NCBI GenBank assembly: GCA_020346765.1
Contig: CP070788.1
Coordinates: 1,448,864-1,482,396, forward strand
Direction: 5' to 3'
DNA from: Nitrospiraceae bacterium
Lineage (GTDB): Bacteria > Nitrospirota > Thermodesulfovibrionia > UBA6902
Length of the DNA stretch: 33,533 nt
Of this stretch, positions 1 to 33,533 are shown piece by piece (positions within the stretch are counted from its first letter, which is position 1; every line of letters starts with the position of its first letter). The notes beneath the pieces were generated by a model. That model saw nothing but the letters and a program-made list of their open reading frames with translations, did not search any database and was not told the origin of the DNA. A program made the position numbers and the translations under genes.

Positions 1-53
1 AGGACGATATCCCTATTATGCTCATCGATGAGGCAGAACCCCTTAAGGACTGA
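1..53 (+). CDS. Trm112-like protein, C-terminal end (partial)
   Basis: The frame starting at base 3 is open from the window edge to a TGA at 51-53 and encodes DDIPIMLIDEAEPLKD. This resembles the usual C-terminus of the small Trm112/YcaR (UPF0434) family, which ends in a pattern like YPI(R)DxIPvMLIDEA. Those proteins are about 60 residues long, with a Cys-rich zinc fold, and in several systems act as partners of methyltransferases. Only 16 residues are visible, so the call rests on the tail motif alone. The gene converges on the beta-propeller gene, whose stop lies 41 bases away. Confidence 0.5.
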   Translation, partial: DDIPIMLIDEAEPLKD

Positions 54-93
54 GGCCCGGGAACAGGCAGGAGCCGCTGCTGCTGTCACGGCA

Positions 94-1803
94 TTACTGT
101 CCGGGGATTGTTTCGTAATTGCCAGTGCCATGAAAACCGGCAGCGGGCCCTGCCTGCGCCAGCCGTTCTGAAAGGTACGATCCGGTCATGGCATCGATCT
201 TTGCGGTAAGCTCCATGAGCCGGAGGTTCTTTTCGATCCTCTCTGTTGTTTCACCAGGAATATTCACAAGCAGATCGACCTGCAGTCTTCTCCTTTCGTA
301 ATACAGGCGCGTTATTTCACTCAGGACATCGTCCCGAAGCTGGACCATGAGCCGCGACCGCGAGTCAATGGATGTCTGGGCATCGTTCCAGATGAGGTCG
401 CCCAGCTCCCAGGTAAGGGAGACGGACCAGGCCTCATCATCGCCGCGGGTGATATCATCGTCCTTGAATTTTTCGTCCTTCGTGCTGTAGAAGTATGTGC
501 TGCTCTGCCAGTCCTCGCCCTTTCCGTACCTCCTATTGAGGTCCGGCAGCAGGGCCTTGCGCGCCGCGGCCCTGCGCCATGCGGAGATTTTGCGGGGCTG
601 CACCTCAGCGTACTCAATGGCAGCCTCCCGTATTTCGGCGATGGTCGGTTCGTGGGCGAAAAGGGCAAAGGCCTCTTCAGGGGACAAAGCTTCGGGATGT
701 TCGTTGCCTGAGGGGTGCCCGGCCAGGGAAGGGACAGCGGACATTCTGTAAAGCCCCCGCGCTGTTGCCGCCCACAGGGCCGGAGTGCTGCCCTCCCCCC
801 GCCTGACAAAGGTGAGCGACCGGACATCCGATGTCCCCATACCTGAATAGACCTCCTGCCAAGTTCCGCGTGTTCGGGAATAGTGGAAGACGCCCCGTGC
901 CGTGGCAGCATAGAGGATCTCCGGATCTGTCATGTCCGGCACGATGTGACGAATGTCCGCCCTGCCCAGGCCAACGGTGCTGAGCAGGCCCCACGATGAA
1001 CCGCTGTCCCTGCTCACGTGGACTGCGCCGGCTCCGGAGATCCCCGCGTACATGGCCCCGGGGTGATGCGGGTCCATTGCCAGAAACCCCTCGGCAAGCC
1101 TGTCCTCGAGGCCGTTTTCTTCCGGCCTGTCGGCGTCATTGTCGGAGGATTGTTCCTCATTGCCCGGTTCCAGGGGCAGAACCCTTTCCCAACGGCTTCC
1201 CCTGTCCGTGCTTTTATAGACTCCCCGTACGGTGAGGGCATAAAGGAGCGAAGGCCGGGCAGGATGCACAGCGAGGTGAAGGACGCTGGTGCCCGATGGA
1301 ATAGAGCTGCTCTTTCCCCACGTTCGTCCCCGTGATGTTGTAAGGAAAAGCCCGTCTCCGGTTCCGATAACGAGGCAGTCCGGGGTATCAGGCGGCACTG
1401 CCACAGAGAGCACGGCCCGTTCAGCCTCCCCGATCCCGCTGAAGATATTCGTCCATGCTGCTCCGCTGTCACTGCTCATGAACAGTCCGCTGTCAGTTGC
1501 AGCATAGACCGTGCTCCCGTCACCGGGGGATGCTGCAATGGCGTTGATACGGCTGCCCGAACTGCGCAGGGAGAGGATTTCCATCCATTGTTTTCCACTG
1601 CCCCATTTCCTGTACACGGAAGAGCGAGACGAGGCATACATGATGTGGCCCTGTTCTGTCCCGATGAGATGATGCATGTCTGCTTCATTGATTCCGCTGT
1701 CGGCGGCCTCCCATGCTGTTCCCGTTATTTCCCCGAGAGCGGGAAAGGCGCTTGCGATGAAGAGAACGAGACAAAGCACTGCTCCATAGCACATTTTTAT
1801 CAT
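94..1803 (-). CDS. Secreted Asp-box beta-propeller protein with helical C-terminal domain
   Basis: The start at 1803 (MIKMCYG) is preferred over the longer open frame. It has a GGGGGG Shine-Dalgarno run about 8 nt upstream and begins with a clear signal peptide (hydrophobic LCLVLFIASAFPALG), giving 569 residues. At least five Asp-box (BNR/YCF48-like) repeats are visible: SSDSGAAW near 110, TSRGRTW near 156, STDRGSRW near 198, SRDSGSSW near 264 and SRTRGTW near 309. Each is preceded by a LYAAT-type strand, so the N-terminal two thirds should fold as a beta-propeller. From about 385 to 555 the protein is charged and mostly helical, with a WELGDLIWNDAQTS motif and an Arg/Leu-rich helix that recall TolC-type outer-membrane helices. 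It is probably exported to the periplasm or outer membrane. Its precise function is unknown. Repeat copy B1 lies just upstream. Confidence 0.8.
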   Translation of the reverse strand: MIKMCYGAVLCLVLFIASAFPALGEITGTAWEAADSGINEADMHHLIGTEQGHIMYASSRSSVYRKWGSGKQWMEILSLRSSGSRINAIAASPGDGSTVYAATDSGLFMSSDSGAAWTNIFSGIGEAERAVLSVAVPPDTPDCLVIGTGDGLFLTTSRGRTWGKSSSIPSGTSVLHLAVHPARPSLLYALTVRGVYKSTDRGSRWERVLPLEPGNEEQSSDNDADRPEENGLEDRLAEGFLAMDPHHPGAMYAGISGAGAVHVSRDSGSSWGLLSTVGLGRADIRHIVPDMTDPEILYAATARGVFHYSRTRGTWQEVYSGMGTSDVRSLTFVRRGEGSTPALWAATARGLYRMSAVPSLAGHPSGNEHPEALSPEEAFALFAHEPTIAEIREAAIEYAEVQPRKISAWRRAAARKALLPDLNRRYGKGEDWQSSTYFYSTKDEKFKDDDITRGDDEAWSVSLTWELGDLIWNDAQTSIDSRSRLMVQLRDDVLSEITRLYYERRRLQVDLLVNIPGETTERIEKNLRLMELTAKIDAMTGSYLSERLAQAGPAAGFHGTGNYETIPGQ

Positions 1804-1881
1804 GATTATGTCCCCCCTGAAATGATGGTTACTCCTGATATTTGTCACTGGCCTGGAAAGGATCCAAGCATGCAGTATGTA

Positions 1882-2051
1882 CACAGTTCGGGAAAGGGTC
1901 GAAGAAAGGCTTGCGCCATACCGTAGTACAGATGTCTCCATCGAAAGGTATACTTGAATAGCGTGATTCGAAGACCTTATTATCAGGCGACACTACTTTC
2001 TCCAAACGATCATGGCTTTCAAACCTTTTTGAGAGCCTTTCCCGAACTGTG
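1882..2051 (+). repeat. Repeat B, copy B1 (170 bp, terminal inverted repeats)
   Basis: The element is bounded by a perfect 16-bp inverted repeat, CACAGTTCGGGAAAGG at 1882-1897 and its complement at 2036-2051. The interior (for example GCGTGATTCGAAGACCTTAT and GGCTTTCAAACCTTTTT) recurs at 19294-19530 in the same orientation and at 5867-6034 inverted. It is short, non-coding and non-identical between copies, which fits a MITE-like element that is no longer moving. Confidence 0.75.
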
Positions 2052-2110
2052 CATCGGCATATGTAAAAAAATTTTCGAACATCTTCGATGATGGTATGAT
2101 TTTTCATGAA

Positions 2111-2284
2111 AGAGGTAATCCTGTATCGAATTTTCTATAACTGACCACATACCTTATTACGATTTTGCTTCTGGGCTGACGATACCTTCTGGTTTTTTAC
2201 CCTGACCTCATAACTCCAAGCTTATAGTTCTTTTTCAGAGGTGTCGTATAGAGATTTATTCCCAGCCTTCCCTCTTTCCTCAGC
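2111..2284 (+). repeat. Repeat A, copy A1
   Basis: This stretch aligns along its whole length with 19074-19248. Shared blocks include CCTGTATCGAA, TTACGATTTT, GGGCTGAC, CTCATA, GGTGTCGTATAGA and CAGCCTTCCCTC. The core is flanked by diverged inverted repeats at 2128-2148 and 2241-2257 (the TATAGAAATTT/AAATTTCTATA type seen better in the other copy). There is no coding capacity. Confidence 0.7.
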
Positions 2285-2407
2285 TTGTCGAACGAAGTTC
2301 GTTATAAAGTATTCAGGCAAGGACTCAATCCCTGATTATTGCCGTGAGTCCCTTGGGCCAGTGTCCACCATTGAGCTTGATCTAGGGTAGCAGAGATGTT
2401 GGATGGA

Positions 2408-2429
2408 ATAAAACTGTCATTTTTGACAG
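2408..2429 (-). terminator. Possible rho-independent terminator of uvrA
   Basis: On the minus strand, 19 bases after the uvrA stop, there is a perfect 6-bp stem CTGTCA-AAAA-TGACAG followed at once by TTTTATT. The stem is short and AT-balanced, so termination may be weak. Confidence 0.45.
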
Positions 2430-2447
2430 GGGAAGACCGTTGTCAGT

Positions 2448-5189
2448 CTACCGTCGAGCGGCGAGCGAAGGGTGACGCGCAGCACGATCAACAAGATAGG
2501 GCCTTAAATACCTGCCGGTGATCGAGGCGTCCTTGCCTGCCACGTGCTCGGGCGTTCCTTCAGCAATGACCCGGCCCCCGGCCTCTCCACCCTCAGGGCC
2601 GATGTCAATGATCCAGTCGGCGCTTTTTATCACGTCCATGTTGTGTTCCACGAGCAGCACGGTGTTGCCCGCATCAACAAGGGTGTTGAGGACAACCAGA
2701 AGTTTTTTGATATCATCGGGGTGAAGGCCCACTGTTGGTTCATCGAGGATGTAGAGAAAGTCCTTCCTCCTGGATACACCCAGCTCAGCGCATATCTTGA
2801 GTCTCTGGGCCTCTCCGCCGGAGAGGGTCGTTGCCGGCTGCCCGAGCCGCAGGTACCCGAGCCCGACAGAGGACATGAGCGCGAGCTTCCCTGCCAGCGC
2901 GGGAATGCGCCCGAAGAAGATAACCGCCTCATCAATGGTAAGGTTGAGGACCTCGTGAATATTTTTGCCATTGTAGGTCACGGTGAGGACGTCCGGTTTG
3001 TACCGCTTTCCATTGCATTCCTCACACGTTACGTAGAGGTCCTCAAAGAAGTACATCTCCAGGCGCTGGTATCCAGCGCCTGTGCACACAGGGCACCTCC
3101 CGCCCTCGGTATTGAAGGAAAAGTGGCCGGGTGTAAACCCCATCAGGGAGGACTGGGGCTGGTCAGCGAAGAGCTTCCGGATGGGATCGAAGGCCTTGAT
3201 GTAGGTGACCGGGTTTGAGCGCGGACTTTTGCCGATGGGGTCCTGATCAATAATCCTGACACCCCTGAGCCACCGGAGCCCCCTGATGTCCTGGTACGGT
3301 TCAGGACTGTTGAACGCCACCTTGAAATGCCGGGCCAGGGCATGGTAGACGGTGTCATGGACGATGGTGCTCTTGCCTGATCCTGACACGCCGGTGACGC
3401 AGGTCAGGGTCCGGAGGGGAACGGAGATGGTAATGTTTTTTAGGTTGTGGCCGCAGGCGCCTGTTATGGTAAGCGCCTTGCCGCTTCCCTTTTTCCGCGT
3501 TTTTGGCACGGGGATCAGCCCGGCATTGTCCAGATAGGCAGCGGTCAGGGAATTGCCCAGAATGAAATCCTCCCTCGGGCCGGAAAAGACGACTGCCCCA
3601 CCATTTTCTCCCCCGCCGGGGCCGAGCTCGACGACCCAGTCGGCAGCATCAATAATCGTCCTGTCATGCTCTACGGCAATGACCGTGTTGCCCGCAGAGG
3701 AAAGTTCGCGCAGGATGCCGGCGATCCTCCCCACATCACGCGCGTGCAGCCCCACCGTGGGCTCATCCAGGACATAGAGGGTCCCTGTCAGTCGTGACGC
3801 GAGCTGGTTGGAGAGGTTTATTCGCTGGGCTTCACCGCCTGACAGGGTCTTCGCCTCCCGGTTCAGAGTGAGATAATCGATTCCCACCCGGACGAGAAAA
3901 TCCAGCTTCAGGCCCAGCTGCCTGAGGATCTCGGCAGATACGGTGCGCTCCTCTTCCGTGAGTTCGAGCCTGGGGAAAAAGTCTTTCAGCTGCCCGATGG
4001 AATACCGGGCAGCTTCGGCAATGCCGATGCCGCCCAGCCTGAAGGCCCCGGCCTCGGGCCTCAGCCTGATGCCCCTGCAGGTCCTGCAGACAATGGCCTT
4101 CCGGTACCTGCTGAGAAATACCCTGACGTGGAGCTTGTAGCGCTTGCCCTCGAGCTCCTCAAAGAAATCGTTGATGCCGTAGAAATCGTCGGCCCCTGTG
4201 AACAGGAGTTTCCGCGCCTCAGCCGGGAGGGCCTTGTAGGGGACATTCAGGCTTATCCCGTGGGCCTTCGCCTTTTTAGCGAACTGCCGGTACCACCACC
4301 GGGCAGCCGGTTTGCTCCAGGGTTCGATGGCCCCCTCTTCAAGGGAGAGGTCCCTGTCAGGGACAATGGAGTACTCTGCATATTCGAGGGTATTTCCGAA
4401 CCCCGTGCATTCGGGACATGCACCGAGGGGATGGTTGAAGGAAAAGAGGAGCGGCTGGGGTTGGGGAATTTCAACCCCGCAGTCATGGCATTTCAGGTCG
4501 CCGTGAAAGTGAAGGGCCCGGGTGTCTTCGGGAGAGGGGCCCAGGATTTCAACGGTTACGGTTCTGTGGCCGTGCTCCCACGCAGTCTCAAGGGAGTCGG
4601 CAAGGCGCGGCTCATCCCTGATAACGAGCCTGTCTAGAACGACTTCAGCGGGGGCCCCCTTTTTCTGCGGCGGACGGATGCGGTGAAATCCCTTCCTCCT
4701 GAGTTCATCGGCGGTGTCAGTGGATGCAAATATGATCAAAGCCTTCTCACCGCTGTAGCGTTTGACCAGTTCCTGTGCTGCTGAAGAGGGGGTCCAGGAC
4801 CGCAGCAGGGTCCCGCAGCGGGGACAGTGAGGACGGGCCGCCTTGGCATAGAGGAGCCTCAGATAGTCATAGATTTCCGTGGTCGTGCCCACGGTGGAGC
4901 GCGATGTCTTGACGGGGTTCCTCTGCTCAAGGGCGATGGCAGGCCTGATGTTGCGGATGGCATCCACCTCAGGCCGGTCGAGCTTTTCAATAAAGAGCCG
5001 CACATAGGTTGAGAGGGACTCGATGAACCGCCACTGTCCTTCGGCAAAAAGGGTGTCAAAGGCAAGGGAGGACTTCCCGGAGCCTGATACACCTGTGACG
5101 GTAATGAAGGTGTTGTGGGGCAGCTTCAGGGAGATGTTTTTCAGGTTGTTCTGCTTCGCCCCCTCGATAATCAGTTCATTCATGGACAT
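2448..5189 (-). CDS. uvrA: UvrA-family excinuclease ABC subunit A
   Basis: This 913-residue tandem ABC ATPase belongs to the UvrA family, the damage-sensing subunit of nucleotide excision repair. Walker A GVSGSGKS is at 33-40, and a second copy lies near residue 600. The LSGGEAQR signature occurs twice, each followed by a LDEPTVGLH Walker B. The zinc modules are visible: CPRCG, a CHDC...CPEC module after the first insertion, and CPVC...CEEC in the second half. The second residue block (DRPEVDAIRNIRPAIALEQ) differs from the classical KPDVD..EGLSPAISI form, so this may be a UvrA paralogue class rather than the housekeeping copy. No uvrB or uvrC is in the window. A -10 element sits only 6 nt before the ATG and there is no Shine-Dalgarno sequence. 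MSMNEL could also start at the third codon. Confidence 0.92.
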   Translation of the reverse strand: MSMNELIIEGAKQNNLKNISLKLPHNTFITVTGVSGSGKSSLAFDTLFAEGQWRFIESLSTYVRLFIEKLDRPEVDAIRNIRPAIALEQRNPVKTSRSTVGTTTEIYDYLRLLYAKAARPHCPRCGTLLRSWTPSSAAQELVKRYSGEKALIIFASTDTADELRRKGFHRIRPPQKKGAPAEVVLDRLVIRDEPRLADSLETAWEHGHRTVTVEILGPSPEDTRALHFHGDLKCHDCGVEIPQPQPLLFSFNHPLGACPECTGFGNTLEYAEYSIVPDRDLSLEEGAIEPWSKPAARWWYRQFAKKAKAHGISLNVPYKALPAEARKLLFTGADDFYGINDFFEELEGKRYKLHVRVFLSRYRKAIVCRTCRGIRLRPEAGAFRLGGIGIAEAARYSIGQLKDFFPRLELTEEERTVSAEILRQLGLKLDFLVRVGIDYLTLNREAKTLSGGEAQRINLSNQLASRLTGTLYVLDEPTVGLHARDVGRIAGILRELSSAGNTVIAVEHDRTIIDAADWVVELGPGGGENGGAVVFSGPREDFILGNSLTAAYLDNAGLIPVPKTRKKGSGKALTITGACGHNLKNITISVPLRTLTCVTGVSGSGKSTIVHDTVYHALARHFKVAFNSPEPYQDIRGLRWLRGVRIIDQDPIGKSPRSNPVTYIKAFDPIRKLFADQPQSSLMGFTPGHFSFNTEGGRCPVCTGAGYQRLEMYFFEDLYVTCEECNGKRYKPDVLTVTYNGKNIHEVLNLTIDEAVIFFGRIPALAGKLALMSSVGLGYLRLGQPATTLSGGEAQRLKICAELGVSRRKDFLYILDEPTVGLHPDDIKKLLVVLNTLVDAGNTVLLVEHNMDVIKSADWIIDIGPEGGEAGGRVIAEGTPEHVAGKDASITGRYLRPYLVDRAARHPSLAARR

Positions 5190-5195
5190 CCGGAT

Positions 5196-5224
5196 ATTTT
5201 AGCAGGACAGGAAGGGGGTTTGAA
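5196..5224 (-). promoter_or_regulatory. Putative uvrA promoter, leaderless type
   Basis: Reading the minus strand, TTCAAA (5219-5224), a 17-base spacer and TAAAAT (5196-5201) are followed by 6 bases and then the uvrA ATG at 5189. Transcription would start at or next to the A of the start codon. The -35 matches 4 of 6 consensus bases and the -10 matches 5 of 6. Confidence 0.4.
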
Positions 5225-5399
5225 ATAAGGGGTGTCAATTTTCCGTCTTTCTTGCTCTCCGCTGACTCATCAGAAGGCGCTTACAGCTCATAATAATCAA
5301 AAGAGACAAAGGGTTTCACTCTTTACACCATGAGTGTATTTCAGCGATCCATTGAGTGGTGTGTTGCGGAGAAACAGTATTTACCGGAAGGAGTGACCC

Positions 5400-5838
5400 A
5401 TGAAAAAGACAGGCAGCATCCTGATCGCCCTTTTTGTGATGGCGGGCGCTGTTAGCACGCACATCACTTGCCGAAAATGCCCGGCCCGGAATGTCTTCGG
5501 CTCTGAAAGATGTCCGTTGTCACAGAAGACGGCGCATACCACATCGAGCATAAGGAAAAACCAGGGTATCATGTAGTCCTCACCCTTATGGGATTCCCAG
5601 GGACATGGATTCCGTGATGCAAGTCTCTATCATAGATATAAATAGCATCGGAGACCACGCTTCGAATTTGTCTTTGGCGGAAAGGACGAGGCGAACAATT
5701 ATTCTTTCCAGAGTTGACTAGCTTGCCGATCCGGACCTGCCGGGGGAACTGGAGGGATTCTTCGTCGAAGGAAAGGTGAAGATTGCTGTGGACTGGACGC
5801 GGACGAACAACAGGTTGAGAAGCGGCCAGGGAGGATAA
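5400..5838 (+). pseudogene. Decayed gene for a small secreted protein
   Basis: A strong Shine-Dalgarno sequence (GGAAGGAG) precedes the ATG at 5400, which opens a good signal peptide, MKKTGSILIALFVMAGAV. Protein-like text then jumps frames: LAENARPGMSSALKDV in frame +1, VTEDGAYHIEHKEKPGYHVV in frame +2 from 5519, FEFVFGGKDEANNYSF in frame 0 from 5661, then DLPGELEGFFVEGKVKIAVD in frame +1, ending at a TAA (5836-5838). In-frame stops lie at the frame changes, including a TAG at 5719-5721. The intact protein would have had about 145 residues, with beta-strand-like segments suggesting a small periplasmic sandwich domain. I do not recognise the family. Several frameshifts make sequencing error an unlikely sole cause. 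Confidence 0.6.
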
Positions 5839-5866
5839 CGTTACTTGTTTAAGCTACATTATTCAT

Positions 5867-6034
5867 CAATTTCGGGGAAGCCTCTCAAAAAGGTTTGAAA
5901 ACCATTAACGTTTGAAGAAAGTAGTGCTGCATGGTGATAAGGTTTTCAAATCACGCTTTACAATTATCCCTATTGCTGGAGGTATCTGTTCTATGGTGTG
6001 GCGCAACCCTTTTTTCAATCCTCCCCCGGAATTG
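5867..6034 (-). repeat. Repeat B, copy B2 (inverted)
   Basis: Read on the minus strand, this is the same element as copies B1 and B3. It has imperfect terminal repeats: CAATTTCGGGGAAG at 5867-5880 against the complement of TCCTCCCCCGGAATTG at 6019-6034. It sits between the pseudogene and the 3' end of ccdA. Small open frames over it on both strands translate repeat sequence and are not genes. Confidence 0.72.
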
Positions 6035-6083
6035 GTATACGTATATTCATTATCCAGGTTAATGCTTCGAGAAGGGATGCTTT

Positions 6084-6815
6084 TCAATGCGTTATCAGCT
6101 CTTCAACGCCGAGGTCAGGGGCAATGCTAAGGAGTAGATAAACCTTGTCCGTAAGCAGAATAATGCCAAAGCCGATGAGGAGCAGTCCGCTCAGGACCAT
6201 GATGACCCTCATGTATTTCTGTAGTGCCCTGAAATGGCTGAGGAAGGAGTTGATGGCAAGGGCGGTGACCATGAACGGTACGGCAAGGCCGAGAGAGTAG
6301 ACAAGCAGGAGATAGAAGCCCTGCAGGGCCGAACCGGTTGTACTTGCAATCAGAAGAATTGAGCCAAGGATGGGCCCGATGCAGGGAGTCCATCCCGCGC
6401 CGAAGGTGAGGCCCACAATAAAAGACCCGAAATGTCCCTTTGGTTTTGCGTGGAGGTGGACCCGCTTTTCGGAGGCTAGAAAATCGAACTTCAGGACGCC
6501 CATGACATACAGGCCCAGCAGGATGATGATGACACCGCCGATGATCCTGATATGATCATAGTAGACGGAAAGCAGCCTCCCCACGAAGGTCGACGAGACT
6601 CCCAGCAGGACAAAGACCGTTGAAAAACCGGCAACGAACGCGAAGGAGTTGACGAGCGTAATCTTCCTGATCCTGGCCTTATCACCGGTCTTGAAGTCCT
6701 CAAAGGATATCCCCGTGATAAAGGAGAGATAGGACGGGATCAACGGGAGCACGCAGGGCGAGAGAAAGGAGAGGAGTCCGCCCAGAAACGCCGTTATGTA
6801 GCCTACCTGTGACAT
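6084..6815 (-). CDS. ccdA: CcdA/DsbD-type transmembrane thiol-disulfide transporter
   Basis: This 243-residue integral membrane protein has about six hydrophobic helices and the CcdA signature. The family carries electrons from cytoplasmic thioredoxin across the inner membrane to periplasmic partners, often for cytochrome c maturation. The two redox cysteines stand in the expected contexts: LSPCVLP in the first helix (near residue 21) and WTPCIGP in the fourth (near 142). GxxFGxGWTPCIGP and the PFMVTAL helix are also typical. No cytochrome c maturation partner is next to it, but a thioredoxin reductase fusion is encoded at 19537-21162. No good Shine-Dalgarno sequence lies before the ATG, so the exact start is less certain than the identity. 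Confidence 0.9.
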   Translation of the reverse strand: MSQVGYITAFLGGLLSFLSPCVLPLIPSYLSFITGISFEDFKTGDKARIRKITLVNSFAFVAGFSTVFVLLGVSSTFVGRLLSVYYDHIRIIGGVIIILLGLYVMGVLKFDFLASEKRVHLHAKPKGHFGSFIVGLTFGAGWTPCIGPILGSILLIASTTGSALQGFYLLLVYSLGLAVPFMVTALAINSFLSHFRALQKYMRVIMVLSGLLLIGFGIILLTDKVYLLLSIAPDLGVEELITH

Positions 6816-7050
6816 ATATAAGTAATAAGCCCTTAGCGTTAAGCTTTAATAATAAACATGGTTATTGTACACGGGAAAACACATAACCTCATTTTCTGGA
6901 AACTTCTTTGATCACCGCGCATTGACATAATACCTCTATCAACTGCCAGCAATCCAATCCGTGTTTCAGTAAACAAAGGCAACAACTGATCGCTGAATGC
7001 TGCTTTACTTGATTTTACAGGAAGAGGGGTGAACTAAGCCACTCCGCCAC

Positions 7051-7130
7051 CTCTTAACTCCAAGCTCATAGATCTTTTTCAGAGGTGTCAGAGGTGTCGT
7101 ACAGAAATTTCTCCACAAGCTTCCCATTCT
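7051..7130 (+). repeat. Repeat A, 3' partial copy
   Basis: The stretch CTCTTAACTCCAAGCTCATA...GGTGTCGTACAGAAATTTCTCCACA matches the right half of repeat A at 2200-2284 and 19168-19248. It contains a perfect 9-bp tandem duplication, CAGAGGTGT at 7080-7088 and 7089-7097, absent from the other copies. The left half is missing. Confidence 0.65.
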
Positions 7131-7136
7131 CCAGAA

Positions 7137-7216
7137 CCGTTTGAACATGGAGGTTTTTCTAAAGGGCCGTACCGCTTGTTTATATGGGGTTCAAATCACG
7201 CTGTACAGATATCCCT
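7137..7216 (-). repeat. Repeat B, degenerate fragment
   Basis: ACCGTTTGAA, GGTTCAAATCACGCTGTACA and TATCCCTGGTGG align with the inner part of repeat B in the orientation of copy B2 (5905-5990). The terminal repeats are lost. Confidence 0.5.
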
Positions 7217-7238
7217 GGTGGTGGCAGGAGAGGCTCAC

Positions 7239-7724
7239 TTACCTCCTCCCGCAGTCCTCGGTGCTCCCCTTGATTTTTTCTATGATATGGGACAATACCG
7301 GGAGGATGACCGCGAGGTTTTCCCTGACTGCCTTCGGGCTGCCCGGGAGATTAATGATGAGCGTCCTCCCCCGGACCCCGGCTACGGCCCGGGAGATCAT
7401 GGCATAGGGTGTCTTTTTCAGGCCTTCGGCACGCATTGCTTCTGCGATTCCGGGGATTTCATACTGGATGACTTCTTTTGTCGCGTCAGGGGTGACATCC
7501 CTCGGGTAAACACCGGAACAGCCTGTGGTAAGAATAAGGTCCTCCTTCCTGCAAAGGGAAAGGAGCTTCCTTTTTATCTGAGCCTTTTCATCAGGGAGCA
7601 TTTCAGAGTGGACGACTTCAGCCCTGATCGTTGGCATAAGCTGTTCAATTGCCGGCCCGCTGGCGTCTTCCCGCTCGCCCCGCGAGCCTTTGTCGCTTAA
7701 TGTGAGAATGGCAACCTTGATCAT
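7239..7724 (-). CDS. mogA: MogA/MoaB-family molybdopterin adenylyltransferase-like protein
   Basis: This MoCF-biosynthesis domain protein (161 residues from MIKVAILTLSDKG) belongs to the family that adenylylates molybdopterin before metal insertion. Evidence is the N-terminal strand with LSDKGSRGERED, a PRDVTPDAT motif, IPGIAEAMRAEGL, SRAVAGVRG and INLPGSPKAVREN. The usual TGGTG motif reads TGCSG here, an unusual Cys substitution in the substrate loop. The start at 7724 is chosen because the alternative at 7751 is a GTG inside a palindrome; neither has a strong ribosome site. It lies 44 bases after the MOSC gene, and the pairing fits molybdenum-cofactor handling. Confidence 0.88.
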   Translation of the reverse strand: MIKVAILTLSDKGSRGEREDASGPAIEQLMPTIRAEVVHSEMLPDEKAQIKRKLLSLCRKEDLILTTGCSGVYPRDVTPDATKEVIQYEIPGIAEAMRAEGLKKTPYAMISRAVAGVRGRTLIINLPGSPKAVRENLAVILPVLSHIIEKIKGSTEDCGRR

Positions 7725-7741
7725 AGTTAAATGATCACGCA

Positions 7742-7763
7742 GGGCAGACACAGAGGTCTGCCC
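7742..7763. repeat. Perfect palindrome between MOSC and mogA genes
   Basis: GGGCAGAC (7742-7749), a 6-base loop and GTCTGCCC (7756-7763) form a perfect 8-bp stem. It is followed by CCTAC and then the second palindrome at 7772. It resembles widespread bacterial REP-like palindromes and would fold in the mRNA between the two genes. Confidence 0.7.
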
Positions 7764-7768
7764 CTACA

Positions 7769-8227
7769 TCAGTAGGAGCGGGGTAACCCCGCCCCTACGA
7801 TCTTGATTTCATCTCCCGTTTTTATCGTTCCGCCTTTCAGCACCTTCACGAAAATACCTTCCTTTGGCATGACACAGTCGCCGGCCTGGTGGTAGATGGC
7901 ACAGCGCGTATGGCACACCTTGCCGATCTGGCTCACCTCCACTTCAATGGTAGTGCCGATCGTAAGCTTCGTTCCCACCGGGAGGGCAAGGAGGTCAATA
8001 CCTTCGGTGGTGATATTTTCCGCAAAGTCCCCCGGACCGACCGTAAGGCCCATGGCCTGCATTTTCCGGATGCTTTCAAGGGCAAGGAGGCTTACCTGCC
8101 GGTGCCACTCCCCTGACGCGTGGGCATCGCTCTCAATGCCGAAATTCTCCTTCAGGGCTGCCGATGCAACGGCCTTTTTTCGTACGCCCTTTCTGTCGCT
8201 GATGTTGATGGAGACGATTTTAGCCAC
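7769..8227 (-). CDS. MOSC-domain protein
   Basis: This 152-residue single-domain MOSC protein (MOCO sulfurase C-terminal fold) belongs to a group thought to bind or move sulfurated molybdenum cofactor. Visible are AVASAALKENFGIESDAHA, W-HRQVSLLA, GDFAENITTEGIDL, and the key cysteine region GKVCHTRCAIYHQAGDCVMPKEGIFV with the conserved catalytic-type Cys. The start is a GTG at 8225-8227 with GGGGA 8 bases upstream. The last nine codons (VGAGLPRSY) are encoded by a palindromic repeat that ends in the stop codon, so the natural C-terminus was probably replaced. The gene lies between metG and mogA. Confidence 0.85.
   Translation of the reverse strand: MAKIVSINISDRKGVRKKAVASAALKENFGIESDAHASGEWHRQVSLLALESIRKMQAMGLTVGPGDFAENITTEGIDLLALPVGTKLTIGTTIEVEVSQIGKVCHTRCAIYHQAGDCVMPKEGIFVKVLKGGTIKTGDEIKIVGAGLPRSY
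7772..7798. repeat. REP-like palindrome forming the end of the MOSC gene
   Basis: GTAGGAGCGGGG (7772-7783), loop TAA and CCCCGCCCCTAC (7787-7798) pair at 11 of 12 positions. The element lies entirely inside the MOSC reading frame and directly abuts its TGA (7769-7771). It has the form of the common GTAGGGGCGGGG...CCCCGCCCCTAC dispersed palindromes. Confidence 0.8.
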
Positions 8228-8240
8228 GTTCAGTCCCCAG

Positions 8241-8295
8241 ATTACTCAGATTTTCGCAGACAAAAGATTTCCAATAATCTGCGAATTCTGAGGAT
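8241..8295. repeat. Imperfect inverted repeat filling the metG-MOSC gap
   Basis: The left arm ATTACTCAGATTTTCGCAGA (8241-8260) pairs with the right arm TCTGCGAATTCTGAGGAT (8278-8295) with small gaps. Together they occupy almost all of the 69-base gap between metG and the MOSC gene. The sequence resembles the widespread AATCTGCG/CTCAGATT dispersed repeats. It would form a long RNA stem in a joint transcript. Confidence 0.55.
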
Positions 8296-8296
8296 T

Positions 8297-10315
8297 TTAT
8301 CGTATTCCAGCCCCCTCTTTCACATCCCTTTCAGGAACCAGGATAACCGGTTCGCCGCTGTCATCGGTTGCCGCAAGGAGCATGCCCCGGGACTCCACGC
8401 CCATGAGCTTCGCAGGCTGCAGGTTCGTAACAACCACGATACGTTTTCCGATGAGATCTTCAGGGGCATAGGACTTTCCGATGCCCGCCACAACCTGTCT
8501 GTTTTCGCCTGTATCCACCTGAAGCTTGATCAGCTTGTTCGATCCCTGGACCCGCTCCGCACTGAGGACTTTGCCTATTTTAAGCTGTATTTTTGCAAAA
8601 TCATTAATGGTGATCAGATTGCCCGATTCAAATCCCCCCGTGCCCTCCTTTTCTGAAGGGGCCAGGGGAGGTTTCTCGTCCTTCCCGGGTTGTGCCTTTT
8701 TTTTCATCTCTATCCTCGGGAACAACTGTTCTCCCTTTGAGACCCTGATCTCATATCCCGGCATCCAGTCCCATTCATAAATCTTGGGATATTCATTTGT
8801 ATCCCATGAGGTAGCAGGCAGGCTTTGTTTTGTCTCATCAACTAATGACCTCAGTCCAAGCTGCTTCCACATCTTTTCTGCTGTGTCAGGCATGAAGGGA
8901 TAGAGCGATACAGCAGACAGTCTCAGTGCGTTCCAGATGTTGAACATTACGACCTTCAGTTCATTAATGTCTGTCCTTGCAAGCTTCCAGGGTTCTTTCT
9001 GCGCGATATGATTATTGCCGGTCCTTATGATGTTCCAAATATGGTCGAGGATTATATTGAATCTAAGATTTGACCAGTGAGCGTAATGTGTATCGTCAAC
9101 CGCAGGAATCATGGCATGTACACAATCTCTGGCAAACGGATTGAGCTCTGTCGTATTTCCCGAGGGAACCTCAATCTCTCCGCCGAAATATCTCTCTGCC
9201 ATTGCCAGGAATCTGCTGAGCAAGTTCCCCAGATCATTGGCAAGATCGGTATTAACGCGGTTCATGAGCGCTGTTTCCGAAAAATCGCCGTCCAGGCCGA
9301 AGGTGACTTCACGGAAGAGAAAATACCGGAAGGCGTCAACGCCGTATTTGTCTGCCATATCTCCGGGGTTGACCACATTGCCCAGGGACTTGGACATCTT
9401 TTTCCCGTCCACGGTCCACCAGCCGTGGGCGAAAATGTTCCCGGGCAGGGGGAACCCGAGGGCCATGAGCATCGTTGACCAGTATACGGCATGGGTGGTG
9501 AGGATGTCCTTGCCCACAAGGTGATGGTCAGCAGGCCACCAGAAGTCTCCGCTTCCGGCCTGTCCTGCAGCGGGGACAAGGTAGCGCGTTGCGGAAAAGT
9601 AGTTCAGGAGGGCGTCGAACCAGACATAGGTTACAAAGTCCCTGTCAAAGGGGATCTCCACTCCCCAGGAGAGCCGTGTCTTAGGTCTTGTGATACAGAG
9701 ATCTCCCAGTTCGTTGCTCCTGAGAAATCCCAGTACTTCGTTTTTTCTGGTCTCGGGAAGAATGTAGCCGGAATTGTCCTGAATGTGCTGGACAAGACGT
9801 TCCTGATACTTTGACATGAGAAAAAAGTAATTCTCTTCTTCAATCTGTTCAACGAGCCTGCCGCACTCAGGGCAGCTGCCCTGTACGACTTCCTTTTCCG
9901 TCCAGAACCGCTCGTCAGGCGTGCAGTACCATCCCGTGTATGTCCGCTTTTCGATTTCCCCTTTGTCCCACAGCAGCTGGATGATCCCCTGGACTGTTTT
10001 GACATGCTCAGTGTCGGTGGTGCGGATAAAAGCGTCATTTGAGATGTTGAGCTTCTTCCAGAGGGACATGAAATTTTCAACCATGATATCGGCATGTCCC
10101 TTGGGAGAGCGGCCCTTTTCCCGCGCGGCCTTTTCCACTTTCTGTCCATGTTCGTCCGTGCCGGTCAGAAAGAAGACCTCTCTGCCCCTGAGCCTGTTAA
10201 ACCGGGAGAGTATGTCAGCGGCAATGGTCGTATAGGCATGCCCGATGTGGGGCACATCGTTGACATAATAGATGGGGGTGGTAATGTAAAATCTGTGCGG
10301 AGGTTTCAGGTCCAT
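8297..10315 (-). CDS. metG: Methionyl-tRNA synthetase with C-terminal tRNA-binding domain
   Basis: This 672-residue class I synthetase charges tRNA-Met. The HIGH motif is at 23-26 (VPHIGHAYTT), TGTDEHG is near 51, and KMSKS is at 306-310. The connective-peptide zinc knuckle has C131, C148 and C151, while the position usually held by a second Cys is Asp134 (CTPDERFW). An anticodon-binding helical domain follows. The last 107 residues (from about 566, NLITINDFAKIQLKIGKV) form a Trbp111/EMAP-type tRNA-binding domain, used for dimerisation and tRNA affinity. The linker at about 549-563 is low-complexity and its DNA looks repeat-derived. The gene starts 3 bases after the ricT stop and is probably translationally coupled. 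Confidence 0.96.
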   Translation of the reverse strand: MDLKPPHRFYITTPIYYVNDVPHIGHAYTTIAADILSRFNRLRGREVFFLTGTDEHGQKVEKAAREKGRSPKGHADIMVENFMSLWKKLNISNDAFIRTTDTEHVKTVQGIIQLLWDKGEIEKRTYTGWYCTPDERFWTEKEVVQGSCPECGRLVEQIEEENYFFLMSKYQERLVQHIQDNSGYILPETRKNEVLGFLRSNELGDLCITRPKTRLSWGVEIPFDRDFVTYVWFDALLNYFSATRYLVPAAGQAGSGDFWWPADHHLVGKDILTTHAVYWSTMLMALGFPLPGNIFAHGWWTVDGKKMSKSLGNVVNPGDMADKYGVDAFRYFLFREVTFGLDGDFSETALMNRVNTDLANDLGNLLSRFLAMAERYFGGEIEVPSGNTTELNPFARDCVHAMIPAVDDTHYAHWSNLRFNIILDHIWNIIRTGNNHIAQKEPWKLARTDINELKVVMFNIWNALRLSAVSLYPFMPDTAEKMWKQLGLRSLVDETKQSLPATSWDTNEYPKIYEWDWMPGYEIRVSKGEQLFPRIEMKKKAQPGKDEKPPLAPSEKEGTGGFESGNLITINDFAKIQLKIGKVLSAERVQGSNKLIKLQVDTGENRQVVAGIGKSYAPEDLIGKRIVVVTNLQPAKLMGVESRGMLLAATDDSGEPVILVPERDVKEGAGIR
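8625..8675. repeat. Repeat-like insert encoding the MetRS linker
   Basis: On the minus strand this DNA reads as C-rich, then GAAAAGGAGGG, then G-rich. That is the arrangement of common CCTCCCCT...AAGGAGGG...GGGG dispersed palindromes, and it can fold imperfectly. It encodes PPLAPSEKEGTGGFE between the anticodon domain and the tRNA-binding domain. Confidence 0.45.
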
Positions 10316-10318
10316 AGT

Positions 10319-11401
10319 CTATGGCTTTTTCTTTTTCCAGAATTTCCTGCGCTTGTTGAAGGGCCTTCCCCTGCCTTGAGTGCCCTCCTGTTTTTCCGCC
10401 GGGGCAGGGACCGCCTGCTGGGGCTTGGCCCGGCTTTCTTCAGGGGCAGCACCGGGCTGCCTCGGTTTTTTCTTTCTCCTGCGCTGGCGTTTCGGACGTT
10501 TATATTGTTCAGATGGCTGCTGCGCCGGCCCTTTTTCTCCCGGGACCGGGGGAGGCGCTCCTGCCGGAGCGCCGGGAGCCGATGCATCGCTCACCAGGGT
10601 TTCAGAATCTGCGACAACACCTTCCGCGTCTTCCAGGGGAGGCGCAATTTCAGCGCCTGCCTCTGTGAGCGTTACCAGGGGTTCTTGCGCGGGCGCAGGG
10701 GTCTTTTCTTCAGAAGCGCCGCTCCGGTACTCATACCCCAGGCAGCACATAAGGCGGCCGCAGACACCGGAGAGCTTGCTCTGGTTGATCGACAGGGCCT
10801 GCTGTTTGGCCATTCTGATCGTAATGGGCTCAAAGGCCGTGAGAAAAAGACTGCAGCAGGTCTGCCTCCCGCAGACGCCAAAGCCTCCCAGGAGCTTCAC
10901 TTCATCCCGCACACCGATCTGCCTCATTTCAATGCGCGTCTTAAACCTGGCGGCAAGGTCCCTCACCAGCTCCCTGAAGTCGATCCTGCCGTCCGCAGTA
11001 AAATAAAAGATGAGCCTCTTTTTGTCGAGGGTTGTTTCCGTGTATACAATCTTCATGGGAAGGTTCAGGTCTTTCGCCTTCTCGATGCAATACTGCCGGG
11101 CCTCATCCTCCAGCGACTTGTTGGCCTTGACGGCATCAAAGTCCTCTTCCGTGGCCACCCTGATGACTCTCTTCAGGGGTTCTTTCCTTTTTTCCCTGAT
11201 CTGTCTCGGTGTGACAACTCTCCCGAGACTCAATCCCATGTCCGTCTCAACAACAACCCGCGAACCGGGGAAAACTTCGATGTCATCGACGTCGAATGTG
11301 TAAATCTTGCCGCAATTCCTGAAACGGATCCCCACCACGGTCTGGCTGAGGGGTTCCTGAGTGTCCTGAGGGATATCTATGGTTCCATTATCTTCTGTCA
11401 T
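10319..11401 (-). CDS. ricT: PSP1-domain protein, RicT (YaaT) family
   Basis: This 360-residue protein has the PSP1 domain. RicT of Bacillus works in the Fe-S-containing Ric complex that affects RNA processing and phosphorelay. The hallmark cysteines are present as CGRQTCC (C177, C182, C183) and CGRLMCC (C214, C219, C220). The C-terminal third (about 227-360) is absent from typical RicT: it is Ala/Pro/Glu-rich and then strongly basic (PKRQRRRKKKPRQ and a final Lys/Arg cluster), suggesting RNA contact. AAGGAC lies 7 bases before the ATG. Its place between holB and metG resembles the Bacillus tmk-holB-yaaT neighbourhood. Confidence 0.88.
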   Translation of the reverse strand: MTEDNGTIDIPQDTQEPLSQTVVGIRFRNCGKIYTFDVDDIEVFPGSRVVVETDMGLSLGRVVTPRQIREKRKEPLKRVIRVATEEDFDAVKANKSLEDEARQYCIEKAKDLNLPMKIVYTETTLDKKRLIFYFTADGRIDFRELVRDLAARFKTRIEMRQIGVRDEVKLLGGFGVCGRQTCCSLFLTAFEPITIRMAKQQALSINQSKLSGVCGRLMCCLGYEYRSGASEEKTPAPAQEPLVTLTEAGAEIAPPLEDAEGVVADSETLVSDASAPGAPAGAPPPVPGEKGPAQQPSEQYKRPKRQRRRKKKPRQPGAAPEESRAKPQQAVPAPAEKQEGTQGRGRPFNKRRKFWKKKKP

Positions 11402-11597
11402 CTCTTGTCCTTACGTCCCGGGAGTATCAATCTATCGAAGGGGCCAGGATCCGGCGGAGGAGCTGTCGGCTGTTCGTTATGAGACTGAAAACTGGCAACG
11501 AACAACTGGCAGCGTGGTGTTCACGCCCCCGAGCCCCTGGCGGCCGGGATGCCCGTGTGAAACCGGCATCGTTGGCTGCCGTCCTGAAAACGTTTTA
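11402..11597. other. Gap between holB and ricT
   Basis: These 196 bases contain no gene. A short direct repeat (AACTGGCA twice within 11494-11517) is the only structure noted. The genes on both sides are on the minus strand, so an internal promoter for ricT is possible, but none is clear. Confidence 0.4.
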
Positions 11598-12650
11598 TTA
11601 TGCGCCGCGCCCCAGGCACTTCCGGAGCAAAAGCTTCACATAGTTCTGCGTAAGCTGTTTGTTCAGGTTGAATAAAAGCCTGCTTTTTATATTATAAAGG
11701 TCGCGGGCCAATTTTAGTATAGCCCGGAGTTCCGCGCCCTGCGACAGGGCTTTAATGGTTTCGACCCTGTCATGATTCACGAGAATATCGGTCCGGCCGG
11801 TTGCAGCATAGACGGCGATGTCTCGCAGTACCAGCTGGCTCCAGTCGAACCACGACTCCATGTCCTCCCTGTCCTCCCACACCTCGTTGTCGAGGTCCGC
11901 AGTCATGCTGCTGAACAGGGTGATATGGCGGTCGCGCTGTGCGATGAGGTCATCGCCGAGGGCGTATCCCAGCCTGCCGGCGGACAGGACGCTCAGGAGT
12001 CTTGCCTCTGTGCTCTCCCCGTGACCGAACCTCTCCTGAAGGAGTCTGCTCATGGTGTCAAGCGGCAGCGGCGAGAAACTCACCCTCTGGCACCGCGATC
12101 TGATCGTGGGCAGGATCATGTCCGGCCGGGAGGAAATCAGGATGAGGACGCTCCGGGACGCCGGTTCCTCCAGTGTCTGCAAAAAGGCATTCGCCGCGGA
12201 CTGGTTCATTTTCTCTGCGTCGTCAATAATAGCAATCTTCCAGGCCCCCTCAAAGGGCTTGTAGGACAGGGCCTCCTCGAGCTGCCTGATTGCTGAGACG
12301 GTGACCTGCCTCCCCTCTCCCTCAGGAGCGATGATGAACAGGTCAGGGTGATTCCCCCTTTCCATCTTGGTACAGGACGGACAGGCGTCACAGGCGTCAA
12401 GGGGCGCAGAGGTCTCCGGTGCGAAAGCCTCAGGGAAGGTCTCTTCGAAAAGGGACGCACTCATAGTGTCAGGGGGGCCGCTTGCAGGTCCCCGGCAGTT
12501 CAGCGCCTTTGCAAAGTTCATTGCCGTGAGCCGTTTGCCTATCCCTTCATCGCCGGCAAAGAGAAGGGCGTGGGGGACACGGTTTTTTGCAATACAGCCC
12601 CGGAGAATTCCGATTGCCCGTTCCTGACCGATAATATCCTTCAGGGCCAT
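11598..12650 (-). CDS. holB: DNA polymerase III delta-prime subunit
   Basis: This 350-residue clamp-loader subunit helps open the sliding clamp. The AAA+ core is visible: IIGQERAI, a P-loop-like GDEGIGKR at 33-40 in which Arg replaces the usual Ser/Thr, an IIDDAEKMNQSAANAFLQTLEEP Walker B and sensor region, and the SRC motif (RSRCQRV). The degenerate P-loop fits delta-prime being a non-hydrolysing subunit. Four cysteines (C52, C87, C90, C93) form the clamp-loader zinc module, but about 34 residues separate the first from the rest, an insertion relative to E. coli. The start overlaps the tmk stop by 10 bases. Confidence 0.92.
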   Translation of the reverse strand: MALKDIIGQERAIGILRGCIAKNRVPHALLFAGDEGIGKRLTAMNFAKALNCRGPASGPPDTMSASLFEETFPEAFAPETSAPLDACDACPSCTKMERGNHPDLFIIAPEGEGRQVTVSAIRQLEEALSYKPFEGAWKIAIIDDAEKMNQSAANAFLQTLEEPASRSVLILISSRPDMILPTIRSRCQRVSFSPLPLDTMSRLLQERFGHGESTEARLLSVLSAGRLGYALGDDLIAQRDRHITLFSSMTADLDNEVWEDREDMESWFDWSQLVLRDIAVYAATGRTDILVNHDRVETIKALSQGAELRAILKLARDLYNIKSRLLFNLNKQLTQNYVKLLLRKCLGRGA

Positions 12651-13264
12651 AGCTCCCCCGCAATTCTCCTGACGTCCCGGGCAACCTCATCAATGCCGCG
12701 GGAGGCATCGACAATCCTGACGCGGCGGGGATCGTCACGGGCAATCTGATGAAAGGCCTGCCTGACACGGTTATGAAAATCGATGGTCTCCTGCTCAAAG
12801 CGGTCTTCCTTCCGGGCCTCCCTGTTTCGTCTCAGTCCTTCCTCCACCTCGAGGTCAAGGATAATAGTCAGGGCCGGCCGCATGTCAGGAACCACGATTT
12901 CATCAAGGGTGTTGATGACAGACAGGTCGATGCCCCGGGCATACCCCTGATAGGCCACGGTGGAGTCGGTGAAACGGTCGGTGATCACCACGGTATTTTT
13001 CAGGAGAGCGGGATAGATGACTTCCCGTACGTGCTGTGCCCGCGCCGCGTAGTACAGCAGGAGCTCGGCAAGGGGGTCCATGTGATTCTGGGGCTCAAGG
13101 AGGATCTTTCGTATTTTGTTTCCGATCCGTGTTCCGCCTGGCTCTGCTGTCTCCAGCACGGTACGTCCTGCTGCACTGAGATGCTCCGCGAGGAGCTTTA
13201 CCTGCGTGCTTTTCCCCGAGCCCTCGATCCCCTCAAATGATATGAACCTCTTAACTCCCGGCAT
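12641..13264 (-). CDS. tmk: Thymidylate kinase
   Basis: This 207-residue enzyme phosphorylates dTMP to dTDP. The P-loop FEGIEGSGKST is at 10-20, EPGGTRIG near 42, the DR(F/Y) motif VITDRFTDSTVAYQGYARG near 93-110, and the lid region with Arg residues RNREARKEDRF near 144. Length and motifs are typical. It overlaps the upstream methyltransferase-like gene by 14 bases and holB by 10 bases, so the three are almost certainly cotranscribed. Confidence 0.96.
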   Translation of the reverse strand: MPGVKRFISFEGIEGSGKSTQVKLLAEHLSAAGRTVLETAEPGGTRIGNKIRKILLEPQNHMDPLAELLLYYAARAQHVREVIYPALLKNTVVITDRFTDSTVAYQGYARGIDLSVINTLDEIVVPDMRPALTIILDLEVEEGLRRNREARKEDRFEQETIDFHNRVRQAFHQIARDDPRRVRIVDASRGIDEVARDVRRIAGELWP

Positions 13265-14264
13265 AGGTGTTTCTCAATTCCCTGAGGAGCGAGAATACCT
13301 TCAGGGCCTCCGGAACCAGCAGGGAGCCGGTGCCGCAGGAGGGGGTCAGGAGCGACTGTCTCCTCAGCCTGTCTTCGGGAACACCCGCCTTGCCAAGAGA
13401 AGCCAGCGCGTTGTCAAGCCTCCTTGTCAGGTCCGCGAGATCAACGGTCCTGATCGCTTCTGTCGTGGGTACGATGCCCCAGGCGATAGCTCCCCCCTGT
13501 TCGATGTACTGTGTTATCTCCCCGGGATAGATGCTCAGGGAGTCTCCAAAATCGTAGGTATCGAAATTCAGTACGTCAATCCCTGCTGACAGCACAAGGG
13601 GCCAGTCCGCCTTGCCGCAGCAGTGGATTCCTGCAATGCCGCCACAGGCCTTGATATGCCCCACCACCTCCCTGAGCATGCGCAGGGCCTCTTCACTGCT
13701 GACGCCAAGGTATGTCGATGACCCCAGCGCCGTGAGCACAGGCTCATCGACAAAAATCATGACCCTGTCGGCAAAGGGCCTGAGGGCGTCGACCTGCCAG
13801 CTCACTTTCCCCTTCAGCAGCTCCAGGGACAGTTCGCGCATTTCCTCATCGAAGTATACCGGGCGCTTGTCCCTGTCTGTGAGTGAGAGGGAAAAGGTCA
13901 GGGGACCCGTGACGTGCCCCTTGATTACGGCGAAACGGCTGTCCTTCTCTTTCAGGATCTCGATGAATGCGTAAAACCCCGCTGCGTATTCCCGGGAAAT
14001 GGGAAACCCCCTCTTTGCGGCAATTGACTCGTAGAACAGGGAAAGGGCATCACCCCCGGCCTGATCGGCGTGAATGCTGTCACCGGAGATCCGGACAAAG
14101 GGAAACCCCTCAGAATACTGGGGCACCATGAGTTCATGAAAGCTCCGGTGGGGGAGCTGGGGCCAGAAGGGAATGTCCACGGAGTCAAGGACAACCCTGC
14201 AGGCTTCCCCCGGGTCCGTGTGGGGGAGGCTGCCGATCCCCGTTGTCTGAAAGCTCTGAAACAT
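13251..14264 (-). CDS. Core-MetE-like (cobalamin-independent methionine synthase family) protein
   Basis: This 337-residue TIM-barrel protein belongs to the UROD/MetE superfamily. It corresponds to only the catalytic half of MetE. The N-terminal TTGIGSLPHTD motif is typical. The zinc ligands fit MetE: H214 and C216 in IHCCGKADW and C310 in LTPSCGTG, with an acidic residue in LNFDTYD between them. Short forms in archaea and some bacteria transfer methyl groups from corrinoid or methanol-type donors rather than folate, so the donor is uncertain. The start at 14264 (MFQSFQ) is chosen because a -10 element ends 7 bases before it; an ATG at 14276 is the alternative. It heads the tmk-holB-ricT-metG run. 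Confidence 0.8.
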   Translation of the reverse strand: MFQSFQTTGIGSLPHTDPGEACRVVLDSVDIPFWPQLPHRSFHELMVPQYSEGFPFVRISGDSIHADQAGGDALSLFYESIAAKRGFPISREYAAGFYAFIEILKEKDSRFAVIKGHVTGPLTFSLSLTDRDKRPVYFDEEMRELSLELLKGKVSWQVDALRPFADRVMIFVDEPVLTALGSSTYLGVSSEEALRMLREVVGHIKACGGIAGIHCCGKADWPLVLSAGIDVLNFDTYDFGDSLSIYPGEITQYIEQGGAIAWGIVPTTEAIRTVDLADLTRRLDNALASLGKAGVPEDRLRRQSLLTPSCGTGSLLVPEALKVFSLLRELRNTYAGS

Positions 14265-14271
14265 GCATCTA

Positions 14272-14301
14272 ATCATACTCGATGCCTGTCTGAAGTTTCA
14301 A
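14272..14301 (-). promoter_or_regulatory. Promoter of the MetE-like/tmk operon, leaderless type
   Basis: On the minus strand TTGAAA (14296-14301), an 18-base spacer and TATGAT (14272-14277) each match 5 of 6 consensus bases. The -10 ends 7 bases before the ATG at 14264, so transcription should begin at the start codon. The alternative ATG at 14276 lies inside the -10 box, which argues against it. Confidence 0.5.
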
Positions 14302-14480
14302 ATGAAGGTAAACAGGCGAGAAGATCGTTGGGAGGTCTGTACGGCTTTCCCCGCGTGAAGAAAACTCTGGATGCCCTGACGCGATTGTGGTAAAATGAGC
14401 CTGTCCCGGTGCATGAATAATGATGTGACAAAGCTTTTCATATCCCGGGTGATCAATAATCGTAAAGGAGGAGTGTTTCT

Positions 14481-15692
14481 ATGGCAATAAAAAGAATCGG
14501 TGTCATTACGAGCGGTGGTGACTGCGGCGGCCTGAATGCTGTCATCAAGGGGATGGCGAGAAAGGCCTATGCCCTGGGGATTGAATCGGTCGTTATTCCC
14601 AATGGATACGCTGGCCTGTACAACCTGGTTGACCTTGAGAGCGTTGTCGTGCTGAACGCGGACCGGGTGAGCAAGATCGAGGCATCCCTTGCCGGGTCTG
14701 AGGCAGGGCATTCCCGCGTGAAGATCAGCAAGATCAGCGATCCTGATAAATACACCAGGATCAAAAAAGGTCTGGAGAAGTTTGGCATCGACGGCCTCAT
14801 CATCAGTGGAGGAGACGACACGGGGAGCGTGGTTGTTGACCTCTCGTCGCAGGGTATTCCCTGCGTGCACGTGCCGAAGACTATGGACCTGGACCTGCAG
14901 CCCTACAGCGTCGGCGGGGACTCTGCGGTCAACCGGATTGCCATGTTCACAAGGGACCTGAAAACAACAGGCATGAGCCACAACCGGATCCTGGTCATCG
15001 AGGTTTTTGGACGGTATGTGGGGCACACGGCCTTCCGGGGCGGCATCGGGGCTGAAGCGGACTGCATCCTGATCCCTGAAGTGCCCGTTGACTTTGATAT
15101 TGTCTATAACCACATGAAGACCACCTATTTCGCGAGAATCGAGAGAAGCGATGTGAAATCCGGGACCTACATCATCGTCGTTGCCGAGGGCCTCAAGAAC
15201 GCCAGCGGCGAGATGCTCTATGACGAATCGGCCGGTGTTGACGCCTTCGGCCACAAAAAGCTTGCAGGCGCGGGCAAGTACGTGCGTCAACAGCTTGAGA
15301 AGAGGCTGAAGGGCGATCCTGACGTGGAAAAGTTCATGAAGTACGCGGGAATGTATGTCCCCGGCATCTACTCGATCCCCGAGGTGAGGGAAGTTACCCC
15401 AGGGCACCTTGTTCGCTCAGGCCACTCCTCGGCCTATGACGTGAATTTCGGTTACCGTGCCGGTGCAGCCGCTGTGTATCTCCTCCTGGAGGGAAAGACG
15501 GGTTCGACCGTTACTGATGTGGAAGGGAAAAAAATCCTCTATATGCCCACGGGAGAGGCCATCAAGAGGAGGGAAGTTGATATTGGCGAGCTGGCACTCT
15601 TTGAAGGACTTGGCATCTGTTTCGGGCGCGTGCCTGTTGAATTCAAGCCTGTGGAGCTGGAAGAGCGCAGGCATATTGACCGGGCGCTGTAA
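14481..15692 (+). CDS. pfp: 6-phosphofructokinase, predicted PPi-dependent
   Basis: This 403-residue PFKA-family enzyme interconverts fructose-6-phosphate and fructose-1,6-bisphosphate. GVITSGGDCGGLNAVI is the N-terminal phosphate loop. The donor-selecting motif is GGDDT (110-114): Asp113 replaces the Gly104 of E. coli ATP enzymes, and Lys133 in PKTMDLD replaces Gly124. This D/K pair is the known mark of PPi-dependent enzymes. The catalytic Asp136 is kept, but the usual TIDND reads TMDLD. AAAGGAGG 8 bases before the ATG is a strong ribosome site, and a TAAAAT -10-like box lies at 14391-14396. It converges on the second PFK gene, and both could serve a reversible, energy-saving glycolysis. Confidence 0.88.
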   Translation: MAIKRIGVITSGGDCGGLNAVIKGMARKAYALGIESVVIPNGYAGLYNLVDLESVVVLNADRVSKIEASLAGSEAGHSRVKISKISDPDKYTRIKKGLEKFGIDGLIISGGDDTGSVVVDLSSQGIPCVHVPKTMDLDLQPYSVGGDSAVNRIAMFTRDLKTTGMSHNRILVIEVFGRYVGHTAFRGGIGAEADCILIPEVPVDFDIVYNHMKTTYFARIERSDVKSGTYIIVVAEGLKNASGEMLYDESAGVDAFGHKKLAGAGKYVRQQLEKRLKGDPDVEKFMKYAGMYVPGIYSIPEVREVTPGHLVRSGHSSAYDVNFGYRAGAAAVYLLLEGKTGSTVTDVEGKKILYMPTGEAIKRREVDIGELALFEGLGICFGRVPVEFKPVELEERRHIDRAL

Positions 15693-15778
15693 AGAAAGTA
15701 GCCCCGAGAACAAAAAACGAGCAGCTTTTCTTTTCCCTTGAGCCCTTGACCCATTGAAGCCCGGGTCCCAGCTTCTCC

Positions 15779-17014
15779 TTACACCAGAGAGGAAAACTTT
15801 TTCCTGAACTCAGGAACAGTAAATTTTCCGGCTTGCGCAAGCCGGGAAATTCTTTTTGGCGAAAAGTCTTCCTTCTGCAGGCGAATCATATACTGCCTTC
15901 CCACGATGTAAGGGTCTGCCTTGGTGTCTACGAAGCGGACCCTGGTTTTCCCGGTAGCGGAGTCGATGATTTTTCTCAGGGGGATGGGCATGAGCCTCCC
16001 TTCATAAAAACAGACCATGGCGCCGGAACCGCCGCCCAGGAGGTACTTCACGGCGCTGTAGCCGAGGTTTCTCGTATATTCCGCGTCAAAGGGAATGGGG
16101 TCAGCGGCCCGCAGCTCGTACCCGATTGTCTTGTGGACTATCTTAATTTTCATGCCCCGGGATTCAAAGGCCCTGTTCATGGCGTACTGAAGGATCCTGC
16201 CGAGCTGTATCTCCGAGAGGCGCAGGGCCCCGCGCTCGTCGTTTTCCAGCTGCTCGTACCGGCACAGCTCAGCGGCATCGATTTTTCCTGCTACGCCCTC
16301 GGCAAGGATGGCAACGCCGTAGCAGTAGCCCTGGGAAAGACGCTTGATAATTGAGCCTTCCAGGATGTCGATCAGTTTGGAGAACTTCAGCCTTTTCTCC
16401 CTGAATTCCTCCGGGATCACCGTAATGGTTGCCCCTGCTGCCTTGCCTATGCCGAGGGCAAGGTGTCCGGTGTGCCGTCCCATGGTGGTCACAAAGTACC
16501 ACCTCCCTGTAGTGCGGCCATCCTGGATGATGTTCTTGACTATTTCCGTGCCCCAGTGCCGCGCTGTTTCGAACCCGAAAGTTGGCGCGCCGCCGGGCAG
16601 GGGCAGATCATTGTCAATGGTCTTTGGAACATGGACAATGGAGATTTTTCTGTTAGACCGCTTCTCGATTTCCCGCGCCACAAAGGATGTTCCGTCACCA
16701 CCGATGGTGATAAGGTAATCAATCTTCAGCTTCTTCAGTGTCTTCATCATGCACTGAAAACTTTTTTCGCTGTTCTCGGGGAAGTCCCGGGCTATTCTCA
16801 GGAGAGATCCGCCGCGGCTGTGGATAGACCAGGCATTTTTGTGGTCGAGCCTGATGACTCTGCTCCCGTCGCCGCGGTAGAGCCACTTGAACCCATCGAG
16901 GATCCCGATGACGGACACACCCCTGTTTACCGCCTCAACAGTTGCCGCGCTGATGACCCCGTTGATCCCGGGCGCGGGCCCCCCGCCGACAACAATTGCC
17001 AGTTTCTTTTTCAC
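15779..17014 (-). CDS. pfkA: 6-phosphofructokinase, predicted ATP-dependent (G/K type)
   Basis: This 411-residue PFKA-family protein has AIVVGGGPAPGINGVI at the N-terminus, GGDGT near 105-109 (Gly at the E. coli 104 position, as in ATP enzymes), PKTIDNDLPL with Lys at the 124 position, and MGRHTGHLAL in the fructose-6-phosphate site. The Gly/Lys combination occurs in trypanosomatid-type ATP-dependent enzymes, so ATP use is more likely than PPi. The start is taken as the GTG at 17012-17014, preceded by AGGAAAAA and GGGAGG; a TTG at 17047 is possible but has no ribosome site. It converges on the PPi-type gene and diverges from the DUF885 gene. Confidence 0.85.
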   Translation of the reverse strand: MKKKLAIVVGGGPAPGINGVISAATVEAVNRGVSVIGILDGFKWLYRGDGSRVIRLDHKNAWSIHSRGGSLLRIARDFPENSEKSFQCMMKTLKKLKIDYLITIGGDGTSFVAREIEKRSNRKISIVHVPKTIDNDLPLPGGAPTFGFETARHWGTEIVKNIIQDGRTTGRWYFVTTMGRHTGHLALGIGKAAGATITVIPEEFREKRLKFSKLIDILEGSIIKRLSQGYCYGVAILAEGVAGKIDAAELCRYEQLENDERGALRLSEIQLGRILQYAMNRAFESRGMKIKIVHKTIGYELRAADPIPFDAEYTRNLGYSAVKYLLGGGSGAMVCFYEGRLMPIPLRKIIDSATGKTRVRFVDTKADPYIVGRQYMIRLQKEDFSPKRISRLAQAGKFTVPEFRKKFSSLV

Positions 17015-17329
17015 TTTTTCCTGCCTCCCGGTATTCGCTATTATCAAAGGAGCACACCGTCAAAGCGACTGTAAAGGACGGCGTTCAATCCATAAATTCG
17101 GCACATTCCAGGGGATTCTTTACATGCGCGGGGTAATAGGTAATAGGCTTTGGGCAATAAGCAACAGATAACGTACAGGGGACTTCCCCATATCCCCTAC
17201 CCCCTTGCCCCAATCCTGTTCTCTTGTCTATCCCCTGCAGACACGAAAAAGTAACCGGACGCCTGCACAATCAGAGTATGCTATCCTTATTAAAAAAAGA
17301 GATCATGAACATGAAAGGATACAACAGGG

Positions 17330-19012
17330 ATGGGTGAGGAACTGCAGCAATGCCTTCACGATTACTGGGAGTCTGTGCTTCGGAGCAATCCTGCCTTTGC
17401 AACCTATATCGGTGACCACCGGTACGACAGCCTGCTTGAAGACCTCTCGATGGAATCAATCACCGCGCAAAACGGTCACTTCCGGGAGCTTCTCGACAGG
17501 GCCGTTAATATTGAAGAAAAGGGCCTGATTGCGGAGAACCGCTTGAACCTCCGGCTGCTGAAAAAAACCCTGCAGAATCATATCAGGAGCTACGAGTACA
17601 GGACCTATTGTCTTCCCCTTGATCACATGCAGGGGCCCCATCTCGATTTCCCCCAGATTGTCGAGTACCATCCTTTGAGGACGCAGGCGGACCGTGATAA
17701 TTACATCGCGCGGCTGAAGGCCTTCCCTGACCAGATAGGCCAGGTCATTGCGCTTCTTCAGGAGGGCATCACCAGGTCCATTACCTCCTTCGGCAAGATT
17801 ATCGAGCATGTCCTGGCACAGACGGAAACGCTGAGCGCCCTGCCTCCTGAGAAGAACCCGCTGTTTACGGCCGTTGAGAAGGCAGGGACGTGGACATCTG
17901 ACGAGGAGAAGAAAGGTTTTGACGAACATGTCAGGGCGGCCATATCATCACGTGTTACTCCCGCATACCGGAAGCTCCATGAGTATCTGGGCAGGGAGTA
18001 CATGAAACACTGCAGGGCCCGGGAGGGCATATGGTCGTTGCCTGACGGGGAAGACATGTACTGCTTTTTCGTTCGTTACCATACCACGACAGACCGTTCC
18101 CCCGATGATATCCACCAACTGGGCCTGAGCGAGGTAAAGCGGATCGAGGGGGAGATCGAAAAGGTCATGGCCAGGATCGGATTCAGCGGAAGCATCAGGG
18201 ACTTTGCCCGGTTCCTGAAACAGAAAAGGGAACTGTACCCCGCGGCAGGGCAGGAAATCCTTGACTCCTACCGGAAAATACTTGCTGAGATGGACCGGAG
18301 GCTGCCCGCGTACTTCGGAAGGCTGCCCCGGGCTGCCTATGACATCAAGGCAATAGAGGCCTACCGGGAGCAGGCAGCTCCTGCTGCCTATTACTATGCG
18401 CCGCCGCGGGACTTCTCCCGGCCCGGGTATTTCTACGCCAACACCTATATGCCCGAAGAGCGGCCGAAGTATGAAATGGAGGCACTGTCCTACCACGAGG
18501 CCGTGCCCGGCCATCACCTGCAGATCGCCATCATGCAGGAACTGGAAGGCATCCCCGAGTTCAGGAGACATGAAGGATCCACGGCCTTTATTGAGGGATG
18601 GGCGCTCTACGCGGAAAAGCTCTCAAAGGAGATGGGGTTTTATCAGGATGACTTTTCAGATTACGGCAGGCTCTCATTTGAACTGTGGCGGGCCGTGAGG
18701 CTCGTTGTCGATACGGGCCTGCACTTCTACAAGTGGACCCGCGGGCAGACCATTGAGTATTGCCGGGAAAACACCGGTCTGGAAGACCACGAAATCGAAG
18801 TTGAAGTTGACCGTTACATCGCCATGCCCGGTCAGGCCCTGGCATACAAAATCGGCGAACTGAAAATCCTTGAACTGAGGGAACGGGCGAGGAACGCAAG
18901 GGGCGACCAGTTCGAGATCAGGGAATTCCACGATTGTCTTCTGGAAAAGGGGGCACTGCCGCTGGACATCCTGGAGCGGGTCATGGAGGAGTGGATGAAG
19001 GGGGGAGGGTAA
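17330..19012 (+). CDS. DUF885-family metallopeptidase-like protein
   Basis: This 560-residue, mostly helical protein lacks a signal peptide, so it is probably cytoplasmic. It matches the DUF885 family, predicted zinc peptidases distantly related to gluzincins. The hallmark HEAVPGHHLQ is at 389-398, EGWALYAE at 422-429 supplies the likely third ligand, and RLVVDTGLHFYKWT and the C-terminal MPGQALAYKIG are conserved elements. The N-terminal LRSNPAFATYIGDHRYD is also typical. AAAGGA lies 10 bases before the ATG. The substrate is unknown. It stands alone, divergent from the second PFK gene. A stem at 19015-19051 follows its stop. Confidence 0.85.
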   Translation: MGEELQQCLHDYWESVLRSNPAFATYIGDHRYDSLLEDLSMESITAQNGHFRELLDRAVNIEEKGLIAENRLNLRLLKKTLQNHIRSYEYRTYCLPLDHMQGPHLDFPQIVEYHPLRTQADRDNYIARLKAFPDQIGQVIALLQEGITRSITSFGKIIEHVLAQTETLSALPPEKNPLFTAVEKAGTWTSDEEKKGFDEHVRAAISSRVTPAYRKLHEYLGREYMKHCRAREGIWSLPDGEDMYCFFVRYHTTTDRSPDDIHQLGLSEVKRIEGEIEKVMARIGFSGSIRDFARFLKQKRELYPAAGQEILDSYRKILAEMDRRLPAYFGRLPRAAYDIKAIEAYREQAAPAAYYYAPPRDFSRPGYFYANTYMPEERPKYEMEALSYHEAVPGHHLQIAIMQELEGIPEFRRHEGSTAFIEGWALYAEKLSKEMGFYQDDFSDYGRLSFELWRAVRLVVDTGLHFYKWTRGQTIEYCRENTGLEDHEIEVEVDRYIAMPGQALAYKIGELKILELRERARNARGDQFEIREFHDCLLEKGALPLDILERVMEEWMKGGG

Positions 19013-19014
19013 CG

Positions 19015-19051
19015 ATAGGTGTTCCCATGTTATAAACTATCAAACACCTAT
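19015..19051 (+). terminator. Possible stem after the DUF885 gene
   Basis: ATAGGTGTT (19015-19023) and AACACCTAT (19043-19051) form a perfect 9-bp stem with a 19-base loop, starting 2 bases after the stop codon. There is no clear T tract, so it may be a stabilising stem rather than a terminator. Confidence 0.3.
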
Positions 19052-19073
19052 TCCTGATAATAGATTCTCAGGA

Positions 19074-19248
19074 GAGGTAAGCCTGTATCGAAATTTCTAT
19101 AATCGACACACACCATATTACGATTTTACCTCGGGGCTGACAATGCCTTCTGATTTTGTTCACTCTTACCTCTTAACCCCGGACTCATATCTCTTTTTCA
19201 AAGGTGTCGTATAGAAATTTCTCCACAGCCTTCCCTCTCGCCTCAGCC
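19074..19248 (+). repeat. Repeat A, copy A2
   Basis: This is the best-preserved copy of repeat A. GAAATTTCTATAATCGACAC (19090-19109) and GTGTCGTATAGAAATTTC (19204-19221) are inverted repeats matching at all but a 2-base insertion, enclosing a core of about 95 bases. Homology to 2111-2284 extends beyond the right terminal repeat through CAGCCTTCCCTC. Confidence 0.75.
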
Positions 19249-19293
19249 AGTGGACCAGTCTGAACCACGGAGTCACCGAGCGTACTTCATTCA

Positions 19294-19530
19294 TGAATTC
19301 CGGGGAGGGTCGAATGAATGCAGGCTGCACGAAGTGCAGCTTTGTAATTAATCAAACTTCCCTCACATTGAGGCGCAGCCTCAAAAGGGTTGCGCCATAC
19401 CATAGACAGACATTTCCAGCAATAAGGATATCAGATCAGCGTGATTCGAAGACCTTATCAGCATGCGATACCACTTTTTTCAAACCGTTATGGCTTTCAA
19501 ACCTTTTTTGCGAGCCCTCCCCGGAATTGA
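19294..19530 (+). repeat. Repeat B, copy B3 (with internal insert)
   Basis: Terminal inverted repeats AATTCCGGGGAGGG (19296-19309) and CCCTCCCCGGAATT (19515-19528) are perfect over 14 bp. The inner sequence follows copies B1 and B2, except for about 66 extra bases (19315-19380) that contain two perfect 7-bp hairpins. Confidence 0.78.
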
Positions 19531-19536
19531 CATGAT

Positions 19537-21162
19537 TTATGGATTAAGAGGGCTGGTTGTCGTTTTTTTCCAGTAGGGGCTGGACAAATCCTCAAAGGCC
19601 GAGAGGGATGCCACGCTCCCCTGTCCCACGGCAACGGTGATCTGCTTTATCCCGCCCGTAACATCGCCTGCCGCGTAGACAAAGGGCATAGACGTCCTCT
19701 GCCGGTCATCTGCTATGACATACCCCTCTTTGCTGAGCCTGAGGCCGAGCTTTCCGGCGATGGCATTGACCGGGTCATAACCTATGGCGATGAACACCCC
19801 GTTGGCTTCTCTCTCTTCTTTCGTTCCCGAGGTGAGGTTTTCTATCTTGAGTGATTCGACCTTCTTGTCGCCGAGGATTTCCATGGCACTGCTATTCCAC
19901 AGAACAGGTATGTTTCTCTGTTTCAGGGCGTCCTGAAGGCGGGCCTGGGCCCTGAAGGCGTCTTTCCGGTGAAGGATTGTGACCTGGGCGCCGAGGCTGT
20001 CGAGGTACAGGGCATCCGTGAGGGCGCTGTTGCCGCCGCCGATGACGACAACCTTTTTCCCCTCTCTGAAGAGGAACCCGTCGCAGGTTGCGCAGTAGCT
20101 CACACCGCGTCCGGCAAGCCTCGCTTCTCCCGGAATATTGAGCCGCCGGTGCTCGGCCCCTGTGGCGATGATGATTCCCCGGGCATGGTAGATGCCCCTG
20201 CTGGTCCTGACCTCAAATCCCTTCCTGCCCTGCACGGATATAGCATCGACGGATACGCCCTGAAGGACGGGGGCATACTCTAATGTCTGGCGGGCCAGCA
20301 TGTCCACCAGGGTCTTGCCCGCGATGCGCTGAATTCCGGGATAGTTTTCGACGACTGGGGTTATGGTGATCTGGCCGCCGATATTTGCCCGCTCAAATAC
20401 AATGCTCCGCAGCCCGCTCCGCTCGGCGTACATCGCTGCGGTCAGTCCTGCGGGGCCGCCCCCCAGGATGACGAGGTCGTAATCCCGCTTGTCCTCCATA
20501 CCTGCCGGCATCACATATCTGACCGGACGGCCTTCGATGAGGGACTCCATGAAGTTCTCCTCAGGCTCAAGGCCTGAAGAGGTATGTGTTTCGTCCACGT
20601 AGGTAGTCGGCACGGACATGGCCCCCTCCTGTTCTGCCAGGTCCTGGTTCTGATAGATCTCAATGATTTCCGCGGACACCAGGTCCTTTCTGTAAACTGC
20701 CGCCGAGAGCGCGTAGAGTGCCTGCTGGGGGCAGTAAGGGCAGGTGGGGCTGACAAAGACGCGCACGTGACGCCTGACCTTCAGTCTGTCCAGTCTTTTT
20801 CTGGAGTCGTCGGACATGATGGTCTGCCCCAGGGAGACCATCATGATGGCAATAATCAGAGAGCGGCCCTCCTCCCCAAGGGGCGCTCCTGTATAGCGCA
20901 GGTGATAGGTTTCAGGGCTGATAAGCAGGGTAGGCGACCGTTCAACGCTGAACTTTTTTGATGCCTCGTCGCCGATGCTGTGAAATTCATGGCGTATGCG
21001 CGAGCTGACGGAAGAGATCTCCCTGATGAATTTATCCGAGAACTCGTTGAAAGGATCGTTCACGCCTTTTTTTGTGAAGAGCATGAGCGTGACCTCTCCC
21101 TTGAGCTGACCCAATGTTTCACCAAGCAGTTTTCTGGTGTCAGGAGTGATGATCTCTGCCAT
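19537..21162 (-). CDS. trxB: Thioredoxin reductase fused to an N-terminal PDO-like (tandem thioredoxin-fold) domain
   Basis: This 541-residue fusion has residues 1-215 as two thioredoxin folds, as in archaeal/thermophile protein disulfide oxidoreductase and the AhpF N-terminus. The first fold lacks a CxxC, and the second has CPYC at 141-144 and the cis-Pro loop SVPTTYV. Residues about 225-541 are a thioredoxin reductase: FAD loop GGGPAG at 234-239, redox CATC at 357-360, NADPH loop GGGNSA at 375-380 with HRK, and the second FAD motif YAAGDVTGG. It should pass electrons from NAD(P)H to its own CPYC and on to client disulfides. The promoter overlaps the sulP stop and the mRNA may be leaderless. 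Cytoplasmic. Confidence 0.93.
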   Translation of the reverse strand: MAEIITPDTRKLLGETLGQLKGEVTLMLFTKKGVNDPFNEFSDKFIREISSVSSRIRHEFHSIGDEASKKFSVERSPTLLISPETYHLRYTGAPLGEEGRSLIIAIMMVSLGQTIMSDDSRKRLDRLKVRRHVRVFVSPTCPYCPQQALYALSAAVYRKDLVSAEIIEIYQNQDLAEQEGAMSVPTTYVDETHTSSGLEPEENFMESLIEGRPVRYVMPAGMEDKRDYDLVILGGGPAGLTAAMYAERSGLRSIVFERANIGGQITITPVVENYPGIQRIAGKTLVDMLARQTLEYAPVLQGVSVDAISVQGRKGFEVRTSRGIYHARGIIIATGAEHRRLNIPGEARLAGRGVSYCATCDGFLFREGKKVVVIGGGNSALTDALYLDSLGAQVTILHRKDAFRAQARLQDALKQRNIPVLWNSSAMEILGDKKVESLKIENLTSGTKEEREANGVFIAIGYDPVNAIAGKLGLRLSKEGYVIADDRQRTSMPFVYAAGDVTGGIKQITVAVGQGSVASLSAFEDLSSPYWKKTTTSPLNP

Positions 21163-21168
21163 GGAGAA

Positions 21169-21198
21169 ATTATAACGGATAGTGTTTTTTCAGCTCAA
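21169..21198 (-). promoter_or_regulatory. Putative trxB promoter within the sulP 3' end
   Basis: On the minus strand TTGAGC (21193-21198), an 18-base spacer and a perfect TATAAT (21169-21174) are followed by 6 bases and the trxB ATG. The -35 is made by the last two sulP codons before its TGA. There is no Shine-Dalgarno sequence, which fits a leaderless transcript. Confidence 0.5.
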
Positions 21199-22926
21199 CA
21201 ATCGCCCTGACGAGGGCGGCTGTTCCGGCCGGAGCATGATGAGGGCCTTCTGCACACCCTCGGCTATGTCGCGGGCGAACTCCAGTTTGCCGATTTTTTT
21301 CCGGATCCCTGCCCGCCTGAGCCCGAGGATCAGTCTTGGCTCCAGGCTGCTGATCACAAGGGCGATGCCCTTTTTCTCAAAATGCCTGATAATCGAACCC
21401 ATGGCAACGCTTGCCGTGGTGTCGATCATAGTAACGTCCTTCATGTCCAGGATCACCAGACGGATTTCCTTTCTAATGTCCGTCAGTACATGGAGGGCCT
21501 TTTGTGCGGCCCCGAAAAACATGGGGCCGTTCACGTCGTATACGGCTACTGTCCTGGGTAGATCCGGGTGCTCTTTTAGCTCGCCGTTTGAAACCAGCTT
21601 CACATTGGTTAGCTCGGCGGTGCGCTTGATAAAGAGGACGCCGGCAAGACCCATCCCGGCTGCCACAGCCACCTCCATGTCAACGAGGACCGTGAGGACA
21701 AAGCAGGTCAGCAGCACGGAAATGTCACTCCGCTGTGCCGCCCTGATGATATGGCCAAAATGCTTTATCTCGCTCATGTTCCATGCCACTATAAGAAGAA
21801 GCGCTGCCATGGAGGCCATGGGTATATAGGCAAGAAGGGGCGACAGGAGCAGGATCGAAAGGAGAATGAAAAGGGCATGAACAACGGATGACAGGGGCAG
21901 TGTGCCGCCCGCGCGGATGTTTGTCGCTGTGCGGGCCAGAGCAGCCGTCGCCGGTATTCCTCCCAGAAAAGGCGTCAGCATGTTTCCGATGCCCTGTCCG
22001 ATCAGTTCCCTGTTCGGTTCCGTGCGGTCACCGGTCATTCCATCTGCCACGACTGCACAGAGGAGGGACTCCAGGGCCCCCAGCAGGGCGATCGCCAGGG
22101 CAGCACCCGTGAGCTGTGACAGAAGGGAAAGCGACATGCCTATGGGTGCGCCCGCCGCATCCGGAAATTCCCAGGGGAGGACGAAGCGGGGCAGAAGAGG
22201 CGGAATGCCGCTGCCGGACAAACCCTCAATAATGTAATGGAATCGGGAGCCGATCGTTGCCACCGAATGGCCGGAAAGGCTCCCCATGGCCCATGCAGCT
22301 GCTGCCCCCAGGCAGAGCGCCGCGAGATGGGAGGGGACACGCGTTTTCAGCCGGGGCCAGAGGATCAGGCAGGCAAGGGTCAGGAGCGCTACCGCAAGTT
22401 CTTCGGGCCGCATGCCAGGAACTGCTTTTGCCAGTGTTATTATTTTATCAATATAACTTCCATCAAGAGACTCAATGGGCAGTCCGAAAAAGTCTTTGAC
22501 CTGGATTGTGGCGATTACCAGCCCGATCCCCGCGGTGAATCCCACAGTGACGGGATAGGGAACAAACTTGATCAGTGTACCGAGGCGGGCCAGGCCCATG
22601 GCAACAAGAATGAGGCCTGCCATGAGGCCGCTGATCAGCAGACCACCGAGACCGTATTTTTGCGTTATGGGCAGCAGGATAACCACAAAGGCAGCTGTCG
22701 GGCCTGAGATGCTCACCTTGCTGCTTCCGCAGAGACCGATGACAATACCCGCAACGATTGCCGTATACAGGCCATGCTGGGGCGGAGTGCCCACGGCGAT
22801 TGCCAGCGCCATTGACAGGGGAAGGGCAACGATCCCCACGGTCAGGCCCGACAGGACGTTTGACTGTATCGCGGCAGGCGTGTAGTGCCTTCCTTCGTGC
22901 CTCTGTTCCAATAATTCCTGTTCCAT
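21190..22926 (-). CDS. SulP-family anion transporter with STAS domain
   Basis: This 578-residue member of the SulP (SLC26-like) family moves sulfate, bicarbonate or dicarboxylates across the inner membrane. About 10-14 hydrophobic helices fill residues 20-410, starting with the family motif LSGLTVGIVALPLSMALAIAVG and including ISGPTAAFVV. The C-terminal cytoplasmic STAS domain (about 435-560) has LDMKDVTMIDTTASVAMG. The substrate cannot be read from the sequence. It lies 27 bases before trxB and 178 bases after the 75-aa protein gene. No good ribosome site is seen before the ATG. Confidence 0.9.
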   Translation of the reverse strand: MEQELLEQRHEGRHYTPAAIQSNVLSGLTVGIVALPLSMALAIAVGTPPQHGLYTAIVAGIVIGLCGSSKVSISGPTAAFVVILLPITQKYGLGGLLISGLMAGLILVAMGLARLGTLIKFVPYPVTVGFTAGIGLVIATIQVKDFFGLPIESLDGSYIDKIITLAKAVPGMRPEELAVALLTLACLILWPRLKTRVPSHLAALCLGAAAAWAMGSLSGHSVATIGSRFHYIIEGLSGSGIPPLLPRFVLPWEFPDAAGAPIGMSLSLLSQLTGAALAIALLGALESLLCAVVADGMTGDRTEPNRELIGQGIGNMLTPFLGGIPATAALARTATNIRAGGTLPLSSVVHALFILLSILLLSPLLAYIPMASMAALLLIVAWNMSEIKHFGHIIRAAQRSDISVLLTCFVLTVLVDMEVAVAAGMGLAGVLFIKRTAELTNVKLVSNGELKEHPDLPRTVAVYDVNGPMFFGAAQKALHVLTDIRKEIRLVILDMKDVTMIDTTASVAMGSIIRHFEKKGIALVISSLEPRLILGLRRAGIRKKIGKLEFARDIAEGVQKALIMLRPEQPPSSGRLLS

Positions 22927-23104
22927 GTCAGATGTCCGTATGTGCCAATCTATTCGTCAACCCTGGCCGGTCAAGCGCAGGGCCGACCTCAATAATACCA
23001 TGACTGCGGGGACGAAAAGAACGTGGACACCGTACATGCCTTCACAGAGAAAGGAGGGAGGGGCTGCACGCATACATGCGGGGATATGAATCCGGGGGAG
23101 GCAG

Positions 23105-23332
23105 CTATTCAGACTGTTTCAGGGGCCAGGGGGCATGGTCCTGCTCTTCGGCGGCATAACAGAAGATGTCCCACTCAAACTCCCTGTATGAGACAGGGCA
23201 TCGCAGCGTAACTTTGTTTTCGCTGACCTTCAGCACTTCCCAGTCGCCCCGGCGCCGTGTGCCCTCAATCCTGATCTTCTGCCCTGCCGCAAAGGGGTAG
23301 GGCCTGAAAATGGTTACCCGGTGGTCCGCCAT
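23105..23332 (-). CDS. Conserved-looking 75-aa hypothetical protein
   Basis: A GAGGAGGAGACG ribosome site directly before the ATG and a well-formed small protein (MADHRVTIFRPYPFAAGQKI...) support a real gene. It has beta-strand-like segments (KIRIEG, WEVLKV, KVTLRC) and two cysteines, C45 in TLRCPVSYREFEW and C58 in IFCYAAEE, perhaps forming a small SH3-like or Zn-type fold. No signal peptide is present. I do not recognise a named family. It lies 71 bases downstream of the aldolase gene and is probably in the same transcript. Confidence 0.65.
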   Translation of the reverse strand: MADHRVTIFRPYPFAAGQKIRIEGTRRRGDWEVLKVSENKVTLRCPVSYREFEWDIFCYAAEEQDHAPWPLKQSE

Positions 23333-23403
23333 CGTCTCCTCCTCGTCCGGCTGCTTTCACGTTCCCTTGGCTGCTGGTCCCTCACTCACGGAGGCCGCCA
23401 GGC

Positions 23404-24765
23404 TCAGTCCAGGATCTTCTCCGGCACGGTCTTATCAATGACCACGGGTTTCACGGTCCTGTCCACGAGGTCCCGGGAGCCGTTCACCTTGAGTTCATGG
23501 AAGAGCAGCTCAAATTTGTCGGAAAGCTCTTTCATGATCGGTCCCTTCACATTATCCGGGAGGTCCCACCATTTCTGCTTGAGCGGGCCGAAGCCCTTTT
23601 TCCTGGTACTGTAGATGAACTGTTCCTCTGTCTGGCTTTCTTTTTTCTCTTTGGCGAAGTTCTCCTTTATGTACCGGTAGACGTCGTCCCGGAAGGCAGC
23701 AGGAAGGGCCGGGCTGTCGTACATGATGTTCTGAAAGCCCGTGGCAAGATGGACTTCAGAGGTGCCTGTTTCGGGAAACTTGTGGAAGGCATTGTCCGGA
23801 AGCGTTGATGCCCCGTGCTGAACAGCACCGGACAGGCCGTATTCCTTCCGGGCCACGTCGGACATTTTTTTAAGCGTATCAAAGTCTATTTTTACCTGGG
23901 CCAGGGAACCGTCGGGAAGGACCACGCCCCCGTGAGAAGTCCCTGACTGGACGCTCAGCTTGCTGACCCCCTTGCCGGACTTCATGGTCTCCCTGAAGCC
24001 GTCAAGATAGGCCCTCAGCTCTTCCGGAGTGCTGTTCTTGCCCCCGATCTCCCCTATCTCACCGCCAATGGATACGGTGACCCCCTTCGGTTCGATATCC
24101 CTGATAAAGGCGGCAAGGTCTGCAGCCGCCTGAAAATTAGGGCGCTGCTCTTCCCTCAGGTCTTTTTTGTCGAGATCAACGAGCGTCGAGGTGTCAAGGT
24201 CAATATTATAAAATTCGGCGTCAATTGCCTCCCGAATAAGCCCTTTCACATAATCTGTCTCAAGTTTCGGATTATCCAAGTAGTATTTTCTTACTGTCTG
24301 GAAGTGGTCTCCTTGCATGAAGACAGGGCCCCGGTAACCCTCCTTGACCGCAGCCGCAAGCACGGCAGCGGAGTACTCAAGGGGCCTCTGGTTGGTATAG
24401 CCTATTTCAGAGCGGGCTATTTCAAAAATCATGGCCCCCACCTTTTTCTCCAGTGCCTTTCTGAAAATGACTTTTGCCGTATCGTAGGTCAGTCCCCGTA
24501 TATTTATCGCGGGCACGGTGAACCCGGGGTAGTTCCTGCCCATTTCCTCATAGAGCGACTGGATGGATGCGGGGATGGCTCCCATCTGTTTGGCTATTTC
24601 TATGACGAACCTCTGCAGCCCCTTTCTCTTTTCCTCATCGGCGTTAAAGACCGCTTCGTAAATCAGGCTGTCCATGAACCCCCTGACGGCGTCTCCATCG
24701 GTGACACGCACCCTGCCGCCGGTGACTGTCACGCAGTTCTTCAGTTTTGCCAGAACATCTGCCAT
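23404..24765 (-). CDS. Class II fructose-bisphosphate aldolase-like protein (long form)
   Basis: This 453-residue protein is longer than standard class II aldolases (about 300-360), with roughly 75 extra N-terminal residues. Family landmarks are the substrate-entry strand VPAINIRGLT, QGDH at 151-154 (Asp and zinc His), GGEIGEIGG near 234 (zinc Glu), GTSHGG near 275-280 (zinc His) and VQHGAS near 315. Class II aldolases use Zn to cleave or form fructose-1,6-bisphosphate. The divergent length leaves room for a related sugar-phosphate substrate. GGAGGAG lies 6 bases before the ATG. The inositol-phosphate synthase gene is 75 bases upstream, and the two PFK genes are within 10 kb. Confidence 0.82.
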   Translation of the reverse strand: MADVLAKLKNCVTVTGGRVRVTDGDAVRGFMDSLIYEAVFNADEEKRKGLQRFVIEIAKQMGAIPASIQSLYEEMGRNYPGFTVPAINIRGLTYDTAKVIFRKALEKKVGAMIFEIARSEIGYTNQRPLEYSAAVLAAAVKEGYRGPVFMQGDHFQTVRKYYLDNPKLETDYVKGLIREAIDAEFYNIDLDTSTLVDLDKKDLREEQRPNFQAAADLAAFIRDIEPKGVTVSIGGEIGEIGGKNSTPEELRAYLDGFRETMKSGKGVSKLSVQSGTSHGGVVLPDGSLAQVKIDFDTLKKMSDVARKEYGLSGAVQHGASTLPDNAFHKFPETGTSEVHLATGFQNIMYDSPALPAAFRDDVYRYIKENFAKEKKESQTEEQFIYSTRKKGFGPLKQKWWDLPDNVKGPIMKELSDKFELLFHELKVNGSRDLVDRTVKPVVIDKTVPEKILD

Positions 24766-24840
24766 GTTTTCTCCTCCGTGTATGGTGTAGTATGCAATCA
24801 GTGGTACTGCGCGAGGGGCAAAAGCCTGCCAGCTTTCACC

Positions 24841-26022
24841 CTACTTGATTCTTGTTCCTGTGATCAGGTCATTGGCAGTCTTCAGGGCTGCCTTATCTTC
24901 ACCGGGCAGTAAGTTTTCCCCTTCGATGTCCTGTCCGGCAATGAATTCTTCTGTCATCCTGTACGCAATGTCATCGGTGAACTGCTTCGGGGGGTGCTTC
25001 ATGAAATAGGCAGATGGAGAGTACAGGACGCCCCCCTTGCCCCGCTTCAGGGCGAGCTTGCAGCAGCGGACGGCATCGATGGCAATTCCTGCGGAATTCG
25101 GTGAATCTTCAACAGACAGCCTGAGCTCAAGGTTCATGGGGACATTGCCGAAGAGCTTCCCTTCCATCCTGATAAAGCAGACCTTGTTGTCCTTCTGCCA
25201 CGGCACATAGTCGCTCGGCCCTATGTGGATATTTTCCGCGTCGAGACGGGTCTCAAGAATTGACTGGACTGCCTCCGTCTTGGACTCTTTTTTTGATGCG
25301 AGCCGTTTCCTGTTGAGCATATTGAGAAAATCCGTGTTGCCACCGGTGTTCAGCTGATAGGTCCGCTCTATTCTGACCCCTCTTTTTCTGAACAGGTCAG
25401 CGAGTGTTCTGTGGGTTATGGTAGCACCAAGCTGCGCCTTGATGTCATCGCCGATAAGGGGCAGATTCTTCTCTTTGAACTTCCCGGCCCACAGGGGATC
25501 GCTTGCGATAAAGACAGGAATATTGTTTATGAATCCGATGCCTGCCTCAAGGGCGCATTCGGCATAAAACCGCGATGCCTCCTCAGACCCCACGGGAAGA
25601 TAGTTGAGCAGCATCTCGGCCCCGGACTCAATGAGCGTGCTGACGATTTCCTCCTTTGTCGCCTCCTGCTGACTGCTCAGGACAAAGGTATGCCTCTCGT
25701 CATATTCCCTCATATGATCGGAAAAGCCGTCAAGAACCCGGCCCATCCTTACGATGACCCCTGCCGGTGTGAGGGAGTCACAGAACCGGGCCGTACAGTT
25801 GGGTGCGGAAAATATGGCCTCATGTACGTCACGGCCGACCTTTCTCCTGTCGATGTCAAAGGCCGCGGCTACTTCGATGTCAGAGGGTCCGTATCCCCCG
25901 ATATCCCAGTGCATAAGCCCAACGGCATCAGTGCCGTTTTTCCCCCCGTAGTACCCGATCCCCTGGAGCAAAGAGCTTGCACAGTTACCAACACCTGCAA
26001 TGGCAATTCTGATCTTGTCCAT
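24841..26022 (-). CDS. ino1: myo-Inositol-1-phosphate synthase
   Basis: This 393-residue NAD-dependent enzyme converts glucose-6-phosphate to inositol-1-phosphate, the first step of inositol lipid or compatible-solute synthesis. The Rossmann loop GVGNCASSL is at 10-18, and the catalytic region has NNIPVFIASDPLW, GDDIKAQLGATITHRTL (with its conserved Lys), QLNTGGNTDFLNML and SPNSAGIAIDAVR. The length matches the bacterial/archaeal class. GAGG lies 8-9 bases before the ATG. It heads a minus-strand run with the aldolase gene, so sugar-phosphate branching is a likely shared theme. Confidence 0.93.
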   Translation of the reverse strand: MDKIRIAIAGVGNCASSLLQGIGYYGGKNGTDAVGLMHWDIGGYGPSDIEVAAAFDIDRRKVGRDVHEAIFSAPNCTARFCDSLTPAGVIVRMGRVLDGFSDHMREYDERHTFVLSSQQEATKEEIVSTLIESGAEMLLNYLPVGSEEASRFYAECALEAGIGFINNIPVFIASDPLWAGKFKEKNLPLIGDDIKAQLGATITHRTLADLFRKRGVRIERTYQLNTGGNTDFLNMLNRKRLASKKESKTEAVQSILETRLDAENIHIGPSDYVPWQKDNKVCFIRMEGKLFGNVPMNLELRLSVEDSPNSAGIAIDAVRCCKLALKRGKGGVLYSPSAYFMKHPPKQFTDDIAYRMTEEFIAGQDIEGENLLPGEDKAALKTANDLITGTRIK

Positions 26023-26427
26023 GTCCGTTACCTCGTCAGTGTCAGCGCTGTATCAGTGAGGAATGTATTAGTGTATTAAAATAAAAACAATAATAGCAAA
26101 AACATGCCATTCTATCAACCGAAAAATGTCCCGGGCCGTATTCAGCGTCAAAAAGATCCTCGTGCTGATTATACCCCCATTTATGAGATTCCTCTTGCTA
26201 CGTCAATGTATGAGACACCCTTTGGAAAGGTCGGTGCAATCCCTTCCGAGGGCGCTCCGGCTTTGCCAGCGATGGAAATACATGCAGCATAGGAGAAACG
26301 GTCCCTGCTCCTGCACGGAAAAGGAAATGCGTCGCTGTCCCTGGTGTTATCTTGTGAAAAGCATTATGGTTGCGGTAAAATATTATATTGGGCAGAAAAT
26401 ACTCCCGGGATCACGCTTCTGAGAAAA
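26023..26427. other. Divergent intergenic region before the sensor kinase
   Basis: These 405 bases separate the ino1 start from the kinase start. Apart from the kinase promoter (26352-26381) and an AT-rich tract at 26070-26100 that could carry the ino1 promoter, I see no gene. Two short overlapping plus-strand frames at 26104-26422 lack a ribosome site and protein-like composition. Confidence 0.5.
26352..26381 (+). promoter_or_regulatory. Putative promoter of the histidine kinase
   Basis: TTGTGA (26352-26357), an 18-base spacer and TAAAAT (26376-26381) give a plausible sigma70-type promoter. Its start point near 26388 lies about 40 bases before the chosen ATG and after the GTG at 26344, which argues against the longer start. 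Confidence 0.4.
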
Positions 26428-28428
26428 ATGGCCTCCAAACATGTTGCAGAAGTCTCACGGCTCACCTCCGGTCAATACCGCCAGCTCATTGACTCGTGCC
26501 CTGTTGCAGTGGGAGTTGCCTGCAATGACAGCATTGTGTTCATAAACAGTGCCGGGGCCAGGCTCATGGGCTCAGGGGACTCTGACCGCATAGTGGGGAA
26601 AAAAATAACTGACCTGATCCACGGTGACAACAGGGATCTGGTTGCCGGGTATTTCAGGCAGGTAGAAATGAGCAAGGACGAAGGCCCCCCCATTGAGGCG
26701 AAAGTGAGGCGCTTTGACGGGAATTTTGTCGATGTTGAGATCGCGGCAACATGGGTTGGTTACAAGGGAACGCCTGCGGTGCAGTTTGCTTTCCGTGACA
26801 TAACCAAGCGGAAACAGATCGAGGGATTGCTTGTTCAGTCCAAGCAGGACTGGGAAGACACCTTTCACGCAATCACCGATATGATCACTGTCCATGACAG
26901 GGACTTCAACATCATCTATGCCAACAGGGCAGCCATGGAGTTACTGAACCTCCCGGCACTTCAAGGGATGGGCGGGAACAAGTGTTTCCAGTACTATCAC
27001 GGGACGGACTGCCCCCCGGTGGGCTGTCCCAGCTGCGACTGTCTCAGAACGGGAGAGCCTGCAAACTTCGAGATCTTTGAGCCCCATCTGAACATGTATA
27101 TCGAGATACGCTCCATGCCCCGGTACGACAGCAGCAATCAGCTTATCGGGCTGATCCACATTGCCCGGGACGTAACGGATCGCAAGCGGTCAGAGAGGGC
27201 CCTGCAGGAGGCGAAGGGCGAGCTTGAACGGCGTGTCGAGGAGCGGACAAGGGAGCTGCTGGTCATAAACGAGCAGCTCAAAGAAGAGTTCGGAGAACGC
27301 ATGGCCGCTGTGGAGGCGCTTCAGCAGAGTGAGGGCAAGTACCGCAGCCTTTCCCAGGAGTTCCACGCGCTGCTTAACGGAATCCCTGACAGTCTGGTCC
27401 TTGTGTCCCCCGGGCTGAAGGTCATGTGGGCTAACAAGGCCGCGGCAGCAGTAAGCGGAAATAACGCCGAGGACCTGAAGGGGCAGTACTGCTTCAGCGC
27501 CTGCTATCAGAGCACCTCGCCATGCGACAACTGTCCTACACAGCGCAGCTTTGCTTCCGGGAAAGAGGAGACGGCCGAGATTTCTTCTCGCACTGACAGA
27601 ATCTGGGACATCAGGGCCTTCCCGATCCTGGACGACGAAGGGCATGTGAAAAGCGTCATGGAACTGGCGCGGGACATCACGGAGAAGTCCAATCTCGAGG
27701 CAGGTGCCACGAGGACCAGGCATCTGGCATCGCTGGGTGAACTGGCAGCGGGAGTGGCCCACGAAATCAACAATCCCATTAACAACATCATCAATTATGC
27801 GCAGATTCTGGTCGATGAATTCCACAGCGAGAAACGGGACGACGAAATCGCAAAGAGGATCATCAGGGACGGAAACCGTATTGCCACCATCGTCAGAAGC
27901 CTCCTGTCCTTTGCCCGCATCAGAAAAGAGGAAAAGAGCGTTATGTACCTCCATGAGATCTTTTCCGATACCCTCTCGCTGACTTCGGCGCAGATACGGA
28001 AGGACGGTATCCACCTTAAAGTTGACATCCCGTCCCAGTCAATCAAGGTCCCGGTCCACCCCCAGCAGATACAGCAGGTCTTTCTGAACCTGATCAGCAA
28101 CTCCCGGTATGCGCTGAACTATAAGTACCCCGGAACTCATGAAAACAAGATCCTGTCCATTACATGTGAAGAGACCCTGATTGATAACGAGCCTCACATA
28201 CTCATGACTTTTCTAGATCGCGGTACCGGGATTCCTGCTGCCATAATCGACAAGGTCATGAATCCTTTCTTTTCGACAAAGGCCAACAGGGTGGGAACGG
28301 GGCTGGGCCTGAGCATCAGCCACGGTATTATCAGTGAGCACGGAGGAAAGCTCCTGATCAGCAGCCTGGAAGGTGAATACACAAAAATAACCATAAATCT
28401 GCCGATAAATATACAGGGAAATGAATGA
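26428..28428 (+). CDS. Three-PAS cytoplasmic histidine kinase with Cys-rich PAS domains
   Basis: This 666-residue soluble sensor kinase has no membrane helices. PAS1 is at about 15-130. PAS2 (about 140-265) has C186, C195, C200, C203 and C205 in a HGTDCPPVGCPSCDC cluster. A coiled coil (about 270-315) follows, and PAS3 (about 318-425) has C355, C359, C366 and C369 (CFSACY, PCDNCP). The HisKA domain has phosphate-accepting His445 in GVAHEINNP. The HATPase domain has the N box NLISNSRYAL, DRGTGIP, NPFFSTK and GTGLGLSIS. The Cys clusters suggest metal, Fe-S or thiol redox sensing; this is inferred. The start at 26428 is chosen from the promoter position, although its ribosome site is weak. The stop overlaps the regulator ATG (ATGA). 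Confidence 0.93.
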   Translation: MASKHVAEVSRLTSGQYRQLIDSCPVAVGVACNDSIVFINSAGARLMGSGDSDRIVGKKITDLIHGDNRDLVAGYFRQVEMSKDEGPPIEAKVRRFDGNFVDVEIAATWVGYKGTPAVQFAFRDITKRKQIEGLLVQSKQDWEDTFHAITDMITVHDRDFNIIYANRAAMELLNLPALQGMGGNKCFQYYHGTDCPPVGCPSCDCLRTGEPANFEIFEPHLNMYIEIRSMPRYDSSNQLIGLIHIARDVTDRKRSERALQEAKGELERRVEERTRELLVINEQLKEEFGERMAAVEALQQSEGKYRSLSQEFHALLNGIPDSLVLVSPGLKVMWANKAAAAVSGNNAEDLKGQYCFSACYQSTSPCDNCPTQRSFASGKEETAEISSRTDRIWDIRAFPILDDEGHVKSVMELARDITEKSNLEAGATRTRHLASLGELAAGVAHEINNPINNIINYAQILVDEFHSEKRDDEIAKRIIRDGNRIATIVRSLLSFARIRKEEKSVMYLHEIFSDTLSLTSAQIRKDGIHLKVDIPSQSIKVPVHPQQIQQVFLNLISNSRYALNYKYPGTHENKILSITCEETLIDNEPHILMTFLDRGTGIPAAIIDKVMNPFFSTKANRVGTGLGLSISHGIISEHGGKLLISSLEGEYTKITINLPINIQGNE

Positions 28429-30122
28429 GCCCGAAAATACTGATTATTGATGACGAGGAAGGGATCTGTTTTACCTTCCGGAAGTTCCTGTCAGCGCAGA
28501 ACTATGAGGTGGCCACTGCCCTGGACTATGAAGAGGCAATGGAGCGGATCAGCGGCGACACCTATGACGTCATATTTGCCGATATCATCCTCAAGGGCCG
28601 TACAGGGATAGACGTGCTTCGCGAAATAAAGAAGAGAAAGCTGACCTGCCCTGTCATTATGATAACGGGCTACCCCAACATCGACAGTGCCTCGGAAGCG
28701 GTTCGACTCGGGGCTTTCGATTACATCCCCAAGCCCATTCAGAAAGACGCCCTCTTTCATGCCGTGGATGTGGCCCTTCAGCATAAGGCGGTCATCGATG
28801 AGAAGGAGAAGTACCGGACCAATCTGGAGGCTATATTCCGGAGTGTCAAGGACGCCATTATCACCGTTGACAAGGACATGATAGTCCTTGCCATTAATGA
28901 TGCTGCCCGGAAAATCTGCGGTTTCCCCAAGGATTCCATCGGCAAGGCATTCAGTTCCCTGAAAGGCCATTGTAAGGGCACGTGCCTTGAGGCCATGATT
29001 GATACCGTGACCAACAGACAGCCCGTTGAGATGAATTCCGTGGAATGCAGCCGCGCCGACCGCGCAGGCCAGATCGTGGCCCTTTCCACGTCTCCCCTGC
29101 TGAACGGACAGGCCGAGTTCTCCGGGGCCGTGATGGTGGTCAGGGACGAAACCCGGCTGACCGGGCTTGAACGGGAGCTCAACGAGCGCCAGCAGTTCCA
29201 CAGGATCATCGGAAAGAGCGGCAGGATGCAGGAGGTCTATTCCCTGATCGAACTTCTGTCCGATGTGGAAACGACGGTGCTTATCAATGGGGAAAGCGGC
29301 ACGGGGAAGGAACTGGTTGCCGAGGCCCTGCATTACAAGGGAAACCGGAGCAGAAATTCACTGGTCAAGGTCAACTGTTCTGCCCTGTCGGAAAATCTCC
29401 TGGAGAGTGAACTCTTCGGCCACGTGAAAGGGTCCTTCACGGGAGCAATCAAGGACAAGATCGGACGGTTTCAGATTGCCGACGGCGGGACGATCTTCCT
29501 TGATGAAATTGCCGATATCTCCCCGAAGATTCAGATAGAACTGCTTCGGGTCCTTGAGGAGAAGGAATTCGAGCGGGTGGGTGACTCAACGACCATCAAG
29601 GTTGATGTGCGGGTGGTGGCAGCCTCCAATCAGGATCTTGCCGAGAAGGTCAGGCTCGGTGAATTCAGGGAAGACCTGTACTATCGCCTGAACGTGATGC
29701 GGGTGACGCTCCCTGCATTGAGGGAGCGGCGGGAGGATATTCCGCTTCTGACCGAGCACTTCATAAAAAAATTCAACGAAAAATTTAATAAGAAGATTCT
29801 CTCGATTTCCACGGAGGTTGAACGGATATTCATGGAATATCCCTGGCCGGGAAATATCCGTGAACTTGAGCATGCCCTGGAGCATTCCTTCATACTCTGC
29901 AGGCAGCCAACCATCACCATTGAGCATGTTCCCCCGGAGCTCAAATCATTTTCAGCGAATGAACCCTTCCTTTCCGAGGCAGGTGACATCGATGACCCCG
30001 AGACCATACGCGAGGCCCTGGAAAAATGCGCTTGGAACAAAACCCGTGCTGCTGAACTCCTGGGAATAAGCCGACGCTCCATCTATCGCAAGATAAAGGA
30101 ATACAACATCGCGCGGGAATAG
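28425..30122 (+). CDS. NtrC-family sigma54 response regulator with internal PAS domain
   Basis: This 565-residue activator starts with a receiver domain (1-120) with phosphorylation site Asp53 (FADIIL), acidic IIDDEE and Lys103. A PAS domain (about 133-245) carries C165, C183, C187 and C208 (GHCKGTC). The sigma54-interaction AAA+ domain has Walker A GESGTGKE at 289-296, Walker B GGTIFLDEI, and the sigma54-contact loop GSFTGA at 336-341, a variant of GAFTGA. A Fis-type HTH lies at the end (TRAAELLGISRRSIYRKIKEY). The order REC-PAS-AAA-HTH is unusual because of the PAS insertion, which matches the Cys-rich PAS domains of its partner kinase. A sigma54 promoter lies 169 bases downstream of its stop. 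Confidence 0.95.
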   Translation: MSPKILIIDDEEGICFTFRKFLSAQNYEVATALDYEEAMERISGDTYDVIFADIILKGRTGIDVLREIKKRKLTCPVIMITGYPNIDSASEAVRLGAFDYIPKPIQKDALFHAVDVALQHKAVIDEKEKYRTNLEAIFRSVKDAIITVDKDMIVLAINDAARKICGFPKDSIGKAFSSLKGHCKGTCLEAMIDTVTNRQPVEMNSVECSRADRAGQIVALSTSPLLNGQAEFSGAVMVVRDETRLTGLERELNERQQFHRIIGKSGRMQEVYSLIELLSDVETTVLINGESGTGKELVAEALHYKGNRSRNSLVKVNCSALSENLLESELFGHVKGSFTGAIKDKIGRFQIADGGTIFLDEIADISPKIQIELLRVLEEKEFERVGDSTTIKVDVRVVAASNQDLAEKVRLGEFREDLYYRLNVMRVTLPALRERREDIPLLTEHFIKKFNEKFNKKILSISTEVERIFMEYPWPGNIRELEHALEHSFILCRQPTITIEHVPPELKSFSANEPFLSEAGDIDDPETIREALEKCAWNKTRAAELLGISRRSIYRKIKEYNIARE

Positions 30123-30148
30123 GCAGACCGCACGATGAATTTCCTGAC

Positions 30149-30183
30149 TGAGACATGGCACACATGTGTGACATCCTGTCTCA
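30149..30183. promoter_or_regulatory. Nested palindromes, candidate activator binding site (UAS)
   Basis: A perfect 12-bp palindrome CACACATGTGTG (30159-30170) lies inside a second perfect inverted repeat TGAGACA (30149-30155) / TGTCTCA (30177-30183). It is centred about 127 bases upstream of the -24 element, the usual place for a site bound by an NtrC-type dimer. No T tract follows, so it does not look like a terminator for the regulator gene. Confidence 0.6.
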
Positions 30184-30239
30184 ATGGCTTGCCATCTTCC
30201 GGCAACGGTTTTTCCATGGTTGCGCAGAAAGATAACACC

Positions 30240-30252
30240 TAACTTCTTGAAT
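30240..30252 (-). promoter_or_regulatory. IHF-like site between UAS and sigma54 promoter
   Basis: On the minus strand ATTCAAGAAGTTA matches the IHF consensus WATCAANNNNTTR with one mismatch. It lies in an AT-rich stretch between the palindrome and the sigma54 promoter, as expected if DNA bending brings the activator to the polymerase. Confidence 0.35.
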
Positions 30253-30290
30253 TCATATCGAACTCTAAATTGTCGCCCTTGCAGGGCACA

Positions 30291-30306
30291 TGGCATGTAT
30301 TTTGCT
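30291..30306 (+). promoter_or_regulatory. Near-consensus sigma54 (-24/-12) promoter
   Basis: TGGCATGTATTTTGCT matches the TGGCACG-N4-TTGCW consensus with one substitution (C to T), and the GG and GC are separated by exactly 10 bases. Transcription should begin near 30317, before the ribosome site and ATG (30339) of the Cys-rich protein gene. Confidence 0.75.
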
Positions 30307-30338
30307 CTTATCTAAGAAATAGACGAACAGGGAGATAC

Positions 30339-30554
30339 ATGCTAAAACTGACCACTACTAAAAGATTATGCCCGCACCTTGAGGAACCTTTTGAAGAATG
30401 TTACTGCGTGAAGATGGGCAGCCAGGACATTGAGAGAGCTGTTTATCTCTGCAGTCTGCATTTTGAAATATGCGATATCTATAAACATGGCAACGGCAGG
30501 AAAAAAGGTAAATTCAACCCTGAGACGTTTAACCGCGACTCCCTGACCTGCTGA
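30339..30554 (+). CDS. 71-aa cysteine-rich small protein, likely sigma54-dependent
   Basis: The start at 30339 (MLKLTTTKRLCPHLEE) has an AGGGAG ribosome site 5 bases upstream and lies just after the predicted sigma54 start point, so the longer frame from 30270 is rejected. The protein has six cysteines (C11, C21, C23, C38, C45, C71) in a C-x9-C-x-C-x14-C-x6-C pattern plus a C-terminal Cys, and two nearby histidines (H13, H41). It has no signal peptide. This suggests a small metal- or Fe-S-binding or thiol-buffering protein. I do not recognise a named family. It is the likely target, perhaps the effector, of the adjacent two-component system. Confidence 0.75.
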   Translation: MLKLTTTKRLCPHLEEPFEECYCVKMGSQDIERAVYLCSLHFEICDIYKHGNGRKKGKFNPETFNRDSLTC

Positions 30555-30560
30555 GGTCAG
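30543..30560 (+). terminator. Stem at the end of the Cys-rich gene
   Basis: CTGACCT (30543-30549), loop GCTG and AGGTCAG (30554-30560) form a perfect 7-bp stem across the stop codon, with a further GC-rich imperfect stem behind it (30562-30582). There is no T tract, so intrinsic termination is uncertain. Confidence 0.35.
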
Positions 30561-30658
30561 AGCACCCGTGCCCCGGTGTGCCGGAACAGGGGCGTGGAAC
30601 AAGAAAGGCAGCAGATTCCAGCCATACCCCGCGCAGCGTCCCTCAGCCTTCATAACAG

Positions 30659-32551
30659 TTACTCGATGAGCGAAGTTCCGTCCATGCCTTCGGCAGACAT
30701 GCCGAAGCAGGAAAGAACTGTCGGGGCCATATCCATCTGCCCGGGGGAGGTTGTTTTGATCGGGAAATTTGTGAGGAGGATTCCGGGCACAAGGGAGGGG
30801 TCAATGATGTGGTCGCCGGTCCATTTCTTCAGGTTGTCGTCCATAATGCCTGCGGGCGCCCCGCCGATCGCTGTCTGCCATGAGCCCCGGAAGCCGTCCT
30901 CGAACCCTATGACCAGATCAGGGGCACTGCCGGTCTGCGAGCCGGAGTAGATGCTGGAATTGCGGTACACATTACGTACGGCCGGCGACCCGTCCAGGGG
31001 ATCTTTCAGTGCCACGAGCTTTTCCCTGATGGCCCGGGCTACAGACTCCGCGTCACTGCCGGGCCCGACAACCCCCTGCTTTTCCCTCCCTTTGATATTC
31101 AGGTAGATGCTTCCGAATCCCAGGGCGTAGGCAGAGGTGTTCTTCCAGTCCACATACTGGAAAAGTCCGCCGCCGTCTTTATCCTGGGAGGAAATTTCTT
31201 TTGTCAGCTTCATGAACCCCGCTTCCGCAAGCCAGGAGTTGATATGCACTGTCCTTCTGAAGCTGGAAAACCCGTGGTCAGAAAATACCATGAGGGCAGT
31301 TGCGTCGTCAACGTGGTTCATCAGTTCGCCAAGGATACGGTCCATTTTCCGATAGTAATCATCAATGACGCTGCCGTACTTTTCGGCATAGACCCTGTCA
31401 TGGAGGGGATGGCGCGGGTCCCGGGTGACCCAGAATATGTGCTGGATGCGGTCTGTTGAAAAGAAGGCCGATGCAAGAAGCCCTTCCCTGAAGCTGTTGA
31501 GCTCATGCCAGAGCATGTTTTCCTGCTCTTCAACGATTTCATCGCACATGGCTATGAAGGCCTCTTCACTGGTCCTGCCCTCCTCAACGGCCTTGGTGTC
31601 CTCAGGCATGCCGAGGGTATAGAATAACCCCACGCTGCGGGAGAGTTCCTGTATATATTCATCGGGGCTGGTTATGACAAAGGCAGGATCCCTGGGGTTG
31701 ATCTGCACGGGTGTCATATAGAGCTCAAACTCGGGGGTCACGCTGTTGAGATAGAACTTGACGATGCCTGACGCTGTCTTCATCATGCCCAGTTTAAATC
31801 TGACTTCCATCCATTCGCTCCACTGCCCTTTGCCGACGGCCACGGACCTGCCGTCCACATTCAGCTGGACCCCCGAATCACCATTCAGGGTGATTGTAAG
31901 GTCGGTCCTGGCTGCCTCACGCGACGTGAGTTTTGCCACGTTGGGTCCGGATATGAAGGTCTTTATCGTGTGTCCCGCGGGTGTGACAATAATGACCTTT
32001 TCGGCCCCTTCTTCGTGTTTCGGGACATGCCGTGTCGTGTAAAATGAATACCGCCCCAGGCCGCCCTTGATATCGGGCACGCCCAGGCCTGAATAGAGCC
32101 TGGCCCTGTTCTGCCTTGGCTGAAAGGTCATGGGCCACTTCAGGATTGTCGAGGGGATGCCCCTGTCCGAGGTGTGGTCCCAGAAGGTGTTTCCCTGCAT
32201 CACGGGAAGGAACATGGACTCCCGCTTGCCGAATGCGTTTTTCGGGTTCATTTTCATGATGGCAAGTTCAGGCATGTAGTCGGAAACCCGACGGCCAAGG
32301 AAATCAAAGATGCCGTGATAGCCGGGGTTGCAGCCCGTGGCAATCGACGCCCAGGCAACGGGGCTCTGGGCAGGGTTGCTCGTGGCAAGGGGCCAGCACC
32401 CCCCCATGGTTCGCAGTTTCGCAAAGTGGGGCAGTTCGCCCCGCTCCATCAAGGGGGACAGGACCTTCGGGTCAAGGCCGTCCATGCCGAGGAGGAGTAC
32501 TCTCTTGTATCTGGGATTGCCGGTTACTGTTACGGATGTTTCACGTGTCAT
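30659..32551 (-). CDS. Alkaline-phosphatase-superfamily phosphodiesterase/nucleotide pyrophosphatase-like enzyme
   Basis: This 630-residue protein belongs to the type I phosphodiesterase branch of the alkaline phosphatase superfamily. Metal-site motifs are visible: LLLGMDGLDP (Asp near 24), the nucleophile region NPAQSPVAWASIATG near 59-73, STDRIQHIFW, VFSDHGF, and GDHIIDPSLVPG near the C-terminus. A beta-rich insertion fills roughly 165-290. There is no signal peptide, so it is probably cytoplasmic. The start at 32551 is preferred because GAGGTG lies 7 bases upstream; an ATG at 32566 has no ribosome site. The substrate is unknown. It follows the ASKHA gene but has its own promoter, flanked by an inverted repeat. 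Confidence 0.85.
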   Translation of the reverse strand: MTRETSVTVTGNPRYKRVLLLGMDGLDPKVLSPLMERGELPHFAKLRTMGGCWPLATSNPAQSPVAWASIATGCNPGYHGIFDFLGRRVSDYMPELAIMKMNPKNAFGKRESMFLPVMQGNTFWDHTSDRGIPSTILKWPMTFQPRQNRARLYSGLGVPDIKGGLGRYSFYTTRHVPKHEEGAEKVIIVTPAGHTIKTFISGPNVAKLTSREAARTDLTITLNGDSGVQLNVDGRSVAVGKGQWSEWMEVRFKLGMMKTASGIVKFYLNSVTPEFELYMTPVQINPRDPAFVITSPDEYIQELSRSVGLFYTLGMPEDTKAVEEGRTSEEAFIAMCDEIVEEQENMLWHELNSFREGLLASAFFSTDRIQHIFWVTRDPRHPLHDRVYAEKYGSVIDDYYRKMDRILGELMNHVDDATALMVFSDHGFSSFRRTVHINSWLAEAGFMKLTKEISSQDKDGGGLFQYVDWKNTSAYALGFGSIYLNIKGREKQGVVGPGSDAESVARAIREKLVALKDPLDGSPAVRNVYRNSSIYSGSQTGSAPDLVIGFEDGFRGSWQTAIGGAPAGIMDDNLKKWTGDHIIDPSLVPGILLTNFPIKTTSPGQMDMAPTVLSCFGMSAEGMDGTSLIE

Positions 32552-32560
32552 GAAGGGGCA

Positions 32561-32620
32561 CCTCATTTGATGGGGTAATACTCAATTCTAAGTAAAACAG
32601 GATTTAAGAGTCAAATGAGG
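32561..32620 (-). promoter_or_regulatory. Promoter flanked by a perfect 10-bp inverted repeat
   Basis: On the minus strand TTGACT (32609-32614), an 18-base spacer and TAGAAT (32585-32590) each match 5 of 6 consensus bases. CCTCATTTGA (32561-32570) and its exact complement (32611-32620) flank the promoter. One arm covers the -35 and the other covers the GAGG ribosome site of the phosphodiesterase gene, an arrangement like paired operators. Confidence 0.5.
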
Positions 32621-32646
32621 TTGCTGGTTGACTGCCGGGGCCTCCT

Positions 32647-33533
32647 CTACTCCCCGAGCAACTGCTTCACTCCCGGGAACGCGTCGATGTCCGTGTGCGG
32701 GATGAAGAGGCCAGACACATATTCGTCCATGAAGGACTTGGATACGGAAAGTTCGAGATAGGTCATCTTCCGGGAAACCTCTTCCGCCTCTATGTACATC
32801 TTCCTGGAGAGGAGGCAGAGGTAGGCACCGGTGACAGAGGTGTTGCCCATGTACTGGAAGGTTTCCCTGGGCATCTCGGGCAGCATGCCGAGGATGATCG
32901 CCTTGTCAATGTCCAGGAATTTCCCGAACCCCCCGGCGATGTACACCTTGCGGACATCGGCAAAGGTAAATCCCACTTCCTTGAGCAGTGTAGAAAAGCC
33001 CGCGTAGATGGCGGCCTTTGCCCGGATGATGTTTTCAATGTCCGGTTCCGTGAGGACGATGTCCTTCTCCTCTCCGTAGTGAACGACGAACTCGGGGCCG
33101 TCTCCTCCGTCCCTGACCCTGTCCGTGCGGCCCCTTTGCAGTTTCCCTTTCCGGTCCAGGATGCCTGTCAGAAACATCTCCGCAATGGCATCGATCATTC
33201 CCGAACCGCAGATGCCCGTGGGCTGGAGGTGATTGCCGATGACTCTGATGTCCACGTCCAGTGTGTCAGGATTGATCCTGATGCCCTCGATCGCACCCTC
33301 GGTGGCCCGCATGCCATGCCTGATACCGCTTCCCTCAAAGCATGGGCCTGCGGAACAGGCCGCGGCCATAAGCCATTCGGCATTGCCCAGAACTATTTCC
33401 CCGTTTGTGCCGATGTCGATGAAGATGCTGAGATCTTCCTTCTGATGGATTCCCGTGGCGAGGACCCCCGCCACAATATCGCCTCCCACGTAGCTGGCTA
33501 CACAGGGGAAGACATGGACAGGGACATTGGGGT
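32647..33533 (-). CDS. ASKHA-domain (DUF4445/RACE-type) protein, N-terminus outside the window
   Basis: The frame is open to the window edge, giving 295 visible residues. An internal GTG at 33489 is not the start, because protein-like sequence (NVPVHVFPCVASYVGGDIV) precedes it. Motifs of the actin-like ATPase fold are clear: IFIDIGTNGEIVLG, CSAGPCFEG, GICGSGMIDAIAEM and VYIAGGFGKFLDIDKAIILG. This is the DUF4445 family that includes RamA and the AcsV/RACE activators, which use ATP and an N-terminal [2Fe-2S] domain to reduce corrinoid proteins in methyl transfer. The ferredoxin domain would lie beyond the edge. It implies corrinoid-dependent C1 metabolism in the organism. Confidence 0.85.
   Translation of the reverse strand, partial: PNVPVHVFPCVASYVGGDIVAGVLATGIHQKEDLSIFIDIGTNGEIVLGNAEWLMAAACSAGPCFEGSGIRHGMRATEGAIEGIRINPDTLDVDIRVIGNHLQPTGICGSGMIDAIAEMFLTGILDRKGKLQRGRTDRVRDGGDGPEFVVHYGEEKDIVLTEPDIENIIRAKAAIYAGFSTLLKEVGFTFADVRKVYIAGGFGKFLDIDKAIILGMLPEMPRETFQYMGNTSVTGAYLCLLSRKMYIEAEEVSRKMTYLELSVSKSFMDEYVSGLFIPHTDIDAFPGVKQLLGE

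Follow-up and report, generated by a model that had tools for sequence, protein, structure and literature searches.

The window, i.e. the whole stretch of 33,533 nucleotides analysed here, covers positions 1448864–1482396 of a Nitrospiraceae genome of 2,693,380 bases, which is listed as 80.16% complete although it consists of one contig. It carries three full copies and one fragment of a short repeat, family B (Table 1), in agreement with the initial annotation: a search with a profile model built from 29 genomic copies matches 5868–6030 (− strand), 1887–2048 (+), 19379–19528 (+) and 7129–7224 (−), the third match covering the core plus right arm of copy 3, the long one, and repeat finding within the window recovers the same four pieces. 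No fifth member was found in the window: at E values up to 1 the model otherwise gives only weak readings of these copies on the opposite strand (E 0.037, 0.055 and 0.36). The ends first assigned to the repeat are real inverted repeats, but they are only inner arms, and the element runs further out on both sides.

Table 1. Family B elements and their parts in the window (window coordinates).
Feature	Position	Strand	Remarks
MITE copy 1 (L009)	1869..2074	+	Inner arms 1884–2049; outer extent by model
Conserved core of copy 1, between arms	1911..2023	+	
Target-site duplication TTAA of copy 2, one side	5849..5852	.	
MITE copy 2 (L017)	5853..6058	−	Inner arms 5868–6033; complete, both outer ends
Target-site duplication TTAA of copy 2, other side	6059..6062	.	
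Core-only fragment	7129..7224	−	Model positions 53–148 of 165, 40.3 bits
MITE copy 3 (L027), long type	19281..19553	+	Inner arms 19296–19528
Two-hairpin module in left arm of copy 3	19315..19385	+	

Copy 1 has decayed outer ends and no visible target duplication, and the first 14 bases are identical between its inner arms, with changes that are absent from both arm consensuses. In copy 2 the outer ends are swapped relative to the core, i.e. the spacer is inverted. Copy 3 shows no target duplication and is long because of a module of 71–75 nt that is also present in six other copies; it overlaps the 3′ end of a thioredoxin-reductase-like ORF (19537–21162, − strand; named by reading). The last codons and the stop codon of this ORF (19537–19553) are supplied by the outer end of copy 3.

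A second repeat family with its own inverted ends, family A, lies at 2100–2294, 7049–7147 and 19072–19257 of the window and has 18 matches in the genome, some of them partial. At three places it adjoins a complete copy of family B, and two of these places have the order B then A at about 50 bp in the same orientation. Its piece 7049–7089 lies beside the family B fragment. A relative of family A is found beside IS1380-type ends in genome G390 (right part of L133, and L145).

Genome-wide, BLAST with copy 1 gives 31 matches, one of them a fragment, and the profile model gives 33, comprising 31 core-bearing copies, which were used for the arm tests, and two fragments, which were left out. Mean pairwise core identity between copies is 0.775. 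With a length of about 205–273 bp, 31 copies plus two fragments and no transposase gene, the family is of MITE size and constitution (<500 bp, multi-copy, no transposase gene), and both its outer ends and its inner arms form terminal inverted repeats. Neighbouring genes of the 31 copies, called with a crude longest-ORF caller, run in the same direction in 15 cases, divergently in seven and convergently in six, with three arrangements incomplete; two of the 31 copies are flagged inside an ORF.

Outer ends and target-site duplication

Alignment of the flanks of the genomic copies shows conservation for 15 bp (left) and 25 bp (right) past the inner arms, so that defined ends are present genome-wide. 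The outer-end models are CCTGCATTATTCATAAATTTCGGGG on the left and, read inward, CCTGGATAATTCATAAACCCATGCAAATTTCGGGG or CCTGCTTAATTCATAAAATCATGTCCATTTCGGGG on the right, corresponding to the motif CCYGnATTATTCATAAA and close forms. Ends were placed by the best match to these models, which were made from the same copies, and not by a search for repeats. A search of the genome with the right-end pattern gives 31 hits, namely the known copies and four further loci, of which L085 and L100 are core-less copies and L101 is a partial copy; the fourth, L099, is a right-end match inside a gene and was set aside as chance. In the core-less copies (L085:2112–2224 and L100 about 505–650) the family B ends surround a different short interior, which is GGGNCGAATGNATGGAAAG-like.

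The flanks of the placed elements agree over 4 bp more often than expected when left and right flanks are dealt out anew among the elements: 0.492 against 0.386 permuted for 33 elements (the 31 copies and the two core-less ones; p 0.003), and 0.562 against 0.43 for the 24 elements with good ends (p 0.0014). None of the windows of 2, 3 and 5–9 bp reaches p 0.05 by permutation. The duplication is perfect in five of the 33 (TTAG, TTAA, CTCC, CTAA and TTAG), and 16 of the 48 tetranucleotides flanking the 24 elements have the form YTAR (eight TTAG, four CTAA, three TTAA and one CTAG). With the same crude ORF caller, six of the 31 copies (L011, L014, L016, L018, L019 and L020) have a gene stop codon in the four bases beside the element end.

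Correia elements use a TA (2-bp) duplication, and a Correia-type element was rejected here since the 2-bp end windows match no better than permuted ones. For MITEs in general, the duplication is described as `usually the dinucleotide TA' in PMC4133298.

Related elements and IS1380 transposases

With at most one mismatch allowed, a search of 37 genomes from the taxonomic family gives 100 occurrences of the outer-end motif, 11 of them in the present genome, against seven for the reversed motif used as a control. The motif is present in 27 of the 37 genomes, most often in G390 (19) and G292 (14). Of 20 stretches read in the relatives, 13 yielded 14 short end pairs, while in the other seven a contig end cut the element or the partner end was absent or distant. 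The elements with the same ends measure 161–227 bp, except for one of 393 bp. By raw count, perfect 4-bp duplications flank five of the 14 pairs (TTAG, CTAA, TTAA, CTAT and TTAA), and eight of the 14 match at three or more of the four bases. L122 is, by eye, flanked by CTAT on either side. The remaining six have little or no duplication, matching at none (L133 and the 203-bp pair of L146), one (L148) or two (L137, L141 and L144) of the four bases. The G292 copies look alike by eye, suggesting that this lineage has moved more recently. Two longer end pairs, of 2.3 kb in L133 and 1.6 kb in L145, contain no transposase on reading of their ORFs. The end-motif hits L110 and L112–L114 look by eye like ordinary genes and were rejected as elements. 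A further element of about 180 bp in G016 (L103, contig C153), TTAA|CCTGTTTAATTCATAAA...GAATAATTCAGG|TTAA, is, by eye, possibly another IS1380-type MITE, one that lacks long arms.

Clear similarity between genomes is confined to the outer 17 bp. A model of the core form of this genome (R1) finds no match in 40 relatives or in 394 further genomes of the phylum (overlapping sets; seven candidates were scored per genome in the search of 395 genomes); since R1 matches its own genome only, it misses the diverged relatives found by the end motif. In other collections the core pattern gives five hits in genome contigs and one in viral contigs, about the chance number by rough arithmetic; the core model gives a single weak match (L078, 11.8 bits), and a core search of plasmid and phage collections gave none. 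By eye, pieces of the core are alike between this genome and the relatives (GCGATACCTTAG / GCGCCATACCATAG; TTCAAGA..TTTTTGA).

The outer ends point to the IS1380 family of insertion sequences. The transposase domain of that family (PF13701) was found in three of 12 genomes searched, and in G021 a remnant of 1.0 kb (L153:1355–2369) consists of a piece of IS1380 transposase (NCBIfam NF033539, E 4.1e-47; 160.7 bits, the whole-protein cut-off being 180) flanked by the inverted ends CCCACATTATTCATAAA and CCCACTTTATTCATAAA, each one mismatch from the motif. The flanks of the remnant, TTAA and GTAG, are unmatched. A search of 47 genomes of the order (E ≤ 1e-10) gave no second relative of the remnant and no intact IS1380 element with exactly these ends. 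Two other loci were set aside, the L152 frame in G411 and the L154 piece in G016, as no such ends flank them in the DNA covered; at four mismatches they show three and two end matches, respectively, which is chance-like. L152 (G411:C111:234–1463) contains a long open IS1380-like frame (473 amino acids from the first start) in DNA that starts at the first base of the contig, and may use other ends. Viral contigs contain one distant IS1380-like locus, L157.

A tblastn search with the first part of the remnant matches 648 plasmid records, all less than 60% identical. Six plasmid elements were read, and three of the six have inverted ends and 4-bp repeats, in a scan that favoured pairs having a repeat. 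An element on an Endozoicomonas plasmid has the same sequence at both ends and is 17/18 alike (CTAA|CCCGGATATTTCATAAA...|CTAA); its record is unannotated, and its assignment to IS1380 is by tblastn to the remnant. Annotated IS1380 elements on Microvirga (CTAA|CCCATCTTATGCAC...|CTAA) and Sphingobium (TTAG|CCGCTCTTATGCAC...|TTAG) plasmids are 15/18 and 13/18 alike, respectively. In a Pseudanabaena element (L160) the ends are similar but the flanking tetranucleotides are TTAG and CTAG; for L158 and L161 the end scan settled no pair with a 4-bp repeat. The ends of family B are therefore shared by the G021 remnant and the Endozoicomonas element, and its duplication length and target by three of the six plasmid elements. 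Elsewhere, IS1247 and ISPsp9, both IS1380 elements, are listed with 5-bp repeats in published work, the latter in PMC4133298.

By its outer ends and target, family B is classed as a MITE of the IS1380 type, very probably a non-autonomous DNA transposon that would have been moved in trans by IS1380-family transposases. An IS1380-family transposase would recognize the outer ends, cut the element out and join it into a new site, preferring YTAR and duplicating 4 bp. As YTAR holds TAA or TAG, some insertions would fall exactly at the stop codon of a gene; such a preference would explain the copies at stop codons and hence how they do little harm. The initial statement that the repeat lacks a transposase holds for the ORF list of the window, on reading, and for the genome, which has no match to PF13701. 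An autonomous partner, and with it an active IS1380/MITE pair, was thus not detected in this 80.16% complete genome, where the copies would now decay in place, but such a partner is not needed for a decayed MITE family. The description as MITE-like accordingly stands, with defined ends, 4-bp target duplications, many and mostly intergenic copies, no transposase of its own and the ends of a known transposon family.

Compared with known systems, family B resembles IS1380 insertion sequences (PF13701/NF033539) in the outer-end motif, the inverted ends and the 4-bp repeat (three of six plasmid elements), and differs from them in its small size and lack of a transposase; its long inner arms and conserved core had no counterpart at the ends of the IS1380 elements examined. 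The Chunjie MITE of Geobacter uraniireducens, likened here by description only, is also short (178–235 bp) and is present as tens of mostly intergenic copies together with partial copies, according to the review PMC10969869. The same review describes Correia, ERIC and similar palindromic repeats as mostly intergenic, with a stable predicted hairpin and no gene, like family B, which is set apart from them, without direct sequence comparison, by its 4-bp rather than 2-bp duplication and by the lack of any Rfam relation found. The Tn3-derived TIMEs are likewise non-autonomous, with borrowed transposon ends and conserved core stretches, but have Tn3 ends and 5–6-bp repeats and usually occur as a single copy, according to PMC4133298. 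No IS1380 MITE is reported in the passages covered of PMC3281130, PMC4133298, PMC3542288, PMC10813416 and PMC10969869, and the word IS1380 is absent from the main text of the last of these, a 2024 review; one may nevertheless be in print elsewhere.

Inner arms, core and two-hairpin module

The initial annotation held that the ends have changed while remaining complementary within each copy. Complementarity is indeed better than chance: over 14 positions the identity between the two arms of a copy is 0.804, while arms taken from different copies reach 0.765 (p 0.0001, n = 31), and the excess holds without copy 1 (p 0.0004). Nine changes are shared by the two arms of a copy while neither consensus has them, against 2.05 expected (p 0.0004). 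They are spread over six copies (p 0.0074), and three copies, namely window copies 1 and 3 and L034, carry at least two of them, against 0.16 expected (p 0.0002). The coupling is therefore significant, but the nine shared changes account for only 18 of the 104 arm deviations counted (43 + 61); the other 86 are absent from the other arm, so that most change is uncompensated and pairing is weakly kept in this genome.

In a 29-pair stem aligned over 29 copies, standard pairs fill 88.9% of the cells (86.9% shuffled), the covariation score is 0.095 (0.070 shuffled) and double-change cells number 16 (8.0 shuffled), each with 0/500 shuffles as high. Ten of these 16 cells fall in one base pair and may be inherited, and the number of base pairs with any double change is not above shuffles (6 against 4.0, 71/500). 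Inheritance thus accounts for most of the arm complementarity, and a genuine coupling adds to it.

Elements of the relatives share the outer ends, whereas their inner arms differ and are mostly self-complementary. In a comparison of 25 elements (eight from this genome and 17 from relatives), the other arm of the same element scores above all 200 shuffles in 19, including 12 of the 17 from relatives. Against arms from other genomes, the own arm scores 55 versus 14.8 in G020, 31–50 versus 13.7–18.2 in five G292 elements and 34 versus 11.7 in one G390 copy. The other eight G390 copies give a mixed result, partly from the turning of some by eye, G409 does not stand out, and four of the eight copies of this genome score no higher than the mean of their genome-mates. 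One copy of this genome, L033 (G000:C1:1494816–1494998), has an extra insertion of 21 nt just inside the right arm.

The core is unevenly conserved: 18 of its 106 columns are invariant, whereas equal rates would give 0.86, and the plain decay of a dead MITE does not account for this. In the core stretch GATT(T/C)GAA(A/G)ACC two positions four bases apart switch together in nearly all copies (TTGAAAA/TCGAAGA), and no pairing that would explain the switch was found. Consensus folding of the core is weak (−2.22 kcal/mol). A coding core was rejected: reverse frame 2 is open in ten of 31 copies and is protein-like, but three-base periodicity is absent (p 0.91), and the reverse-frame peptides of the four copies searched, of the 31, have no Pfam or NCBIfam match. 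Copy 1 as a whole has a predicted fold of −65 kcal/mol on the + strand and −69.3 kcal/mol on the − strand (z −6.4 and −6.8), with 0/200 shuffles as good. It contains one promoter-like site (0.6 expected) and no terminator. Rfam gives no match at gathering score in the window and, on three loci, only a tRNA beside the element in L134, so the element matches no curated structured-RNA family among those searched.

The two-hairpin module of about 75 nt occurs at one place in the left arm of seven copies, window copy 3 among them, and BLAST finds it nowhere else in this genome. The seven copies are scattered on the core tree (six changes, shuffles 6.5), which has no strongly supported branch; a single clade of these type-2 copies was rejected (AU p 0.0106), on a weak tree of 106 columns. 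A related module occupies this left-arm position in two G390 copies, L134 and L142, the second of which is truncated by the end of its contig. Hairpin 1 reads GGCTTTAC-GAA-GTAAAGC here and GGCTGCAC-GAA-GTGCAGC in G390, a compensatory difference between genera.

Spacer inversion and the origin of arm complementarity

Copy 2 and L025 have the short-type outer end on the right and the long-type end on the left, the reverse of the other copies, while the inner arms and core keep their mutual order. The difference in spacer-order score is −0.87 and −1.17 for these two copies, respectively, and +0.08 to +1.28 for the other 29, of which L023 and L012 come closest to the line (+0.08 and +0.09) and both have poor ends. 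Template switching between inverted repeats is described as giving both arm homogenization and spacer inversion in the abstract of PMC8604942. In family B the long inverted inner arms could form a hairpin in single-stranded DNA; replication switching template between the arms would copy one arm onto the other, which would account for the private changes found in both arms of single copies, and would sometimes flip the spacer, leaving the core inverted between the outer ends. As arm homogenization and spacer inversion are both products of template switching, this process is preferred, by a modest balance of probability, to selection on pairing as their cause.

Selection on pairing would mean that the arms are kept complementary as a hairpin in transcribed RNA (affecting mRNA stability, as an RNase III target or as a structured RNA), with the MITE origin only a matter of history. 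The stable predicted fold of copy 1, the standard pairs and covariation score above all 500 shuffles, the self-matching arms of 12 of the 17 elements from relatives despite their different sequences and the compensatory difference in module hairpin 1 are all consistent with it. However, both strands of copy 1 fold about equally well, the copies stand in all arrangements to genes, and there is neither an Rfam match to the element nor a terminator-like site on copy 1. Furthermore, 86 of the 104 arm deviations are unshared, the shared ones arrive two at a time in three copies and base pairs with a double change are not in excess (71/500 shuffles reach as many), so that a hairpin under selection appears rather unlikely.

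Still less probable is an independent birth of the arms in each species, in which transposon ends would repeatedly have captured palindromic DNA and no co-evolution would be involved. The restriction of clear similarity between genomes to the outer 17 bp would fit such births, as would the two core-less copies with B ends around another interior. Against this, the module at the same left-arm place here and in G390 and the resemblance by eye of the core pieces GCGATACCTTAG and GCGCCATACCATAG make at least these lineages look homologous, and the private changes shared between arms inside one genome would be left unexplained. That the repeat is not mobile at all and is a conserved cellular feature in many copies, such as a small RNA gene or a protein-binding site, is very improbable. 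The strong rate differences between core columns and the recognizability of the core across copies could be read in that way, but the target duplications and transposon ends, the confinement of core form R1 to this genome in the searches of relatives and phylum, and the lack of coding periodicity speak against it.

Template switching between the arms of an IS1380-type MITE remains the preferred reading. A broader proposal is offered only tentatively and is doubtful at present: that a hairpin-plus-core architecture is kept throughout the bacterial family while arm sequences turn over and the 75-nt module comes and goes at one arm position in two or more genera. Family B would then be either a natural, replicated record of template switching from arm to arm or a structured mobile element whose core and module have a function of their own.

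Family B is an ordinary kind of element, and its unusual trait is that the two arms change together in some copies. With its ends and target duplication linking it to a named transposase family, what was an orphan repeat becomes testable and can be annotated in related genomes. If the preferred reading is true, the arm homogenization and spacer inversion in many aged copies would offer a direct means of measuring template switching in natural bacterial genomes.
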